A stretch of DNA of 64,000 nt from Verrucomicrobiota bacterium (GTDB taxonomy: Bacteria > Verrucomicrobiota > Verrucomicrobiia > Opitutales > Opitutaceae): positions 1 to 64,000 of the forward strand of contig JACRKC010000093.1 in NCBI GenBank assembly GCA_016235555.1, in the 5' to 3' direction. This document shows, in pieces, positions 1 through 64,000 of the stretch (positions are counted from its first letter, which is position 1; each line of letters begins with the position of its first letter). Both the position numbers and the translations under genes were made by a program. The notes under the pieces are model-generated. The model searched no databases, was not told where the DNA came from, and was given only the letters and a program-made list of their open reading frames with translations.

Positions 1-283
1 CCAGGCGGAAATATCCCTCCTGTCGCGCCTGCGCGTGCGCCGAAATCACCGGCACGAACAGCGCGCACGAGGCGATCTGGCCGCGGATCTTCGCGTCCCA
101 CGCATCGCCGCCCACGAGCTCGTTCTGGTCGAACCACACCTCGATGCCGCCGGCGCGCAACGCGTCGCAAAGGCGCTGCGCCGCCTCGGTATCTTGCGAG
201 GCGTAGGAGAGAAAAACAGCACCGTGGGAACGGGTCGAAGCGGGCGCGGACACGTGGGCAGTGGACGCGAGGATAAGGACCAC
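1..283 (-). CDS. TIR-domain protein, N-terminal part (cut by left edge)
   Basis: Reading the minus strand from a GTG at 283 gives about 94 residues that continue past the window edge. After about 20 residues the sequence is a TIR (Toll/interleukin-1 receptor) fold: FLSYASQDTEAAQRLCDAL is the first strand and helix, EVWFDQNELVGGDAW the box-2-like loop, and ALFVPVIS a later core strand. There is no ATG; the frame opens after a TGA near 343, so GTG 283 is the first good start, with GTG near 254 as the alternative. TIR domains bind or cleave NAD or act as scaffolds. In Verrucomicrobiota similar N-termini sit on proteins with TolB- or TPR-like C-termini, but the rest of this one is not visible, so its job is open. 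Confidence 0.72.
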   Translation of the reverse strand, partial: MVLILASTAHVSAPASTRSHGAVFLSYASQDTEAAQRLCDALRAGGIEVWFDQNELVGGDAWDAKIRGQIASCALFVPVISAHAQARQEGYFRL

Positions 284-330
284 GGCCCGGCGGGGTTGCG
301 AGGGCGAAATGCGCCCGCGGGCCGGTGCGG

Positions 331-468
331 GTGTAACTCAAACTGAGGTCAGTTTCCGAAGGTCTCGGCTGTAGCGGCGGTCTATGACCGCCGTCGTTGC
401 GCCAAGGGAATTCGTTCGGCGGTCATAGACCGCCGCTACCAATCACTGACATCCGTTTGAGTCACACC
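331..468. repeat. Nested palindromic repeat, family 1 (copy A)
   Basis: Outer arms (GTGTAACTCAAACTGAGGTC and its degenerate complement ending TTTGAGTCACACC) enclose an inner palindrome whose arms are GTAGCGGCGGTCTATGACCG and the matching CGGTCATAGACCGCCGCTAC. A very similar element lies at 60905-61034, and related ones with other outer arms at 3120, 50786 and 61666. Confidence 0.85.
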
Positions 469-504
469 CGGCCGGTGCGTGGAAGAGACGTCCCGCCTCG
501 TTTT

Positions 505-574
505 CGTAGGTCGGGCTTTACGCCCGACAATTACCAACCTCCGGAAGATGTCGGAGACAAACTCCGACCTACGC
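505..574. repeat. Palindromic repeat, family 2 (copy A)
   Basis: The left arm reads CGTAGGTCGGGCTTTACGCC and the right arm ends in CTCCGACCTACG. The left 20 bases recur exactly at 38052. Confidence 0.75.
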
Positions 575-589
575 GGGAGCACCGATAGA

Positions 590-611
590 GACGAGGCGGG
601 GACGCCTCGTC
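590..611 (-). terminator. Hairpin just after the TonB receptor stop
   Basis: Perfect arms GACGAGGCG and CGCCTCGTC with a 4-base loop lie 6 bases beyond the receptor stop codon. There is no clear U-tract on the minus strand, so this is a possible terminator or simply another small repeat. Confidence 0.35.
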
Positions 612-617
612 CACGAC

Positions 618-2771
618 TCACCAGCGGTAGGCGGCGCTCACGCCGAACTGGCGCGGGTCGGCCCGGTCTTCGTAGCGCGTCTCGATGTAATCCGGGTCCT
701 CGTTGCCGAAGAAAAAGACGCGTTTCTCGTAGCGCGTGTTGGTGAGGTTGCGCGCCCACGCGGTGAGCGTCCAGCGCTGCCACGCGTAGCCGAGGCTGGC
801 GTTGACGATTTTGAAGGCGCGACGCGACTCGTTCTGATTGTTCGAGTCGAACTGCTCGCCGCGGCCGACGAGGGCGAGCTGGCCGAACACGCCCGAGGCA
901 CTGCGGCCGCGGACGCCGATCGTGTAGCCGTGGGGCGGCGTGTTGGCGAGACGGCGGCCGCCGCCGGTGTTGCCGTTGGTGAGCGTGAAGCGGTCGAGCT
1001 GCGACGACATCGTCGAGAGCGAACCGAAGAGCGAAATCTCCTTCGAGATGGCGAACGCGGCGGAGGCCTCGACGCCGGCGACGTGGGCGCCGCGACCGTT
1101 GGCGGTGAAGAAGCGATAATTTCCACCGAAGCCGGCGGAGTCGCGCACCTGGGTGTCGCGACGCGAGAGGTAGAATGCGGTGAACTCGCCGGTGAGGCGT
1201 TGCTCGAGCCAGTGGCCGCGGAAGCCGGCCTCGTAATTCCAGAGATTCTCGGTCGCGTAGGTGAGCGGGTCGGCGGGCGGGCTGATGCGCGCGTCGACGT
1301 TGATGCCGCCGGCTTTGTAGCCGCGCGTGATGGACACGAACGCGAGCTCGTGCTCGCTCACGTCGTGTTCGAGGGTGACCTTGCCGCCGACGAGTGTGTC
1401 GCTGAACGACGGACGAAACGTGACCACAGGATCGAAGGTGCCGCGCGATTTGCGGTAGCGGGTCTTGGTGCCGTCGCCGTCGAGGTCGATGTCCTCGACG
1501 CGGAGACCGACGATGAGGCGCGTGTGTTGGTCGAGGTCGTGCGCGAGCTGGCCGTAGAGCGCGGTGTTGTCGGCGTGGTAGTTGGTGGCGAGACCGCGGA
1601 TGTTGCCGGGATCGGTGTCGGTGTAGCCGGCTTTCTCGTAAGTGCGCGAGAAGTAGCCGCCGATCGTCCAACGATCGATCCAGCCGGCGGCGGCGCGGCT
1701 CGCGGCGGAGTCGAGGCGCAGCTCTTGATTGAAGACTTCGCGGTCGCGCTTGAGGTAGCTGAAGCCGGCATAGGAAGCGGGCGTCCAGTCGTCATCGTAG
1801 CTGTAGACGGAGTGCGTCCACGCGGCGCCGGTGATCGTGGTGAGGCGCACGGCGGGCAGGCCCTTGAAGGTGCCGCGCAAGCTGAGGGCGCGCGAGCGCT
1901 GGGCATCGCGGCCGGGCTGGTCGCTGTAGGTGAACCTGCCGTTGTTGTTCAGCGCGAACTCGTCGAAGCCGTTGGCGGCATTTGCGTAAAACGCCGTGCC
2001 GTCCCAGCGCCAGTCGGCGGTGGGATTCCACGTGAGGCGGAGGCGGCCGGCGAATTCGTCGCGGGCGTTGGTGTCGCGCTGGAGCATGACGTTGCGGCGG
2101 AAGCCGTCGCTCCCGCTCCAGTGCAGCGCGACGCGCGCCATGAGTTCCTCAGGCTTGCCAAGGAGCGGGCCGCCGACCGCGAAGCCGGCGGTGCGGAGAT
2201 GGTCGTTGCCGAGGCCGGTCTCGACGAGGCCGGTCCAGAACGGCGTGGGCGCATTCGTGACGAGGCGCACCACGCCGCCGGCGGCGTTGGCGCCGAACGC
2301 ACCGGCCTGCGGGCCGCGCAGCACCTCCACCTGCTTCACGTCGAACGCGTCGCCGATCGTGCCGAGGCCGGTGAAGTCGAGATCGTCGACGAGAAAGCGC
2401 ACGGTGGAGTCGGGCGTCTCGCCCTCGTATTGGGAGTTTTCGCCGATGCCGCGGATCTGGAGGTAGCGCGGGCGCGAGGTGGCGCCGGTGAACGTGAGAT
2501 TCGGAATCTCGTCGGCGAGATCGGCGAAGTGTTTCACCGCGCCGGAGCGGAGCGCGGCGTCGTCGTAAACCGTCACGCTGGCGGACATCCGCGCGAGCGG
2601 CGCCTCCCAGAGATCGGCGGTGACGAGCACGGGCTCGAGTTTGAGGGGCTCACCGCGGGCGGGCGGCGGCACGGTTTGAGCGTGTGCGGAACTCAACAGA
2701 GACCCTTCGGCAGGGCTTAGGGCGATTGCGGCGAGGGCCGCAATCGGGAGGATTCGTGTCGGGAGCTTCAT
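618..2771 (-). CDS. TonB-dependent outer-membrane receptor (probable thiamine-compound uptake)
   Basis: A 717-residue TonB-dependent receptor. The start is the ATG at 2771, which begins a signal peptide (MKLPTRILPIAALAAIAL) cut near residue 32; the open frame continues upstream but through the riboswitch, which cannot be coding. The plug domain spans about residues 45-180 (VLVTADLWEAP, then QIRGIG, then VEVLRGPQAGAFGANAAGG), followed by a 22-strand-type barrel ending in an aromatic residue (AYRW). These proteins use TonB energy to bring scarce ligands across the outer membrane. The TPP riboswitch 79 bases upstream indicates that the cargo is thiamine, a thiamine phosphate or a precursor; this is inference from regulation. 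No TonB, ExbB or inner-membrane thiamine transporter gene is in the window. Confidence 0.9.
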   Translation of the reverse strand: MKLPTRILPIAALAAIALSPAEGSLLSSAHAQTVPPPARGEPLKLEPVLVTADLWEAPLARMSASVTVYDDAALRSGAVKHFADLADEIPNLTFTGATSRPRYLQIRGIGENSQYEGETPDSTVRFLVDDLDFTGLGTIGDAFDVKQVEVLRGPQAGAFGANAAGGVVRLVTNAPTPFWTGLVETGLGNDHLRTAGFAVGGPLLGKPEELMARVALHWSGSDGFRRNVMLQRDTNARDEFAGRLRLTWNPTADWRWDGTAFYANAANGFDEFALNNNGRFTYSDQPGRDAQRSRALSLRGTFKGLPAVRLTTITGAAWTHSVYSYDDDWTPASYAGFSYLKRDREVFNQELRLDSAASRAAAGWIDRWTIGGYFSRTYEKAGYTDTDPGNIRGLATNYHADNTALYGQLAHDLDQHTRLIVGLRVEDIDLDGDGTKTRYRKSRGTFDPVVTFRPSFSDTLVGGKVTLEHDVSEHELAFVSITRGYKAGGINVDARISPPADPLTYATENLWNYEAGFRGHWLEQRLTGEFTAFYLSRRDTQVRDSAGFGGNYRFFTANGRGAHVAGVEASAAFAISKEISLFGSLSTMSSQLDRFTLTNGNTGGGRRLANTPPHGYTIGVRGRSASGVFGQLALVGRGEQFDSNNQNESRRAFKIVNASLGYAWQRWTLTAWARNLTNTRYEKRVFFFGNEDPDYIETRYEDRADPRQFGVSAAYRW

Positions 2772-2849
2772 GGTATGTGATGCCCGACCCAAATCGGACT
2801 CCCGAGAGAAGGGGCGCTCGCGTCGGCACCCCACGGCGCTGGTCGCGGC

Positions 2850-2951
2850 GCCTGCTGTTTCCTTCGTCGGCATGATCCGTTTCAGGTTCAGAGGGTCGAG
2901 TGGCCGGTCGCGCCACAGTCTCAGCCTTCCGCGGAAGACACCCCTACAGGC
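2850..2951 (-). promoter_or_regulatory. TPP riboswitch (THI element)
   Basis: On the minus strand the closing stem GCCTG/CAGGC (2951-2947 with 2854-2850) encloses the conserved thi-box segments in order: a GGGGTGTC stem, GGCTGAGA, then ACCCTCTGAACCTGA, GGATCATGCCGACGAAGGAA. CTGAGA and the GAACCTGA...GGATCATGCC...GAAGGAA series are the diagnostic bases that hold the pyrimidine and pyrophosphate of TPP. It precedes the TonB-dependent receptor start by 79 bases. That tail could sequester the start region or form a terminator; I do not see an obvious U-tract, so translational control is the more likely mode. Confidence 0.93.
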
Positions 2952-3023
2952 AAGGCGCACGAAATGCGCCACCGACACACGCGCAAGCGGAAACTCTGTC
3001 AGCACCCGAAGCCCGGGTGTAGG

Positions 3024-3106
3024 CGCGCTTTGAGACTCCTGATCTTGTAGGCCCGGCCGGTGGGCGGGCTGCCCGGCCACCGGCGGGCCTACAGTCTCAA
3101 AGCGCA
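3024..3106. repeat. Nested palindromic repeat, family 3 (copy A)
   Basis: Outer arms GCGCTTTGAGACT and AGTCTCAAAGCGC enclose an inner GC-rich palindrome running from GTAGGCCCGGCCGG to GGCGGGCCTAC. The inner part recurs at 62067-62125 with different flanks. Confidence 0.8.
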
Positions 3107-3119
3107 CCGTAACTGGTAT

Positions 3120-3249
3120 AACAGGAAGTGAGGTCAGTAAACAGAGGCCTTGGTTGTAGCGGCGGTCTCCGACCGCCGAACGAGAACCCTTGGCGAATCG
3201 CCGGCGGTCGCAGACCGCCGCTACAGCTGGCTGACCGCACTTCCTGTTG
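3120..3249. repeat. Nested palindromic repeat, family 1 (copy B)
   Basis: Outer arms AACAGGAAGTGAGGTCAG and CTGACCGCACTTCCTGTT enclose GTAGCGGCGGTCTCCGACCG and its complement CGGTCGCAGACCGCCGCTAC. The outer arms are shared with the copies at 50786 and 61666. Confidence 0.88.
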
Positions 3250-3303
3250 CGCCCCCCGAAGCCCGGCCCGACACCGGCGGCAACCCGGCGCGGCCCGAAG
3301 CGC

Positions 3304-5019
3304 TCAAGGCACCTCGTAGACCTCGAGCAGGGTGGAGCCCGGCGACCCATCCGCGCTTTTCACCTGCACGGTGTAGGCGCCGGGGGCGAGCGCGAGCACG
3401 AGGGCCGAATCCCGGCTGGTTTCATCGAGGAGCCGGAAGGCCCCCGCCCGGTCGAAGGCGGTCACGAGCGGCGTCGCGCCGTCGGCCGTGCCGGCCCAGG
3501 CACTGTTTGTCGCCACCAACTGCTCCCCTTGGTAGACCGAGAGCACGGGCGCCGGGAGCGCATCGTTCACGCCGAACGCCGACAGGGTCGGCCCCACGGC
3601 CCGGATCAGGACGTTGCGGGGCGAAGTGCCGCTGAGCACGAAACCGCTCGTGATCGAATCATTCGTGGCGGAGATGCGCGCGAGCGTGGAGATGTTGACG
3701 AGCGAGTGGCCGCCGGCACCGTTGGCGGAGCTGCTGAAAATATAGGTGAGCTTCTGGCCTTCCCCCACCCTCATGCCGAGGAAGCGGCAGGCCACGCTCG
3801 GGCCGCCGCTGTCGTAGACTTCGAGGATGCCGTATTGCTGGTTGCCGGCAATCGCCCCGCCGGTGTAGGGCCCGCCCTTGATCGAGCCACCGGCCGTCAG
3901 CGCCGCCGCATGGAGCACGGTGATCGGTGCGCCACCGCCCGTGGCGTAATCGGAATTGGTGCCGTCGTCGTAGGCCAGCGCGTGCATGTCGGCCGAGATC
4001 GAAACGACATTCTGAATGCGGTTGTCGCGGATGAAATTCGCGATCTCGGTGCGCTCCGTCGTGTAGCCGGCCCACATATCGGAGCCGGGGGAGGCCGCGC
4101 CGATCCACGGATCGGGGTTGACCCAGAGGATCATCGGGAAGCCGCTGTCGCGGGCGGCGATCAGTTCCTGCTTGAACCAATTCTTCTGGGCGGTGCCGAG
4201 CCGGGTCTTGGAGGCGGACTCCCTGGCGGTCGCGGCGGTCGCGGCGCTGCGCGTGTCGGTCATGAGCACGCGGACGCGACCGATCGTGAAGGCCTGGGTC
4301 ATCGTGCCACCGGCGGTCGAGATGATCGGATAATGGGGCACGCGCTCCTTGTAGACGACGCGCGCAGCATCGCGGCCGATCGCGGTGCCGTCGCTGTCGT
4401 TGCCGCAAAAATCGTGGTCGCCCCACATGTAGGCCACGGCGGTGCTCCGGTAAAGGGCCCCTTGGTTGGGGTGGTTCAGCACGTTGTCGTAGTTGGCCCG
4501 GTAGTCGTCCGCCACCGTCGAGTTGGTGTCGTTGTAGTGGAAGTCGCCGAGGTGGATGAACAGCAGGGGCCGCTCCGCCACGATGGCATCGAACGCCTGC
4601 TGATCGGGATGGCGGTAATCGCTGTCGCCGCTGAAGGCGATTTTGAAGGAGCCCTTCGCGATCGGGAAGGTGTGGAAGCGCCCCCGCGAGATCGCCTCCG
4701 TCCGCAACGCACCGGCCACTTCGATCCCGTAATAATAATCCGTGTCGGGTTTCAGGCCGGTGACGGTGAGAAACGCCGTGTTGCCTGATGTGGCGGCTGT
4801 GGTGACCACGCCGGAAAAAACGGCGCCCGTCAGGCCGGCGTTGGTGCTCACTTGCAGGCGCACCCGCACCCCGGCGGAGGTGAGGCGGGCGACCACCGAG
4901 CCGCTCGTGGCGGTCACGTTGCCACACCAAACCCCGCTCTGGAACGGCGACACCGTCTGCGCGGTGGCGATCGTGGCCGCAAGGAGGCCAAGGAAAAGTG
5001 TTATGATACGGGGCACCAT
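3304..5019 (-). CDS. Secreted PhoD-like metallophosphatase/phosphodiesterase
   Basis: The start at 5019 begins a clear signal peptide (MVPRIITLFLGLLAATIATA), giving 571 residues; an upstream in-frame ATG would put 34 non-signal residues in front. Domains in order: an N-terminal fibronectin/PhoD-N-like segment (about 25-110, with GLKPDTDYYYGIEV), then a metallophosphoesterase core carrying AFSGDSDYR, HLGDFHYND, MWGDHDFCGND and ISADMHAL. These are the D-x-D/H, GDxHY, GDHD and DxH metal-ligand blocks of PhoD-type alkaline phosphatases. The last 130 residues are a separate domain (from about 440) ending LLEVYEVP, also present twice in the divergent neighbour at 5399-8593. It should act outside the inner membrane on phosphate mono- or diesters; the substrate is unknown. 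Confidence 0.82.
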   Translation of the reverse strand: MVPRIITLFLGLLAATIATAQTVSPFQSGVWCGNVTATSGSVVARLTSAGVRVRLQVSTNAGLTGAVFSGVVTTAATSGNTAFLTVTGLKPDTDYYYGIEVAGALRTEAISRGRFHTFPIAKGSFKIAFSGDSDYRHPDQQAFDAIVAERPLLFIHLGDFHYNDTNSTVADDYRANYDNVLNHPNQGALYRSTAVAYMWGDHDFCGNDSDGTAIGRDAARVVYKERVPHYPIISTAGGTMTQAFTIGRVRVLMTDTRSAATAATARESASKTRLGTAQKNWFKQELIAARDSGFPMILWVNPDPWIGAASPGSDMWAGYTTERTEIANFIRDNRIQNVVSISADMHALAYDDGTNSDYATGGGAPITVLHAAALTAGGSIKGGPYTGGAIAGNQQYGILEVYDSGGPSVACRFLGMRVGEGQKLTYIFSSSANGAGGHSLVNISTLARISATNDSITSGFVLSGTSPRNVLIRAVGPTLSAFGVNDALPAPVLSVYQGEQLVATNSAWAGTADGATPLVTAFDRAGAFRLLDETSRDSALVLALAPGAYTVQVKSADGSPGSTLLEVYEVP

Positions 5020-5398
5020 CCGGGGATGGTGATAAATTCGACCCATTCCCCGGCGCGGCAAGTGCAAATTCAACGCGGATTTTGCCTTGGCGCTAAGTGG
5101 GCGGATGCACGCGAGAAGCACAAAAAGTGCGATGAACCAGCGACGCCGGCCGCCGCGGCCGGTTACCCTCCATCGGGAGATTTTCCCGATTTTCGAGCGA
5201 ACCCCGGCGGGACGGAAACGTCACTGAGGACGCAAGATGCCACCCACCCACCCAGCCCAAATCCTGACTTTGCCGCCCGCGACGGCTCCTGGGATCGCCG
5301 CGGCCGGACGGGCCGGGGTGCGGCCGGCGGGAAAATTTCCCGGGAAAGATTCCAAAATACCTGACTTTTCCGGCCATTTTTTCGCTATAGATGGTAGC
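5020..5398. other. Divergent intergenic region between two secreted-protein genes
   Basis: No convincing gene is seen in these 379 bases. Toward the plus-strand gene a weak promoter may lie at CTGACT (about 5361) and TATAGA (about 5386). The latter is only about 12 bases before the GTG start, which would make the transcript almost leaderless. An in-frame ATG at 5237 exists but would put about 54 uncharacteristic residues ahead of the signal peptide. Confidence 0.4.
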
Positions 5399-8300
5399 GT
5401 GAATGCAGCGATCAGCCAGTCATCCTTCCGGGGAGCCGGTGCACTTCGTGCGCGGCTGTTCGCGGCGTTGATGGCCTTGGCTGGATGCGCCGGGCTTGGC
5501 GTCCTGCCCGCCGAAGCCGCTCCGATCATTTCCGAATTCATGGCGTCCAACGCCACCACGCTTGCGGACGAAAACGGAGATTTCTCCGACTGGATCGAAA
5601 TCCAGAATCCCGACGCCGGACCAATCAACCTCGCCGGCTGGTATCTCACCGACGACGCCACCAACAAGGTCAAGTGGCCGTTCCCCGCCATCACGCTCCC
5701 CGCCGGCGGCTACCTGGTGGTGTTTGCATCGGGCAAGGACCGGCGCGAACCCGCCCGCCAGCTGCACACCAATTTTTCGCTCGATGCCGACGGCGAATAC
5801 CTCGCGCTCATCGCGCCGGACGGCGTCACGGCCTCCACGGCGTTTGCGCCCTCGTTTCCGCGGCAAAAGACCGGCGTGTCCTACGGCTTCGCGCGGAACG
5901 GCAACGTCGTGGCGTCGGTCGCAGGCGTCCTGCGTCGCCCGACGCCCGGGGCCGTGAATAGCGACGGGGTGGTGGTCTCCCTGACCGCGACCGTCGCGTT
6001 TTCCCGCGCGGCCGGGGCGTTCAGCCAGCCCATCACGCTCCAACTTTCCGGTGCCGGCACCGGCCAACGCATTCGCTACACCGTCAGCTCCTCCAGTGAC
6101 CCCGCCAGCGAGGTCACCACCGCGTCCCGCCTCTACACCACCCCGATCACGATCGAGGTCACGACGACGGTGAGCGCCGCGGTGTTTGCCGCCGACGATG
6201 CCACCCGGGGCCCCGTGACCACGAGTCATTACTACCGCGTCAACAGCGCCGGCGCCGAGCGGGCCGACAATTTCACCAGCGCGCTCCCCGTCGTGGTCGT
6301 CGACAACAACGGCGGTGGCGAACTCACCGACGATCGCACCTACCACCCCGCGTGGCTGCATGTGTTTTCGCCCAATTCCGCCGGCACCACCTCGCTCACG
6401 GCCGCGCCCGGCCTCTCCACGCCGGTGGAGATCCGCGTGCGCGGCAACAGTTCGGCGGAATTTCCGAAGAAGAGCTACAACGTCGGGCTCCGGGACGACA
6501 AGGGCGACAGTAAATCCCAAGCCCTCCTCGGCCTCGACAAATCCGCCGACTGGGCGCTTGTCTCCCCTTGGAAATACGATCGCAGCTCGATTCGCAGCGC
6601 CTACCTCTACGCGCTCAGCAACAGCATCGGCCGCTGGGCGCCGCGCACGCGTTTCGCGGAGCTGTTTTTCAACTGGGACGGCAACGACCTCGACAGCGGC
6701 GACTACCTCGGCATCACCGTTCTCACCGACCGCCTGACCGTCGACAGCGATCGCATCGACATCAAGAAGCTCGACGCCAAGGACAATTCCGCCACCGAGG
6801 TCACCGGCGGCTACGTGCTGAAAATCGACGACAAACTGCCGACCGAATACGGTTTCATCACCGACCACGGCATTCCCGACTACGACAGCTGCTACGTCGT
6901 GGTCGACACGCCGAGCGCCGACAAATTCAGCGACAAGCAGCGCGACTACATCCGCGGCTATGTGCAACTGATGGAGAACGCCATCGTGGCGGGCTACAAC
7001 ACCGGCTGGCGCGACCGCAGCTACCACGACTATCTCGATTTCGCGTCGTGGGTCGACCACCACCTGCTCGAAGTGTTCTCGGCCAACATCGACGGCCTCG
7101 GACACAGCGATTATTTCCACAAGGACCGCGGCGGGAAGCTCGTCTCCGGCCCCGTGTGGGATTTCGACCGCGCGCTTGGCTCCTACGATCCTCGCACCAA
7201 GGCGCCCGAGATGTGGTCGCCCGGCCCCGTGGACTACTGGGAATACGGCTGGTATGGCTACCTCGCGCGCGATCCCGAATTCCAACAAGCCTGGATCGAC
7301 CGCTGGCAAAAGCTGCGCGCGAAGGAATTCTCCACGGCCGCCCTCACCGCTCTCGCCCAATCGATCGCCGACCAGGTGACGCCCGCCGCCGCCGCCCGCG
7401 ATGCCGCGCGCTGGCCCGACAACGCGAGCCCGACCGGCGGCGGCTTCACCGGCGAGATCACCCGGCTCAAGGACTGGCTCACGCGCCGCGCCGTCTGGAT
7501 CGACCAGCAGTTTGTGGCGGCGCCCACGGTCGCGGCGAGCGCCAGCACGCTCGTGTTCACTGCGCCCGCCGGCGCGCAACTCGCCTACACGCTCGACGGC
7601 TCCGATCCGCGCTCGCTCGGCGGCGCCATCGCGCCCGGCACGAAGTTTGCCTCCGGCCCGCTCACCGTCGCCACCACCGCCAACGTCCACGCGCGCAGCT
7701 ACCGCGCCGACATGGCCAACGGTTTCCCCGGCAGCCCCTGGAGTTCAGCCGTCGGCGGCGCAAGTTCTTCCCCGATCACGCCTGTTGCGCGCATCGTCAA
7801 CCTCTCCAGCCGGGCCATCGTCGGTGCCGATGAGGACGCGCTGATCGCCGGCCTCGTGGTGGCCGACACCGCGGCGAAAACCTATCTGATCCGCGCGGTC
7901 GGCCCGACCCTCGCGGCCTTCGGAGCCACGGACGTCGTCGCCGACCCGCTGCTCCGCCTGGCCCGCGCCGACGGCACCGAGCTGGCGCGTAACAGCAACT
8001 GGCAGAGCGGCCCGGATGCCTCGGTGCTCCCCGCGACGGCGCGCGCGGTCGGCGCCTTTCCGCTCGCAGCCGATGCGACCGACGCCGCGCTGCTGCCCCG
8101 GGTCGCCGCCGGCAACTACACGATGCGGGTCACGAGCGCGGGCGGCCGGACTGGCTCGGCCCTGGCCGAAGTTTACGAATCCACCACCAACGGCCGCACG
8201 CTCAATCTCTCCACCCGCGCGCGGGTCCGCGCCAGTGCGGACGGAGCGCTCATCGGCGGCTTCGTGATTCAAGGTCCGGCCTACAAACGCGTGCTGGTGC

Positions 8301-8593
8301 GCGCGGTGGGCCCCACGCTGGGCACCTTCGGGCTCACCACCGCGCTCAGCGATCCGGTGCTCACCGTGTTCAGCGGCCAGACGGCGGTCGCGACCAACGA
8401 CAACTGGGCCGCCAGCCCTGATTCCGCGGCCATCGCCGCCGCGACGACCGCCGTCGGCGCGTTCGCGCTCCCGGCCGCCAGCGCCGACTCCGCGCTGCTG
8501 CTCACCCTCGCCCCGGGCGCCTACACCGTGGAGGTCAAGGGCCAGGGGACCGCCGAGGGAGTTGCCTTGCTGGAGATTTACGACGTGCCGTGA
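5399..8593 (+). CDS. Secreted lamin-tail/CotH-family protein with two C-terminal repeat domains
   Basis: About 1064 residues from GTG 5399; a signal sequence (RARLFAALMALAGCAGLG...AEA) follows. Domains in order: lamin-tail domain (about 40-125: ISEFMASNATTLADENGDFS, then WIEIQNP and GWYLTDD); a chitobiase-C-terminal-like strand domain; a CotH-type domain (about 300-640, with EIRVRGNSSAEFPKKSY, LGITVLTDRL and GPVWDFDRALGS); a second chitobiase-like Ig segment; then two copies of a roughly 130-residue domain (NLSSRAIVGADEDALIAGLV... and NLSTRARVRASADGALIGGF...), the last ending LLEIYDVP. CotH-type proteins include protein kinases of spore coats, but in this phylum they are secreted proteins of unknown substrate. 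The shared tail with the divergent phosphatase suggests common export or surface attachment. Confidence 0.83.
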   Translation: MNAAISQSSFRGAGALRARLFAALMALAGCAGLGVLPAEAAPIISEFMASNATTLADENGDFSDWIEIQNPDAGPINLAGWYLTDDATNKVKWPFPAITLPAGGYLVVFASGKDRREPARQLHTNFSLDADGEYLALIAPDGVTASTAFAPSFPRQKTGVSYGFARNGNVVASVAGVLRRPTPGAVNSDGVVVSLTATVAFSRAAGAFSQPITLQLSGAGTGQRIRYTVSSSSDPASEVTTASRLYTTPITIEVTTTVSAAVFAADDATRGPVTTSHYYRVNSAGAERADNFTSALPVVVVDNNGGGELTDDRTYHPAWLHVFSPNSAGTTSLTAAPGLSTPVEIRVRGNSSAEFPKKSYNVGLRDDKGDSKSQALLGLDKSADWALVSPWKYDRSSIRSAYLYALSNSIGRWAPRTRFAELFFNWDGNDLDSGDYLGITVLTDRLTVDSDRIDIKKLDAKDNSATEVTGGYVLKIDDKLPTEYGFITDHGIPDYDSCYVVVDTPSADKFSDKQRDYIRGYVQLMENAIVAGYNTGWRDRSYHDYLDFASWVDHHLLEVFSANIDGLGHSDYFHKDRGGKLVSGPVWDFDRALGSYDPRTKAPEMWSPGPVDYWEYGWYGYLARDPEFQQAWIDRWQKLRAKEFSTAALTALAQSIADQVTPAAAARDAARWPDNASPTGGGFTGEITRLKDWLTRRAVWIDQQFVAAPTVAASASTLVFTAPAGAQLAYTLDGSDPRSLGGAIAPGTKFASGPLTVATTANVHARSYRADMANGFPGSPWSSAVGGASSSPITPVARIVNLSSRAIVGADEDALIAGLVVADTAAKTYLIRAVGPTLAAFGATDVVADPLLRLARADGTELARNSNWQSGPDASVLPATARAVGAFPLAADATDAALLPRVAAGNYTMRVTSAGGRTGSALAEVYESTTNGRTLNLSTRARVRASADGALIGGFVIQGPAYKRVLVRAVGPTLGTFGLTTALSDPVLTVFSGQTAVATNDNWAASPDSAAIAAATTAVGAFALPAASADSALLLTLAPGAYTVEVKGQGTAEGVALLEIYDVP

Positions 8594-8789
8594 ACGCCCG
8601 CCGCACCCGCGGTCACCGCGGCAGCCGCCTCTCTTTCCGAAGGTGGGAGCGGTGCCGTCCTGCATCTGGCTGGGCCGTAGCGCCAATCGCCGCAGAAATC
8701 CGCGTCCGGCCTTGACGGGCTCGGGCGGGGAAATCGGAAATGTCTTCCCGCACCGGTTGGTGCCGTGCCAGAATCTTGGTTTTACAGTC

Positions 8790-10295
8790 GTGGACCCTCA
8801 ATCGATTTCCCCTGGATTCTCACCGCGGCCAACCTCGCTCGAGCAGTTCCGCGTCAAGCCCAAGAAACTGAAGATTCATCCGATGGAGCGGGCGCTCCTT
8901 TGGGTGATCTCGCTCCACCTGGTCTTTCTACCGTGGGCGCTCGGCGGGATGCGCGTCTGGGCCCAGTGGATCAGTCTGGGGTTTGGCGCCGTCTCGCTCG
9001 TGCTGGCGCTGTTCCCGCGAAACTACTCCGAGGAGGAGACCGGATCCGAGGCGTTTCGTCTGGTGATGTGGCCGAAGCTCGTGAACTTCCCGCTCTTCTG
9101 GCTGGGCCTCGCCATGTTGGCCTACGTGGCCATCCAGACATGGAACCCGGCCTGGGTATACGTCACCGACCACAAGAGCTGGTGGATGCAACGCGTGACC
9201 AGCACGCCGTGGCTGCCCGCGGGAGTATCCGGAGTGCCGTTTGCCATGTGGGGGCCATGGCGGATGTTCATCATCTACGCGGCCACGTGGATGACGGTCT
9301 GCGCAGTCTGGGTGGGATTCACCCGCCGGCGCACCGTCCGGACCCTTTTGATCGTGGTTGCAGCCAATGGCCTCGCGCTGACCGGCCTCGGCCTTGCGCA
9401 AAAGCTGCTCCCCAACGGCAGGATGTTCTGGTTCTTTGAGTCGCCGAGCCCGACATTCTTCGCCTCGTTCATCTACAAGAATCATGGCGGCAACTACCTG
9501 AACCTGGTGCTGGCCGTGACCTGCGGATTGGCGGCGTGGTATTATCTCCGCGGTTTGCGCCGGCTCGAGAAGTCGAATCCGTCCGGGGTGTTCGCCTTCT
9601 TCGCCATGTGCATCGCCATTGCGATCGTCGTGAGCTATGCCCGCGGCGCAACGGTGGCGATGCTGGCGTTTCTTGGCTGCTGTGTCGGAGCGTTCGTCGT
9701 GCATCAGCTGTTGATGAAGAACACGACGCGCAAGCCGGTCGTCGCCGTGATGCTGCTCCTCGTCTTCGGTGTTTTCCTAAAAACCGGACTCAACGCCCTG
9801 AATTCGCGGGAGGCCTGGACCAGACTCACGGAGGGGATCACGGAAAAAGACAGCTCACTCGAGTCCCGTCGGGTGGCCCGTGAGGCGACCTTCGACATGG
9901 TGAAAGCCAACTGGGTCAGAGGGGCTGGAGCAGGCAGTTTCAGGTTTCTCTTCCCGCTTTACCAGCAGAACTACCCGTCGATCTATGTGGAGGGGCGAAC
10001 GCGGATGTTCTGGGAACACGCCCACAACGACGTGATGGAAATCATCGCCGAGCAAGGTGTCGCCGGCCTGGTGATTCTGTCGGCCAGCCTGCTCTACGTC
10101 CTCGGGGCACTGGTGCGCGGGCGATTCTGGCGCAATCCATTGAGCGGCTGCATCGTTTTGGGGGCCGCATTCACCATTTTCCAAGCCTGGTGGGACTTCC
10201 CCTTTCATTGCACGGCGGTTTTCACGCTCTGGTGGGTCCTGCTGGCGTCGGCCGTGCTCTGGACACGCTTCGAAGCGCAAGGTGCGCCGGCATAG
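8790..10295 (+). CDS. O-antigen ligase/polymerase-like membrane protein (Wzy_C family)
   Basis: About 501 residues from GTG 8790; ATG 8883 would give 470. I prefer the GTG because the codons before 8883 (from about 8835) already have the high third-position GC of real coding sequence. It contains at least ten hydrophobic segments (for example LLWVISLHLVFLPWALGG and VVAVMLLLVFGVFL) and the large periplasmic loop of the family near the C-terminus, with GAGAGSFRFLFPLYQQNYP and HAHNDVMEIIAEQGVAGL, the conserved His-x-His-Asn-Asp-x-x-x-E block. Such proteins ligate or polymerise lipid-linked glycans at the periplasmic face. It is on the opposite strand to the polysaccharide locus and converges with it, so it is probably separately expressed but functionally linked. 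Confidence 0.82.
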   Translation: MDPQSISPGFSPRPTSLEQFRVKPKKLKIHPMERALLWVISLHLVFLPWALGGMRVWAQWISLGFGAVSLVLALFPRNYSEEETGSEAFRLVMWPKLVNFPLFWLGLAMLAYVAIQTWNPAWVYVTDHKSWWMQRVTSTPWLPAGVSGVPFAMWGPWRMFIIYAATWMTVCAVWVGFTRRRTVRTLLIVVAANGLALTGLGLAQKLLPNGRMFWFFESPSPTFFASFIYKNHGGNYLNLVLAVTCGLAAWYYLRGLRRLEKSNPSGVFAFFAMCIAIAIVVSYARGATVAMLAFLGCCVGAFVVHQLLMKNTTRKPVVAVMLLLVFGVFLKTGLNALNSREAWTRLTEGITEKDSSLESRRVAREATFDMVKANWVRGAGAGSFRFLFPLYQQNYPSIYVEGRTRMFWEHAHNDVMEIIAEQGVAGLVILSASLLYVLGALVRGRFWRNPLSGCIVLGAAFTIFQAWWDFPFHCTAVFTLWWVLLASAVLWTRFEAQGAPA

Positions 10296-10364
10296 CTGTC
10301 GCTCGGTCGCGGCGTGAACCGCAACACCGACCAGCCTCGCCGCGCCGCGCCCAGCCAGGCGCCG

Positions 10365-12269
10365 TCAGTCCAAGTGCGGCTTATACTCCGGTATCAGCCG
10401 CTGTAGTTGCTGCTTGAACGCGCTGCCCTCGACCGCATAGCCCCGGCGCTGGAGTTCGTCGACCTCGCGGAAGATGTCGCCTTGGAACGAAGACCGGGCG
10501 ACGAAGCGCATGATGTGCGGGTGTTCGGTCGCGGTGTGCTCTTCATCCACGTGCTGGAGTTCTTCGTAGAGTTTCTCGCCGGGCTTCAATCCAGAAAACT
10601 TGATCTCGATATCTTCCCCCACCCGCAGCCCGCTCAACACGATCATCTGTTTCGCGAGTTCGACGATCTTGATCGGGTTGCCCATGTTGAGGACGAAGAT
10701 TTCGCCGCCCTTGCCCAGTGCCGCGCTCTGCAGCACGAGCGCCACCGCCTCGGGTATCGTCATGAAATAGCGGGTGACCTCGGGATGGGTCACGGTCACC
10801 GGTCCGCCGTTGGCGATCTGCCGCTTGAAGATCGGCACCACGCTGCCGGAGGAGCCGAGGACGTTGCCGAAGCGCACCGCCATGAACCTGGTCGCGTGGC
10901 CGCCAAGCCCCTGCATCGCCTGCAATTGGATTTCGGCGAGGCGCTTCGTGGCGCCCATCACACTCGTCGGGTTGATCGCCTTGTCGGTCGAGATCAGCAC
11001 AAACTGCCCCGTGCCGTGGGCTGCCGCCAACTCCGCCACGGCGCGGGTCCCGACCACGTTGTTGCGGAAGGCCTCCCGTGGCTGGCGTTCCATCATGTAG
11101 ACGTGTTTATGCGCGGCGGCGTGAAACACGATTTCCGGCCGGGAGCGCGCAAAGACGGACTCCAGGCGCTCGCGGTTCAGGATGTCGGCCACGATCGGGA
11201 GCGCCGCGGAACCCAGTCCGGCTTCGTTGAGTTCCTGTTCGATCAGGAACAAGGCCCCCTCGAACTGTTCGACCATGAGCAGGCGTGAGGGGCCCAGCGC
11301 GGCGACCTGCCGGCAAAGCTCCGAGCCGATGCTGCCGCCCGCCCCGGTCACCAACACCACCCGGCCTTCGATCAAATGCCGGATCGCCGCGGCATCGAGC
11401 CGCACCGGCTCACGCCCCAACAGGTCTTGGATCTCAACGGGGCGGAGGCGGGTCGTCGTCACCCGCCCTGAGGCAAGTTGCTCTATCGACGGCAACGTCT
11501 CCACCTTGTAGCCGCGCTGGTTCATCAACTGCACGATCTCCCGGATGCGCTTCCCGGGGGCCGACGGCATGGCAATGACGACCTTCGTTATATCGGGCGG
11601 GGGGGTGAGTTCGCCGATCGCTTCGGCCCGCCCCAACACCGGCACGCCATGCACGAGTTTGCCATGCTTGGCGGGGTCGTCGTCGAAAAAAATCACCGGC
11701 CGAAAGCCGCGCATCGGATGGCTGATGAATTCCCTCGCCAGTGAAGCCCCGGCGTCGCCGGCTCCGATGATCGCGATGCGCTGCTGCGGGATATCAATGT
11801 CGGGTTTTTTCCCGTCGTTCATCCGCTCGCGATAGAGACGCATCACCACGCGCCCGGCGCAGATCGACCCGAAACACAGCAGGAAATCAGCGAGGATGAC
11901 ACCTCGCGGCGCGGCAAAGTCATTCCAGCCAAACGTGCGCGGCAACAGGAGGAAAAGGCTTGCGCCCGCCATGGCCCAAAACAGCCGGATCAGGTCGGGG
12001 ATGCTGAAGTAGGTCAGGAGTGTGCCGATTTGCCGGGCCGAAACCAGTCCCACCAGTTTGACGGCCACGACTAGTGGCAGCAGCCGCATTCGCTCCTGCT
12101 GGTGCTGTTCTGGAACCAGAAAATCAAAACGGACTTCGTAGGCGAGATAGATGCTTGCCGAGACAATACCCGCATAAGCTGCGGCCAACACTGCAGCACG
12201 ACGATTCAGCCCCCAACCGCGTTGAAAGAAATGAGTTGAGCTAAGATACCGCATGCGCGCTAAAAACAC
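10365..12269 (-). CDS. CapD/WbpM-type nucleotide-sugar 4,6-dehydratase, membrane-bound
   Basis: 634 residues from a GTG at 12269, preceded by a GAAGAG ribosome-binding-like tract; ATG 12254 is the alternative. Four transmembrane helices lie in residues 25-145. Then come a first Rossmann-like motif IIGAGDAGASLAREF (168-182) and the catalytic extended SDR domain with VTGAGGSIGSEL (308-319), FHAAAHKHV, STDKAINPTSVMGATKR and KPGEKLYEEL. This is the long form of the family (WbpM, FlaA1/CapD) that converts UDP-N-acetyl-hexosamine to a 4-keto-6-deoxy sugar, the entry step to amino-deoxy sugars. A DegT aminotransferase at 15133 could use such a product. It is the last gene of the minus-strand locus. 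Confidence 0.9.
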   Translation of the reverse strand: MFLARMRYLSSTHFFQRGWGLNRRAAVLAAAYAGIVSASIYLAYEVRFDFLVPEQHQQERMRLLPLVVAVKLVGLVSARQIGTLLTYFSIPDLIRLFWAMAGASLFLLLPRTFGWNDFAAPRGVILADFLLCFGSICAGRVVMRLYRERMNDGKKPDIDIPQQRIAIIGAGDAGASLAREFISHPMRGFRPVIFFDDDPAKHGKLVHGVPVLGRAEAIGELTPPPDITKVVIAMPSAPGKRIREIVQLMNQRGYKVETLPSIEQLASGRVTTTRLRPVEIQDLLGREPVRLDAAAIRHLIEGRVVLVTGAGGSIGSELCRQVAALGPSRLLMVEQFEGALFLIEQELNEAGLGSAALPIVADILNRERLESVFARSRPEIVFHAAAHKHVYMMERQPREAFRNNVVGTRAVAELAAAHGTGQFVLISTDKAINPTSVMGATKRLAEIQLQAMQGLGGHATRFMAVRFGNVLGSSGSVVPIFKRQIANGGPVTVTHPEVTRYFMTIPEAVALVLQSAALGKGGEIFVLNMGNPIKIVELAKQMIVLSGLRVGEDIEIKFSGLKPGEKLYEELQHVDEEHTATEHPHIMRFVARSSFQGDIFREVDELQRRGYAVEGSAFKQQLQRLIPEYKPHLD

Positions 12270-12357
12270 GGCTCTTCGTTAATCTCCGTGGAGGAATCAT
12301 GATTTCGCTGGGCGGAGCCCTCCGAAGGCCCGGAGATTGCCACCCACCAGGCGGTGC

Positions 12358-13095
12358 TCAGTTCGCGACCACCCGTGCTTGGACAACGTGGTCGGCGCCC
12401 GGCGGCGGCGCCGGCTCCAAGGGCGTCTGCCGGGCAGCGACACGGACCAAATCGGGGCCTCCGTTCAAATCGTTCACCACGCGCGCCAGAGACCGCAGTG
12501 CCGATGGCCGGCTGGCGGCACTGACAAGGGTCAGCACAATCAGGCGGATATCGAGCGCAACGGACTGGTGCTCGATATAGAGCAGCCCCAACCGCGATTT
12601 CCACGGCCGGATCAACTGGTTATAGGCGAGATCGGGGTCCGGCTTGCCTTCGAGAATCGCCCCTTCATCGGAAAACACAATCGATGAAATGTCCGTGATG
12701 CCGGGCCGCACCGAGAGCAACCGTTTTTCCTCCCGGGTGTAGAGATCGGTCTCGCGTTTGACGTTGGGCCGAGGGCCGACGAACGACATCTCGCCTTTAA
12801 GCACGTTCCATAGCTGCGGAATCTCGTCCAGTTTGAGCCGGCGGATGAAATGCCCCAACGTGGTGATCCGCGGATCATTGTTCGCGGTCGAGTCCACTTT
12901 GTTCGCGTCTGCGCGGATCACCATGGAGCGCAGCTTCACCATGCGATACGGCTTCTCCCCCCGCCCCATCCGGTTCGCAATGTAGAACGGCGAATGCCGA
13001 TCCTGCAGCCAGACCAGCAGGCAGAGCACGAACATCAACGGCGAGAGGACCATCAGCCCCAGCAGGGCGACCACAAAATCGAACAATCGCTTCAT
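12358..13095 (-). CDS. Initiating sugar-phosphate transferase (bacterial sugar transferase family)
   Basis: 245 residues starting at ATG 13095, which overlaps the stop of the upstream E1-beta gene (ATGA), implying translational coupling. One N-terminal re-entrant or membrane helix (FDFVVALLGLMVLSPLMFVL) is followed by the catalytic domain with KLRSM, DPRITTLGHFIRRLKLDEIP, QLWNVLKGEMSFVGPRP and RPGITDISSI. This is the PglC/WcaJ C-terminal domain fold. It transfers a sugar-1-phosphate from a UDP-sugar to undecaprenyl phosphate and so starts repeat-unit assembly. The extra N-terminal helices of WcaJ-type enzymes are absent, so it is the short form. The last 40 residues (after ASRPSALRSL) are variable and Pro/Ala-rich. 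Confidence 0.92.
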   Translation of the reverse strand: MKRLFDFVVALLGLMVLSPLMFVLCLLVWLQDRHSPFYIANRMGRGEKPYRMVKLRSMVIRADANKVDSTANNDPRITTLGHFIRRLKLDEIPQLWNVLKGEMSFVGPRPNVKRETDLYTREEKRLLSVRPGITDISSIVFSDEGAILEGKPDPDLAYNQLIRPWKSRLGLLYIEHQSVALDIRLIVLTLVSAASRPSALRSLARVVNDLNGGPDLVRVAARQTPLEPAPPPGADHVVQARVVAN

Positions 13096-14075
13096 TTTCT
13101 TCCAAGGATCTCCTGGGCCGCCGCCACCACTTCCTCGGCGTGGAAATAGTAGGCTTTCTCCAGCGGTTTGCTTGTCGGTGCCGGCGCGTCGGGCAACGTG
13201 AGTCGTCGCGGCGAAGCCTTCAACGAACCTGGCGGGACGCACTCGCAAACCGACGCAATAATCTCACCAGCCATTCCGCAGGTGGACCAGTCGCCATCGA
13301 CCGCGAGGAGGCGGCCGGTCTTGCGGACGGAGCCGGCGACGACGGTGCGGTCGAGCGGATTGATGACGCGGAGGTCGACGACCTCGGCACTGATGCCGTG
13401 GGTTTTGAGTTCGGCCGCGGCGAGGCGGCAGAGGTGGGCCGAGTAGCTGCAGCCGACGAGCGTCAGGTCGGTGCCCTCAATGTCGATCCGCGGCTTCACC
13501 TCGGCGAGCCGCAGCGCCGGGTTGACCGGGGGGAGTTCGGCTTTCTGCTCGTAGAGCCACCGATCGTCGATGAAGAGCACGGGGTCGCAGCCAAGCGAAG
13601 CGGCGATGAGCAGGTCGCGGGCATCAGCCGGCGTGGAGGGCATCACGACCCGCAAGCCGGGCACATGGGCAAACCACGAGTGCAGCGCTTGCGAATGCTG
13701 CGCGCCTTGTTCGCCGCCACGATTGATAATGGCGCGGACGACGACCGGCACGTCGACCTGGCCGCCAAACATATGGCGCCACTTCGCGGCCTGGTTCACG
13801 AGCTGGTCGACCGCGAGGAGGAAGAAATCGACACGCGGGTGAATGACGATCGGACGCTTGCCGCTGAGCGCGGCACCGACGGCGGCACCGGTGGTGGCGA
13901 GTTCGGAAACGGGTGTGTCGATCACGCGCTCGCGGCCGAACTCCTTGTCGAGGTCAGTCATGCTGTGACCGACATACCACGGGCTCCACAGCCCCTGCCC
14001 GATGGTGAAACACTCGGGGTGGTTTTTCAGCAGATACGCGAAGCCCTCGCGCAGGGCCTGGCCGTAGTCGGTCAT
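13092..14075 (-). CDS. Thiamine-diphosphate E1 component, beta subunit
   Basis: 327 residues, ATG 14075. Transketolase-type pyrimidine-binding domain (residues 1-170: PVSELATTGAAVGAALSGKR, then NRGGEQGAQHSQALHSWFAH with the conserved H-S-Q segment) and transketolase C-terminal domain (about 190-310, LTLVGCSYSAHLCRLAA). It is the beta half of the 2-oxoacid dehydrogenase/acetoin dehydrogenase E1 heterotetramer. Start and stop overlap the alpha gene upstream (4 bases) and the sugar transferase downstream (4 bases), so the pair is locked into a polysaccharide operon. No E2 (lipoyl) or E3 gene is nearby. A role in two-carbon transfer for sugar modification is inference. Confidence 0.85.
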   Translation of the reverse strand: MTDYGQALREGFAYLLKNHPECFTIGQGLWSPWYVGHSMTDLDKEFGRERVIDTPVSELATTGAAVGAALSGKRPIVIHPRVDFFLLAVDQLVNQAAKWRHMFGGQVDVPVVVRAIINRGGEQGAQHSQALHSWFAHVPGLRVVMPSTPADARDLLIAASLGCDPVLFIDDRWLYEQKAELPPVNPALRLAEVKPRIDIEGTDLTLVGCSYSAHLCRLAAAELKTHGISAEVVDLRVINPLDRTVVAGSVRKTGRLLAVDGDWSTCGMAGEIIASVCECVPPGSLKASPRRLTLPDAPAPTSKPLEKAYYFHAEEVVAAAQEILGRK

Positions 14076-15136
14076 GACGCCCTCCCGGTTGAATAGACCC
14101 GCTCGATCAAGGCAGCGGCCGACGGATAGGGATCAGCGCAGGCCTGCACCCAAGCGGCCTCGACGGCGGCACGATATTCCACGGTGATTGCCGCAACCCC
14201 GGTCTCGGCCATCTGACCGGCGGCGACCATGGCCGCAGCGAGGCGCGCGACCGGGTCGCGCTTCTTCCACTCAGCCAGACCCTCCTTGCGCTGGACACCG
14301 ACATCGTTGTCCTCGCGGTGCCCGACGTGGCCGCGCCAGCGGTAGGTCACGGCCTCGATGAGCTGTGGTCCCTGGCCCGCACGGGCGGCGGCGATCGCCC
14401 GACCCGCGGCCGCGGCCATCGCGACAGTGTCGTTGCCGTCCACGCGCTGCCAAGCCACGCCGTGGGCCTCGGCGTGGCGGCACTCGGAGTCGAAGGGCTG
14501 CCGCAGACTGATATGGAGGTGGCTCGAGAACAGGTTGTTCTCCACGACGTAGAGGACGGGGAGCTTGAACACGGATGCAAAGTTGAGCGACTCGTGGAAG
14601 ACGCCTTCCTCGGTCGCACCGTCGCCGAGATAACTGACAGCCACGGCGCCGTTGCCGTCCATCTTCGCCGCGAGAGCCGCGCCAGTGGCGATCGGCACGG
14701 TGGCGCCAACAATCGGCACGGACCCGTGGAAATTGTGCGCGCGGTCGAGCAGATGCATCGAACCGCCCATGCCACGGGAGCAGCCGGTGTCCTTGCCGAG
14801 CACTTCGGCGAGCAAGTGGTGCAGCGAGCCGCCGAGCGCGAGGAAGTGCGCGTGAGACCGGTGCGCGCCGAAGACGCGGTCGCCGTCGCGGATGTGCGCG
14901 GCGACGCCGACGGCCGGGGCCTCCTGGCCGATAACGAGATGGCAGGGGCACTTGATGACGGCCCTGCCGAATTCATCGCCGATCTTCTCCTCGGCGCACC
15001 GGATCTCGATCAGCTTGCGAAGCCACGCGCGCGCCGTGCTTGCAGGCGTGCCGGCGAGATCAATCGGGCCATGGCACTCGCCTGGGTCAGCAAGCGGGCC
15101 GAGGTGGAACGCGTCGGATTGCATACGCACAGTCAC
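14072..15136 (-). CDS. Thiamine-diphosphate E1 component, alpha subunit
   Basis: 354 residues from GTG 15136 (GTGA overlap with the aminotransferase stop); ATG 15124 is an alternative. It has the E1-alpha features: EEKIGDEFGRAVIKCPCHLV, DRVFGAHRSHAHFLALGG, GCSRGMGGSMHLLDRAHNFH, and the TPP/Mg motif GDGATEEGVFHESLNFASVF...VENN, ending with RWRGHVGHREDND. Pyruvate and acetoin dehydrogenase E1 alpha subunits share all of these. With the beta subunit it should form an active decarboxylating, acyl-transferring E1, but the acceptor cannot be the usual lipoyl domain encoded nearby because none is present. Its neighbours make it a candidate for sugar or precursor modification. Confidence 0.86.
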   Translation of the reverse strand: MTVRMQSDAFHLGPLADPGECHGPIDLAGTPASTARAWLRKLIEIRCAEEKIGDEFGRAVIKCPCHLVIGQEAPAVGVAAHIRDGDRVFGAHRSHAHFLALGGSLHHLLAEVLGKDTGCSRGMGGSMHLLDRAHNFHGSVPIVGATVPIATGAALAAKMDGNGAVAVSYLGDGATEEGVFHESLNFASVFKLPVLYVVENNLFSSHLHISLRQPFDSECRHAEAHGVAWQRVDGNDTVAMAAAAGRAIAAARAGQGPQLIEAVTYRWRGHVGHREDNDVGVQRKEGLAEWKKRDPVARLAAAMVAAGQMAETGVAAITVEYRAAVEAAWVQACADPYPSAAALIERVYSTGRAS

Positions 15137-16251
15137 TTGCGGCCGTAGAACTTCCGGATGACTTCACAGATGTAGGCGACCTCGGCGTCCGTGAGCGAGG
15201 TGTTCATCGGAAGGAGGAAGCAGCGCTGGAAGAGGCGGTCGGTGGCCGGCACGTTGAATTTCGGCAGACCGAGGTCCTTGAACTGATGCACCGGCGTCCC
15301 AGCCCATTGGATGATCGTCCGGACGCCGTTTTCGGCCAGGTGCGCACGCAACGCGTCACGGCGACCGGCCTCGACTTCATAGTTCTGGAAGATGTCGTAA
15401 TGCCGTGGATCACTGTCCGGCGCGGGCGGCAGCGTCATGTCCTCGAGATCACTCAGGCCGGCCGTATAGAGCGCGGCCAGTGCGCGCCGGCGCTCCATCT
15501 CCTGTGGGTAAATCTTGAGCTTCTCGAGGAGGATCGCAGCGTGCAGGTTGTCCAATCGTGAGTTCATGCCCCAACGCACGACCAAGCCGTCATCGTTGCG
15601 GCCATGGTCGCGAAGCTGCCGCAGGGCGGCATAGGTCTTGTCATCGTTGGTGAAAAGCAGGCCGCCGTCGCCGAAGCAGCCGAGAACTTTCGCGGGATAA
15701 AGGCTGATCGAGCCGGCAAAGCCGAAGGTGCCGGCGCACTTACCTTTGAACTTCGAGCCGAGCGCCTGCGCAGCATCCTCGATAATCAGCAAGCCATGCT
15801 TGCTCGCGATCGCCTGGAGCCGGTCCATGTCGCAGGTGCGGCCGTTGAGTTGCGTCGGCATGATGGCCTTCGTCCGCGGCGTGATGGCAGCCTCCACCGC
15901 GGCGGGGTCAATCAGGTGATCGGGACCACAATCCACCAGGACCGGAGTCGCGCCGTTGAAATGCACCGCCGCGGCCGTCGCGATGTAGGTGTGTGACGCG
16001 AGGATCACCTCGTCACCGGCGCCCACGCCCGCCGCACGCAGCGCAAGGAAGAGCGTGTCCGTCCCGTTCGCCATGCCGATCGCGTATTTCGCCCCGGCAA
16101 AGGCGGCCACCTGCTGTTCGAACTGCTTCAGTTCATCCTGCAGGATGAAGGCGCCGCGATCCATGACCTTGATCATCGACGCGAGGATGCCCTCGCGCTG
16201 CTGACCAAATACATGACCATAGCGGAAGAACGGAATCTGCATTGAACTCAT
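15133..16251 (-). CDS. DegT/DnrJ/EryC1-family PLP aminotransferase (sugar aminotransferase)
   Basis: 372 residues from ATG 16251 (ATG 16242 is also possible; MQIPFFRYGHVF follows it). Family motifs: GAKYAIGMANGTDTLFLAL, DEVILASHTYIATAAAVHFN, VLVDCGPDHLIDP, IEDAAQALGSKFKGK, and the PLP lysine in SLYPAKVLGCFGDGG. It aminates a keto-sugar nucleotide (often at C3 or C4) or, in some subfamilies, binds PLP for deoxygenation. Its stop overlaps the start of the E1-alpha gene. It may act on the 4-keto product of the CapD/WbpM-type dehydratase at the end of the locus. Confidence 0.9.
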   Translation of the reverse strand: MSSMQIPFFRYGHVFGQQREGILASMIKVMDRGAFILQDELKQFEQQVAAFAGAKYAIGMANGTDTLFLALRAAGVGAGDEVILASHTYIATAAAVHFNGATPVLVDCGPDHLIDPAAVEAAITPRTKAIMPTQLNGRTCDMDRLQAIASKHGLLIIEDAAQALGSKFKGKCAGTFGFAGSISLYPAKVLGCFGDGGLLFTNDDKTYAALRQLRDHGRNDDGLVVRWGMNSRLDNLHAAILLEKLKIYPQEMERRRALAALYTAGLSDLEDMTLPPAPDSDPRHYDIFQNYEVEAGRRDALRAHLAENGVRTIIQWAGTPVHQFKDLGLPKFNVPATDRLFQRCFLLPMNTSLTDAEVAYICEVIRKFYGRK

Positions 16252-16334
16252 AGTGGTAGATACAAGGCGCTGATACGCACCGGACCCAATCGTGCGCATG
16301 AAATTTGCAGTGAAGCAAAACGGATTCCCGCCGG

Positions 16335-17135
16335 TCAAGGACTAATTGCCCCGTGGACCTTCGGTCGTGATGCATCGACCACCACCTTGAAGGCATGGCG
16401 GCGCTGGCGGGTCAGACGCGCATCGGTCCGTTCCAGCCACCGGGCGGTGCCGGCAGGGCCTAAGAACGGTTTGATCACCGGCACCATAAACGAAAGCACC
16501 CCGAAATATTGCACCTCGACTTTCCCGAACATCGTGCCGAGCTGCGCCAGCAGGGCTTCGTCCGGCATCCGCCGCAACGTGGAGCGCGTGCGGTGGCCGC
16601 GAAGATAACGTATCCAGCGATTGAATCGATAGAGGGGGTTGTGATTGAACGAGTCCACCGCGACAAACCGTCCATCCGGACGCATCAGGCGCCGAAGCTC
16701 CCGAAAAAATTTTGCGTGATCCATGTAGGACATTCCACCCGCGCAGAGGATCGCCGAAAAACTGCCGTCGGGAAACGGGATCGATTCCGCGTCGGCCACC
16801 ACAGTATGCACCCTCAGGCCCGCGGCCTCCGCCCGCAGCCTCGCCACGCCCAACGCAGCTGCGGAGATGTCGGTTACCGTCACGTCGGCACCGCACCGCG
16901 CCGGGGTGAGCGAATGCAAGCCGGTGCCGCCACAGACCTCGAGCACCTTCATTCCCGGCCGGAGGAACCGCTTCTGCGCGTCTTCGTAGGCCAGGTAGGG
17001 CGCCCGCACCTCTTCGGCGATCGCGGCGGCACCGTCGGCGGCGAAGGGCAAAGCATGATCCGCCCCGAGAACCTGCTGCGCAGATCGTTCGTAACGTCTT
17101 CGTTCTGTTTCCTTGTCGTCGTCGGTCGTCAGCAT
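16335..17135 (-). CDS. Class I SAM-dependent methyltransferase
   Basis: 266 residues from ATG 17135, which lies inside the 3' end of the upstream glycosyltransferase (7-base overlap). The Methyltransf_11-type motifs are plain: VLEVCGGTGLHSLTPARCGA (SAM-binding motif I), VTVTDISAAAL (acidic loop), VVADAESIPFPDGSFSAILC (motifs II and III). The C-terminal 80 residues include a hydrophobic patch (QYFGVLSFMVPVIKPFLG) seen in methyltransferases acting on lipid or glycolipid substrates. It probably O-methylates a glycan or lipid-linked intermediate; the target is unknown. Confidence 0.87.
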   Translation of the reverse strand: MLTTDDDKETERRRYERSAQQVLGADHALPFAADGAAAIAEEVRAPYLAYEDAQKRFLRPGMKVLEVCGGTGLHSLTPARCGADVTVTDISAAALGVARLRAEAAGLRVHTVVADAESIPFPDGSFSAILCAGGMSYMDHAKFFRELRRLMRPDGRFVAVDSFNHNPLYRFNRWIRYLRGHRTRSTLRRMPDEALLAQLGTMFGKVEVQYFGVLSFMVPVIKPFLGPAGTARWLERTDARLTRQRRHAFKVVVDASRPKVHGAISP

Positions 17136-18223
17136 TGCGCAACGGCTTTCACGGCGGGGCGCCAGCGGATATAGCCGGCGTCGCGCCAAGGCTCAGTCAG
17201 CGGCTGCACCGGGGCGGTTCGGGTCAGCAGTCGCAGCCCGCCCCAAAGAATCCCGAGTCCATGGATGAAATGGAACAGAAAGAAGCAGAAAGGCAGGATG
17301 AAAACGTGCGCTACGTTCCGATATCGCACCGCCTGCTGTATCGCCGAGCCGACCGCCAAAAGAGCATAGAACGCCATCACCGCGCCAAACAACGCTGCCA
17401 GTCGCGAGTCGAGCGGGGACAATAGCATGCCACCGATACAGCCGGTCGCGAAAACGCCCGTGATGGCGTGACGCGGGGCAAACGCATACGGAGCGATATA
17501 CCAAAGATAGGCGTTATACGGTGCCTCGAGCACGACCTGTTTTTTGAGAAACTTGGCGAAGGTGGGTTGGTTGTGGTAACTGCATTGAATCTCCGGATTG
17601 AACCAGATATTCATTCCCGCCGCCCGAATCCGCTGGTTGAATTCGTAGTCTTGGGCGCGAATCAGGCGCTCATCCAGATAACCGATCGAGTCGAACACCT
17701 TGCGCGAGAACAACGCATAGGCCACGGTGTCCACCGGCCCCTCCGTCGCGCCGGTGCGAAACCCAGAGTTGCCGACGCCGAACTTGTGGGTCGTCAGCGC
17801 TTGCACGACCAGGGCACCCAAACCATCGCCACCGGGCAGCGTGATGCAATATCCACCCACTACCGGTGCGCCGGTGCGCACCGCGGTTTCGAGGCAAAGT
17901 CGCACGTAGTTGCGTGAAAAATGAGTATGTGCGCCGAGCCATAGATAATAATCCGCCCGCTCCGACTGCACCGCGATGTTGACGGCGCACGCCTGATAGC
18001 GTCGCGGATTAGTCAGATATCGGACATTCGACTTCGCGCGCGCAAACTCCGAGACAATGGCCGGAGTGGCATCGGTCGAACCACCGTCCAATACCAAGAC
18101 GGTCAGCTCCGTGTGGGCGGGCAACTCGAACGACAGGATCGAATCGAGACACTGGCGAATGAACTTCTCTTCATTCCGGCACGGAACGATCACGCATACC
18201 GACGTGGTGGCTTGAGATCTCAT
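17129..18223 (-). CDS. Family 2 glycosyltransferase with C-terminal membrane segments
   Basis: 364 residues, ATG 18223. GT-A fold: SVCVIVPCRNEEKFIRQCLD at the N-terminus, VLVLDGGSTDATPAIVSEFA (first Asp motif), ARVNIAVQSE-like acceptor region, and GYLDERLIRAQDYEFNQRIR (ExD-type catalytic loop). The last 100 residues hold two or three hydrophobic helices (ALFGAVMAFYALLAVGSAI and HVFILPFCFFLFHFIHGLG), so it is membrane-attached. It adds one sugar to the lipid-linked repeat unit at the cytoplasmic face. Confidence 0.9.
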   Translation of the reverse strand: MRSQATTSVCVIVPCRNEEKFIRQCLDSILSFELPAHTELTVLVLDGGSTDATPAIVSEFARAKSNVRYLTNPRRYQACAVNIAVQSERADYYLWLGAHTHFSRNYVRLCLETAVRTGAPVVGGYCITLPGGDGLGALVVQALTTHKFGVGNSGFRTGATEGPVDTVAYALFSRKVFDSIGYLDERLIRAQDYEFNQRIRAAGMNIWFNPEIQCSYHNQPTFAKFLKKQVVLEAPYNAYLWYIAPYAFAPRHAITGVFATGCIGGMLLSPLDSRLAALFGAVMAFYALLAVGSAIQQAVRYRNVAHVFILPFCFFLFHFIHGLGILWGGLRLLTRTAPVQPLTEPWRDAGYIRWRPAVKAVAQC

Positions 18224-18309
18224 GAATTGGTTGATGTAAAATTGGATCTACGCGGCAGTCAATTGTCCGGGCCGACGCATGCCAGCCTGTTTGACAAAAC
18301 CGCGGTGCG

Positions 18310-19050
18310 CTAGCGCCGCGCGTCCGGTTCGGTTGCCACACGGAAGAGCGTTTCCAGCAGCCGGTGGAATCGGGTGTCCGCGTGAAAACGCTCGATCGGC
18401 TCCCCGCTGGAAAGTCTGACAAAAAACTGCCTCTGCGGTGCGTGCAACAGCTGCCGTGTCGTGCTGGCCCACCACGAAACCGCGCCCGACAAGCTGCCAT
18501 GACGGCGCTGCCAGTCGGCGAAGCGTCGTCCCCCGACAAAATGCCAGAAGATCACGTGCTGTCGCCCGCCCTGTGGATCGGCGAAAATCCGCCACTCTCC
18601 GCCGTCGACCGTGTGGCTGCCAATCTGCATCGTGATGTTTTGGCGAGCTTCCAGGCACACCCAGCCACTGTCCCGCCAGCAGCCGTCGGGCGTATGCGAT
18701 GCAACCTCGCGCGGAGGCATCCGGGCCGGCGACCAGTAGGCCGCGTATATATCCAACGGAAGCCCATCGAAGAAATAGCGGCGGTAGACCGACGAATCAA
18801 AATTCAGCGTCGCAACGACGTCCTGCGCCACCGCCTCCGTCGGCCCGAGCGACAAGGTCTCGAATTTGAGTCGATCAAGTCCTGCCGGGAGAATTTGAGT
18901 CAGTTCGACGAGATTGTGACGTGCCGGGTCGTCAGGCCTCGGCGCGCGGCACAGCGTTACCACAATGGCACTACCCAGCACGGCGCCACCCAGAACCCTC
19001 GCGCCAAGGGCGGACCACCGCCACGAACCGGTCGCGAGGGTGGTCTTCAC
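18310..19050 (-). CDS. EpsI-like exosortase-associated protein without an exosortase
   Basis: 246 residues from a GTG at 19050 that overlaps the upstream polymerase stop (GTGA). A single N-terminal membrane helix (VLGGAVLGSAIVVTLC) is followed by the EpsI/DUF3485 signature: AAYWSP, SHTPDGCWRDSGW and HVIFWHFVGG. EpsI proteins normally accompany or are fused to an exosortase (EpsH/XrtB type) in exopolysaccharide loci and have a periplasmic domain. No exosortase with its Cys/Arg/His triad is found in this window. Its position next to the polymerase suggests a part in repeat-unit polymerisation or export; that is inference. Confidence 0.7.
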   Translation of the reverse strand: MKTTLATGSWRWSALGARVLGGAVLGSAIVVTLCRAPRPDDPARHNLVELTQILPAGLDRLKFETLSLGPTEAVAQDVVATLNFDSSVYRRYFFDGLPLDIYAAYWSPARMPPREVASHTPDGCWRDSGWVCLEARQNITMQIGSHTVDGGEWRIFADPQGGRQHVIFWHFVGGRRFADWQRRHGSLSGAVSWWASTTRQLLHAPQRQFFVRLSSGEPIERFHADTRFHRLLETLFRVATEPDARR

Positions 19051-20516
19051 GGATGCCGCGACGCCGGCACCGAGCCACTTGTCGGCGGATTCAGGCGGCC
19101 AGGCGTCATCGGCTCCCGCGGTCGAACCACGAAATCCGTGATCAGCTTTACGAGGAACAGCGGCAGCGCCGCCATCAGCAACGCTTTGATCGAGCCGACA
19201 TACCCTGACCGGGCGCAGGCCAGAATCGACTGCGTGTAGATGGTCGCATACAGCAGCACGGAGAAATCAGTGCGGACAAACTTGATCAGACGCGCGTATA
19301 TCCAGCATTGGAAAACCATATAAATGGCACTGATGACCATGACTCCGGCGATGCCGAAGTCCCAATATCCGTCCTGATACATGAAAAGGCCGTAACCGCC
19401 ACCCGATTCGTATACGCCAGGATAGAACTTCACCACGAAGAGTTCGCTGGCAAACAGCGGGCGGTCGGGGAAAAGAAACTTGGGCAGGAACGCGCCGAAC
19501 TGCGAAACGAGCATATAGCCGTGCTGATATTCGCTCTCGCCGGTGTCGATGGCGATGATCAGCCGCAGCAGATTCGTGCTGGTGGCAAGTTCGCCCGAAT
19601 TCTCCAGCGCGAGGAATGATAATCCCTGCCCCTGATACTCGTCGGACAGCACGGTTTTGAAACCGCTGAGCGACGACTGGCTGCGGGCAACCGCAATGCC
19701 GTTGATGACGACGTATGTAACCGCGCTGAGCGCGAGCAGCGTCTTCATGTCAATGAGCCGCCGGCGGTAGTTGAAGGCGATCAGCAGAACCGTCGCAGCG
19801 GACATCATCACTCCACGCCAGCCCGACAGCATCGACGTGAGGATGTGGGCGCACAGCAGCACGATTGCGATCCCCCGGTGGTAGGGCTTCGACACTCGAT
19901 CAGCGAGGGTCAGCGCGCTCCAGCACACGATGAGCGTCACCGGGGCCGCGACCAGAAACACGCCCCTCAGGCCGGCGTAATAGTCGCCGAAGTTTTCCGT
20001 GCGCGAAGTGAGCGCGTTTTCGGAATAATTGGTGGGCTGAAGGAAGTTGAAGGTCTTCAGGTAGAACGGAAGAAACGCCGTCCCGATCACGATCATCGTC
20101 AAGCCCAGCGAACGACGGAACTGCCGGCTCTCAATTTCCGCGGCCTGAACCGATACCTGAGGCAGCGTGCGCGGCCGGCGGAACAGGAAGCTCGCGGCGA
20201 TCTGCCCGGCAGCGAGCGCGAGTTGCCCGCAGAGGCATGTCACCACATACATCGTCAGCTGCTTTTCCGTGAAGACTTCCCCGTAAATCGTCACGCCGTT
20301 CTTTGTGACATGGATGAGGGTCGACAAGGCATAAAGAAACGCGAGCCCGTATAGTCCGTAATACGGCTGAAAGTAATCGCGGTGCCTGGTATTGAAATCG
20401 ACGCCCAGCAGAAAAATCGCCGCGCTCGCGAGAACGAAGAAAGGGACCAGGCCGTTGTCGAAAAACAGGCTTCCGACAGCGAGCAGAGCGGGCACGACGA
20501 TGCCAATGATCTTCAT
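19047..20516 (-). CDS. Wzy-like O-antigen/exopolysaccharide repeat-unit polymerase
   Basis: 489 residues, ATG 20516. About twelve hydrophobic helices are visible, beginning MKIIGIVVPALLAVGSLFF, then FFVLASAAIFLLGV, VTLIVCWSALTLAD and HRGIAIVLLCAHILTSMLSG. The long loop ARSQSSLSGFKTVLSDEYQG and GESEYQHGYMLVSQFGAFLP (R..S...F..V...G and P-K-F-L-F-P-x-R-P) resemble the O-antigen polymerase (oligosaccharide repeat) family. Sequence conservation in Wzy is low, so the call rests on topology, on these loops and on the neighbouring Wzx. The last 30 residues are cytoplasmic and Pro/Arg-rich. Confidence 0.78.
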   Translation of the reverse strand: MKIIGIVVPALLAVGSLFFDNGLVPFFVLASAAIFLLGVDFNTRHRDYFQPYYGLYGLAFLYALSTLIHVTKNGVTIYGEVFTEKQLTMYVVTCLCGQLALAAGQIAASFLFRRPRTLPQVSVQAAEIESRQFRRSLGLTMIVIGTAFLPFYLKTFNFLQPTNYSENALTSRTENFGDYYAGLRGVFLVAAPVTLIVCWSALTLADRVSKPYHRGIAIVLLCAHILTSMLSGWRGVMMSAATVLLIAFNYRRRLIDMKTLLALSAVTYVVINGIAVARSQSSLSGFKTVLSDEYQGQGLSFLALENSGELATSTNLLRLIIAIDTGESEYQHGYMLVSQFGAFLPKFLFPDRPLFASELFVVKFYPGVYESGGGYGLFMYQDGYWDFGIAGVMVISAIYMVFQCWIYARLIKFVRTDFSVLLYATIYTQSILACARSGYVGSIKALLMAALPLFLVKLITDFVVRPREPMTPGRLNPPTSGSVPASRHP

Positions 20517-20719
20517 GCGGAAAAAGGAATGCGATTACGGCGGGCCGGCGACACGGATCGCCAGCAATCTGGGTCAATCGCGAATGGCCCTAAGATAGCG
20601 AAATGCGATTGTTGATGCCCAATGAGAGGTTGCAGTAGGCGGGACGATACCGGCCCTAAACTTAGCGCCACTCGGGTCAATCGCCGAGGTCCATTGCTGG
20701 CAGCCGACGAAACCGTCAT

Positions 20720-22162
20720 TCAGCTGGGCGCGATTCGCGCAGCACCACCAGAGTAACCAGATGTTGCGCGGTAGCGCTGGATTATCTCCACGACATCACG
20801 GAACAGATGTTGAGAGCCCCAATAGATGGTTCCGCAGCCGACCAGGACCAGCGCAGCCACGCCGCCATGCGGCACCGTCGCACGGAGCACTTGCGCAGCA
20901 TGCACCACAATGACGTAGGCCCCCACCGCCACGGCAATCTGCTGGAGTATTTCCCGCCAGGTGAGGCCGAACGTTGCCACAGCGGCCTTGAGATTGAACA
21001 GGTGGCAGGTGCCCGACTGGGCGAGCACAACCGAGGCGATCGCGCCCAGAAAACCGAACTTCGGGATCAACACGTAGCAACCTCCAACGTTGAGGAGGGC
21101 CGACGCGAGAGACTGCCACTTGAAGTTGGTGTATCCAGCACTGATCAAGGCGTTTGTCACGGCCATCTGCGCAGCCTCCACAATGAGAAATGCTCCATAG
21201 AGCGCGACGGCGTGGTGGGAAGTGCCGAGTTGAATCGCCGGGAAGAACACCGTCCAAATCTCCACGATCGCCACGGTGACCACCAGCAGGGCAAGCGTCG
21301 TGCATGACAGGATTGTCCGGAGATTGCCCAGGATGGCACGGTTTCGCTCGGCGGGATTGTTGCCAAAGTGCAGCGCCGAAATCCGCACCGCCGAAAGTGT
21401 CGAAATGACGGAAAACACCGAGATCGCGTAATAAAACACTTGGTGAACGGAGCCAAACAGCGCCACCGTCTCGGCGTTTGAATAGGTCCGCAATGCAAAC
21501 ACCTGATAGTTGTAGATGAACAGGGCGGGCACGGTGTAATAAAGCCAATTCACGTGATCGCTCCGGTATTTCCAGAACACGGTCAGATCGGGAGCGGCGC
21601 GGGTGACCAGCGCACGAAGTCGGCCGCTGAAACCGAGCACGGTGACCGTCTGTGCAACCGTCGCGAAGAGAATCGAAATGGGCAGCGTCGCGAGGCCCAC
21701 GTGAGCCTTCAACAGGACGTATTGCGTGGCGATCAGCACGACGGCCGAGACCATCTTGCCGGCCCGATCAAGCACCACTTCGCCGCCGGATACCAATGCC
21801 GGAGAAAGCACATTGGCGGCGGTGCGCATCAGCATCGCCCCAATCGCCGGCACCAGAACCGGCGCGTGCAAAAGCACACCGGCGCCGAAAATCAAGCCTC
21901 CCGCGGCAACGCCCCCCGCAAAGAGTGTTTTCGCGAGTCGCCCGGCGTCGTCCAGCAGATCCGGACGCCCTGAGGCTACGTTTCGCTGGACAATCGACGA
22001 AGCACCAAGATCGAACAGCGACACATAGGTGTAGGCCGCACTGATCACGATCCACGAGGCGGTCTGATCAATGCTGAGATGCCGCACGGCGAGGGCCACC
22101 GATGCGACCGAGACGAGGCCGTTGATCGCGATTTGCGCCAGAGCTATGAGAATTGTCGCCAC
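20720..22162 (-). CDS. Wzx-like polysaccharide flippase (MOP/PST family)
   Basis: 480 residues from a GTG at 22162, whose context is ...GCAGTGGCGACA; no ATG lies near. Twelve to fourteen hydrophobic helices in pairs start with ILIALAQIAINGLVSVASVA and include YTYVSLFDLGASSIVQRNVA, the polysaccharide-biosynthesis-family first-loop signature. It moves undecaprenyl-pyrophosphate-linked repeat units from the cytoplasmic to the periplasmic leaflet. It pairs with the Wzy-like polymerase immediately downstream and the initiating transferase at 12358. A 203-base gap follows before the polymerase gene. Confidence 0.87.
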   Translation of the reverse strand: MATILIALAQIAINGLVSVASVALAVRHLSIDQTASWIVISAAYTYVSLFDLGASSIVQRNVASGRPDLLDDAGRLAKTLFAGGVAAGGLIFGAGVLLHAPVLVPAIGAMLMRTAANVLSPALVSGGEVVLDRAGKMVSAVVLIATQYVLLKAHVGLATLPISILFATVAQTVTVLGFSGRLRALVTRAAPDLTVFWKYRSDHVNWLYYTVPALFIYNYQVFALRTYSNAETVALFGSVHQVFYYAISVFSVISTLSAVRISALHFGNNPAERNRAILGNLRTILSCTTLALLVVTVAIVEIWTVFFPAIQLGTSHHAVALYGAFLIVEAAQMAVTNALISAGYTNFKWQSLASALLNVGGCYVLIPKFGFLGAIASVVLAQSGTCHLFNLKAAVATFGLTWREILQQIAVAVGAYVIVVHAAQVLRATVPHGGVAALVLVGCGTIYWGSQHLFRDVVEIIQRYRATSGYSGGAARIAPS

Positions 22163-22186
22163 TGCAATCGTCCGGTCGCCCCCGGT

Positions 22187-23218
22187 TTACCGCCCGGCGG
22201 CGACGCCGCTGCCGAATGCGCCCCGGCGTGGTCCACGAGCCGACGTCGGCGCACGCATCAGTTGCTGATATAGAGCGATGAGCTGTTCCGCAATGGTGTC
22301 GACCGCCATGTGCTCGACGTGCCGGCGCAGCGAGGCCGACTTGCCCTCTCGCAGCGTTTGTTCGACGGCGTCAGCGAGCGCGAGAGGTGCCGGGGCGCAG
22401 ACGCGGCAGCGTGAATCGCGGGCCGCGATCTCCGCGAGATCACTCACGTCGGTCGACACGAAAGGTAACCCTGCCGCCAGCGCCTCCTTGATCGAATTCG
22501 GCCAGCCCTCGTGGAGCGATGTGCAGAGGACCATGTCGCAGGCGGCCACGAAGCGCGGCATGTCCTCGTGGGCGACCCCGCTGGCCACGCGCAACTCGAC
22601 GTCGCAGCCGCGCTTTTGCAGAATCTCGATCGCATTCAACGCAAGATCGATTCGCTTGATCGGGTTCTGGCGCGAGAGCGTGGTAAAAAGTATCTGGCGG
22701 CAGCGTCGATCGACCGCCGGCGCCGCGGTTTCATCGATCGCAACGAATCTCCTGATATCGACGGGGTCGGGAATGTAGTGACACCGGGCGTCGTCCCGCA
22801 GGAAAGCCCCGACCTCGCGCCGGAGGCGATGCGACATCACCACGACGGCCTCGTAGGCGGGCAACGAGGCCCTCGTGAGCGTGACCGCCAGGGCCGAGTG
22901 CGCGTAAGTGCGGTTCACCGCGTTGCGGTAGCGGTGCCAGTCGGACCCCCGGATGCTAACCACCCGCCGGCAGGCCGCCCACCGGCTCACGAACGCGGTC
23001 ATCGAGCCGAACTGGGCATGACAGATGTCGAAATCCCGCGATCGGCTCCTGATGGCCCGGAGATTGCGAACCACCCCGCCGATCCGGTTCAGCGCGCCGG
23101 TGTAGAACAGGGTAAGCTCGCAGCCTCTCGCGCGCATGCCTTCGCGCAGGATGTGCATGAACACTCCCGAACCAGGTGTGCTGGGATCGTAGTTATGCGT
23201 CCAAAGGATTCTCATCAA
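22187..23218 (-). CDS. Family 4 (GT-B) glycosyltransferase
   Basis: 343 residues; ATG 23218 or the next codon ATG 23215 (MRILWTHNYDPSTPGSGVFM). The N-domain carries the acceptor loop GSGVFMHILREGMRARG, the middle has VVSIRGSDW and the C-domain has ILFTTLSRQNPIKRIDLALN, VASGVAHEDMPRFVAACDMV, CTSLHEGWPNSIKEALAAGL and PFVSTDVSDLAEI, the E-x7-E donor-binding motif of GT4 enzymes. It is a retaining glycosyltransferase that uses a nucleotide sugar. It ends 24 bases before the flippase gene. Confidence 0.91.
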   Translation of the reverse strand: MMRILWTHNYDPSTPGSGVFMHILREGMRARGCELTLFYTGALNRIGGVVRNLRAIRSRSRDFDICHAQFGSMTAFVSRWAACRRVVSIRGSDWHRYRNAVNRTYAHSALAVTLTRASLPAYEAVVVMSHRLRREVGAFLRDDARCHYIPDPVDIRRFVAIDETAAPAVDRRCRQILFTTLSRQNPIKRIDLALNAIEILQKRGCDVELRVASGVAHEDMPRFVAACDMVLCTSLHEGWPNSIKEALAAGLPFVSTDVSDLAEIAARDSRCRVCAPAPLALADAVEQTLREGKSASLRRHVEHMAVDTIAEQLIALYQQLMRAPTSARGPRRGAFGSGVAAGR

Positions 23219-23266
23219 TGCATCACAGGGCGCCGGCAGATCGTATCCCGGTAACTGATGCCGAAC

Positions 23267-24262
23267 TCACTCCGACGATTTCCGCAGCTTAAGCGTGTGC
23301 AGGACCCGCTTCGCGGCCCGCCGGGCGCGATACTCGCCGCGGATCAAGCGGTTCATCGCTGCATACGAGAGCTGCGCCAGACGGCCGCTTTCACCCGCCC
23401 GACTGCGCAGGCTGCTCTCGGTTTCGAACACATACCGGGAGAATCCCCGACGCGCAAAACGCGGCGGCAACGCGATGCCGAGGGCGTGCGGCGTCGCAAC
23501 CACAAAATGGCGGCGGAGAAACCCCACATAGGTTTCGAAGTCCATCCCGGGCAGGGCGTCGGCATACTTGTCGCGAATATCGGTGTCCGGCGGAACCCGG
23601 CCGCTGTTGCGGAGGAAACGAACGAACAAAACCTGTTCGGCCGTCGGCCGGCGCACATAGGAGAGTAGTTCGTCATGGTGCGGCGCCACCAGCGGCCCGT
23701 CCCAATAACGCAGCACATCCTCCTTGCGGCCGCAGAAGAACAGATCGGACAGATGCCCGACGCAGCGGTGCTCGCCACCATATTCGAAAAAATGGAGGCG
23801 GGTGAAATGGCTGCATGCGACGAGCGGCTGCGCGAACATCTCAGGCTTCGGCCGCGGCTGAAGCAGCCCCGCGAGCCGCGCGTTCAGGATTTTCGTGTCC
23901 GAACGCAGCTTGATCACGACGTCGCCCGTGGCCGCTTTCAGGCCTTCGACCGTGGAGACAATTTGCCGGTTCGTGTTCTCCACGTTCGGCCCGGCCACAC
24001 TCCGCCCCAAGACCACGGTGCCCGGGTCATCCGACAACACGACGTGATCCACGCGTCGCGTCACCTCCGGTGCCGGCGCCGCGGATTTCCAGCCGGAGTA
24101 GACGATCTCCGCCTGCGGGAAGTATTCCCGCGCGGAATTTACCACGTCGATTGTCGCAAAGCCCGCCTTGTCCGAGGCGGCCTTGAGCGGCCCCTGCACG
24201 ACAATCGACCACCGCAGCGCGAGTGTTTCCGCGCCCGATGTCATCCGTGGCCCCGAGCTCAC
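23267..24262 (-). CDS. WavE-like lipopolysaccharide synthesis glycosyltransferase
   Basis: 331 residues from a GTG at 24262 that overlaps the upstream stop (GTGA). It matches the WavE family in layout: WSIVVQGPLKAA near residue 19, EYFPQAEIVYSGWKS, VVLSDDPG, NVENTNRQIVSTVEGLKAAT, VIKLRSDTKIL (an R-x-D motif instead of the usual GT-A D-x-D) and LSDLFFCGRKEDVLRYWDG. WavE was named in the Vibrio cholerae core-polysaccharide locus and its reaction is not firmly established. The C-terminus is basic (RAGESGRLAQ...RRAAKRVLHTLKLRKSSE), as in peripheral membrane glycosyltransferases. Confidence 0.72.
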   Translation of the reverse strand: MSSGPRMTSGAETLALRWSIVVQGPLKAASDKAGFATIDVVNSAREYFPQAEIVYSGWKSAAPAPEVTRRVDHVVLSDDPGTVVLGRSVAGPNVENTNRQIVSTVEGLKAATGDVVIKLRSDTKILNARLAGLLQPRPKPEMFAQPLVACSHFTRLHFFEYGGEHRCVGHLSDLFFCGRKEDVLRYWDGPLVAPHHDELLSYVRRPTAEQVLFVRFLRNSGRVPPDTDIRDKYADALPGMDFETYVGFLRRHFVVATPHALGIALPPRFARRGFSRYVFETESSLRSRAGESGRLAQLSYAAMNRLIRGEYRARRAAKRVLHTLKLRKSSE

Positions 24263-25974
24263 GGCTTCCGCTCTTCAGCAGGGGTCTCCGCCGGACTGCC
24301 GGTTGCGGACGACGCGGAGAAGTCGCGGTAGGCCTTCCCCCCGACGGCCAGATGAGCCGGCAGCGCCTCGTCCTCCGGCACATCGAGACAACATAATTCG
24401 CCGCGGCTGTTTTCCTGATAACGAAGGTTGCTTTCGGGACAGGTGTAGATGCCGTCGGCTGTCGGATGACGGAGGGGATGCCCGTGGCGGCTGACCCAGC
24501 CTTTTTTTCGGGCGGGCGCGCCCACCATGAGCGCGTAGTCGGGAACGTCCTTCGTCACGACCGCGCCGGCGGCGATCAGACAGTAGCGGCCCAACGTCGT
24601 GCCACAGACGATCGTCGCATTCGCGCCAACCGAAGCGCCGCGGCGGATGCACGTGCTTTCATAGAGGGAACGGCGATTGATCTGCGACCGCGGGTTGGAC
24701 ACATTGGTCAGCACGCAGGATGGCCCGAGAAACACATCGTCCTCGATAATCGCCCCCGTATAGATCGAGACGTTGTTCTGCACCTTCACATTTCGGCCGA
24801 GCTTCACGTTCGGGCTGACGACCACATTCTGGCCGAGATTGCAGTGCGCGCCGAGCTCGGCGTTTTCCATCACATGGCTGAAATGCCAGATTTTGGTCCC
24901 CTCACCGATCACCGCCTTCGGATGAATGAACGCGGTCGGATGTGAGAAAAACCGCGCCCGGACGGAGGCCAGCTCCACGCGTGCACCGTCGCCGTCCAGG
25001 CTCGCCTGCGCCGCCTTCAAAACGCGCAGCACCCGCAGGCCTTCGTGCCCGTCCGTGCGCGGACGCGCGCGCGCCACACAGCAATCGCAGAAATGGCGAC
25101 ACTCCTCCTGCAGCGGCTCCTGCTCCGGCACGTTGATTTTCGTCCCGCCGACCTTGTTCGGAGTCGGCACGCGTCCTCCGGACCACGTGAGGTAGTCGCG
25201 GTAGACGACGAGCTTCTCCGCCCACGGCCTCGTGTCGTCGAAAACCGCCATGCCCAAGGAGCCGACGACGGTGAGCTTCTGCTCTTTGAAGGGATTCAGC
25301 CAACTCACGTAAACGTGAGCCCGAACATTTTCCGCAAAGCGGAACGAAGTCAGAGTCGTATCGGCGACGCCGGGCGTCAGATAGGACTCGCCGGTGCAGC
25401 ACACCTGCTCGGGCAGGCGGTTTCCCGCCAGCGACAGAATGACGGAGATGTCATGGGGCGCGAAGCTCCACAACGCATTCTCCTCCTTCCGGATCTTTCC
25501 AAGATTGAGACGATTGGAGGTGATGTATTGGAGCCGGCCCAACTCACCCGCCAGCAGCATCCGCTGCAATTCCTGCACACACGGATGATATTGCAGCAAA
25601 TGGCCGACCATCAGGATGCGCTTGCGCGTTTCGGCCAGCGCCACCAGTTCCTCGGCCTCGGCGCTGTCCAGACACAGCGGCTTCTCCACGAACACATCCT
25701 TGTCCGCCAGGAGGGCAGCCTTCGCGAGCTGGAAATGCATGGCAGCAGGCGCCGCGATGGCCACCTTTCGGATGGCGCCGTCATCGAGGACTTTCTGATA
25801 CGATCCCGTCTTGGCCACACCGCTGTAGTCGCTGCCATAGGTGGCCAGGATTTCGGGGCTGCGGTCGCACAGCGTGTGAAGCGCATGCAGCGCATGGAAG
25901 TTGCGCGCGAGGTTCTTGCCCCAGTAGCCGGCGCCCACCAGCGCCAGGTCGCGAGTCGTGTTCGTTTCGGTCAT
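24259..25974 (-). CDS. Fused UDP-GlcNAcA 3-dehydrogenase and 3-amino-sugar N-acetyltransferase (WbpB-WbpD type)
   Basis: 571 residues, ATG 25974. Residues 1-340 are a Gfo/Idh/MocA oxidoreductase (LALVGAGYWGKNLARNFHAL, VAIAAPAAMHF, VFVEKPLCLD with the EKP lysine, HLLQYHPCV), matching WbpB/WlbA, which oxidises C3 of UDP-GlcNAc uronate. Residues 345-520 are a left-handed beta-helix acyltransferase (HPKAVIGEGTKIWHFSHVM, NLGQNVVVSPNV, RRGASVGANATIVCGTTLGR, AAGAVVTKDV), matching WbpD/WlbB. A Cys-bearing tail (YTCPESNLRY...GELCCLD) follows. The two steps are separated in the pathway by the aminotransferase WbpE, whose gene is 13 bases upstream. Fusion puts the first and last of three steps on one chain. 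Confidence 0.9.
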   Translation of the reverse strand: MTETNTTRDLALVGAGYWGKNLARNFHALHALHTLCDRSPEILATYGSDYSGVAKTGSYQKVLDDGAIRKVAIAAPAAMHFQLAKAALLADKDVFVEKPLCLDSAEAEELVALAETRKRILMVGHLLQYHPCVQELQRMLLAGELGRLQYITSNRLNLGKIRKEENALWSFAPHDISVILSLAGNRLPEQVCCTGESYLTPGVADTTLTSFRFAENVRAHVYVSWLNPFKEQKLTVVGSLGMAVFDDTRPWAEKLVVYRDYLTWSGGRVPTPNKVGGTKINVPEQEPLQEECRHFCDCCVARARPRTDGHEGLRVLRVLKAAQASLDGDGARVELASVRARFFSHPTAFIHPKAVIGEGTKIWHFSHVMENAELGAHCNLGQNVVVSPNVKLGRNVKVQNNVSIYTGAIIEDDVFLGPSCVLTNVSNPRSQINRRSLYESTCIRRGASVGANATIVCGTTLGRYCLIAAGAVVTKDVPDYALMVGAPARKKGWVSRHGHPLRHPTADGIYTCPESNLRYQENSRGELCCLDVPEDEALPAHLAVGGKAYRDFSASSATGSPAETPAEERKP

Positions 25975-25987
25975 GCCGGGTGAAGGG

Positions 25988-27076
25988 TTACAGCGAGCGT
26001 TTGGTGACGGCCACGATCTCGTCCTGCTCCGCGGTCGTCAGATACGGGTGCATGGGCAGGCTGATCACCTCGCGCGAGGCCTTTTCCGCCTCGGGAAACG
26101 CGCCCCATTTGTAGCCGAGCGGCTGGTAAACCGGCTGCTCGTGCAGACATTTCGGATAATACACCGCGGTCGGGATGCCGGCGGCCTTGAGCTTCTCGCT
26201 GAAGGCGTCGCGGTTCGCGGTGCGGATCGTGTATTGCGCGTAGACGTGGGTGTTGTGTGCGGCCACCTCCGGAGCGCCGCACACGCCGCGCAGGAGTTCC
26301 GTATATCGAGCGCCGATACGCTCGCGCGCGGCGACTTCGCCGGCAAAATGCGGCAGCTTCGCCAGGAGGATGGCGGCTTGCAACGTGTCGAGGCGGCCGT
26401 TGAGCCCGAGATAAGGGTGATGATGGCGTTTGAGGCCCCCGTGCGTCCGGATGGCGCGCATGCGTTCATTCAGCTGGTCGTCATCGGTGAACAGCGCGCC
26501 GCCGTCACCGTAGCAGCCCAGCGGTTTGGCGGGAAAGAAGCTGGTGCTGGAGATCCTGGTCACCGCGCAACTCTTTCGACCCCGCTGGGTGGCCCCGAAG
26601 CTCTGCGCCCCGTCCTCGATCACGACGAGGCCGTGTCTGGCGGCGATCGCGTTGATGCGCTCGTAGTCCGGCATCTGGCCGAACAGGCTGACGGGCATGA
26701 TGACCTTCGTGCGGGGCGTGATCGCCGCTTCGATCCGGTCGACGTCAATATTGTAGTCGCCGGCATTGATGTCGACAAACACGGGCGTGGCTCCGACCAG
26801 ACCGATAACCTCGGCCGAGCTGATCCATGTGAACGGGACCGTGACCACCTCGTCGCCGGGTCCCACGCCGAGGGCCCGCAGCGCGATTTCGAGGCTGACC
26901 GTCCCGCTCGCAACCGTGATCGCGTGTTTTACGCCCACGTAGCGCGCGAGTGCGGCCTCCAGTTCGGTGATTTCCGGCCCCATGATGAACTGGCCGTGGT
27001 CGAGCACCCGGCGCATCCGTCCGTCGATTTCGGCCTGATGCAGGCGATATTGCTTTTGGAGATCGATGAATTGCAT
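25988..27076 (-). CDS. wbpE: UDP-3-keto-GlcNAcA aminotransferase (WbpE/WlbC type)
   Basis: 362 residues from ATG 27076 (MQFIDLQKQYRLHQAEIDGR), the canonical start of WbpE-like enzymes; the long upstream open frame runs through the 3' end of wbpA and is not used. DegT-family motifs: VKHAITVASGTVSLEIALRA, DEVVTVPFTWISSAEVIGL, VFVDINAGDYNID, VIEDGAQSFGATQ, and the PLP lysine in FFPAKPLGCYGDGGALF. It transfers an amino group from glutamate to C3 of the 3-keto uronate sugar made by the fused dehydrogenase. Its position between wbpA and the fusion gene fixes the pathway assignment. Confidence 0.88.
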   Translation of the reverse strand: MQFIDLQKQYRLHQAEIDGRMRRVLDHGQFIMGPEITELEAALARYVGVKHAITVASGTVSLEIALRALGVGPGDEVVTVPFTWISSAEVIGLVGATPVFVDINAGDYNIDVDRIEAAITPRTKVIMPVSLFGQMPDYERINAIAARHGLVVIEDGAQSFGATQRGRKSCAVTRISSTSFFPAKPLGCYGDGGALFTDDDQLNERMRAIRTHGGLKRHHHPYLGLNGRLDTLQAAILLAKLPHFAGEVAARERIGARYTELLRGVCGAPEVAAHNTHVYAQYTIRTANRDAFSEKLKAAGIPTAVYYPKCLHEQPVYQPLGYKWGAFPEAEKASREVISLPMHPYLTTAEQDEIVAVTKRSL

Positions 27077-27099
27077 GAAGTGCGGATCTGCAGGTTGCG

Positions 27100-28386
27100 T
27101 CAGGATTTCCAGACCTGTCCCGGTCGCGCCGGCACGCGCGCGAGGGCGTTGCGCGTGTCGATGATCACAGGGCATACGGCGGTCAGCTCGGCGTAGTCGA
27201 CGCCATCGTGGGCGGTGGCAACCACGACCGCGTCGTAGGCGGAAAGGACCTCCCGGTTCCATTTGACCGAACGAACGCCGGTCCAGTGGCCATGCTCACG
27301 AGTCGGCGTGATCACCGGGATGTAGGGATCGAAGTAATCGACGGACGCGCCGCGCCGCTTGAACTCGTCCATCAGCATGAACGTCGGTGATTCGCGCATG
27401 TCATCCACGTTCGCCTTGTAGGCGAGGCCGACGAGGAGGATGCGGCTGCCGTTGACGGGCTTGCGCGCGGCGTTCAAGGCCTCGGCCGTGCGGCTTACCA
27501 CGTAGCCCGGCATCGCCGTGTTCACCTCGCCGGCCAGCTCGATGAATTTCGTGATCTGGCCGTATTCACGGGCCTTCCACGTGAGATAAAACGGGTCGAT
27601 TGGAATACAATGCCCACCGAGGCCGGGGCCGGGGTAAAATGCCATGAAACCGAACGGCTTGGTCCTGGCCGCGGCGATGACCTCCCAGATGTCGATGCCC
27701 ATGGCGGCGTAAACGACTTTCAACTCGTTCACGAGGGCGATGTTCACACCACGGAAAATGTTCTCCAGCAGCTTCGTGGCCTCGGCCGCGCGACAACTCG
27801 AAACCGGCACCACGTTGTCGATCGCGAGGCGATAAAGCGCCTCCGCCGCGTGCAGGCACGCCGGGGTCAAGCCCCCGACCACCTTCGGAATCCGCGCCAC
27901 CTTGCTGTCGGGATTGCCGGGGTCCTCGCGCTCGGGTGAAAAGGCGAGGTGAAAGTCGGTGCCGGCCTTCAAACCGGACACCTCCTCGAGGACCTCCCGG
28001 AGATCCGTGTCGGTTGTTCCTGGATACGTCGTGGATTCCAGCACCACGACCGAGCCGCGCGTGATGTGCGGCGCGATCGATCGGCCGGTATTGAGCACAT
28101 ACGAAACATCCGGCTCGCGGTTCTTGTTCAGCGGCGTGGGCACACAGATGATCACCGCCTCGACCGACTTGACCTGGGAAAAATCGGTGCTGGCGCGAAA
28201 CCTCCCCGACTGCGTGTGGCTTTTAATATCGGCGCTTTCGATATGCTTGATGTAACTTTCGCCCCGGGTGATGGCCTCGACCTTCGCCGAGTCGATGTCC
28301 AGCCCGATGACAGAAACGCCTTTTCGCGCAAACTGAAGCGAAAGCGGCAGCCCAACATACCCAAGACCAACGATAGCTACGTTCAT
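27100..28386 (-). CDS. wbpA: UDP-N-acetyl-D-glucosamine 6-dehydrogenase (WbpA type)
   Basis: 428 residues, ATG 28386. MNVAIVGLGYVGLPLSLQFA is the NAD-binding Rossmann start, ESTTYPGTTDT and FHLAFSPEREDPGN the central motifs, VNIALVNELKVVYAAMGID the dimer helix and GPGLGGHCIPIDPFYL holds the catalytic Cys. The C-terminal domain has LLVGLAYKANVDDMRESP. UDP-glucose/UDP-GlcNAc/UDP-ManNAc dehydrogenases share this layout; the genes that follow indicate UDP-GlcNAc as substrate, giving the uronate that starts the UDP-GlcNAc(3NAc)A pathway. Confidence 0.88.
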   Translation of the reverse strand: MNVAIVGLGYVGLPLSLQFARKGVSVIGLDIDSAKVEAITRGESYIKHIESADIKSHTQSGRFRASTDFSQVKSVEAVIICVPTPLNKNREPDVSYVLNTGRSIAPHITRGSVVVLESTTYPGTTDTDLREVLEEVSGLKAGTDFHLAFSPEREDPGNPDSKVARIPKVVGGLTPACLHAAEALYRLAIDNVVPVSSCRAAEATKLLENIFRGVNIALVNELKVVYAAMGIDIWEVIAAARTKPFGFMAFYPGPGLGGHCIPIDPFYLTWKAREYGQITKFIELAGEVNTAMPGYVVSRTAEALNAARKPVNGSRILLVGLAYKANVDDMRESPTFMLMDEFKRRGASVDYFDPYIPVITPTREHGHWTGVRSVKWNREVLSAYDAVVVATAHDGVDYAELTAVCPVIIDTRNALARVPARPGQVWKS

Positions 28387-28442
28387 ATGATATTTAATGT
28401 CGTGGGCGCCACAACGGGCGCCGGTAGAGCTGAATTCGCCGG

Positions 28443-29210
28443 CTATTTCGAATCCGGCGCGATCGCCCGGCCCAAATAGTGCGCCGTCCTCTTGAAGGCA
28501 GCCAAATCCTCCGGCGTTCCCAAACCGTGCATCCCGTCGTATTCCCGGCCGGTGCGATGGGTGACGATGCGCGCTCCCTGCGCAATCAATTGATTGTAGG
28601 TCGGCGCCACATAGAATTCATTGTTCACCCGGAGATTTTGGGCGATCATCGCATCCGCGGCTCGGACGAAATCACAACCCCGCCGGAAGTTGTAGATGCC
28701 AACCGTGGCTTCATTGCTCACCACCTGCTTTTCGACCACCTCCTGAACGAAACCATCGCCGTTCATCCGGCAATACGACCACTTGGGATGATCCGACCAG
28801 AAGGTCATGATGAGTCCATCCCCGTCCTTGTCGTCCATCGTCGCGAGATAAGCATCGATCTGCAGCGCCACGAACTGGTCGGAGTTCGCGATCATCAACG
28901 GGTGGACGCTGTCGATCAACGCGCGGGCCAGCAGCACGGTGCAGGCGGCACCTTCCGTCACGCGATCGACCGTGACAATCTCGCAACCGGGGCAGAGCCG
29001 CCGCAGCGTATCGGGCACCTGCGGATAGGCGGCAAGGTGCTCGGCGAGACAGATGAAGATAAACCGGTGCGCTTGCGCGGGGCGCACGTTCTCGATGACC
29101 CACTGGATCATCGGCTTCCCGCCCACCGGGATGAGCGGCTTGGGATCTATGAACCCGGCGGTCGCAAAGCGCGAACCGCGACCCGCCATGGGAACCACGA
29201 TGTTAAGCAT
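28443..29210 (-). CDS. Nucleotidyltransferase (NTP_transferase family), active-type
   Basis: 255 residues, ATG 29210. Starts MLNIVVPMAGRGSRFATAGF, the G-x-G-x-R nucleotide-binding signature, followed by PKPLIPVGGKPMIQWVIENV (the K-P-L...P loop), then VTEGAACTVLLARALI and PLMIANSDQF (metal Asp). This family makes NDP-sugars or CDP-alditols from a phosphorylated precursor and NTP. The 3' end of the cupin gene overlaps its start by 8 bases. Its paralogue at 29552 has a damaged signature. The precursor is unknown; the neighbouring HAD phosphatase and GDPD suggest a phosphorylated sugar or polyol. Confidence 0.83.
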   Translation of the reverse strand: MLNIVVPMAGRGSRFATAGFIDPKPLIPVGGKPMIQWVIENVRPAQAHRFIFICLAEHLAAYPQVPDTLRRLCPGCEIVTVDRVTEGAACTVLLARALIDSVHPLMIANSDQFVALQIDAYLATMDDKDGDGLIMTFWSDHPKWSYCRMNGDGFVQEVVEKQVVSNEATVGIYNFRRGCDFVRAADAMIAQNLRVNNEFYVAPTYNQLIAQGARIVTHRTGREYDGMHGLGTPEDLAAFKRTAHYLGRAIAPDSK

Positions 29211-29532
29211 GTTGTTTCAGATATTTGTCGTTGGTCGCACCGGGCACTTTCACCACGGTCGTGACCGCGGTCGTCAGGGCGACGAAATCGGTGCCTTCGC
29301 CCGGGGCAATTACGATGATGTCTCCCTGATGGTAACGCCGGCCGTTCATCTCCACTTCGCCGCGGACGATCACGGTGATCTCCGTGGCGACCTTGTGGTA
29401 GTGCCACTCTTCGCGGAAGCCCGCCGCGTATTCCTTGACCGCGACCTCCACGGCTTCGGTGGCGAGCAACGTCGGCTGGAAATTGCCGACGAACCAACCT
29501 TTGGTCATGTCCTTCAATTGGGCGACTTGCAT
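29203..29532 (-). CDS. Small cupin-fold protein
   Basis: 109 residues from ATG 29532 (MQVAQLKDMTKGWFVGNF). An in-frame ATG at 29589 would overlap the upstream gene by 38 bases and is less likely. The cupin core is clear: EEWHYHKVATEITVIVRGE (H-x-H...E metal ligands), NGRRYHQGDIIVIAPGEGTD. Single-domain cupins in glycan loci can be isomerases, epimerases or binding proteins. It sits between two nucleotidyltransferases, so it may act on the same phosphorylated or nucleotide-linked compound. Function not assigned. Confidence 0.8.
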   Translation of the reverse strand: MQVAQLKDMTKGWFVGNFQPTLLATEAVEVAVKEYAAGFREEWHYHKVATEITVIVRGEVEMNGRRYHQGDIIVIAPGEGTDFVALTTAVTTVVKVPGATNDKYLKQHA

Positions 29533-29551
29533 GGGGCAAAGCGGGGCGCGG

Positions 29552-30295
29552 TCAGGCGTGGCGACCGGCGAGGTGCGCCTCGTAGGCATGGACGTCGCCC
29601 GGCGCCGCGAGCGAGCGATACGCTGACCGCGGAATCACCCGCACGCCGATCCGCCGCTGCCGGAGGATCAGTTCGTTGTAGCACGGGCAGATGTAGAACT
29701 GCCCGTTCACCTGGGCGTCCTTCTTGATCATCTCGGTCGTTGCGAGGATGAAGTCGCGCCCGCGCGCGAAATAGTAGAATCCCGCCGTGGCGAGCCGGCT
29801 GATCGGCCGCTTTTCCGCGGTCTCAATCACCAGGCCGTCGGGTCCGCACTTCACGAAAGACCAGCGGGGGTGGACGTCCTCGAAGACCAGGATGCCGCCA
29901 TCGAGCTGGCGCTGCTGGCACTCTTGCACGGCGGCTACGAGGTCGGTTTCGAGGAGTTGGTCTCCGTTCACGATCACGAGGGGGACATCGTTGTTGATGT
30001 GCTCGATCGCGAGCAGCGCGCTGCACGCGGCGCCGGCGGTGGTGCCGTTGATCTCGACCAGGGTGGCGCGCGGCGCGATGAGGCGGATGACGGCACCGGT
30101 GTGGTGCTTCGCGTTCTCGTCGTGCCGGATGGCGCAGAGCACGCGCGCGTCGAGCCCGTCGAGCGGCTGGAGGTGATCGAGCACGCGCTGGACGAGCGGT
30201 TTGCCGCCGATGTCGACGAGGTTCTTTGGAAATGCGAACCCCGCGGCCTTGAAGGCGTCGCTGGTGCCCGACATCAACACGAGGACGTTAAGCAT
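29552..30295 (-). CDS. Nucleotidyltransferase paralogue with degenerate signature
   Basis: 247 residues, ATG 30295. Same length and layout as the gene at 28443 (MLNVLVLMSGTSDAFKAAGF, then PKNLVDIGGKPLVQRVLDHL, VEINGTTAGAACSALLAIEH, PLVIVNGDQLL, FYYFARGRDFI, VNGQFYICPCYNELI) but the G-R-G-S-R nucleotide loop reads G-T-S-D-A, losing the conserved arginine, while the metal aspartate remains. It could be a regulatory partner of its intact paralogue, use a different activated donor, or be failing. Its stop overlaps nothing; its start overlaps the HAD gene by 8 bases. Confidence 0.8.
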   Translation of the reverse strand: MLNVLVLMSGTSDAFKAAGFAFPKNLVDIGGKPLVQRVLDHLQPLDGLDARVLCAIRHDENAKHHTGAVIRLIAPRATLVEINGTTAGAACSALLAIEHINNDVPLVIVNGDQLLETDLVAAVQECQQRQLDGGILVFEDVHPRWSFVKCGPDGLVIETAEKRPISRLATAGFYYFARGRDFILATTEMIKKDAQVNGQFYICPCYNELILRQRRIGVRVIPRSAYRSLAAPGDVHAYEAHLAGRHA

Positions 30296-30923
30296 GGTGT
30301 TCCTCCGCCCGCCGGATGTGCTCGCGGATGTTGTCCAAGGTGACGTCGGTCGTCCCGGCGACGATCATGAGGTGCGCCCCCGCCGCGCGCGCGGCGGCGA
30401 TGCCATGTTCGTTGTCTTCGACGACCAGGGTCTCGGCGGGGCCAACCCCGAGCAGCGCCATGGCCTTGTGGTAGATTTCGGGATCGGGCTTGCCGACCTT
30501 CACATCCTGGTTGCTCACCAGCACGTCCAGGTAGGCGCGCAGGTTGCTCTTTTGCATCATCAGCTCGACGCTCGGCCGAATCGAGTTCGACGCGACCGCG
30601 AGCCGGTAGCCGGCGGCGCGCAGATGCGACAACGCATATTCGTGCTGGAAGATCGGTTTGCACTTCGTATGCACAATTTCGGTGGTGTAAATCTGCTTCA
30701 GCTCGTTGAGAAAACCGTGCAGGGACACCGGGAGGCCGTGCTCGCGCGTGAGCATCTCCAGTTTCTTGCGCGTGGGCAGGCCGTCGAAAGTCACCAAGTG
30801 GTCGTAGCGGCTGATGTTGTAACCGAGAAGGTTCAACGCCCGATTCAGCGCCTCGTAATGCCAGTCCTTGGCCTCGATCAACACGCCGTCCATGTCGAAC
30901 ACGACTGCTTTGATTTTTGTCAT
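30288..30923 (-). CDS. HAD-superfamily phosphatase/phosphomutase
   Basis: 211 residues from ATG 30923, which overlaps the upstream stop (ATGA). HAD motifs I-IV: VVFDMDGVLIEAKDWHYEAL (D-x-D), LAVASNSIRPS (motif II), VKVGKPDPEIYHKAMALLG (motif III Lys), VVEDNEHGIAAARAAGAH (motif IV). The helical cap sits at residues 16-90, as in beta-phosphoglucomutase-type members. It probably dephosphorylates or isomerises a sugar or polyol phosphate for the two nucleotidyltransferases that follow. Confidence 0.88.
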   Translation of the reverse strand: MTKIKAVVFDMDGVLIEAKDWHYEALNRALNLLGYNISRYDHLVTFDGLPTRKKLEMLTREHGLPVSLHGFLNELKQIYTTEIVHTKCKPIFQHEYALSHLRAAGYRLAVASNSIRPSVELMMQKSNLRAYLDVLVSNQDVKVGKPDPEIYHKAMALLGVGPAETLVVEDNEHGIAAARAAGAHLMIVAGTTDVTLDNIREHIRRAEEHHA

Positions 30924-31552
30924 GGCCGGAAAAACGCCCGCGCATCCACGGGCAGGTCGGTGCAAAGCGTGACCCGCGTATCGCGGGCCACGCCTGTATT
31001 GGCCAGAAGTCGCCAAAATCCCTCGTGGGGCCGGCGGTGCAGTTCGGGTGAAACCAGACACACTTCCTTGCCGCGTTCGACCTGCGTCAGAATGCGCTCC
31101 GCAGTGAGCCAAGTGTCGTCGCGTAACGCGTCCATCCACACACCCGCTGCTTCCGCGTAGAGCACTGGCGCCGGCTCGACATCGCTTTGGCGGGTGTAGA
31201 TTCTCAACCCAGCCTTGAGGGACTGCACGGCGTCGGGCACCGACATGTCGAAGAGAAAGTAGTTGGCGATGCCGGCGGCGTCCAGCGCTGCACGCACCAG
31301 ATGCTGCAGCCCGTCGGCCTTGATGTTCATCGCCAACGGCAGGGCTGGGTTCGCCTGCGCGAGCAACGCCAGCACAGCCTCCGCCGGCAGCGCACCCGTG
31401 GTGGCCGGATCATGCGAGATCACGAGTTTGCCACCGGCGTCGCGGAAATCAGTTTCGGTGCCGAAACCCGCGGCAAAGGAACGCTCAAAAGCGGAAAGTG
31501 TGTTCTTCTCCGCCGGCGTCAGCCAATATCCACGATGGCTGATGATGTTCAT
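30920..31552 (-). CDS. Glycerophosphodiester phosphodiesterase-like protein
   Basis: 210 residues from ATG 31552 (MNIISHRGYWLTPAEKNTLS), overlapping the preceding small ORF by ATGA. GDPD signatures: SHRGYW, NTLSAFERSFAAGFGTETDF, and VISHDPATTG, giving the catalytic His pair and metal ligands; the usual E-N-T is K-N-T and the family's D/E-x-D is E-T-D. No signal peptide, so it acts in the cytoplasm. It is shorter than the usual 240-250 residues. In this locus a role in making a glycerol- or polyol-phosphate building block is possible but inferred. Confidence 0.75.
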   Translation of the reverse strand: MNIISHRGYWLTPAEKNTLSAFERSFAAGFGTETDFRDAGGKLVISHDPATTGALPAEAVLALLAQANPALPLAMNIKADGLQHLVRAALDAAGIANYFLFDMSVPDAVQSLKAGLRIYTRQSDVEPAPVLYAEAAGVWMDALRDDTWLTAERILTQVERGKEVCLVSPELHRRPHEGFWRLLANTGVARDTRVTLCTDLPVDARAFFRP

Positions 31553-31857
31553 TTCAAAAGCAACGGCCCGGGGGTTCGCCGCGGCAGATCGCGCACGAAC
31601 GTCTGAACCGGCTCCGACTGCCAACCCTCCGCGACGGCCCTGTCCGCGAGCGTAAAGCCGGCATTCACAAATTGGGTATCGGACCGTGCCGGCTGTTCGC
31701 AACCAGCAGACATCCGTGCGCGATCGGCCCCTGCGCCACAGGCCGTGTGGTCGGGCTTCCAGTCCGCGAGGTCGCCCAACATCGGGCGACCGGGCTGCCC
31801 GTAACTCGCCCGCACCACTTCATTCGTATTCAGGGTAATCGGCACCTTGTTTCTCAT
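31549..31857 (-). CDS. Short hypothetical protein, possibly a gene remnant
   Basis: 102 residues from ATG 31857 (MRNKVPITLNTNEVVRASYG) to a TGA that overlaps the GDPD start (ATGA). Third-position GC is high and the stop/start overlap matches the operon's style, both favouring real coding. The frame stays open upstream into the regulator gene, but the 210 bases in between are more AT-rich and do not look coded. It might be the surviving C-terminal part of a longer gene. I do not recognise the family; LADRAVAEGWQSEP...TFVRDLPR is its most protein-like part. Confidence 0.45.
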   Translation of the reverse strand: MRNKVPITLNTNEVVRASYGQPGRPMLGDLADWKPDHTACGAGADRARMSAGCEQPARSDTQFVNAGFTLADRAVAEGWQSEPVQTFVRDLPRRTPGPLLLK

Positions 31858-32068
31858 TTTTGGTCCATCCGCCTCCGCGTCCAGCCGGATGCATTGGTCG
31901 CTGCCGGCGGCAGTGGCGGCAGGGATGCGCCAAGCCGGTCCAGCAAGAATAACAACCTGCCGGGGAAACATTGCACGACACGTTGAAAGGAAAGCTGGAA
32001 TGGCTTCGCCCCATCGCTTCCGGTTCTGGAAGCGCGAAATAACCGCAGGGAGACCAGTGCCAAGCAAT

Positions 32069-32638
32069 TCAACCAATCTTGAGCAAGCCGCGCACCACGG
32101 GAAGAGCAGCCGCGGCCTTGTCGTGCCAATTCTGAAGCTGCCTGACGCGCGCACGAAGCTCGCGGCCCGACGCCGAGCGACCTCCCGGTATTCCCCGGGC
32201 CAGTGAACGCAGGCGCTCCCGCCCCGTCCCCACCTGCCGCTGCAGGCGCTCCACCAGCCAGCGGTCGACGATCTTGCGCAGCTCCATGTCCGGCAAAAAA
32301 CGCTCGATCCGGTCTCCGTTCCCCCCAACGGGTTTTATCGCCCCGACCTCGCGCAACACGCGTATGCCTTGACTGATCGAGCCACGGCTTAACTGCAGAC
32401 GTCGTTCCAAATCGGAGAAACCCACGGGCTCCACCGAGGCAAAGACCGCGCCATAAAGAATCGCCACCGACTTGGGCACTCCGAGCAGATCGGCGGCGGC
32501 GACGAAAAAATCGATCACCGCCAGCTCGAATGCCACCTGCTCGCGGTTGCGGCCTTCTCCTCGCACATAGCCAGCCGACTCCCCGCCCAAGGCGGGAATC
32601 AGCGCAAGCGCAGCAAGCTTATCTGTTTCAGGAGGCAC
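32069..32638 (-). CDS. GbsR/MarR-like winged-helix transcriptional regulator
   Basis: 189 residues, ATG 32638. After a helical N-terminus (VAFELAVIDFFVAAADLLGV), residues 60-115 form a winged helix: KSVAILYGAVFASVEPVGFS, DLERRLQLSRGSISQGIRVL (recognition helix) and REVGAIKPVGGNGDRIERFL (wing). A basic helical C-terminus (RQVGTGRERLRSLARG) follows. This layout is that of GbsR-type MarR relatives, which in several bacteria open or repress membrane and glycan gene clusters. It is the first gene of the minus-strand polysaccharide locus and has a palindrome 33 bases upstream, so it probably controls itself and the locus. Confidence 0.8.
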   Translation of the reverse strand: MPPETDKLAALALIPALGGESAGYVRGEGRNREQVAFELAVIDFFVAAADLLGVPKSVAILYGAVFASVEPVGFSDLERRLQLSRGSISQGIRVLREVGAIKPVGGNGDRIERFLPDMELRKIVDRWLVERLQRQVGTGRERLRSLARGIPGGRSASGRELRARVRQLQNWHDKAAAALPVVRGLLKIG

Positions 32639-32670
32639 TCCCTTCCAGACAAGCGGCGAGCACCAGCAAG

Positions 32671-32691
32671 TTCAATTCAAAATGAAATGAA
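32671..32691. promoter_or_regulatory. Candidate operator for the GbsR/MarR-like regulator
   Basis: TTCAATTCA, a 3-base spacer and TGAAATGAA form an inverted repeat matching at 8 of 9 positions, in an AT-rich patch within otherwise GC-rich DNA. It begins 33 bases upstream of the regulator start, the normal place for autoregulation. Confidence 0.5.
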
Positions 32692-33121
32692 TATTGACCA
32701 GCGGCACCTGCGATGGGGCAAACGGAGGTCACGCGGCGGCGGCCGAAAAGTCGCGGAGCAAGGGCGGTCTCGCCCGGGACGCCGGCTCTTCAGTCGATCC
32801 ATGCGGATCTTGCCAAGTCCGCCGTCTCCCAAAAGGGCCGCACGCGTGTGCCGCCATGCCGTCCCAATGCGACCGGCATCAACATCGGCGCCTCCCCGAC
32901 CACCGGCGAGCCCGCCACAGCCGCGAGGCGGTGGCGTGAACCTGCGGCACGCGGCTCCGACGCAGGCGATGCCCGCGGAACGACGGCGCCGTGGGCGCCC
33001 TTCCTGGCCGAACTCGACGGCATTCAGAGACACTGGCGGCGCCTGCCACCTCATCGCTGTGCTGGTCTTTGTGCCGCCGCGGGCGGAGTGAGCGGCCACA
33101 CCATGGCACACTACTCCCGTC
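32692..33121. other. Region without a convincing gene
   Basis: Open frames cross this region on both strands, but none has a recognisable domain or start context. It ends in a strong plus-strand hairpin at 33122. One plus-strand frame ends at 33091 with a hydrophobic tail (LIAVLVFVPP), 30 bases before the hairpin; this superficially resembles a leader peptide but has no supporting start. Confidence 0.4.
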
Positions 33122-33150
33122 GGGCGGGCCACGGCCCGCCCTTTTTGTTT
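33122..33150 (+). terminator. Rho-independent terminator-like hairpin
   Basis: Perfect 8-bp stem GGGCGGGC / GCCCGCCC with a CACG loop, followed at once by TTTTTGTTTT. It lies 43 bases before the ECF sigma gene on the same strand. It either ends an unrecognised upstream transcript or acts as a leader terminator for the sigma operon. Confidence 0.75.
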
Positions 33151-33192
33151 TCGTGTCGGATTTCGCGAGCGGCGGCGATAACAGGGAAAACC

Positions 33193-34674
33193 ATGAGCGA
33201 TCACGATCTGCTCCGCCGCTACGCCGCCGAGGGCTCCCAGCCTGCGTTTGCGGAGATCGTCTCGCGCCACCTCGACCTCGTTTACTCCGCCGCGCGCCGC
33301 CAGGTGAGCTCGCCGCATCTCGCCGAGGAGATCGCGCAGTCCGTCTTCCTCGATCTCGCGCGTCACGCCTCCCGGCTCGGCGCTGACACCCCGCTCGTCG
33401 CCTGGCTTCACCTCGTCACGCGGCGCACCGCCATCGATACGATCCGCCGCGAAGCCCGCCGTGTCGCGCGCGAAGGTGCCGCCGCCGCCCTCATGAAAGC
33501 CGATTTGTCACTCAAAGCCGCCAGCTGGTCCACCGTCGAGCCGCTCCTCGATGAGGCCGTCGAGTCCCTCGACACCCCGGACCGCACCGCGATCCTCCTC
33601 CGCTTTTTCGAAAACAGATCGCTCCGCGAAGTTGGCGCCGCCCTCGGCACGAGCGATGACGCCGCGCAAAAACGCGTCAGCCGCGCCCTCGAACAGCTCC
33701 GCACCTTTTTCCTCCGCCGAGGCGTGACCGTCACCGCCGCGGGCCTCGCCACCGATCTTTCCGCCCAAGCCCTGCAAATCGCACCGGCCTCCCTCGGCGC
33801 GGCGATTTCCGCCGCCACCGCCGCCTCCACCACCGCGGCCGCCGGCGCGGCACTCGAAACCACCCGACTTGTCGCCATGACGACTCTGCAAAAATCCATC
33901 GCGATTGCCGTCTTCGCCGCGATCGGTGGTGCCGGCATCTATCAGGCCGCCGCCTACGTTCGCGAGGACTCGAATCTCACGCAACTCCAGACCCAGTCCA
34001 CCGCCTTGCTGCGGGAACTGGGCTCAACGCGTGCGTCCCACGAAACGCTGACGCGCCGCCTCGCCGAAGTGGAGACCCAGATCGACGCCCGTCTCGCCCA
34101 AGCGCGTCGCGCCCCACTTCCCGCTGATCCCAAACTTGAGGGCACGCTTGCCACGTGGTTGACCCGCGCCAACCGGCTCCAGTCGCTGCTCTCCTCTCGC
34201 CCCGAGCTCGCGATTCCCGAGCTGCGACTCCTCTCCAGTGAACAGTGGATCGAAATCGCCTCCAAGAGCGCGGCCGGCGTCGACACCGGTTCCGACCCCG
34301 CGATCAAGGATGCCCTGGCCCTCGCCCGCAAAACCGCCGAACAACTGTTCGCGCCGCAACTCCGACGTGCGCTGAAGGCCTATGTCGAGGACTCCGGCGG
34401 CATGCTGCCTGACTCGCTCTATCAACTCCTGCCGCATTTCGATTCGCCCGTCGCGCCCGCCCTGCTCTCCCGCTATCAACTGCTCCAGACGGGAAAACTC
34501 GCCGACCTCCCACGGATGGATCAGGTCAACTGGCTGATCGAAACTCGCGAGGCGGTGGATGTAGAGCGCGACAACATTGTCAGCATGGGCACCGACGGCT
34601 GGGCCATGCACAGCGCGAGCAGTCCCAGCGCCCGCGTCCAATGGCGCAAGGCCATCCAAAAACCCAAGCCATGA
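33193..34674 (+). CDS. ECF sigma factor with transmembrane anchor and C-terminal domain
   Basis: 493 residues from ATG 33193 (context AGGGAAAACC). Residues 1-90 are sigma region 2 (FAEIVSRHLDLVYSAARRQV, HLAEEIAQSVFLDLARH, TPLVAWLHLVTRRTAIDTI) and 120-178 are region 4 (LDTPDRTAILLRFFENRSLR, SDDAAQKRVSRALEQLR). An Ala/Thr linker follows, then one membrane helix (235-255), a coiled coil (258-303) and a C-terminal domain (312-493) with the block ELAIPELRLLSSEQW. Free ECF sigmas are about 180-200 residues; here the RNA-polymerase-binding part is tethered to the membrane with the tail outside. The next gene shares the tail and overlaps by ATGA. No separate anti-sigma gene is adjacent, so the tail or partner may take that role. 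Confidence 0.85.
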   Translation: MSDHDLLRRYAAEGSQPAFAEIVSRHLDLVYSAARRQVSSPHLAEEIAQSVFLDLARHASRLGADTPLVAWLHLVTRRTAIDTIRREARRVAREGAAAALMKADLSLKAASWSTVEPLLDEAVESLDTPDRTAILLRFFENRSLREVGAALGTSDDAAQKRVSRALEQLRTFFLRRGVTVTAAGLATDLSAQALQIAPASLGAAISAATAASTTAAAGAALETTRLVAMTTLQKSIAIAVFAAIGGAGIYQAAAYVREDSNLTQLQTQSTALLRELGSTRASHETLTRRLAEVETQIDARLAQARRAPLPADPKLEGTLATWLTRANRLQSLLSSRPELAIPELRLLSSEQWIEIASKSAAGVDTGSDPAIKDALALARKTAEQLFAPQLRRALKAYVEDSGGMLPDSLYQLLPHFDSPVAPALLSRYQLLQTGKLADLPRMDQVNWLIETREAVDVERDNIVSMGTDGWAMHSASSPSARVQWRKAIQKPKP

Positions 34675-35573
34675 TGCGGCTGCGCTTCGTTATTCTGGTC
34701 GGCGCATTCGCCGCCGGTCTCGGCCTGATCGTGTTCGAGACGCGGCTCGTTTCCGCCCAACGCGAGCAAGCCCGGTTTCTTGCCCGACAGGTCGCCGACA
34801 CGACGCGCCATCTCGCCGCGCTCCGCCAGCAGCGCGACGGCGTCGCCCGCGATCTCGCCCTCGCGGAGCAACAGCTCTTGCGCCTGCCACCGATCACCCT
34901 CGCTGTCGAGCGCCCCACCCCCGTCGCGCGCGACTCCACCGCGGAGGCGTGGCTCGCGCGCCTCCAACAACTTCGCGCACTCATGGCGGCCAATCCCCCC
35001 CAGGCCATTCCTGAAATGCAACTGCTGACGGATGAGGATTGGATGCGCGTCGCCCAACGCGCAGCTTTCGACACTGACGCCCAGCGCCGCGAGGCGCTCG
35101 CGGAGTTGCGCAGGACGTCCAAGGCCAAATTCATCCCGGGACTCGCATCGGCGGCGCAGAAATGGACACTGGCCAACGGCACCGACAAGACTCCGGCCAG
35201 CATCGCCGACCTGGCCGCGCATTTTGAACCTCCGGTCGATCCCGCGATTCTGCGGCGTTACGAAATTGTCGCCGTGTCGCGATCGTCCTCCCGCGCGAAC
35301 TGGCGGGCTCAAGAGAGCGCGGCCATCGACGAGGACTACGACACCCGCTACAGCGTCGAAGCCAATGGCAGCCACGGTTGGTCCGGTGGCGGCCCGCTCA
35401 CGTGGAATGCCGAATATTCCGACCGCGTGCAGCGCGCCTACCGAACCTACGCCAACTCCAACCAAGGAGCCCGCGCGCCCGGCTTTTCCGCCATCGTCCC
35501 CTACATCGACCCGCCCCTCCCGCCCGCGATCGTCGAAAAACTTCTCAAGGCTGAACGCGAGCGCCAGAAGTAG
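34671..35573 (+). CDS. Membrane-anchored partner of the ECF sigma factor
   Basis: 300 residues from ATG 34671 (or the next codon, ATG 34674); the first ATG overlaps the sigma stop (ATGA). One N-terminal membrane helix (5-25), a coiled coil (28-72) and a C-terminal domain (about 88-300) whose core (ARLQQLRALMAANPPQAIPE and EMQLLTDEDWMRVA) aligns with the sigma factor's own tail. It is therefore a sigma-free paralogue of that tail. No catalytic motif is visible. Likely a co-expressed partner in signal sensing or in holding the sigma factor at the membrane; that is inference. A terminator follows 1 base after its stop. Confidence 0.75.
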   Translation: MMRLRFVILVGAFAAGLGLIVFETRLVSAQREQARFLARQVADTTRHLAALRQQRDGVARDLALAEQQLLRLPPITLAVERPTPVARDSTAEAWLARLQQLRALMAANPPQAIPEMQLLTDEDWMRVAQRAAFDTDAQRREALAELRRTSKAKFIPGLASAAQKWTLANGTDKTPASIADLAAHFEPPVDPAILRRYEIVAVSRSSSRANWRAQESAAIDEDYDTRYSVEANGSHGWSGGGPLTWNAEYSDRVQRAYRTYANSNQGARAPGFSAIVPYIDPPLPPAIVEKLLKAERERQK

Positions 35574-35574
35574 C

Positions 35575-35603
35575 GCAGGCGTCCCGCCTGCATCTTTTTC
35601 CGA
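35575..35603 (+). terminator. Terminator after the sigma-factor operon
   Basis: Stem GCAGGCG / CGCCTGC with a 3-base loop, followed by ATCTTTTT. It lies between the convergent partner gene and msrA. Confidence 0.75.
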
Positions 35604-35626
35604 CGAGCCGGCGCGGACGCCCGCGC

Positions 35627-36232
35627 CTACTTCCTCTCCCCCGCGATCTCCTGCTCCAGCTTCCGGATTTTCGGCGCGATCACGAACTGGCAGTAGCCTT
35701 GGTTCGGGTTCAGGCGGAAATAGTCCTGATGGTATTTCTCGGCCGGCCAGAATTTCTCCAGCGGCACGATCTCCGTCACGATCGGATCGCGGAACACTTT
35801 CGCCGCGGCGTCGCGCGATTTTTCGGCGGCGGCCTTCTGCGCGGCGGTGGCGTAGAGGATGATCGAGCGATACTGCGGCCCGCGGTCGTTGCCCTGCCGC
35901 TCGGGGGTCGTCGGGTCGTGCACGTGCCAGAAATAGTCGATCAACCGCTCCAGCGCCACCACCGCCGGATCGAAGTCGATCCTGATCACCTCGGCGTGGC
36001 CGGTCGCGTGCGCGCACACCTGCTCGTAGGTGGGATTGGGCTCCCTGCCTCCGGCGTAGCCGCTCGTGACGGCTTTCACCCCGGGCAGCATTTCGTAGGC
36101 GGCTTCGGTGCACCAGAAGCACCCGCCGCCGAGGACGAGCGATTCGGTTTTGGATTCAGCAGCTTGGGTCATGGGAGGAAGCAGCGCGCCGAGCGCGCCC
36201 ATCAGGCTCAGGATCAGCGTGGAGCGGAACAT
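35627..36232 (-). CDS. msrA: Exported peptide-methionine (S)-S-oxide reductase
   Basis: 201 residues from ATG 36232. A signal peptide (residues 1-24, ILSLMGALGALLPPMTQA) precedes the MsrA domain: VLGGGCFWCTEAAYE, with the catalytic Cys at 38, SGYAGG, HAEVIRIDFDP, FWHVHDPTT, DRGPQYRSIILY and EKYHQDYFRLNP, all family hallmarks. It reduces methionine-S-sulfoxide in proteins, and the signal peptide places it in the periplasm. No MsrB or thioredoxin-like partner is in the window. Divergent from the HDOD gene with 88 bases between. Confidence 0.95.
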   Translation of the reverse strand: MFRSTLILSLMGALGALLPPMTQAAESKTESLVLGGGCFWCTEAAYEMLPGVKAVTSGYAGGREPNPTYEQVCAHATGHAEVIRIDFDPAVVALERLIDYFWHVHDPTTPERQGNDRGPQYRSIILYATAAQKAAAEKSRDAAAKVFRDPIVTEIVPLEKFWPAEKYHQDYFRLNPNQGYCQFVIAPKIRKLEQEIAGERK

Positions 36233-36320
36233 GCGGATGGGCCGCCACCATGGCGCGATTCGGTTCCAGCGCAACCCCCTCCCCGCTAAACTTCCCGCCC
36301 GGTCCGCCGATATTGGGCGG

Positions 36321-38024
36321 ATGGCTCCCGCACTCACGTCGCAGCAGACGGTGGATCGAGCTCGCGCGCTGCTCGAATCCGGCCGCGGCGCCGCCGTGCC
36401 TGAATTGCTCAAATTGATCGAGCGGCTCTCGACCGACATCGGCAAGGCCAGCATCGGCGAACTCGCCGAGTTGATCGAAAAGGACGGCATCGTCCTCACG
36501 CGCATCTTCGCCATCGCCAACCGGCTGCCGCACAATCCCGGCATCTCCCCCGTCGCCACGCTCTCCCAGGCGATCCACCAGATCGGCTACAACCGCATCC
36601 GCTCCGCCGTCGTTTCTCTTCTACTGCTCGACAGTGCCGGCGCCGACAACCCGCCCGAGCAACGCGACGCCGCCGCCCTCGCCCTCTCCGCGGGACTCAT
36701 CGCCAGCGGCACCGCCGAAACGATCGGCACCCACGACCCCGAACTCGTTTTCGCCTGCGCCACGCTGCGCAATCTCGGCCGGATCTTGATGGCCACGCTC
36801 TCGCCGGAGCACTACCGCGAGGCCCTCGAACTGGCCCGGCGCGAGCCCCAAGTCGACGGGTTCCGCCGTCGCTTCGGCGTGACCGCGGTGGAGCTGAGCC
36901 GCCGCGTGCTGGGCGGCACAAAGCTCCCCGACGAGGTGCTCAAGTCGCTGCGCGACTGCGAACCCGAATCGCTCAACGGCGTCGCCACGAATCACGACGC
37001 CCGCCTGCTCGCCTTCAGCGACTTCGGCAGCCGCCTCGCCGCCCTCACCCTCGACGCCCAACAGCCGGACGAGGGCTTCGTCCGCCACGTCGCCGTCTTG
37101 TCGCGGCGGTTTCAACGGCTGATTCCCGACGCCGACACGATTGCGAAGCCCGCCCTGCTGCACGCCAACGAACGCCTCCGCAGCTTCGCGCGCTGTTCGG
37201 GTGTATCCGGTCTTCCCTACGGCGGCCTGAAGCGCATCCGGCACCGCCTCGAACTCATTTCTCCCGGCGCCGCCACCGAGGCCGAGAAAGCCGAGATCCT
37301 CCCCGTGCGCCTCACCGCGGCCGGCCTCCCGGATGTCCTGGCCGCCACCGTCGCGCCGGAGGACGTCTCCGCCACGCCCGCCCCGGCGGCCCTCGCGGCC
37401 GATGCGATCGCACCCGCCTCTGCCACGATTCCCCCGGCTGCGCCGGAGTCCGCCGCCAGCCCGCCCGCTCCTTCGCGCGACGCCCCGCCGCCCGCCGAGC
37501 CCGCCGTCGCGTGGGACGCCGCGCTCGCCGACTCGGCCTCGTTCGCTGTCCAGTCGCTCGACCAGCCGCCGCCCTCCGCGGCGCACGAAACCCTCGTCGT
37601 CGCCCGCGACGCGATCGGCGCCGCCGAAACGTGGCTGTTCAGCCCGGCCCCGGCCGGCCACTCGCTGGTCCTGACCGACGGCGTCGGTCCCGTGTGGTCT
37701 CGCGTCCAGCCTCGCGCCTCCCTCCTTGCCGAGGAACGCAGCGTGTTTGGCCTCTGCCTGAAACGGCGCGAGGTCGTGCTGATTCACGATACGTCCGACC
37801 CCGTGCTCTCGCGCTACCTGCCTCCGTGGTGGAGCACGGTCAGCGCAGGGCTGCGCGCCTTCTCTCTTGTCCCGATCTCCACGCCGTCGCGCCCCGTCGC
37901 CACGCTCCTGCTCCTCGGCTGGCCCGATCCGCGCCGCGTGCAACTCACCCACAGCCAGGTCCGCCTGCTGCAACAACTCTTCGCGCCCGCCGAAACCGCG
38001 CCGGCCTCATCCCGCGCCGCGTGA
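36321..38024 (+). CDS. HDOD-domain protein with C-terminal GAF-like domain
   Basis: 567 residues from ATG 36321. The HDOD domain spans about residues 15-220: LLKLIERLSTDIGKASIGEL, LIEKDGIVLTRIFAIANRLP, QAIHQIGYNRIRSAVVSLLL and ETIGTHDPELVFACATLRNL. HDOD proteins are signalling relatives of HD phosphohydrolases that have lost the metal ligands. A Pro/Ala-rich linker (about 370-410) leads to a GAF-like domain (LVVARDAIGAAETWLF ... SLVPISTPSRPVATLLLLG). No diguanylate cyclase, phosphodiesterase or receiver domain is attached. It is likely a regulator of motility, cell cycle or stress; the ligand is not evident. Confidence 0.85.
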   Translation: MAPALTSQQTVDRARALLESGRGAAVPELLKLIERLSTDIGKASIGELAELIEKDGIVLTRIFAIANRLPHNPGISPVATLSQAIHQIGYNRIRSAVVSLLLLDSAGADNPPEQRDAAALALSAGLIASGTAETIGTHDPELVFACATLRNLGRILMATLSPEHYREALELARREPQVDGFRRRFGVTAVELSRRVLGGTKLPDEVLKSLRDCEPESLNGVATNHDARLLAFSDFGSRLAALTLDAQQPDEGFVRHVAVLSRRFQRLIPDADTIAKPALLHANERLRSFARCSGVSGLPYGGLKRIRHRLELISPGAATEAEKAEILPVRLTAAGLPDVLAATVAPEDVSATPAPAALAADAIAPASATIPPAAPESAASPPAPSRDAPPPAEPAVAWDAALADSASFAVQSLDQPPPSAAHETLVVARDAIGAAETWLFSPAPAGHSLVLTDGVGPVWSRVQPRASLLAEERSVFGLCLKRREVVLIHDTSDPVLSRYLPPWWSTVSAGLRAFSLVPISTPSRPVATLLLLGWPDPRRVQLTHSQVRLLQQLFAPAETAPASSRAA

Positions 38025-38051
38025 TTCCAACGGCTGTTGATAGTCGAAGAT

Positions 38052-38120
38052 CGTAGGTCGGGCTTTACGCCCGACTTCCGGCGAAGGCGGACAGGCGTCG
38101 GGCGTAAAGCCCGACCCACC
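38052..38120. repeat. Palindromic repeat, family 2 (copy B)
   Basis: Arms CGTAGGTCGGGCTTTACGCC and GGCGTAAAGCCCGACC face each other; the first 20 bases are identical to those at 505. Confidence 0.85.
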
Positions 38121-38150
38121 CACCCGGCTCGCTCGTCTCGAACGAAATTC

Positions 38151-38226
38151 TTGAACAGGAAGCTCGGGAAGGACGGGAAGAATCCAATTTCTGCTTTTTC
38201 CGCTCTTCTCGGCCTTCCTGTTCAAA
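38151..38226. repeat. Nested palindromic repeat with AACAGGAAG arms
   Basis: Outer arms TTGAACAGGAAG and CTTCCTGTTCAA enclose GGGAAG/CTTCTC-rich inner sequence. The arm core AACAGGAAG is shared with the outer arms of family 1 copies at 3120, 50786 and 61666. Confidence 0.75.
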
Positions 38227-38279
38227 ATCGTTCGGTTGCGGCCCTGCCGCGCTGTGCCGTCGGCCTGACCCCGCGCGAG

Positions 38280-39968
38280 CTACCGCGACAATTTCCGGTA
38301 TTTGATCCGGTGCGGCTGGTCGGCGTCCTTGCCCTTCCGGCGGCGGAAATCCTCGAGGTAGCTCGAATAGTTGCCGTTGAAAAACACCACCGCGCTGTCG
38401 CCCTCGAACGCCAGGATGTGCGTCGCCACGCGGTCGAGGAACCAGCGGTCGTGCGACACCACCACCGCGCAGCCCGCGAAATTTTCCAGCCCCTCCTCGA
38501 GCGCGCGGATCGAATTCACATCGAGATCGTTCGTCGGCTCGTCGAGCAGGATGAGGTTGGCGCCGCTCTTGAGCAGCCGCGCGAGGTGCACGCGGTTGCG
38601 CTCGCCGCCCGAAAGCACGCCGACTTTTTTCTGCTGATCCGCCCCCGTGAACCCGAACTGCGCGCAATACGCCCGCGAGTTCACTTCGCGCCCGGCCAGC
38701 TTCATGATCTCCTCGCCGCCGCTGATCGCCTGCCAGATCGTCTCGCCGGCCGGCAGCGAGTCGCGCGACTGATCCACGTGCGAGATCTTCACTGTGTCGC
38801 CGATCCGCAGCGTGCCGGTGTCGGATTTTTCCACCCCGGTGATGAGCCGGAAAAGCGTGGTCTTGCCCGCGCCGTTCGGCCCGATCACGCCGACGATGCC
38901 GCCGGGCGGCAGCGAAAAGTTCACGTTCTCGAAGAGCAGATTCTCGCCGTAACTCTTCGCGAGCTTCTGCGCCTCGACGACCAGCGCGCCGAGCCGCGGG
39001 CCGGGCGGGATGAGGATCTCGAACTCGCGCTCCTTTGCGACAACATCCTCCTTGAGCATCTTTTCGTAGGCATTGATGCGCGCCTGGCCCTTCGCCTGCC
39101 GCGCCCGCGCCCCGGAACGGATCCACTCCAGCTCGCGCGCCATCGCCTTCGCCCGCTTGTCCTCGGTGCGCTGCTGCACCGCCGCCCGCGCCTGCTTCTG
39201 CTCGAGCCACGAGGAGTAGTTGCCCTTCCACGGGATCCCGTGGCCGCGGTCGAGTTCGAGAATCCATCCGGCGACGTTGTCCAAAAAGTAACGGTCGTGC
39301 GTGACCGCGATCACCGTGCCTTCGTAGCGCGCGAGATGCTGCTCCAGCCAGTGCACGCTCTCCGCATCGAGGTGGTTCGTCGGCTCGTCGAGCAGCAGGA
39401 TCGACGGCTTCTGCAACAACAGCCGCGCCAGCGCCACGCGGCGGCGCTCGCCGCCGGAGAGCTTGTCCACGGGTTGTTCGCCGGGCGGGCAGCGCAGCGC
39501 GTCCATCGCCATCTCGACCTGCGGCGCGACATCCCACGCGCCGAGCGCGTCGATTTTTTCCTGCAACTTCGCCTGCTTGTCCGCGACGGCGTCGCGCTGG
39601 GCGTCGGTCTCCGCCGCGCTCAACTCGTCCCACGTCGCATCGTAGGCGGCGGTGAGTTCGCTCAAGTGCTTGACGCCCTCCTCGACGCACGCGCGCACGG
39701 TCGCGCCCGGCGTGAGTTGCGGCTCCTGCTCGAGCAGGCCGACATTGTAGCCCGGCTCGAAGTGCACCCGCCCGTCGATCTCGGTGTCGCGCCCCGCGAG
39801 GATGCGCATGAGCGACGACTTGCCGGAGCCGTTGAGCCCGAGCACGCCGATCTTCGCGCCGTAGAAAAACGACAGCGAGATGTCGCGGAGGATTTCCTTG
39901 CGCTCGATTTTCTTCGAGACGCCGAGCATCGAAAAAATGATGGTGGGAGCTTCGTCGGGCTTGGGCAT
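38280..39968 (-). CDS. ettA: Energy-dependent translational throttle protein EttA (ABC-F)
   Basis: 562 residues from ATG 39968, the normal EttA length (about 555). Two ABC cassettes without membrane domains: Walker A GLNGSGKSS (44-52), linker KLSGGERRRVALARLL, Walker B ILLLDEPTNHLD, then Walker A GPNGAGKTT, VLSGGERNRVHLARLL and ILLDEPTNDLD. The C-terminus HRIKYRKLSR is the EttA hallmark. It binds the ribosomal E site and gates the first peptide bond by ATP/ADP ratio. The frame is open upstream for another 49 codons without the family's start, so ATG 39968 is chosen. Confidence 0.96.
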   Translation of the reverse strand: MPKPDEAPTIIFSMLGVSKKIERKEILRDISLSFFYGAKIGVLGLNGSGKSSLMRILAGRDTEIDGRVHFEPGYNVGLLEQEPQLTPGATVRACVEEGVKHLSELTAAYDATWDELSAAETDAQRDAVADKQAKLQEKIDALGAWDVAPQVEMAMDALRCPPGEQPVDKLSGGERRRVALARLLLQKPSILLLDEPTNHLDAESVHWLEQHLARYEGTVIAVTHDRYFLDNVAGWILELDRGHGIPWKGNYSSWLEQKQARAAVQQRTEDKRAKAMARELEWIRSGARARQAKGQARINAYEKMLKEDVVAKEREFEILIPPGPRLGALVVEAQKLAKSYGENLLFENVNFSLPPGGIVGVIGPNGAGKTTLFRLITGVEKSDTGTLRIGDTVKISHVDQSRDSLPAGETIWQAISGGEEIMKLAGREVNSRAYCAQFGFTGADQQKKVGVLSGGERNRVHLARLLKSGANLILLDEPTNDLDVNSIRALEEGLENFAGCAVVVSHDRWFLDRVATHILAFEGDSAVVFFNGNYSSYLEDFRRRKGKDADQPHRIKYRKLSR

Positions 39969-40071
39969 CGCGCGAGAAGCAACCAGCGCGGCGCGGGGCG
40001 TCAAGCGAAGCGACGCCATGCACAGCGCTTCCCTCCCCTGGCCGCACCTCGCGCTCAGTCTTCCGACAGAA

Positions 40072-40908
40072 TCACCACCAACTCGGCTTCTCGTCCCCTG
40101 GCAGATATTCGCCATTGGCTTCGAGGATGCGGCGGGCGTGCGGCGCGAGTTGCTCGGCGGGGACTTTGGTCACCTTGCCGTCAATGTATTGAATCACCGG
40201 CAGACCGAAGCGCAGATTTTCGAGGACGGCGTCGGCATAGGCTTTTCGCATCGCCCGCATCGAGGCGCGTGTCACAGCGTCCGCAATGAACGGAACAGGC
40301 TCTTGCACAACGGTCGGTGGGTGCTCGGGCATGAAGTTCACACTGGCCGCCTGCTCGATGATCGCAAGTCTCGGCGCGTCGGAGATCGAGAAAAACCCAT
40401 TCTGCTCCTGCGCGACCAAGTGCGGTTCCGGTCGCGTGTTGTCGTAGAGTTTCCAGTGGTTCAGTAGCGGCCGATAGAGCGTCGCGAGATTCCGCACGCC
40501 GAGATGAAACCGCCGCTGCTGCACATCGTCGGGAATGTCGTGTCCGCCCTTCGCGACGCGCTCCTGCACGCGTTCCCGCGTGATGTCCAAATCCGGGATC
40601 CAAAGAAAATCCAACCGCACGTAGTATCCGGCCGCCCGCATCGCCTTCAGCAGCGGCGCATACGCGCGACCCGACAGCGTGGTCTCGAACGCGAAATCCT
40701 CTCCGCGCACCGCGAGCTCGCGCAATCGCTTCAACATAATACGCCCCGCTTCGAACGCCGCACCTGCCGGCGCAAACGGCGACAACCCCGCCGCGATCAT
40801 GTCGGCGTTCACGAATTCGCGCGTGCGCATCTCTTCCGGCAGGAAACGCCGCGCATAGGTCGTCTTGCCCGCGCCGTTTGGGCCCGCGATGACGAAGAGG
40901 TTCGGCAC
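40072..40908 (-). CDS. Zeta-toxin-like P-loop kinase
   Basis: 278 residues from a GTG at 40908; the codon before it in frame soon reaches a stop, so the start is well fixed. Walker A GPNGAGKTTYARRFLPEE at residues 9-26, then REFVNADMIAAGLSPFA, GEDFAFETTLSGR, RVQERVAKGGHDIPDDVQQR, the zeta-type arginine region. This family includes UDP-N-acetylglucosamine kinases (zeta/PezT toxins) and broader housekeeping P-loop kinases. No antitoxin-like gene is adjacent on the same strand, so it may be a solitary chromosomal member. Divergent from the ilv leader. Confidence 0.8.
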   Translation of the reverse strand: MPNLFVIAGPNGAGKTTYARRFLPEEMRTREFVNADMIAAGLSPFAPAGAAFEAGRIMLKRLRELAVRGEDFAFETTLSGRAYAPLLKAMRAAGYYVRLDFLWIPDLDITRERVQERVAKGGHDIPDDVQQRRFHLGVRNLATLYRPLLNHWKLYDNTRPEPHLVAQEQNGFFSISDAPRLAIIEQAASVNFMPEHPPTVVQEPVPFIADAVTRASMRAMRKAYADAVLENLRFGLPVIQYIDGKVTKVPAEQLAPHARRILEANGEYLPGDEKPSWW

Positions 40909-41059
40909 GACATTGACTCAAGCAGCGTCCGCACCACGCGTGCAAGCTCCGCCGCGATCTCCACCAGCCTCGCATCATATTGCTCAACTCGTCCGCTCCT
41001 TGCGCCGATGCTACCCTAGGCGCCACGCGCGCGTGGCCGGGCCGCGGGCGACTGCGACC

Positions 41060-41089
41060 TTGACACGCGCGCGCCCGCGCTCCTTTGTC
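41060..41089 (+). promoter_or_regulatory. Possible ilv promoter
   Basis: A perfect TTGACA lies at 41060-41065. A recognisable -10 box is lacking (CTTTGT or TTTGTC at the right spacing), so only the -35 supports it. It would start transcription just before the leader peptide. Confidence 0.35.
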
Positions 41090-41103
41090 CGCCGCACTCA
41101 CTC

Positions 41104-41199
41104 ATGATTTCCCCGCGCACAACGTCCACGCTCGCGAGCCTCGTGCTCTCGATTCTCGTCGTCGTTGTCGTCGTTACCGGCGCACCGCGAGGGTCCTGA
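41104..41199 (+). CDS. ilvL: ilv leader peptide
   Basis: A 31-residue ORF too short for routine annotation. Of its 31 residues 13 are Ile, Leu or Val, and codons 19-24 are six Val codons in a row (41158-41175), preceded by LVLSIL. It ends in TGA 15 bases before a strong terminator hairpin and 109 bases before ilvB. A ribosome short of charged Val, Leu or Ile tRNA would stall on it. The 3' end of the ORF itself contains the antiterminator strand (see the attenuator). No clear Shine-Dalgarno is visible. Confidence 0.88.
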   Translation: MISPRTTSTLASLVLSILVVVVVVTGAPRGS

Positions 41200-41250
41200 G
41201 CGAACACACTTTCGCCCCCTCCGGTGCCAGCACCGGAGGGGGCTTTTTAT
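41183..41250 (+). terminator. ilv attenuator: terminator and competing antiterminator
   Basis: The terminator stem is a perfect 13 bp: 41214-41226 (GCCCCCTCCGGTG) with 41231-41243 (CACCGGAGGGGGC), loop CCAG, then a TTTTTATTT tract. The leader ORF's last codons at 41183-41193 read CACCGCGAGGG, almost the same as the terminator's 3' arm, so they can pair with the 5' arm at 41217-41226 (one bulged C) and block the terminator. Stalling at the upstream Val codons would favour that pairing; a ribosome reaching the stop would cover it and let termination happen. Classic transcription attenuation. Confidence 0.88.
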
Positions 41251-41307
41251 TTGGCCCCGTTCGGGTCCGGCGTCGGAGGTGGCACTCACACCACCATCCA
41301 CCGCACC

Positions 41308-43077
41308 ATGAAAACGACCACCGGAGCCGCCCTCCTGCGCACCTTGCTCGAGCGCCAGGGCATCCACACGCTCGCCGGCATCCCCGGCGGCGCCATCCTG
41401 CCGTTCTACGACGCCCTGCACGGCAGCTCGATCCGCCACATCCTCGCGCGCCACGAACAGGGCGCCGGCTTCATCGCCCAAGGCATGGCCCGCGCCACCG
41501 GCCGCGCCGCCGTCTGCGTCGCCACGTCCGGCCCCGGCGCCACGAATCTCCTCACCGCGATCGCCGACGCGCGCCTCGACTCCGTGCCGCTCGTCGCGCT
41601 CACCGGGCAGGTGCCGCAGGCGCTCATCGGCACGGATGCGTTTCAGGAAGTCGACACCTACGGCCTCACGCTCCCGATCACGAAACACAACTTCCTCGTG
41701 CGCTCCGTCGCCGAATTGCTCGAGACGGTGCCGCTCGCGTTTCAACTCGCCGAGTCCGGCCGCCCCGGCCCCGTCGCCATCGACGTGCCGAAGGACGTGC
41801 TCAACGCGAGCATCACCGTCGGCGCGCTCCCCGAGCCCGGCCGCGTGCAACCGCCGCCACGCTGCGCCGATGCACCCATCGACGAACTCGCCGCGCGCCT
41901 TCGCGCCGCGCACCGCCCCATCCTCTACCTCGGCGGCGGTGTGATCGGCGCCAACGCTTCCGCGCTCGCCCGCGAACTCTCCCGCCGCCTCGACGCGCCC
42001 GTCGTGTCCACGCTCATGGCCCTCGGCGCGATGCCCGACGACGACGAACGTTTCATGGGCATGCTCGGCATGCACGGCAACAAGGGCACCAACCTGCTCC
42101 TGCAGGAGTGCGACCTCCTCTTCGCCATCGGCGCGCGCTTCGACGACCGCGCCACCGGCAAGGCCGCGGAGTTCTGCCCGCGCGCCACCATCGCGCACCT
42201 CGACATCGACCGCGCCGAGGTTGGCAAAATCAAATCCACCGCGCTCGCCCTCATCGGCGACGCCGCCGACATTCTCCGCCGCCTCCTCGATCGGCTCGGT
42301 AGCGACGAGCACCAGCGAGTCGAACGCCGTCCACTCGCTGGCGCTCGTGGCTACGACACTCCCATGTCACGCCCCGCGTGGCGGGCCCGCGCCACCATGC
42401 TCCGCGACGCGCACCCGCTGCATTGCCCGCCGCGCGCCGAGGATCCGCTGCATCCGCTCAACCTCATCGGGTTTCTCTCCGAGCAGCTCCCCGCCGACGC
42501 CATCATCACGACCGACGTGGGCCAGCACCAGATGTGGGTCGCGCAGGCGTATCCATTCCGCCAGCCGCGCACGCTGCTCACGTCCGGCGGACTCGGCACG
42601 ATGGGCTTCGGCGTCCCCGCCGCGATCGGCGCCGCGCTCGCGTGCCCCGGCCGCCGCGTCGCCTGCGTGAGCGGCGACGGCTCCATCCTCATGAACCTCC
42701 AGGAACTCGCCACGCTCGCCGAACTTGATCTGCCCGTCGCGATCCTGCTTTTCAACAACGCCCATCTCGGCCTCGTGCGCCAGCAACAGGAGTTGTTCTA
42801 CGGCGGCCGCTACTCCGCATCGCGTTTCGATCGGACACCCGACTTCGCCGCCATCGCGCGCGGCTTCGGCCTTCGCGGCGTCCGCCTCGATCCCGGCGGC
42901 GATCCGCTCGCCGATCTCGCCGATGCCCTCGCCCAACCCGGCCCGTGCCTCATCGACATCCCGATCCACGATCAAACCAACGTCTACCCGATGGTGCCGC
43001 CCGGCGCCGCGAATCACCAGACGCTCACCGCCCCCGAGCTCGAACCGGCCCTCGCGACCTCCTCCTCCCATGACTGA
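41308..43077 (+). CDS. ilvB: Acetolactate synthase, large subunit
   Basis: 589 residues from ATG 41308. ThDP-enzyme motifs: ARHEQGAGFIAQGMARATGR (catalytic Glu), ATSGPGATNLLTAIADA, GTDAFQEVDTYGLTLPITKH, FAD-domain VIGANASALA, and the C-terminal ThDP site GDGSILMNLQELATLAEL...FNNAHLGLVRQQQELFYGGR. It joins two pyruvates, or pyruvate and 2-oxobutyrate, in branched-chain amino-acid synthesis. Between the FAD and C-terminal domains, residues about 331-349 (RVERRPLAGARGYDTPM region) are encoded by a palindromic repeat inserted in frame at 42299-42354. The leader and attenuator lie directly upstream, and ilvN overlaps its stop. Confidence 0.95.
   Translation: MKTTTGAALLRTLLERQGIHTLAGIPGGAILPFYDALHGSSIRHILARHEQGAGFIAQGMARATGRAAVCVATSGPGATNLLTAIADARLDSVPLVALTGQVPQALIGTDAFQEVDTYGLTLPITKHNFLVRSVAELLETVPLAFQLAESGRPGPVAIDVPKDVLNASITVGALPEPGRVQPPPRCADAPIDELAARLRAAHRPILYLGGGVIGANASALARELSRRLDAPVVSTLMALGAMPDDDERFMGMLGMHGNKGTNLLLQECDLLFAIGARFDDRATGKAAEFCPRATIAHLDIDRAEVGKIKSTALALIGDAADILRRLLDRLGSDEHQRVERRPLAGARGYDTPMSRPAWRARATMLRDAHPLHCPPRAEDPLHPLNLIGFLSEQLPADAIITTDVGQHQMWVAQAYPFRQPRTLLTSGGLGTMGFGVPAAIGAALACPGRRVACVSGDGSILMNLQELATLAELDLPVAILLFNNAHLGLVRQQQELFYGGRYSASRFDRTPDFAAIARGFGLRGVRLDPGGDPLADLADALAQPGPCLIDIPIHDQTNVYPMVPPGAANHQTLTAPELEPALATSSSHD
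42299..42354 (+). repeat. Palindromic repeat inside ilvB, in frame
   Basis: Arms GTAGCGACGAGCACCAGCGA and (reverse complement sense) GTAGCCACGAGCGCCAGCGA match at 20 of 22 positions, separated by 12 bases. The same arm, GTAGCCGCGAGCGCCAGCGA, occurs at the ilvN stop at 43414. Here it is translated as a charged loop of about 19 residues between domains. Confidence 0.85.
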
Positions 43078-43417
43078 ACCCCTCTCCACCGCCTCATCCC
43101 CCAACGTAGAGTGTAACCCAATAGGTTACACTCGCCCGGCGCCCACCGTGCTCGAACTCCGCGTGCGCAATCATCCCGGCACGATGTCGCACATCACGGG
43201 CCTCTTCGCGCGCCGCGCGTTCAACCTCGACGCGATCGTCTGCGCCCCCGAGGGCGGCGGCGAAACCAGCCGCATGCTCCTCCTCGTCGCCGACGAACCC
43301 CGCCTCGAACAAGTCGAACGCCAGCTCGCCAAGCTTCACGACGTGCTCTCCGTCGACGTGCGCGTTGACCTCGGGCCGGCGTTTTTCACGCGGCTTTTCG
43401 CTGCGAAGCCGGCGTAG
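43070..43417 (+). CDS. ilvN: Acetolactate synthase, small (regulatory) subunit
   Basis: 115 residues from ATG 43070, overlapping the ilvB stop by 8 bases. The ACT domain is plain: LELRVRNHPGTMSHITGLFA, RRAFNLDAIVCAPEGG, SRMLLLVADEPRLEQVERQL, AKLHDVLSVDVR. It binds valine for feedback inhibition and stabilises the large subunit. Codons 14-22 (VECNPIGYT), before the ACT core, are made by a 25-base palindrome at 43109-43133, and the TAG stop falls inside a second repeat starting at 43414. Length is that of the short single-ACT form. Confidence 0.92.
   Translation: MTEPLSTASSPNVECNPIGYTRPAPTVLELRVRNHPGTMSHITGLFARRAFNLDAIVCAPEGGGETSRMLLLVADEPRLEQVERQLAKLHDVLSVDVRVDLGPAFFTRLFAAKPA
43109..43133 (+). 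repeat. 25-base palindrome inside ilvN
   Basis: Arms GAGTGTAACC and GGTTACACTC around CAATA. A 25-base palindrome with the same core (GTAACCCA...GGTTAC) and different tips stands between genes at 53671-53695. Confidence 0.85.
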
Positions 43418-43478
43418 CCGCGAGCGCCAGCGAGTGGAGCCTCAGTTCGGTCGCTTCGCTGGTATTCGTCGCTCCGGC
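43414..43478 (+). repeat. Palindromic repeat spanning the ilvN stop
   Basis: Arm GTAGCCGCGAGCGCCAGCGA, including the ilvN TAG at 43415-43417, with a degenerate opposite arm around CGCTTCGCTGGTATTCGTCG. Same family as the repeat inside ilvB. Confidence 0.7.
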
Positions 43479-43586
43479 TCGAGACCCGTGGCATGTGCCA
43501 AGCGTTCGCGCGAAATTTTTCAGCCATTTTCATCCGCTTCGCCATTGCGCGCTCCGCCGCGGCGCGGTTGTTTGCGCGCGCTCCCC

Positions 43587-44396
43587 ATGCCCAACCCCTA
43601 CTCGCTCACCGCCGAGCAAAAGAAGTTCTATCACGATAACGGCTACCTCCTCGGTCTCCCGCCGATCTACGCGCGCGAAGAGATGGCGCGCATCAACGCC
43701 GAGTTGCCCGCGCTCCTCGCGCTCCTCCAACCCGGCGAAACCACCAAGGACATCCGCGAGTGGCACGAGACGAGCACCTATCTCTTCGAGATCGCGATGA
43801 ACCCACGCATCCTCGACCTCGTCGAGGGCGTGCTCGGGCCGAATTTCTTCCTCTGGGCGAGCAACTTTTTCATCAAGGAGCCGCGCAGCACCTCGACCGT
43901 CGGGTGGCACCAGGACGCCTATTACTGGCCGATGGCGCCGCACCACTCGGTGACCGTGTGGCTCGCGTTCGACGACGTCGACGAGGTCAACGGCGGCATG
44001 AAACTCATCCCTGGCTCGCACCGGGGCGGCCTCGTCAAGCATCGCAAGAAGGACAACACCACCTCGGTGCTCACGCTCGAGTTGGAGGACGGCTCCGACT
44101 TCAGCGCCGACACCGCCGTGCAATTCCGTCTGCGCGCCGGCGAATGCTCGCTCCATGACGATCGTGCGATCCACGGCTCGCCGGCGAATCCGTCCGATCG
44201 CCGCCGCGCCGGCCTCACCATGCGCTACTCCGGCACCGAAGTGAAAAACGACCTCTCGGTGAACCCGAACTTCAAGACTTACCTCTGCCGCGGCGTCGAC
44301 ACCTACCGCCACAACCCCGTCGCGACGCTCCCCACGGCGCGCTACGGCCGCCCGAACTTCAAGCCGGTGAGCAACGAAGAAGCGGGCCGCGGATAA
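43587..44396 (+). CDS. Phytanoyl-CoA dioxygenase-family protein
   Basis: 269 residues from ATG 43587 (MPNPYSLTAEQKKFYHDNGY). PhyH-fold Fe(II)/2-oxoglutarate oxygenase: metal ligands in WHQDAYYWP (His108, Asp110) and a distal His in LHDDRAIHGSPANPSDRRR (His196), with a downstream Arg for 2-oxoglutarate. VTVWLAFDDVDEVNGGMKLI and IPGSHRGG are also family signatures. Substrate unknown; PhyH proteins of this size hydroxylate small carboxylates or natural products. It is on the same strand as ilvBN but separated by about 170 bases including a repeat. Confidence 0.88.
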   Translation: MPNPYSLTAEQKKFYHDNGYLLGLPPIYAREEMARINAELPALLALLQPGETTKDIREWHETSTYLFEIAMNPRILDLVEGVLGPNFFLWASNFFIKEPRSTSTVGWHQDAYYWPMAPHHSVTVWLAFDDVDEVNGGMKLIPGSHRGGLVKHRKKDNTTSVLTLELEDGSDFSADTAVQFRLRAGECSLHDDRAIHGSPANPSDRRRAGLTMRYSGTEVKNDLSVNPNFKTYLCRGVDTYRHNPVATLPTARYGRPNFKPVSNEEAGRG

Positions 44397-44408
44397 ATCG
44401 CGATGAAT

Positions 44409-44512
44409 CGTAGCGGCCGACGTGAGGAGGCCGGTCCCCGGGGTTTGTCATCCATTAGATGACAAACGCCCTCGCCCCAAAGTCGCCAGCCTCGGGACCT
44501 CGGCCGCTACCG
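44409..44512. repeat. Nested palindromic repeat with GTAGCGGCC arms
   Basis: Outer arms GTAGCGGCC (44409) and GGCCGCTAC (44512) enclose an inner palindrome at 44443-44467 with arms GTTTGTCAT and ATGACAAAC. Confidence 0.78.
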
Positions 44513-44568
44513 CCACAGCCCCGTCGGTCTGATCGGCGAGACCCGGTGACACGCGGCTTGTCCGGCGC

Positions 44569-45129
44569 TCAGCTTCGCGCGACCGGCCGCGCCGGCTCGA
44601 GCACCTCGACGCGCGTTTCCTTCGTGCCGTCCGCACGGGTGATGACGGTCGTGAGCTTCATCTGATTCCGGTTGGCGCGCGACGTTTTCGTCTCGTAGGT
44701 CGAAACCTGACCGTTCGCATCCACCATCTGCCCGACGGTCACCGGACCGGCGTTCGTGCGCTTGGTCGTTTCGGTGAAGGTCGCGGGCCGCCCGTCGAAA
44801 TCCGTCATCGTGCCGCGCTCGGTGATGGTGCCGTCGCGCTCGCGCGTGAGGTTCGAAGCGCGGGTCGCGATCCGGCCATCGGGCGTCACCGCCGCCTCAT
44901 TCACCGTGCCGGTGCCCGTGGCATCGTCCCACTTGCGGTCGACCGAGGTGATCGCGGTCTGGCCGTCGGGTGCGGTGACCGTGCCCTTGCGCACGGATTC
45001 CGAAACGATGCCGCGCGTCGTGCCACGGGTGCGGACGGTCTGAGCGGAGGCTTGGTTGGCCAAGGTGAGCATCATCGCGGCGACCCAGGTGGCGGCGAAG
45101 AACGGCAGGCGGAGAGAAGTTTTCATCAT
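44569..45129 (-). CDS. Exported hypothetical protein
   Basis: 186 residues from ATG 45129 (or the next ATG, 45126). A signal peptide (KTSLRLPFFAATWVAAMMLTLANQASA) is cut near residue 30. The mature part is Thr/Arg-rich with repeating short strands (TVTAPDGQTAITSVDRKWDD, TERGTMTDFDGRPATFTETT), suggesting a beta-rich, possibly repetitive structure. No known domain. Its neighbours are a large AsmA-like gene upstream and a repeat downstream, neither of which says what it does. Confidence 0.72.
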   Translation of the reverse strand: MMKTSLRLPFFAATWVAAMMLTLANQASAQTVRTRGTTRGIVSESVRKGTVTAPDGQTAITSVDRKWDDATGTGTVNEAAVTPDGRIATRASNLTRERDGTITERGTMTDFDGRPATFTETTKRTNAGPVTVGQMVDANGQVSTYETKTSRANRNQMKLTTVITRADGTKETRVEVLEPARPVARS

Positions 45130-45284
45130 CGGATTCGTGTGATCGATCGGTCTGACGCCACCCGCGCCCACGCGATGCGCCGCGCCGCGGAATTTTTGCC
45201 ACGAAAATCCTCCGGGCCGCCGTAACCAATTTCCGTCGCCTGCGTCCGGGGCGCGGCGGCGCCGGGCAGCGCCATCCGCCCGCG

Positions 45285-48200
45285 TCACTTCTTCGGTTTG
45301 GCCGGCGGCACCTTCGCCGCCTCGACGAGCAGCTCCCGCCACGATGTCGCGTCGATCGCCTGCCACGTGCCACCGAAACGCAGCGGCTGCCGCAACCGCG
45401 CATAACCCAGCGAATCCTTCTCGGACGAGAGCAGACCCGCCGCGCCAAGATTGTCCGCCATCGATCCCTTCGCCGCGACGCGCACCTCGAGCTCGAGCGG
45501 TCGCGCCGCGAGCGAGGTATTTGCCATGGACCGGATGCGACCCGATCCCGTCAGGTGCAACTGCGCGGCCCGCACCTCGAATTCGTCGAGGTCGATCGCG
45601 CCGTCGGCCGTGCGGCTCGCGGTGAGTGTCATCTCATCGAAGGCAAACTCCCGCGAACGATAGGAAAAATTGAGCACCGCCTCGGCGGCCTTGCTCAAGT
45701 TGACCTTGCCCGACGTCACGCCGCCCTGGACGCCAAGAATCGCGCCGACCGCCGAACCCAATCGCTCCCATGCCTCGGAGCCCGCTGTCGCATCGACTGA
45801 CATCGCCTCGGCGACATTGGCGCGGAGCAACCGCACGATGCCGTTGTGACTCACGAAACGCAGCTCGCCGCGACTGCGCACGAACAAGTCGTCCCGATTT
45901 GCGCCCGCGCCCGTGAGCGTTCCGGTCATCGCGAACTTCCCTTCGATCACCGGCTCGCCTTTCGCGGGTGCGCCGGCGAAAAGCAGCGCGTCATCGACCG
46001 GCTCGAACGTGGCCTTGGCGGTCAGTTGATACGGCTGCTCGGCCGCGGCCTCGAACGCGATCGCCCCTTCCAGCGTGACCGGGCTGGGCTTCTGCTCGAT
46101 CCGGCCGAGGTAGTCTTCGTCGCCCCGCGCGTTCTTTTTTCGCGGCGGCGGAGGAGGCGGCAGCAGCGCCGCGCGACCATTCTCCAGGCGCAACGACTGA
46201 CGATCCGCCAGCACCGTGCCACGCACACCGCTGAACTCGCGCGCACCCACCGTCACGTTGAACAACTCCAACCGCACCGCGCCGCTCCAGTCGCCCCAGA
46301 ACGGCTTGGCGTCACGCGTCCGGTTGGCGAGGAACGCCACGCGATCCCGCGTCGGCAACCACGCCGCCGCCGCATCGCGCAAACCCATCGGCGCGCCGCC
46401 GAACATCCGCGTCGCGTGCTCGAACGCGAACTTCACCGCCGAAACCTCCGCGTCGATCCGCGGACCATCCCGCCCCGGCGTCCACGTGCCATCGACCGTG
46501 AAATCCGACCCGGCGGTGCCGAACTCCATCCGCACCGGCACCCGGAACGAAATCGCGCCACGCCGATCCGCGACTCCGGAAAAATCCACCACCACCTTCT
46601 CGGTGCGATCGCGGCCCGAGATCGTAAACTTGCTCTTCAGCTCGAGCGAATAGCCGGCCGTGAACTTGAATTCGCCGGCGGCCAACCTCCCATGCCACCA
46701 CGGTCGCTCCGTTGCACCGGGCGGTTTCGCCCAGCCATCCAGATCGGCGCTCCACTTGCCCTCGACGACGACTCGCGAGTCTTTTTCCGAGACGCGCCCC
46801 AGCGAGGCCTCGATCAACGCGACCGGCTCCCCGCTGCTTTTCAGCACGAGCGGCGCAGCGTTGATCCGCCAGCCCTGCTGCGGGGCGCGCTCGGCGCGCA
46901 ACGCGAGCGTGGCCTCGAGGCCCTCGACGAACTGCTGGCCGTCGCGCGCCATCGCGAGGCCCGTGGCCGCGAGCGGCTGGGAGGAGGAAACGGTGCTGGT
47001 GCCACCCTGCGTGCGCAGCGCGAGATCGCCGCTCACTCGGCCCGCTGTCAACGTGAGGCCCGGTGCCACGTCGGGCAGCAGCACGACCGGCAATTCACGC
47101 AACGAGATTTCAAGCCAGTCTGCCTCCGGTTGCTTCGGCGTGACGGCCCACGTGGATCGATCGATTTGAAACGGCTGCTTGGCCACCGCCGTCGCGACCT
47201 TCTCGGCGCCGACAAAGCTCAACGCCAGGCGCTCGAACCTCAGCGCACTGCCGCGCCGCGTGACCTCGAACTCCGCCTCAACTGTCGCCTGTCCCGCCCG
47301 CGCGAGCGACGGGTCGAGCGACTCCCATCGCGCCGACACCGCCTTGCCGCGTCCGGCGAGGTGGAGATCGGCCAGATTCCGCGCGGCGTCGAACGTCCCT
47401 TCGCCAGCGACGACAAGGTCCTTGGGCCAGGCCCCGCTGCGCGGCGCCGCCAGATCACTCTCCCGCAACTCGGCGTTCCACGAGCCGGTCAGCCGCGGTC
47501 CGGCCAACGCCGCCCGCAACGAACCCAAGCGCCGCCCGGATCGCGCCACCTCGATCGAAACCGCCTCGTCACCCGTGACCGCGACGACCGCGGTGATCTC
47601 CAGATCGCCCGGAACGTTAGCCGCGAGCGAGCTCGCCCGCCCCGCGAAACTCACCTGCGCCAGCCCGCGGTCCACGGCCGGCGTGAAACCCACACGCCCC
47701 TTGATCGCGACATCGCGCGCCGGCCCGCTCGCCGCCGGCACCGCACCTCGGAGTTCGACGTGCCATTCGCTCGGTCGCTCCGCGACCAACCCACCCGCCT
47801 TCACTGAGACATGCAACTTGGCCGGGCCATGCGCCGTTGGCAGCACGACATCGCCCTCGAGCGCGACGTCGTCCAGCGCCGCACCCGCCGGCAGACGCAC
47901 CATCCGCAGCCACGACCGCAGCCCGGCGGCCGCCTGTTTCAACAGATCGGCGTTGGCGATCGGCACGGGATTGGCGGACGAGACAGCCGGCGGCGTTGCC
48001 GTCCCGGTCGCTGCCTCACCGGTGAGCTCGATGATCCACCCCTTCGCCGCGAGTCGCTTGATGCGCCACTCGCTCCTCCACAACGCCGGCACCATCGGGA
48101 GCGTGGCTTCAAGTTTCGGCACCGTGAATTTGCCGCCCACGAACTCGCCTCGCACCGCCGTGAGCTCCACCGACGAAAAATCGGCGAGCATCGAGTCGAC

Positions 48201-48344
48201 CGAGGCGCGCACGGGCAGGTGTTGCGCGAGCCACCGTTGCGCCAGCCACGCCTGGGCCGGCGGCGTCAATGCGACCAGTCCGCCGAGCACGGCGACAGCA
48301 ACGAGGACAACGAGAAAGGTGAGCAGGCGGCGCAGAATCTTCAC
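45285..48344 (-). CDS. Very large AsmA-like/YdbH-type envelope protein
   Basis: 1019 residues, ATG 48344. One N-terminal membrane helix (LLTFLVVLVAVAVLGGLVAL) is followed by about 980 residues of repeating beta-strand sequence with recurring G-x-F/L-x-A-x blocks (for example VRGEFVGGKFTVPKLEATLP, LHWLEISLRELPVVLLP-like, AKATFEPVDDALLFAG) and a C-terminal region (RSREFAFDEMTLTASRTADG, TGSGRIRSM) like the AsmA/DUF-type dicarboxylate domain of YdbH and TamB relatives. Such proteins bridge inner and outer membranes and carry lipids in a groove. Exact subfamily is uncertain. Confidence 0.72.
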   Translation of the reverse strand: MKILRRLLTFLVVLVAVAVLGGLVALTPPAQAWLAQRWLAQHLPVRASVDSMLADFSSVELTAVRGEFVGGKFTVPKLEATLPMVPALWRSEWRIKRLAAKGWIIELTGEAATGTATPPAVSSANPVPIANADLLKQAAAGLRSWLRMVRLPAGAALDDVALEGDVVLPTAHGPAKLHVSVKAGGLVAERPSEWHVELRGAVPAASGPARDVAIKGRVGFTPAVDRGLAQVSFAGRASSLAANVPGDLEITAVVAVTGDEAVSIEVARSGRRLGSLRAALAGPRLTGSWNAELRESDLAAPRSGAWPKDLVVAGEGTFDAARNLADLHLAGRGKAVSARWESLDPSLARAGQATVEAEFEVTRRGSALRFERLALSFVGAEKVATAVAKQPFQIDRSTWAVTPKQPEADWLEISLRELPVVLLPDVAPGLTLTAGRVSGDLALRTQGGTSTVSSSQPLAATGLAMARDGQQFVEGLEATLALRAERAPQQGWRINAAPLVLKSSGEPVALIEASLGRVSEKDSRVVVEGKWSADLDGWAKPPGATERPWWHGRLAAGEFKFTAGYSLELKSKFTISGRDRTEKVVVDFSGVADRRGAISFRVPVRMEFGTAGSDFTVDGTWTPGRDGPRIDAEVSAVKFAFEHATRMFGGAPMGLRDAAAAWLPTRDRVAFLANRTRDAKPFWGDWSGAVRLELFNVTVGAREFSGVRGTVLADRQSLRLENGRAALLPPPPPPRKKNARGDEDYLGRIEQKPSPVTLEGAIAFEAAAEQPYQLTAKATFEPVDDALLFAGAPAKGEPVIEGKFAMTGTLTGAGANRDDLFVRSRGELRFVSHNGIVRLLRANVAEAMSVDATAGSEAWERLGSAVGAILGVQGGVTSGKVNLSKAAEAVLNFSYRSREFAFDEMTLTASRTADGAIDLDEFEVRAAQLHLTGSGRIRSMANTSLAARPLELEVRVAAKGSMADNLGAAGLLSSEKDSLGYARLRQPLRFGGTWQAIDATSWRELLVEAAKVPPAKPKK

Positions 48345-48436
48345 GCGATGGACGGCCCGGTCAGACCGAGCCGCCGGAAGCCTGTGCCGGGAAATTCGCG
48401 GCTAGCAAGGGCTGGAGACTGGTCGAAGATCGAAAT

Positions 48437-48499
48437 CGGAGGGCGCTGCTCCGTCAGCGCCGCTCGTCGACGCAGCGGCGACGGAGCGCCGCCCTCCGA
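48437..48499. repeat. GC-rich palindromic repeat
   Basis: Arms CGGAGGGCGCTGCTCCGTC and (opposite) GACGGAGCGCCGCCCTCCG, with inner CAGCGCCGC/GCAGCGGCG. It lies between the AsmA-like and glycoside-hydrolase genes. Confidence 0.8.
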
Positions 48500-48531
48500 A
48501 CCAGAGGCATGATTCGCGCAAAACGTTGGTT

Positions 48532-50625
48532 TCAGTCGCGCAGCCGGACCGGCGGCGCCGCGCGGCGGCGGGCGGCGAAGAAATCGATCAGCGGGTAGGC
48601 CTCGCGGTTGACCTCGCGCGCAGCCGTCTGGAGTTCCGTCCACGGCGCGCCGTCGGCTTGGTAGAGGCCTTTGTTCGCGCCACCGGCGGAGTCGAGCGCG
48701 ACCGACTCGGAGCCGTCGTCCATGTATTTGAAGTAGTGAAAACCCACGAGCGACGGCACGTCGAACGCCCCGAGCGCGAAATGCTGGTAGTAGCGAGCCC
48801 GGTCCGTCTGCGTGCGCACGAGCCAGCCGGCGCCGTTGGTGTTGGCGAGGCCGGGCGCATCCATCGCCTTCGCATACCACTCCGTGAGCATGAGCGGCCG
48901 CTGCAACGCCGCGCTCCATTCCTCGATGTCGTCCCGCTGCGGGCCCCAGAGCACATAGTAATTTACCGCGGCGACATCGACCCACGGCCCGACTGCGCTC
49001 CAGAACCACGGATTGTCGAACTGGCCGCGGTGGTTGTTGTAACGCGAGCCGAGGATGAGGTGGTTTTTGTCCACCGCACGGATCGCGTCGTGCACGATGC
49101 GCGCATACGTCGCGAACACATGCGCGATGAACTGATAGCGATCCTTGGCGGTGAGCTGCGCCACCTCGACCGGGCGGCCACGCTCTGCGAGCCAGGCGAG
49201 CGCCGCACGCCGGCCATGCCCGAGATAGGGATCGTCGGCCGGCAACTTGAGATGCCGGTCGAGCAGATCGGGCGGACACTGGAGTTCGTTGTCGGTGAAA
49301 ATGCCGATGATCGACGGATCGTTCGCGGTCGCGGCGAGACTGGCGGCCTGCTTCTTCGCCCACGCCGGGAAGTCCGGATGAAACGCCGGGAAGCACTGCT
49401 CCTTGAAACCCGTGTGACCGCTGGTCGGATACGTCTGCTTGTGCTCGGCCGCGAAGCTCGCCATCACGCTCAGCCGCACCGTCCACGGCAACGCGTCGCG
49501 CGTCGTCTGCAGGGCGGACACGCCGCCGTTGCCGAGGCCGTTGAAGCCCAGCGCACGCAGCTCCGCCGTGGCGGTGCGCGCAAAATCGTCCGGGGCCGGC
49601 GCCGGCGGGCGGCGCGTGGGGCGGACCGAGTTGACGCCCACGTTCCAATAGAGATGCCCGTCGGGCGTGATCAGCCACCAGCGGCCGTCGCGCTGCTCGG
49701 TGCGGAAGAAACCCGTCGCCTTCGCGGGCGGCAGGTCCGTGCGCCCGCCCCAGCGGTCCGCGGACGGCGGCCCTTTCGGTTGGTAGCCTTCAAGGCCCGC
49801 GAGCGTGCGCGTCGCGTAGGTGCGCCACGTGCCGTCCGCCCGCGGTCCCGGCGATTGCACCTCGACGAACTGATCGCGCCACGGCAGCGCCACCGCGGCC
49901 GAGGGAAAACGCTCCGCCGTCTCCCGATGGAGCGACGCCACTTCCGCCGGTGCGAGCGCGCGCGACCACAGCGCCAGCTCACCGATGCGCCCGCGGAAGA
50001 ACTGGCCCGCCGACCGTCCGACATACCACGGCGGCGTGCTCACCGCCGGCACCGGGAGCGTCTGCGCCGCCTCGGCCACCTTCTAGCCGTTGATCCACAG
50101 CGTCACCGTGCGGCCGTCCGCCACCGCCGTGACCATCGACCACGCGCGCAGCGGCAGCGGGCGCCCCTCGACGAGCACCTTCTTCGCCGCGAACAAACCG
50201 AAGACCGGCCTCCCATCGGAGAGGTAGAGTCCGGTGGTCGGCGTCGTCCACGCCGGATTCGGGTTGGGCCGGCCCACGAGCGGCTCGTTGCCGCGCACGC
50301 GGGTCGGATAAACCCACACCGAAATCGTCAGTCCCTTCGGGAACCGCAGCGGCGTGCGTTCATCGATCAGCCCGCCCGCGAAGCCATCGCACACCAGGCT
50401 GCGCGCCGTCCCGCCTTCGGCGCGAAACGTGCCTTCGTCGAGCACGAGCGCGTTGCCGGCGGGCGACAGGTCGGCGACACGCGGCCCTGCGCCCGCGTCG
50501 AACCGCCAGTGTCCGCTCAGCGCCTCCGTGGGAAATGCGGCGCGACTGCCAACCGGCAGCGCCAGACCCAGGAGCAACACCAGCGTAAAAGAAAGCGACG
50601 TGCGCACGCGGCCCAAGACGCCCAC
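48532..50625 (-). pseudogene. LamG-glycoside hydrolase gene interrupted by one in-frame stop
   Basis: Two pieces read in the same frame. The first (50625-50083, 180 residues) has a signal peptide (FTLVLLLGLALPVGSRA) and a LamG/concanavalin-like domain ending VTAVADGRTVTLWING. A TAG stop at 50085-50083 follows, then Lys-Val and the second piece (50079-48532, 515 residues), which continues the LamG strand and then a clan GH-A-type hydrolase: RWWLITPDGHLYWNVGVNSV, ALGFNGLGNGG, IIGIFTDNELQCPP (acid/base Glu) and LMLTEWYAKAMD (nucleophile Glu). The layout recalls GH50-like agarases. The family sequence at the break is normally N-G-E-K, so a single GAG to TAG change explains the stop. It would be a 697-residue secreted enzyme if intact. 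Confidence 0.82.
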
Positions 50626-50685
50626 GCCCGCCCTCGGCTACCTGCTCGCCCCGCGTTCGGGGCACAACTCACTCTCGGGCACCAC

Positions 50686-50745
50686 GGCGGGGCGCTTTTC
50701 CAAGCGCCCAAACTCGGCGGTTGAAAACCGCCGCTCCGTCGCTCC
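50686..50745. repeat. Tandem-hairpin repeat, family 4 (copy A)
   Basis: Two adjacent hairpins, GGCGCTT-TTCC-AAGCGCC and CGGCGGTT-GAAA-AACCGCCG, followed by CTCCGTCGC. The same pair recurs at 53269-53327. Confidence 0.85.
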
Positions 50746-50785
50746 CGCCGGACTGCAAGACACTGAGATGCCCCTCCGTCCGGGG

Positions 50786-50920
50786 TGTAACAGGAAGTGA
50801 GGTCAGCAAACGGATGCCTTGGTTGTAGCGGCGGTCTGTGCCCGCCGACGGAGGACTGCTGGAGGTCGACGGCGGTCACAGTCCGTCGCTACAGCTGGCT
50901 GACCGCACTTCGTGTTACAC
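50786..50920. repeat. Nested palindromic repeat, family 1 (copy C)
   Basis: Outer arms GTGTAACAGGAAGTGAGGTC and CTGACCGCACTTCGTGTTAC enclose GTAGCGGCGGTCTGTG and CACAGTCCGTCGCTAC. Confidence 0.85.
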
Positions 50921-51085
50921 CGCTCCGTCGCGCGGCCGCACACAGGTATTGCCACAATTTCCGCGCGCGAATAGCCAAGCAATACGCAGACCCCGGCGCC
51001 GATCCGGCCCACACTGGAACGGCATCTTGCTCCTCCGTCCGCGCACCCCGCCCGCACGCTATCATTGCCCTGTCATCACCACCCC

Positions 51086-52363
51086 ATGAACCTCACCCGC
51101 CGTCGTTTCCTCCAGACCGCCACCGCCGCCGCCATCGGATTCCCGACCATCATCCGGGCGTCGGCCCTCGGCAAGAATGGCACCGTCGCCCCCAGCAACC
51201 GCCTCACGATCGGCGGCATCGGCCTCGGCCCGCGCGGCCGCGAAGACCTGAAATCGTTCCTCAGTCAGAAGGACGTGCAGTTCGTCACGATCGCCGACAG
51301 CCAGAAAGTCCGGCAGGACCTCGTGCGCGTGATGGTCAACCGCCACTATCAGAACGAAGACTGCAAGCAGGTGCAGGACATGTATGACGTGCTCGGCCGC
51401 ACCGACATCGACGCCGTGCTCATCGCCACCGGCGACCGCTGGCACACCATGGCCTCCATCCTCGCCGCGAAGGCGGGCAAGGACATTTACTGCGAGAAGC
51501 CGTGCAGCATGACGATCCGCGAGACGCAGGAACTCGCCGACACGATCAAGCGCTACGGCCGCATCTTCCAGGCCGGCACCCAGCGCCGCAACGTCGACAA
51601 CTTCCAGTTCGCCGCCCACCTCGCCCACACCGGTAAACTCGGCAAAATCCACACCGTCCACGCCGGCATTCTCGCGCTGGGCGAGAGCCACAAGTGGCTG
51701 CCCGAGGAGCCGCTCCCCGCCAAAGAGGTGTGCGACTGGGATCGCTGGCTCGGCCCGGCTCCCTGGCGCCCCTACAACAAGGAATACGTCAACGGCCGCT
51801 GGCGGGGTTATTACGATTTCCACGGCGGCGCCGCGCTCCCCGAGTGGGGCGCCCACACCGTCGACCTCTGCCAGTGGGGCGCGAGCGCGGATCACACCAC
51901 GCCCGTCGAATACGAGGCCGATGGTCAGACCATCTACGCCAAATACGCCAACGGCGTGAAAATGGTCATGCGCCTTTCCGGCTTCAAGGGTGAGGGCAAC
52001 TGGGTCGTGCCCGGCACCTGCCCCGTGCGCTTCGAAGGCGACGAGGGTTGGGTCGAGGCCGCCGACACCGGCAAGATCGCCGTCTCCAATCCCAAGCTGC
52101 TCGAGGGCGGGGCGCCGGCCGAGATGCACGGCACCGATCCCAGCAAACACGTGCGCGACTTCCTCGATTGCGTGAAATCGCGCCAGCAGCCCGCGTGCAG
52201 CGCCGACATCGCGCGCCGCGGTCACATTGTGTCGCACGTCGCCTCCATCGGCTGGCGCCTCGGCCGCAAGGTGAAGTTCGATCCCGTGAAGGAAGTTTTC
52301 ATCGGCGACGACGAGGCCAACCGCCAGGCCAGTCGCTCGCGTCGCTCCCCGTGGCACGCCTGA
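51086..52363 (+). CDS. Tat-exported Gfo/Idh/MocA-family oxidoreductase
   Basis: 425 residues from ATG 51086. A twin-arginine signal (LTRRRFLQTATAAAIGF) opens the protein. The Rossmann part has IGGIGLGPRG and DIDAVLIATGDRW, DIYCEKPCSM gives the E-K-P lysine, and FQAGTQRRNVDNF is the family's substrate-domain start; the C-terminal domain has WLGPAPWRPYNKEYV and the RGHIVSHVASIGWRLGRK tail. Verrucomicrobiota and Planctomycetes have many such secreted members, thought to act on sugars or sugar acids, with NAD(P) bound before export via Tat. It is followed by a HEAT-repeat gene 21 bases downstream. Confidence 0.88.
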   Translation: MNLTRRRFLQTATAAAIGFPTIIRASALGKNGTVAPSNRLTIGGIGLGPRGREDLKSFLSQKDVQFVTIADSQKVRQDLVRVMVNRHYQNEDCKQVQDMYDVLGRTDIDAVLIATGDRWHTMASILAAKAGKDIYCEKPCSMTIRETQELADTIKRYGRIFQAGTQRRNVDNFQFAAHLAHTGKLGKIHTVHAGILALGESHKWLPEEPLPAKEVCDWDRWLGPAPWRPYNKEYVNGRWRGYYDFHGGAALPEWGAHTVDLCQWGASADHTTPVEYEADGQTIYAKYANGVKMVMRLSGFKGEGNWVVPGTCPVRFEGDEGWVEAADTGKIAVSNPKLLEGGAPAEMHGTDPSKHVRDFLDCVKSRQQPACSADIARRGHIVSHVASIGWRLGRKVKFDPVKEVFIGDDEANRQASRSRRSPWHA

Positions 52364-52384
52364 ACCAAGAAACGAGGCTCAAAC

Positions 52385-53071
52385 ATGAAACCGCTTCCGC
52401 ACCTCCCTTCATCCTTCGCCGCTGCCGCGCCCAACCAAAAGAAAGCATCGCCCCCGGCGCCGCCACCCGGCCCCACGCCGCCGATGACCGAAGCCGCGTG
52501 CCTCGCCGCCCTCGCCGGCAGCGATCAGCACGACAAGGCTCGCGCCTGTCAGGAACTCGTCTCCGTCGGCACCCCGGCCGCGGTGCCCGCCCTCGCCGCG
52601 TTGCTCGATCAGGAGAACATCTCCGACTACGCGCGCAGCGCCCTCGAAGGCATCAAGGATCCCTCCGCCAGCGCCGCGCTCCGCAAAGCGCTCGGCACGG
52701 CGAAAGGCCGCCAACTCGCCGGCGTGGTCAACTCGCTCGGCGTCAAACGCGATCCCGCCGCCGTGGGCGATCTCCAGAAACTCGCGCTCGATGCCAAGAG
52801 CGGCGTCGCCTCGGAGGCGGTCGCCTCCCTCGGCATGATCGCCAGCGCCGATGCGACGAAGACACTTCAGAAAATCCTCGCCGACGGTCCGGCGGATTTG
52901 AAGGCGCCGGCCGCGCACGCCGCGCTCATGGCGGCCGAGTCGCTGGCGAAGTCCGGCAAACCGAAGGACGCCCGCCCGTTGCTCGACGCCGTCGTGCGCG
53001 CCTTCCCCGAAGGCCACCTCGCCAACGTCGCCAAAACCCAGGCCGTCTCCCTCGGCGCGAAACGCTCGTAA
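52385..53071 (+). CDS. HEAT-repeat protein
   Basis: 228 residues, ATG 52385. The first 35 residues are Pro/Ala-rich without a clear signal peptide. From about 40 come roughly six HEAT-like helix pairs (TPAAVPALAALLDQENISDY, DPSASAALRKALGTAKGRQL, DPAAVGDLQKLALDAKSGVA). In this phylum such modules often form the C-terminal half of secreted oxidoreductase or heme proteins; here one stands alone behind a Tat-exported oxidoreductase, probably as a binding partner. Function inferred only. Confidence 0.75.
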   Translation: MKPLPHLPSSFAAAAPNQKKASPPAPPPGPTPPMTEAACLAALAGSDQHDKARACQELVSVGTPAAVPALAALLDQENISDYARSALEGIKDPSASAALRKALGTAKGRQLAGVVNSLGVKRDPAAVGDLQKLALDAKSGVASEAVASLGMIASADATKTLQKILADGPADLKAPAAHAALMAAESLAKSGKPKDARPLLDAVVRAFPEGHLANVAKTQAVSLGAKRS

Positions 53072-53124
53072 ACCGGAGCGCAGTCGCGCCCCCTCGCGCC
53101 CGCCGTGAGCCGCGGTGGGCGCCT

Positions 53125-53253
53125 CTTAAAGCGCGTCGAAAAAGGTAGGGCCCGCTCTCCGAGCGGGCCTGAGTTCTCGCGTGCGCCTCTGCCAACTCAG
53201 GCCGGCTCGGAGAGCCGGCCCTACCCACGAACCGGCTTTTTCGACGCCCTCTT
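53125..53253. repeat. Nested palindromic repeat, family 5 (copy A)
   Basis: Outer arms AGCGCGTCGAAAAAGG and CCGGCTTTTTCGACGCCCT enclose inner arms GGTAGGGCCCGCTCTCCGAG and CTCGGAGAGCCGGCCCTACC. Confidence 0.85.
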
Positions 53254-53268
53254 ACTTTCCTGCCCTGC

Positions 53269-53327
53269 GGAGGGGCGCTTTTCCAAGCGCCCAAATTCGG
53301 CGGTTGAAAACCGCCGCTCCGTCGCGC
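53269..53327. repeat. Tandem-hairpin repeat, family 4 (copy B)
   Basis: Near-identical to 50686-50745: GGCGCTTTTCCAAGCGCC then CGGCGGTTGAAAACCGCCG, then CTCCGTCGC. Confidence 0.88.
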
Positions 53328-53347
53328 TCACCGGACGGCAAGAAACC

Positions 53348-53502
53348 AGAGGCTGTCATGCACTTTTGTCCAAGAAGACGCTCGCGCTCCGAGGTAGGAG
53401 CAGGTCTGTGACCTACCCTTTCGCGCGGTGAGTGTTCGAGGGCGGGTCACAGACCCGCCCTACTCCCGGCCGCCGCTTCGCGCAAAGTTCATGGCAGCCT
53501 CT
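53348..53502. repeat. Nested palindromic repeat with AGAGGCTGYCATG arms
   Basis: Outer arms AGAGGCTGTCATGCACTTTT and CAAAGTTCATGGCAGCCTCT enclose inner arms of GGTAGGAGCAGGTCTGTGAC and GGTCACAGACCCGCCCTAC type. Confidence 0.8.
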
Positions 53503-53504
53503 AT

Positions 53505-53630
53505 GAAGACATCGAAAAAGGTCGCCCAGCAAGGTAGCGGAAGCCGTGAGGCTTTCGCCGCGTCGAGCGAAACGCTCACGCGTTCCGCTACAGGACCGCG
53601 CGATCACGCGGCTTTTTCGACGCCCTCTAA
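53505..53630. repeat. Nested palindromic repeat, family 5 (copy B)
   Basis: Outer arms ACATCGAAAAAGG and CGGCTTTTTCGACGCCCT, like 53125-53253, but the inner palindrome is different: GGTAGCGGAAGCCGTGAGG against CTCACGCGTTCCGCTAC. Confidence 0.82.
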
Positions 53631-53670
53631 CACTACTTTGTCACGTTCTTCTCAAAAACGACTCCAAAAC

Positions 53671-53695
53671 GAAAGTAACCCATTGGGTTACTTTC
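53671..53695. repeat. 25-base perfect palindrome
   Basis: GAAAGTAACCCA and TGGGTTACTTTC around a single T. Same core as the palindrome inside ilvN at 43109-43133. Confidence 0.85.
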
Positions 53696-53805
53696 CCCCT
53701 GAAAAACCCGGCGGTGATGAGCGTGAACATAACGAAGTAATACTAAGATGCGCCCCCGCGACCGGTCTCGGTGATCTTCCGTTTGCATCACGGGCCGATC
53801 CTGTG

Positions 53806-55470
53806 ATGCTCGCGGGGATCGTTCCACGCGCCGGTGCGCGACGGGCCCGTGGCGATGTTCCGTGGTCGCGCCCTCTCCCTCCCGTGCCGCGCAACGTCCC
53901 TCCTCAGATTCGCACCCGCATCGCGGCCCTGCTCGCCGGGCTGGTCGTGTTGCTCGCCATCGCGATCGCGGGAATTCACTGGATCGAGGAGCGGGGTCGC
54001 GCCGAAACCGTGGCCGACGAAGCCAACGAGCACGGCCGCCTGCTGGACGCATTGTTGATGCACGCCGGCCGGCCCCTGCGGCTGTTCGTCGAGACCAACG
54101 CGCGGCGCGTATCGTTCACGCGTCCCGGGGAGGCGCCACGCGGCGCGTCACCCGAGACCACGCTGCGTGCAGGCCTGCGCACTTTCGGAGTCGACGCCGC
54201 GTGGGTGCTCGAAGCCGATGGCGTTCCGCGCCTGAGTGAGTCGCTGGTGGGCCCCGCATTGGACGCACCGCCCATCACCGGAGAGCAACTCGCCGCCCTC
54301 CCTGCGCCCACCGCGAGCTACTACGTCGAACGCGCGGGTATCGTCTATCGCATCCGTGGAGCCCGGCTGGCCGCGGACGGGACCCACCCGAACGCTCCGC
54401 GCGGCTGGCTGTTCGCGGCCCGGCGCTGGGATCGCTCCGACTTGGCCCGCCCCGCCCTGCCGATCGAAGGCCGGCTCACGTTCGTCGCGCCCACCGAGGC
54501 CGGCCGTCCGGCATCCGAAGAGCTCCCGGTGCGCATCGAACGGATGCTGCGCGACGTCGAGGGGCGCCCGCTGAAAGTCCTCCGCGTGGAATACCGCCCG
54601 AACTCCGTCGACGTCGCCGCGACCAACGACTCGCTCGAAATGCTGGTGATGGCCGGTTACGCCATCACGACCTTCGGCGTGTTGCTCTTCTGCCTGTTCC
54701 GGTGGGTCGTGGCGCCCGCCGGCGAGGTTCAGCGCATCCTCGAGGAGCGCGACTCGGGGGCCCTGCGCCCCATGATCGCCCGCGGCGGCTACCTGGCGAA
54801 ACTCGCCGAGCTCGTGCGCCAGTTGCTCGAGACGCAGGACCGGCTCAAACAAACCCTGAACGATCGCGAGCGCCTCGGTCGCGATCTGCACGATGGCGCG
54901 ATCCAAACCATCTACGCCGCCGGCATGGGCCTCGCGGCCGCACGGGCCAATCTCCGCGCCGACCCGGCCAATGCCGAGAATCAGCTCGACAACATCCGCG
55001 CCGAGCTGAACGCCACGATCGTCGATTTGCGCAGCTTCCTCCACGGACTGGAACCGGAACCGAGCGAGCGCCGGACGTTTGGCGCAGCCGTGCGCGCCAT
55101 GACCGGGCTGATGGAGGCAGCCCGGAATGTGAGTTTTTCCATCGAGATCGATGAGGCCGTCGCCGCACGCCTCTCCGCGGAGTTCCAGATGCAACTCCTG
55201 CAGATCGTGCGGGAAGCGGTCAGCAACGCCGTGCGCCACGGCGGTGCGCGGAGCGTGACCGTCGCGCTTCGGTCGGAGTCCGGCACGACCACGCTGGCGA
55301 TTTCCGATGACGGCCGGTCCACCGACTCGCCCGCCATGCGCGGCTCGGGGCGCGGCCTCGCCAATTTTCAAGCCCGGGCCCACGAGCTCGGTGGCACGAT
55401 CACCGTCGCGGCGCGTCCCGCCGGTGGCGTCGTCGTGACCCTGCTCCTTCCTCCGAAAATCGAACCATGA
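53806..55470 (+). CDS. NarL-type sensor histidine kinase
   Basis: 554 residues from ATG 53806; GTG 53884 would give 528 and put the first membrane helix (AALLAGLVVLLAIAIAGI) nearer the N-terminus, so either is possible. A periplasmic domain of about 240 residues lies between two membrane helices (second: MLVMAGYAITTFGVLLFCLF). The HisKA_3 domain has RERLGRDLHDGAIQTIYAAG (His near 362), and the ATPase has IVREAVSNAVRHGG and GRGLANFQARAHELGG. It autophosphorylates and passes phosphate to the regulator encoded next, with which it overlaps (ATGA). The sensed signal is unknown. Confidence 0.93.
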   Translation: MLAGIVPRAGARRARGDVPWSRPLPPVPRNVPPQIRTRIAALLAGLVVLLAIAIAGIHWIEERGRAETVADEANEHGRLLDALLMHAGRPLRLFVETNARRVSFTRPGEAPRGASPETTLRAGLRTFGVDAAWVLEADGVPRLSESLVGPALDAPPITGEQLAALPAPTASYYVERAGIVYRIRGARLAADGTHPNAPRGWLFAARRWDRSDLARPALPIEGRLTFVAPTEAGRPASEELPVRIERMLRDVEGRPLKVLRVEYRPNSVDVAATNDSLEMLVMAGYAITTFGVLLFCLFRWVVAPAGEVQRILEERDSGALRPMIARGGYLAKLAELVRQLLETQDRLKQTLNDRERLGRDLHDGAIQTIYAAGMGLAAARANLRADPANAENQLDNIRAELNATIVDLRSFLHGLEPEPSERRTFGAAVRAMTGLMEAARNVSFSIEIDEAVAARLSAEFQMQLLQIVREAVSNAVRHGGARSVTVALRSESGTTTLAISDDGRSTDSPAMRGSGRGLANFQARAHELGGTITVAARPAGGVVVTLLLPPKIEP

Positions 55471-56138
55471 GCAACCCCGCCACTCCCATCCGCGTCCTGG
55501 TCGTCGACGACAGCGCCTTGGTGCGCCACGGCATCCGCGCCGCGCTGGCGACGCAACTTGGCCCCCGGCCTGTGCAAGTCGCCGCGGAAGCCGACTCGGT
55601 GGCCTCCGCCGTTCGTCTGGCCACGGAAACGAAACCCGACGTTGTGCTGCTCGACATTCGCCTGCCCGACGGCACCGGCATCGACGCGTGCCGCGAAATC
55701 ACGCAACGACTCCCCGAGACGGCCGTCCTGATGCTGACTTCGTTTGCGGGCGATGCCCTCCTCTACGATTCCGTGGTCGCCGGCGCCAAGGGCTACTTGA
55801 TGAAGGAGGTCGATCCCGCCGGCCTGCTCGATGCGATCACGCGGGCGGCGGAGGGCCGGCCGGTCCTGACCCCTGACGTGGCCGCGAAAGTCATGCAGAT
55901 GCTGCGGAGCGGCCCGCCCGCCGCCACCGAGGCGGACCTGTCCAAGCTTTCGCTCCAAGAGCGTCGCGTGCTCGCCCTCGTCGCCACCGGCCGGACCAAC
56001 CGCGCGATCGGCGATGAACTCGGTCTGAGTGAGAACACAGTTAAGAACTACCTCGTAAACGTCTTTGAGAAGTTGCGCGTCAAACGCCGGTCGCAAGCGG
56101 CGGCGCTTTTCATCCAGGCGAACGCAGATCGAAAATAG
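55467..56138 (+). CDS. NarL/FixJ-family response regulator
   Basis: 223 residues, ATG 55467, overlapping the kinase stop. Receiver domain: VLVVDDSALVRHGI (Asp14-Asp15), DVVLLDIRLPDGTG (phospho-acceptor Asp63), MLTSFAGDALLY and GYLMKEVDPAGLL (Lys). LuxR-type DNA-binding domain at about 155-212 (LSLQERRVLALVATGRTNRA, ELGLSENTVKNYLVNVFEKL). It forms a two-component system with the preceding kinase. Its targets might include the pseudopilin cluster that starts 87 bases downstream on the same strand. Confidence 0.95.
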   Translation: MSNPATPIRVLVVDDSALVRHGIRAALATQLGPRPVQVAAEADSVASAVRLATETKPDVVLLDIRLPDGTGIDACREITQRLPETAVLMLTSFAGDALLYDSVVAGAKGYLMKEVDPAGLLDAITRAAEGRPVLTPDVAAKVMQMLRSGPPAATEADLSKLSLQERRVLALVATGRTNRAIGDELGLSENTVKNYLVNVFEKLRVKRRSQAAALFIQANADRK

Positions 56139-56225
56139 GCCCGTTCAGGCTAGGCCTGCTACGTCCCTAAATCGCAGCCGGAGTGGCCCTAACTGGGTCC
56201 GGGGAAATCCCCGATAATCGGCATC

Positions 56226-56705
56226 GTGTATTCTACCCATTCCCCGACGGCCGCCACCGGAAGCCTGACCGCATCCCACCGCCGCCGGGCCGGCTTCACG
56301 ATCGCTGAAGTCGCGATGGCCACCGCCATTCTGGCCCTCGGGATTTCGACCTCGATCACGGTGATGCAACGCGGCTTCGCGATGCTGGACTCCGCCCGGA
56401 ATGTCACGACCGCCGGGCAGATTCTCGTCAGCCAGATGGAGCAGTTGCGCATGTATGACTGGGCGACGGTCAATGCCTACCCCACCAGCGAGACGACGCT
56501 GACGATCGATTCCGTCTTCACGAGCAGCAGCACCGTCGGCAACCGCTTCACCCTCAAACGGACCATCTCCTCCCCCGCCACCGAGGTGCTGCAAATCACC
56601 TTCAAGGTCTCCTGGCGCAACTACGACGGCCGCACCATCGAGCGCGAAATGACCACCTACTATGCGCGCTACGGCATCCATGACTACTACTACAATCACA
56701 CGTAG
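56226..56705 (+). CDS. Prepilin-type protein (PilV-like minor pseudopilin)
   Basis: 159 residues from GTG 56226 (no ATG nearby). A class III signal is clear: RRRAGFTIAEVAMATAILAL, with cleavage after Gly23 and Glu at +5 (E28), followed by a membrane helix. The rest is a small globular beta domain (LTIDSVFTSSSTVGNRFTLK). Minor pseudopilins of this kind prime assembly of type IV pili or type II secretion fibres. First gene of a run of three prepilin-like genes. Confidence 0.88.
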   Translation: MYSTHSPTAATGSLTASHRRRAGFTIAEVAMATAILALGISTSITVMQRGFAMLDSARNVTTAGQILVSQMEQLRMYDWATVNAYPTSETTLTIDSVFTSSSTVGNRFTLKRTISSPATEVLQITFKVSWRNYDGRTIEREMTTYYARYGIHDYYYNHT

Positions 56706-57255
56706 CAAAACCCGGCGCGGCTTCACCCTCGCCGAGGTGATCGTGGGTTCGGCCATCGGCGCGTTCATTCTCGCGGGAATGCTCTCGACCTTTCTCATGC
56801 TCGGCCGCAGCGGCACCAACATCGTCTCCTATTCGACGATGGACGCCCAGACCCGCCGCGCGCTCGAGGAGTTCGCCCAGGATGTGCGCATGGCGAGCAA
56901 CATCACGTGGAATGGCGACCTTTCGATCACGCTCACCGTCCCGGACAACTACCCGGCCAACGCCAATCTGGTCACGTATGCGTGGGACACCACCGCGGGC
57001 AGCGCCACCTACCACCACTTCTTCCGGAAACCAGGGAACGACGCGGCCACGACCACCCGGACCTCCTTCATCCGCAACGTCACCAGCCTGCGCTTCCTCC
57101 GCTACGACCGGCTGAATGCCACCGCGACCACGGACGCGGGCACCAAGCGCATCCAGATCAACATGACCATCACGACTGAAAATCGCACGGTGGTCGCCGC
57201 CACCGACACCACGCTCTCCGCCTCGTTCGTGCTCAGAAACAAGACCACCAACTAA
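56680..57255 (+). CDS. Prepilin-type protein (PilW-like minor pseudopilin)
   Basis: 191 residues from ATG 56680 (MTTTTITRSKTRRGFTLAEV); an upstream ATG at 56662 overlaps further. Cleavage after Gly14, Glu at +5 (E19), helix IVGSAIGAFILAGMLSTFLM. The globular part has STMDAQTRRALEEFAQDVR and beta strands (DLSITLTVPDNYPANANLVT). The reading frame begins 26 bases inside the previous gene, so the two are tightly linked. Confidence 0.88.
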   Translation: MTTTTITRSKTRRGFTLAEVIVGSAIGAFILAGMLSTFLMLGRSGTNIVSYSTMDAQTRRALEEFAQDVRMASNITWNGDLSITLTVPDNYPANANLVTYAWDTTAGSATYHHFFRKPGNDAATTTRTSFIRNVTSLRFLRYDRLNATATTDAGTKRIQINMTITTENRTVVAATDTTLSASFVLRNKTTN

Positions 57256-57260
57256 CCGCC

Positions 57261-58721
57261 ATGCGCTCTTCCGCCAACGTCCCTTTTCCCGGCCGGGCCG
57301 CTCAGGTTCACTCCAACCGTGGGTCCATCCTGATCGTCGCGCTGATCCTGTGCGCGGTCATCGCCATCTCGTTGGTCAGCTATTACCGGCTCGCCAGCAG
57401 CGCGCTCAAGGGCGCCAACCGATCCCTGCTCTCCTTCTCCAACATCAACGTCGTCGAGATGGGGGTCGAACGGTCCATGGCGTGCCTGTATCAGGTTTCC
57501 ACCGGCGTGGCGGCCGCGACGGCGTGGAGCGGCTGGACGCTCAACTCGGGCACCAATGAGGCCACCACCACCTTCCCGTCATCCAGCACCTACTTCACGG
57601 TCGGACCCAACACCCGCGCCCAAGTCAAAGTTTACGTTCGCAACTACACCGGCTCCGGCGGACAGCCCGTCATTGTGGCCAAGTCCATCATCACCCCGCC
57701 GGACGGACCAACCATGAGCAAGTTTGTCGAGGTCACGCTCACCAACCGCTCGCTCTGGGGTTACGGCATGGTCGGCCGGACCTGGGTGCACATGAACAGC
57801 AATGCCCGGGCCGACAGCTGGATCTCCGATCAGGACGGCAACCCGGGCACCGCCGGGGTCGCCTACAGCTCCGCCCTCCGCCGCGACAACGGCACCGTCG
57901 GCACCGTCAGCAGCGCAAACGGCGCGATCGCCATGGACTCCAACGCCGAGATCTACGGCACGGCCAACACCGGCGGCGGCACGGTCTCGACCAACAGCAA
58001 CGTGCGCATCTACAGCGCCACCAGCCCCGGCACGCCCAAGGTCGATCCCAGCCGCGTCCACACCGATTTCACCTTCACGTTCCCGCCCATCACGACCCCG
58101 ACCGTCACCCCGATCACGCTTTCCACGACGATGACGGGCGGTTCCTCCGCCTCCCCCCAGGTCCTGCCGCGCCTCGGCGACGCGGCGGTCGGCGGCAAGT
58201 TTTACTACCGCTTCGCCACCGGGAAGAACATCAACATGGACTCGAACAAATACATTTCGATCACGGATTCAGTCGTGTTGATCTTCGACAACCACGCCGG
58301 CTTCGACGCCATCCACACCAGCTCGAACGCCAACATCAATGTCACCGCCGGCAAGACCCTCGAAATCTACACCAACGGCAACCTCACCCTCGACAGCAAC
58401 AACAACCTCAACGTCGGCAACGAAGCGAAGAACCTCACCATCTACGGCACCAATCCCACCAGCCAGACCTTCACCCTCTCCAGCAACGTCACCATCTACG
58501 GCACCATCTACGCCCCGAACGCGACCTACCGGATCGATTCGAACTGCAACCTCTACGGCGCCGTCATCGCGAACACGATCCAGATGGATTCCAACGCCGC
58601 CTTTCACTACGACGAGTCGCTCGCCGGCGCCGGAACCGGCTCCGGCTTCCGCGTCTCCAAGTGGAAGGAACTGCAAACCGCGAGTGAACGAGCCACCTAT
58701 GCGGCCGCGCTCAATTTCTGA
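57261..58721 (+). CDS. PilX-like pseudopilin with Asn-rich beta-helix C-terminus
   Basis: 486 residues, ATG 57261. An N-terminal membrane segment (RGSILIVALILCAVIAISLV) resembles PilX but has no FTLxE motif. The body then carries repeated strands with S-N or D-S-N turns (AMDSNAEIYG, STNSNVRIYS, MDSNKYISITDSV, SNVTIYGTIYAPNATYRID, MDSNAAFHYDES), the pattern of a stacked, possibly polymer-forming, beta helix (DUF7305-like). It probably forms or caps an extracellular fibre. Overlaps none; the following gene begins 2 bases after its stop. Confidence 0.8.
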   Translation: MRSSANVPFPGRAAQVHSNRGSILIVALILCAVIAISLVSYYRLASSALKGANRSLLSFSNINVVEMGVERSMACLYQVSTGVAAATAWSGWTLNSGTNEATTTFPSSSTYFTVGPNTRAQVKVYVRNYTGSGGQPVIVAKSIITPPDGPTMSKFVEVTLTNRSLWGYGMVGRTWVHMNSNARADSWISDQDGNPGTAGVAYSSALRRDNGTVGTVSSANGAIAMDSNAEIYGTANTGGGTVSTNSNVRIYSATSPGTPKVDPSRVHTDFTFTFPPITTPTVTPITLSTTMTGGSSASPQVLPRLGDAAVGGKFYYRFATGKNINMDSNKYISITDSVVLIFDNHAGFDAIHTSSNANINVTAGKTLEIYTNGNLTLDSNNNLNVGNEAKNLTIYGTNPTSQTFTLSSNVTIYGTIYAPNATYRIDSNCNLYGAVIANTIQMDSNAAFHYDESLAGAGTGSGFRVSKWKELQTASERATYAAALNF

Positions 58722-58723
58722 CG

Positions 58724-59062
58724 ATGGTTCCTCCTTCCTCGCTCCCGCCCGAGCCGACCCTCCAGGCCGCTTTCTGCCGGAAATTCGGCTGCACGCCGGA
58801 TCAATTCGAGCAGAAGGTCTTCCTCCGATCGCTCTACCCGCACGCCCGCCTGCTCACGTTTTTCATCGGCCACCGCGCCGAGAGCTTTGCGCTCGACCGC
58901 GCGCTCGTCCGCTACTGCGGCCGGCTGAACTCCCGCGCGGCGATCGACGCGGAGCTCCGGGAATTCGCCCGCGCCCCGGACAACGCCCGGCTCTCACGCC
59001 GCCTCCTCCGTCTGCGCATTTCCGGCCGGAGGTTTCGGCAACTCACGTCCCAAATCCTGTGA
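58724..59062 (+). CDS. Small helical hypothetical protein of the pseudopilin cluster
   Basis: 112 residues, ATG 58724. Mostly helix-forming, basic C-terminus (RLSRRLLRLRISGRRFRQLT) and PHARLLTFFIGHR core. Not recognised. It follows the PilX-like gene by 2 bases and its stop overlaps the next small gene (GTGA), so it belongs to the same transcript. Confidence 0.72.
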   Translation: MVPPSSLPPEPTLQAAFCRKFGCTPDQFEQKVFLRSLYPHARLLTFFIGHRAESFALDRALVRYCGRLNSRAAIDAELREFARAPDNARLSRRLLRLRISGRRFRQLTSQIL

Positions 59063-59301
59063 ACGCCTGCCCCTCCCCCCAACGACTCCCCGCCGGTCCG
59101 CCCCCACCCGCCGGATGCGACGGAAACCAGCTGCGTTGCCCCGCCGGCCGAAACTGCCGGCTCACGCTCGTGAATCGCAAGGAGCTCCTGGTGTATTGCG
59201 TCCCGCTCGAACCCGGCCCGTGCGCCAACGTCATGGCCTTCGGCGACACCCGGTTCTGCCGCGCCTTGCTGGGCAGCCGGCCGGCCGCCAGCGGCGGTTG
59301 A
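59059..59301 (+). CDS. Small Cys-rich hypothetical protein
   Basis: 80 residues from a GTG at 59059 whose GTGA overlaps the stop of the previous gene. Six or more Cys occur in a short span (PAGCDGNQLRCPAGRNCRL, LVYCVPLEPGPC, TRFCRALLG), with a C-x-G-x-N-C pattern that could bind a metal or form disulfides. It would be missed by length- and ATG-based calling. No family recognised. Confidence 0.62.
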   Translation: MNACPSPQRLPAGPPPPAGCDGNQLRCPAGRNCRLTLVNRKELLVYCVPLEPGPCANVMAFGDTRFCRALLGSRPAASGG

Positions 59302-59355
59302 TCCCGGCACCACGAGCCGGTGATGCTCCCCGTGTTTATCGAACGCTAAAGGCTG

Positions 59356-60147
59356 TCATGAACTATCGCCGGAGAGCAGGGCCGAGCCTTCGCGCGCGCT
59401 GCGCTGCGCAGCACACAAGGGCATGACCGCCGCGAGGCGGGTTCGCCACCGGATCATCGACTCTCCGACCGCAATGCCAACCGCCGCGATCACGATGCCG
59501 ATCAAAATATCGATCGGTCGATGCTGCCAGATGAGCGCAATCGAAGGTAGTCCGAGCACCAGCATTCCCACCAGCGGCCTGCGCCAGGTCGGGCGGTCAC
59601 GACCCGCAAACCACGCCGCCACGATTGGCCCCAGCGCATGGCCCGCAGGCATCACGTTGTTGGGGGCATCAATCCGGACGATCCCCCGGTAGACTTCGTT
59701 CCACCATCCCTCCGGCATGGGTGGCCGGGGCAGAGTGGTCGGAATCAAGATCCAGCCCCCCGCGATCACCAGAAAACCGCAGGCCAAGGCCAACAGGCAC
59801 GCGAAAAATTTCGTGGTGTCGCGGATGGACAGCGGCAGCACCCAGGGAACAAACAACATGGCCAGATACACTGGGGCGAAAGCCGGCCAGAATGGCACCC
59901 AGGCCGGCATCACCACCGTGCTGCGCGACACTGACGGGGCGTCACCGATGTGTGCGTAGACCATGATCATCGTCCCACAGAGGACGCTGCTTGCCGCCAA
60001 CCGCCCCAACACCCCCGCCAAACCTCCAGGATACTTCGCATCCCGCTCGCCGACTAAACCGCCGCTCCTCTGTAGTGCCCAGCAAAGGTAACTCACGCCA
60101 AGCACTCCTGCGACAAAGCAACCGATGGGAAGCAGTGGAGTCCTCAT
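59356..60147 (-). CDS. PAP2-superfamily membrane protein
   Basis: 263 residues from ATG 60147; a TTG at 60171 would add 8 residues. Six hydrophobic segments (LPIGCFVAGVLGVSYLCWAL, LAMLFVPWVLPLS, FFACLLALACGFLVIAGGW). Late motifs APNNVMPAGHALGPIVAAWF and IWQHRPIDILIGIVIAAVGI correspond to the P-S-G-H and H...D active-site blocks of PAP2/inositol-phosphoceramide-synthase relatives, though the first block is M-P-A-G-H and the second lacks the usual spacing. It may act on lipid phosphates or pyrophosphates at the membrane. Confidence 0.75.
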   Translation of the reverse strand: MRTPLLPIGCFVAGVLGVSYLCWALQRSGGLVGERDAKYPGGLAGVLGRLAASSVLCGTMIMVYAHIGDAPSVSRSTVVMPAWVPFWPAFAPVYLAMLFVPWVLPLSIRDTTKFFACLLALACGFLVIAGGWILIPTTLPRPPMPEGWWNEVYRGIVRIDAPNNVMPAGHALGPIVAAWFAGRDRPTWRRPLVGMLVLGLPSIALIWQHRPIDILIGIVIAAVGIAVGESMIRWRTRLAAVMPLCAAQRSAREGSALLSGDSS

Positions 60148-60240
60148 GTCATGATGCGTCGTGTCACCCAATGTCGCTGATAGGCGGCGCGCGCCGCGCA
60201 GGCGAGCCGCGTTTCCCGCCAGCGGTCGTCGTTTTGACGC

Positions 60241-60495
60241 TTATGGCCGCGTCTCCCATTCCAGTGTCCGCAGATAACTCAAGGCCTCGTCCCGATTCGT
60301 GCCGCACATTTCCTCCGTTGGCCGGAGACTAGCGCAGAACGCGGGTCGCTCCGGCTTGCCGAACAACGCACAGCGATAATCCGGCAACAACTGCACGCAG
60401 GGAAAATTTGCCGGCTTCCCATGCGGCATGCCGGGGATCGGCGACGAAATCGATGGCGCGATGCAACACGCGCCGCAACCGGTGCGGCAGTCCAT
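60241..60495 (-). CDS. YkgJ-family Cys-cluster protein
   Basis: 84 residues, ATG 60495. Cys pattern MDCRTGCGACCIAP, later FPCVQL, RCALFG and FCASL, matching the CxxxCxxCC...C...C...C zinc/iron-cluster signature of the YkgJ/DUF3109 type. These small proteins are thought to bind zinc or an Fe-S cluster; function unknown. It lies 15 bases downstream of the MazG-like gene. Confidence 0.88.
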   Translation of the reverse strand: MDCRTGCGACCIAPSISSPIPGMPHGKPANFPCVQLLPDYRCALFGKPERPAFCASLRPTEEMCGTNRDEALSYLRTLEWETRP

Positions 60496-60510
60496 GGCAG
60501 GGATCGCGGA

Positions 60511-60846
60511 TTACGGGCCGGTCTTCGCGCTCGCGGCGAGTTTCGTGTCGAGCTCGTCCATCGTGCGCACGAACGCCCGTTCGAGATCCACGCCGCACGC
60601 ATCGGCGAGCACGAGCACGCTCCACAGGCAGTCGGCCAGCTCGTGCGCGAGCCGCGCGTCGAGATCGGGCGGACCGGACCGGCGTCCGTCCTTGGCCATG
60701 ACGAGCTTCATGAGCGCACCGACATCACCCGCGAAACCCTGCGCGAGTTCGGCCCGCGACCACGGCCGTCCGCCGTGCGCCGATTCGAGCGCCGCATAAC
60801 GGGAGCGGATTTCGAGGGCGCGGCACGAAAGATCGGCGAGTTCCAT
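60511..60846 (-). CDS. MazG-like nucleotide pyrophosphohydrolase
   Basis: 111 residues from ATG 60846 (MELADLSCRALEIRSRYAAL); an ATG at 60903 would add 19 residues. The MazG/NTP-PPase core is recognised by RLAHELADCLWSVLVLADAC, which holds the E-L-A-D metal site. Such all-alpha enzymes hydrolyse (d)NTPs to monophosphates and pyrophosphate, often as house-cleaning. A single domain of this length is normal. Confidence 0.82.
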   Translation of the reverse strand: MELADLSCRALEIRSRYAALESAHGGRPWSRAELAQGFAGDVGALMKLVMAKDGRRSGPPDLDARLAHELADCLWSVLVLADACGVDLERAFVRTMDELDTKLAASAKTGP

Positions 60847-60904
60847 CCCGGCACTCAATCGCCCGCCCTCCTCCGCGTCGAGCGGGACCGCCCCCCAAGC
60901 CATC

Positions 60905-61034
60905 GGGTGTGACCCAAACTGATGTCAGTGATTGGTAGCGGCGGTCTATGACCGCCGAACGAATCCCGTTGGCGCAACGACGGCGGTCATAGACCGCCGC
61001 TACAACCGGGGCATTCGAAAACTGACATCACACC
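60905..61034. repeat. Nested palindromic repeat, family 1 (copy D)
   Basis: Outer arms GGTGTGACCCAAACTGATGT and ACTGACATCACACCC; inner arms GTAGCGGCGGTCTATGACCG and CGGTCATAGACCGCCGCTAC. The mirror of the copy at 331-468. Confidence 0.88.
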
Positions 61035-61049
61035 CCCAGCCATCACGGT

Positions 61050-61592
61050 TCAATACTTCTGCCCCAGCGCCTGCCGCATCGCCGATTTGATCCCCGCCGG
61101 ATACAGCGCCCCTTGCAAGAGCTCCACCGTGCGCCCGTCGGCGAAAGTGACGGTGATCCGATAAACCCGCAGCGTATTGGAAATCGTCGCCATCCAGCCC
61201 AACCGCGGATCGGCCGGATCGATCGCCTCCGTCTCCCGGTGCCAGACGCCCGCGTCGGACAGCGTGGGCGCGGTGTCCTCCACCAGCACCAGCGCGGCGT
61301 CGTCGGAAACATCCTCCACCCGAATCGCGCGCAGCGCGCGCTTGCGGGAATCGGACAAGGCAAAGATGTGGATCGGCTTCTTTTCCTGCGTCAGCGTGAA
61401 CGTCGCGACGCTCATCTGCACCCCGTCCTCCTGCGTCATCGCCACCCCGCCGCGCCCGAGCGGCACGTGGACCTGTTTCCCGCCGGAAATCGTCGCGAGC
61501 ATTTCGACCTCGCCCGTTGCGCACCCGCCGAGCCACAGGCCCCAGCCACCGCAGAAAATCCCCAGCCACCGTCTTGGATAATTGATTCGCAT
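61050..61592 (-). CDS. Predicted lipoprotein
   Basis: 180 residues from ATG 61592; a type II signal peptide ends in LWLGGCATGE (Cys24 lipobox). The mature part has a strand-rich, conserved-looking core (VAMTQEDGVQMSVATFTLTQ, IHIFALSDSRKRALRAIRVE, YRITVTFADGRTVELLQG). Not recognised as a family. It is bordered by family-1 repeats on both sides. Confidence 0.75.
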   Translation of the reverse strand: MRINYPRRWLGIFCGGWGLWLGGCATGEVEMLATISGGKQVHVPLGRGGVAMTQEDGVQMSVATFTLTQEKKPIHIFALSDSRKRALRAIRVEDVSDDAALVLVEDTAPTLSDAGVWHRETEAIDPADPRLGWMATISNTLRVYRITVTFADGRTVELLQGALYPAGIKSAMRQALGQKY

Positions 61593-61665
61593 CGTGATCG
61601 CCCACTGTCGTGCCGGCGCAGCCGCAGCCTGACGAGCACTATCCGCCGTCTGAGCTTCCGGCCGG

Positions 61666-61801
61666 TGCAACAGGAAGTGAGGTCAGTAAACCGAGGCCTT
61701 GGTTGTAGCGGCGGTCTGCGACCGCCGAACGAGAACCCTTGGCGCACCGCCGGCGGTCGCAGACCGCCGCTACAGCTGGCTGACCTCACTTCCGGTTGCA
61801 C
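61666..61801. repeat. Nested palindromic repeat, family 1 (copy E)
   Basis: Outer arms AACAGGAAGTGAGGTCAG and CTGACCTCACTTCCGGTTGC; inner arms GTAGCGGCGGTCTGCGACCG and CGGTCGCAGACCGCCGCTAC. Confidence 0.88.
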
Positions 61802-62206
61802 CCGCTGCCGACCGGCGGACCGCCCCTCGGCCCGGTCTTCCCACCGGCGTCCAAGTCGCATTCGTCGTCCCGCGGTTGCCGCAGCCTGAGGAAAGCGGAA
61901 GGAATTTGACCGCGGATGGCACGGATGGCGCGGATGAAGGCGACGCCAGCTGAAATCGATCCGCGCAATCGGCGCCATCCGCGATCAGAAGGTTTGGGGT
62001 CCGAAATCGTCGCAGTTCTGCGCGATCCGAAGAGACAGTAATACCAGCGTCACCTTGCTTTTGGGCTGTAGGCCCGGCCGGTGGCCGGGCTGCCCGCCCG
62101 CCGGGCGGGCCGGCAACGGATAGTCTGAAACGGACGGGACGTTGGATTACGTTCTGGTTCGCTTCAGGGCTGATTTTTCCGGGCTCACCCACCGCCCCCA
62201 CCCCGC
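61802..62206. other. Intergenic region with degenerate repeats
   Basis: No gene is supported. At 61905-61985 imperfect copies of GCGGATGGC/GCGCGGATGAA and the facing CCGCGCAATC...GCCATCCGC form a degenerate palindrome, and a family-3 repeat follows at 62067. Confidence 0.5.
62067..62125. repeat. Palindromic repeat, family 3 (copy B)
   Basis: TGTAGGCCCGGCCGGTGGCC and the facing CCGGGCGGGCCGGCAAC, as at 3047-3092. Confidence 0.75.
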
Positions 62207-62866
62207 TCAGGCGCTGTCGATTTCCGATCGCGAGCGGCGCACCGCGAGGACCAATTCCCGGTTCCGCAACAGGGCCATCGCAACGGGAATCAACGCGAAC
62301 CCGGCGACCGCCCCCGTTGCGATCAGGTTTTTCGTCAACAGCCAGCCCACCCCGCCCAAGCCCATGGCCAGCACCGCAAAGAACACCCCCAACTGCCGGG
62401 TCGCCGCCATCACGGTGAAGGCGAGCACCAACGCCAAACCGGCGACGCTCCCGGGTGCAGCCACGGCCGTCACGCCCGACACATACACGACCGGCGCCAG
62501 CAAACCAGTCGTCTTGCGAAACAGGGCCAGCATCAACATCAGGCCCAGCGCCGCGACGCCCACCGCGGTTTCGTCCCGCAACCAGAAAGGCGGAGCCTTG
62601 CCGTCGAGCACGGGATCCAGACGCAGGCCGCGCACCGCCAGCAGGACGCAGGCCGTGCCCGCCACACTGCGCCCGAGCTCAATCCAGTGCTGCGGCATGC
62701 GCAGCAGCCGCCGCCAGACCACCCACCAGCCGGCGTTACGCCGGGCGATCTCCAGATACTCGATCGTGCGATACGACACCATCCGTCCATACCACTGCGG
62801 CGCAGGCACCAGCAGGAGCACGGTCCCACAGGCCGCCAGGGCAGGGTTGGTCGGAAGCCACGACAT
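62207..62866 (-). CDS. Integral membrane hypothetical protein
   Basis: 219 residues from ATG 62866 (MSWLPTNPALAACGTVLLLV); ATG 62920 would add 18 residues before the first helix. About seven hydrophobic segments (VGVAALGLMLMLALF, LAPVVYVSGVTAVAAPGSVA, LALVLAFTVMA, ATRQLGVFFAVLAMGLGG). No catalytic motif seen. Family not recognised. Confidence 0.7.
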   Translation of the reverse strand: MSWLPTNPALAACGTVLLLVPAPQWYGRMVSYRTIEYLEIARRNAGWWVVWRRLLRMPQHWIELGRSVAGTACVLLAVRGLRLDPVLDGKAPPFWLRDETAVGVAALGLMLMLALFRKTTGLLAPVVYVSGVTAVAAPGSVAGLALVLAFTVMAATRQLGVFFAVLAMGLGGVGWLLTKNLIATGAVAGFALIPVAMALLRNRELVLAVRRSRSEIDSA

Positions 62867-63049
62867 AGAGGCATCAGCGTGAACCGCCGGGCGCACGCCG
62901 CGAGCAGGAAACTCCCTCATTTTTTCCCATCCGTGCGGAAAATACGCCGCCGTGGCCGCGCCGGCCCCGACCGCACTGTTTCTCCATCCGTCGGCAGGAC
63001 GCGCGGGATTCGCCGGCGCAGACGTCGCGTGGATTCGCCGGGGTCTGCG

Positions 63050-64000
63050 CTACCGGCGCAGCCGCGCCGCCACCGCCGCCACCGCACGGCCGACCTTGTC
63101 GATGTAGCCGGCAGTCATCGCCTCATTGATCGTGAGGGTGAGGCAGTCGCCGAGCAGGGCCTCGGCGATCGGGCAGTGCACGGCCCGGTAATCCATGGTC
63201 GTCAGGCCGGCATCGCGCACGGGCCAGGCCCCGCCGAAGAAGTTGTGATTCTGAAACACGCGGTAGCCGTAGACGGGTTTCGGGATGTAGCCCGCGGACG
63301 CCGGTGCGCCCTCGGCCCGCAGCGCCGCCGCAAACTCGTCGCGCCCGCCCCGAAACCGCTCCGCGTCCACCCGCAACAGGAAGAACCAATAACTGGAGGT
63401 GTCGCCCGGCCGGATCGCCGGCGGCACGAGGCCTGGCACGGCGGACACATGCGCGTGGAGGCGCGCGCCGAGCTGCACCCGGGCCTGCACGATCTCGCCG
63501 AGTTTCGTGAGCTGCGCCGCGGCGACCGCCGCCTGCGGCTCGCTCATGCGGTAGTTCGGCGCGAGTTCGGCCGGGTCGCGCAGCAGCGCGGCGTCGCGTT
63601 CGCCACCGGCGCGGTCGTAGGATTTGTCGCCCCACTGACCGAGGCTCGGGCCATATTCCTCGGCGTCAGTCGCCACGATGCCGCCGTCGCCGCAGCTCAC
63701 GTGCTTGAACTCGTTGAAGGAATAGCAGGCAAAATCCCCCACCAATCCCACCGGCCGGCCTTGGTGGAGGGCGCCCCACGCCTGGGCACAGTCTTCGATC
63801 AGCGCGATGCCGCGTTCGCGGGCCAGCGCGCGCAGCGCGGTCGAATCACAGGGATTGCCCGCGAGGTGCACGGCGACGATGGCGCGCGTCTTGGCGGAGA
63901 TCGCGGCGCGCACCGCGCCCACGTCGAGGTTGCCCGTGGCAGGCTCCACATCCGCAAACACGGGCACGGCCTGCTGGTAGAGGATGCCGATGACCGAGCC
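63050..64000 (-). CDS. DegT/DnrJ/EryC1-family aminotransferase, C-terminal part (cut by right edge)
   Basis: At least 316 residues; the reading frame is open to the window edge (GSVIGILYQQ before AVPVFADVEPATGNLD), so the N-terminus lies outside. Motifs: VHLAGNPCD, IEDCAQAWGALHQGR, and the PLP lysine in CYSFNEFKHVSCGDGG, then NYRMSEPQAAVAAAQLTKLG. It aminates a keto sugar or cyclitol. It is about 30 kb from the other DegT genes in the main locus, so it belongs to another pathway whose genes lie beyond the edge. Confidence 0.88.
   Translation of the reverse strand, partial: GSVIGILYQQAVPVFADVEPATGNLDVGAVRAAISAKTRAIVAVHLAGNPCDSTALRALARERGIALIEDCAQAWGALHQGRPVGLVGDFACYSFNEFKHVSCGDGGIVATDAEEYGPSLGQWGDKSYDRAGGERDAALLRDPAELAPNYRMSEPQAAVAAAQLTKLGEIVQARVQLGARLHAHVSAVPGLVPPAIRPGDTSSYWFFLLRVDAERFRGGRDEFAAALRAEGAPASAGYIPKPVYGYRVFQNHNFFGGAWPVRDAGLTTMDYRAVHCPIAEALLGDCLTLTINEAMTAGYIDKVGRAVAAVAARLRR

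Follow-up and report, generated by a model that had tools for sequence, protein, structure and literature searches.

Does the short ORF upstream of ilvBN in this Opitutaceae genome belong to a transcription attenuator, and if so, to which amino acid would it respond? The ivbL leader of Escherichia coli has long been known as an attenuator; the mechanism is thus a familiar one, and what is added here is its occurrence in an order of the Verrucomicrobiota, the Opitutales. The answer developed below is that a ribosome-mediated transcription attenuator very probably couples ilvBN expression to the supply of charged tRNA-Val. We infer the response to valine from sequence, and the element is accordingly called a conserved candidate valine attenuator. 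It lies in a 64,000-nt stretch of DNA that is referred to as the window.

The ilvBN Operon and its Leader Region

The features discussed are as follows.

40072-40908, minus strand: divergent gene beside the attenuator, zeta-toxin-like ATPase (Pfam AAA_33/zeta toxin)
41060-41065, plus strand: putative -35 element TTGACA; 16 of 17 window-clade loci have a like box whose first base is 38-50 nt from the leader ATG
41083-41089, plus strand: putative weak -10 region CTTTGTC, placed from spacing only
41104-41199, plus strand: ORF of the leader peptide, 31 codons and a stop; all 28 Opitutales loci with intact upstream DNA have a Val-rich leader in this position
41158-41175, plus strand: control codons GTC GTC GTT GTC GTC GTT (six Val), in codon choice unlike the ilvB genes
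41183-41193, plus strand: predicted antiterminator strand, lying in the last leader codons and mimicking the terminator 3' arm; pairing and geometry computed
41214-41226, plus strand: terminator 5' arm, common to terminator and antiterminator (folding, terminator scan, duplex computation)
41231-41243, plus strand: terminator 3' arm (folding, terminator scan, duplex computation)
41244-41252, plus strand: U-tract TTTTTATTT (sequence, terminator scan)
41308-43077, plus strand: ilvB, acetohydroxyacid synthase (AHAS) large subunit, AHAS-I type (NCBIfam, identity to E. coli IlvB)
43070-43417, plus strand: ilvN, small subunit, overlapping the last 8 bases of ilvB (NF006036, identity to the E. coli protein)

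The two structural genes are closest to the E. coli ilvBN type. The best NCBIfam match of ilvB is NF006016 (PRK08155), at 790 bits and under the cut-off of 870, with TIGR00118 above its own cut-off; that of ilvN is NF006036 (PRK08178), at 101 bits and under the cut-off of 128. The PRK08155 and PRK08178 models are ones we take to stand for AHAS I. The window IlvB is 54% identical to E. coli IlvB, with which it groups against five other acetolactate synthases (SH-aLRT 99), and IlvN is 47% identical to its E. coli counterpart over 89 columns. The source genome (8.03 Mb, 98.6% complete) carries a second ilvB, 43% identical. Since the gene at 40072-40908 is on the opposite strand, the terminator does not serve it. 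Elsewhere in the window (2842-2955, minus strand) there is a TPP riboswitch at the Rfam gathering score.

The leader ORF translates as MISPRTTSTLASLVLSILVVVVVVTGAPRGS followed by a stop, with Leu-Val-Leu and Ile-Leu codons ahead of the six Val codons; a short ORF with a codon run for a product amino acid thus stands upstream of the operon. The terminator (41214-41243) has 13 pairs, 11 of them G-C, and a loop of 4, and is followed directly by the U-tract. A terminator scan returned two terminator-like sites in 421 bp against a shuffle mean of 0.3, the second being a 5-pair stem, and the region 41080-41260 folds better than its shuffles (z = -3.64; 1 of 200 as good). The mimic, CACCGCGAGGG, matches the 3' arm CACCG-GAGGG with one extra C. 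Its predicted duplex with the 5' arm has an energy of -17.7 kcal/mol (p = 0.03 against dinucleotide shuffles), and by computation this antiterminator pairing and the terminator exclude each other. The initial annotation had described a 31-codon ORF with six consecutive Val codons, a 13-bp terminator with a U-tract, and an 11-base mimic able to pair with the 5' arm; all three were found at the positions given, the mimic as an imperfect copy with one bulged base. It had also placed the DNA in a probable member of the Verrucomicrobiota, with which the affinity to named relatives agrees.

Conservation in the Opitutales

Leaders were scored by a strict rule, requiring an ORF with seven V/I/L in nine codons plus a terminator, and by a loose one, with six in nine. 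In the 61 genomes examined from the family, 22 loci of the AHAS-I type reach at least 55% identity; L025, which begins at a contig end, was set aside, and the remaining 21 together with a further seven from a sample of the phylum make up 28 Opitutales loci with intact upstream DNA. All 28 have a Val-rich leader, with an intrinsic terminator between it and the first structural gene, 27 by the strict rule and one (L014) only by the loose. Among the Opitutales loci placed in the tree described below, 25 of 26 satisfy the strict rule and 26 of 26 the loose. The AHAS-I type itself is sparse: at E <= 1e-145, of 387 genomes sampled from the phylum 13 have it, and every one of these belongs to the window's order.

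The same combination is missing from control sequences. None of eight regions upstream of ilvB paralogues has a V-rich leader with a terminator, nor do any of 66 regions upstream of hisG, trpE, leuA, or cimA, a set that includes cimA loci with Ile leaders that the V/I/L rule misses. Shuffling window-clade upstream regions gave a leader with a terminator in 0 of 400 cases, and a leader ORF alone in two. The reading first proposed, an ilv attenuator layout ahead of ilvBN, had been staked in part on conservation of the leader in relatives; with 28 of 28 Opitutales loci having leader and terminator, it passes this test and gains support.

Pairing of the mimic was examined by computing the duplex between the bases after the amino-acid run and the terminator 5' arm. 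Within the clade of 17 loci that includes the window (the window clade), 16 do better than shuffled mimics at p < 0.05, the sole failure being L014 (p = 0.15). Cognate mimic and arm pairs also surpass swapped ones, both within the window clade (p = 0.006) and over sets of 35 and of 22 representatives (0 of 5000 permutations as good as cognate in either). In five loci (L013, L015, L016, L018, and L020) the 5' arm reads CTCTGG instead of CTCCGG and the mimics read AGAGGG: the antiterminator pair stays Watson-Crick, and the terminator keeps a G-U. On the tree this change is one event.

Outside the window clade the test gives mixed results. It is passed at p < 0.05 by one of five loci in another Opitutales clade, four of eight from gamma- and betaproteobacteria, two of ten from Spirochaetota, four of seven of ilvG type, and the one from Fibrobacterota, with L039, L162, and L163 left out as doubtful; none of six loci in a second Opitutales clade passes, and none of six from Enterobacteriaceae, E. 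coli ivbL included. Since ivbL is a known attenuator, the post-run mimic test is no general proof of attenuation, and the strong post-run mimic predicted here characterizes the window clade and certain other clades rather than every one.

Ribosome Position and Predicted Switching

The RNA ahead of the ribosome was folded at equilibrium rather than kinetically, with the leading edge of the ribosome assumed to be 12 nt downstream of where the A-site codon begins. Whichever of the Ile, Leu, or first five Val codons the stall is at, the window leader then has 12.8 expected antiterminator (2:3) pairs; a stall at the sixth Val codon leaves 10.8, and a ribosome at the stop codon 0.0, where the terminator is at 13.0 pairs. 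The pattern holds throughout the window clade: in 17 of 17 loci, stalls in the Val run keep all or nearly all 2:3 pairs, with fewer at the last codon of the run in several, and a ribosome at the stop codon leaves 0.0-0.5 of them with the terminator (3:4) pairing nearly complete. Between run and stop, 2:3 pairing partly returns in two loci (3.1 pairs in L012, 4.4 in L016). In silico, then, and given the assumed footprint, a ribosome at the control codons frees the antiterminator strand and one at the stop codon blocks it. The same folding takes E. coli ivbL from 6.2 pairs to 0.0, and a Serratia ilvG-type leader from 8.8 to only 2.1 at the stop.

In the absence of any ribosome, 15 of the 17 window-clade leaders keep at least 7.7 2:3 pairs before the 3' arm is made. 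A classical 1:2 protector is therefore not evident, and no classical super-attenuation is predicted.

These computations suggest the following sequence of events. When charged tRNA-Val is scarce, a translating ribosome would stall in the Val run, leaving the mimic free to pair with the terminator 5' arm, and RNA polymerase would presumably read through into ilvBN. When valine is plentiful, the ribosome would reach the stop codon and cover the mimic, and the 13-bp terminator would form.

Putative Promoter and Translation Start of the Leader

Transcription of the leader probably begins just upstream of its start codon. Of the 17 window-clade loci, 16 have a TTGACA-like box that begins 38-50 nt ahead of the leader ATG; 15 of these boxes are exact TTGACA, and the other, in L010, is TTGATC at a similar distance and escaped the search rule. 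In a third Opitutales clade such a box is found at 39-41 nt in four of five loci; in the second clade the boxes found are at least 68 nt away or not before an ATG. A consensus promoter scan gave no full sigma-70 site at the leader and no good -10 after the box, and the start site is for this reason inferred: if the putative -10 region is used, it would be at about 41095-41098, giving a 5' UTR of some 7-8 nt. Across the clade, the spacing of the box leaves roughly 1-14 nt.

Shine-Dalgarno pairing is never stronger than -1.7 kcal/mol in the 16 window-clade leaders scored, nor was a Shine-Dalgarno sequence seen before ilvB or ilvN in the window. Among long ORFs of the window, 15 of 34 have a strong one near one of their first three ATGs, by a crude survey in which ORFs were picked by GC3 and some false frames are included. 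Given an ATG 38-50 nt past the box and no Shine-Dalgarno sequence, the leader mRNA of the window clade is probably nearly leaderless, and ribosomes would load on it without such a sequence. This predicted near-leaderless, Shine-Dalgarno-free leader is new in the present analysis.

Comparison with Known Leaders

The E. coli ilvBN leader (ivbL, b3672) shares with the window a Val-rich peptide, an intrinsic terminator, a related AHAS-I ilvBN operon, and a computed ribosome-position switch of a like kind. The peptides can be similar to their ends: ivbL finishes in VVVVVGNAP, and L010 of the window family in VVVTNAPRGV. By eye only, the terminators of the second Opitutales clade (L024, L123) closely resemble that of E. 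coli, and the window's less so. Unlike ivbL, the window leader has no Shine-Dalgarno sequence and a very short predicted 5' UTR, and its post-run antiterminator duplex is stronger (-17.7 against -9.2 kcal/mol).

There is precedent for a leaderless leader in Corynebacterium, where leader-peptide attenuation also precedes ilvB (the ilvB-II motif): a passage of PMC11857589 discusses the ilvBNC leader mRNA as leaderless, and a title cited in PMC10272879 (Morbach 2000) has it formed without a ribosome binding site. The operon there is ilvBNC and the phylum another, and the likeness drawn here is one of description. The ilvB-OMG and Leptospira ilvB motifs were re-read in 2023, according to a portion of PMC10272879, as upstream ORFs rich in branched-chain amino acid (BCAA) codons before ilvB, the former in “various bacterial phyla” and the latter in Leptospira. 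They too resemble the window by description; its leader has no Rfam match at gathering score. Open-licence literature yielded no description of an attenuator in Verrucomicrobiota, which is weak evidence of absence.

Which Amino Acid is Sensed?

At least three consecutive Val codons are present in 17 of 17 window-clade leaders (L012 has three), and their Leu and Ile content varies, leaving the Val run as the conserved part. The suggestion made at the outset, that valine is the main residue sensed and Leu and Ile are minor, is consistent with this. The leader could instead sense BCAA starvation in general, Leu and Ile along with Val. The Leu-Val-Leu and Ile-Leu codons before the run point that way, as do Leu-rich runs in some relatives (LGLLLLVVVVL in L009, for example), and by folding, stalls at the Leu and Ile codons likewise leave the mimic free. 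Against constant Val runs and inconstant Leu and Ile, general sensing seems unlikely, although it deserves to be taken seriously.

Codon choice within the run is distinctive. In the 17 window-clade leaders the run codons are GTC (68), GTA (16), GTT (14), and GTG (14), and in the ilvB genes of 16 of the same loci GTG (302), GTC (196), GTT (33), and GTA (2); these counts come from related loci, for which a p value has no meaning. GTG is thus avoided in leader runs, and GTA is used though nearly absent from the ilvB genes themselves. Selective tRNA charging, the theory of which is treated in an excerpt of PMC1183508, could be a cause; so could avoidance of GTG starts or of G-rich RNA.

Other Readings of the ORF and Terminator

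The short ORF might alternatively encode a small hydrophobic membrane protein, with the terminator merely limiting ilvBN constitutively, and by eye the hydrophobicity of the LVLSILVVVVVV stretch would suffice for a membrane segment. Among relatives, however, the Val run is kept and the length and remaining residues of the peptide vary; the common APRGS-like ending is explained by its complementarity to the terminator 5' arm, and differs in the subclade where that arm has changed; and some members of the family have a like layout, with Ile for Val, ahead of cimA (below). Together these make a functional membrane protein very improbable. Control by some other cis-regulator (a T-box, riboswitch, or protein-bound leader), which could drive a terminator ahead of a biosynthetic operon, is extremely improbable: no Rfam family reaches gathering score in 40900-41400, where a permissive scan gave 14 matches, all below it, the TPP riboswitch match being elsewhere in the window, and the stretch from putative start to terminator is largely taken up by the ORF.

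Distribution Outside the Opitutales

Leaders of a like kind stand ahead of related operons in Enterobacteriaceae and in some Spirochaetota. Among the matches listed (80 named ilvB-like loci of at least 595), 19 meet the strict rule and 61 do not; ten of these 19 are beside AHAS-I-like genes, and nine beside the gammaproteobacterial ilvG-like type. In the tree set, a leader and terminator precede AHAS-I ilvB in six of six Enterobacteriaceae, eight of 12 other gamma- and betaproteobacteria by the strict rule and nine by the loose, and ten of 19 Spirochaetota by the strict rule and 12 by the loose, the loose matches L039, L158, and L162 being doubtful; three of the 12 and seven of the 19 fail even the loose rule. 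A Fibrobacteres MAG (L049) has both leader and terminator, and a Myxococcales MAG (L046) has a leader and no hairpin followed by four T; both are on long branches whose place in the tree is unsure.

In this quick tree, rooted, AHAS I is one clade (99), and the Opitutales fall into three groups, two of them within a clade of Proteobacteria (98). For the label Opitutales the free trees need three changes, and the starred branches force two. The AU test does not reject one clade for all Opitutales (p = 0.079), and multiple transfers are not claimed. From its patchy presence, the ilvBN operon, of an AHAS-I lineage common with E. coli ilvBN, was probably gained within the Opitutales, and it is plausible that the attenuator travelled together with it. 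Attenuation needs no protein regulator; an operon could therefore carry it into a new host and have it function immediately.

A Candidate Isoleucine Attenuator Before cimA

The source genome has a second candidate, outside the window: an Ile-codon leader (L181; contig G000:C38, minus strand, upstream of 173961-175484), MTITRANSIAIRSIIIGCAPGRGEMA followed by a stop, with an CCCCGGGC terminator. The gene downstream is cimA, citramalate synthase by TIGR00977 (680 bits, cut-off 450), a match to which is found in 83 of 100 genomes of the family. By an Ile rule chosen after two cases had been seen by eye, and as a count without shuffled control, 27 of the 70 family cimA loci scanned have upstream an Ile-rich leader and a terminator; in two of the 27 (L179 and L287) the scan picked another hairpin, and the CCCGGG arm follows. 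L255 is negative for an Ile leader. In many cimA leaders the final codons repeat the sequence of the terminator arm; 19 of the 27 pass the mimic test at p < 0.05, and the source genome's own has p = 0.08. A -35-like TCGACA is present 36-54 nt ahead of the leader start at 15 of the 27 loci. The open-licence literature gave no account of attenuation at cimA, again weak evidence of absence.

Other amino acid operons were surveyed in up to 19 relatives (leuA/cimA, 25 loci; hisG, 17; trpE, 24; ilvC, 18; ilvD, 21). Nothing convincing was seen before trpE, ilvC, or ilvD; the ilvC locus L308 is negative, and L305, with 32 bases upstream, was not counted. One hisG locus (L193, G009:C24) is preceded by an ORF ending MSLHHHHHRR at its stop and then a strong terminator, and no His-rich ORF was found by rule at the 16 others. 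In three ilvD (dihydroxy-acid dehydratase) genes (L344, G003:C1:4523927-4526140; L339, in G010; L340, in G009), an in-frame insert of about 180 residues separates the N- and C-terminal parts; that of L344 has no Pfam match.

It is quite possible, and we put it forward tentatively, that AHAS-I operons with their attenuators have passed as self-contained regulated modules from one phylum to another (Opitutales, Proteobacteria, Spirochaetota, perhaps Fibrobacterota and Myxococcota), the Opitutales form being near-leaderless and Shine-Dalgarno-free with a strong post-run antiterminator, and that a separately built Ile-codon attenuator controls cimA in the same cells, splitting the branched-chain pathway into valine- and isoleucine-sensing switches.

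Implications

An attenuator-like system is a conserved device in an order of Verrucomicrobiota, and these loci test the reach of this kind of coupled transcription and translation, leaderless leaders included. The candidate Ile-codon attenuator would regulate cimA, a gene for which the open-licence literature gave no attenuation report. In the Opitutales that carry the ilvBN leader, the valine-making genes would probably switch on only when valine is short, as in E. coli.
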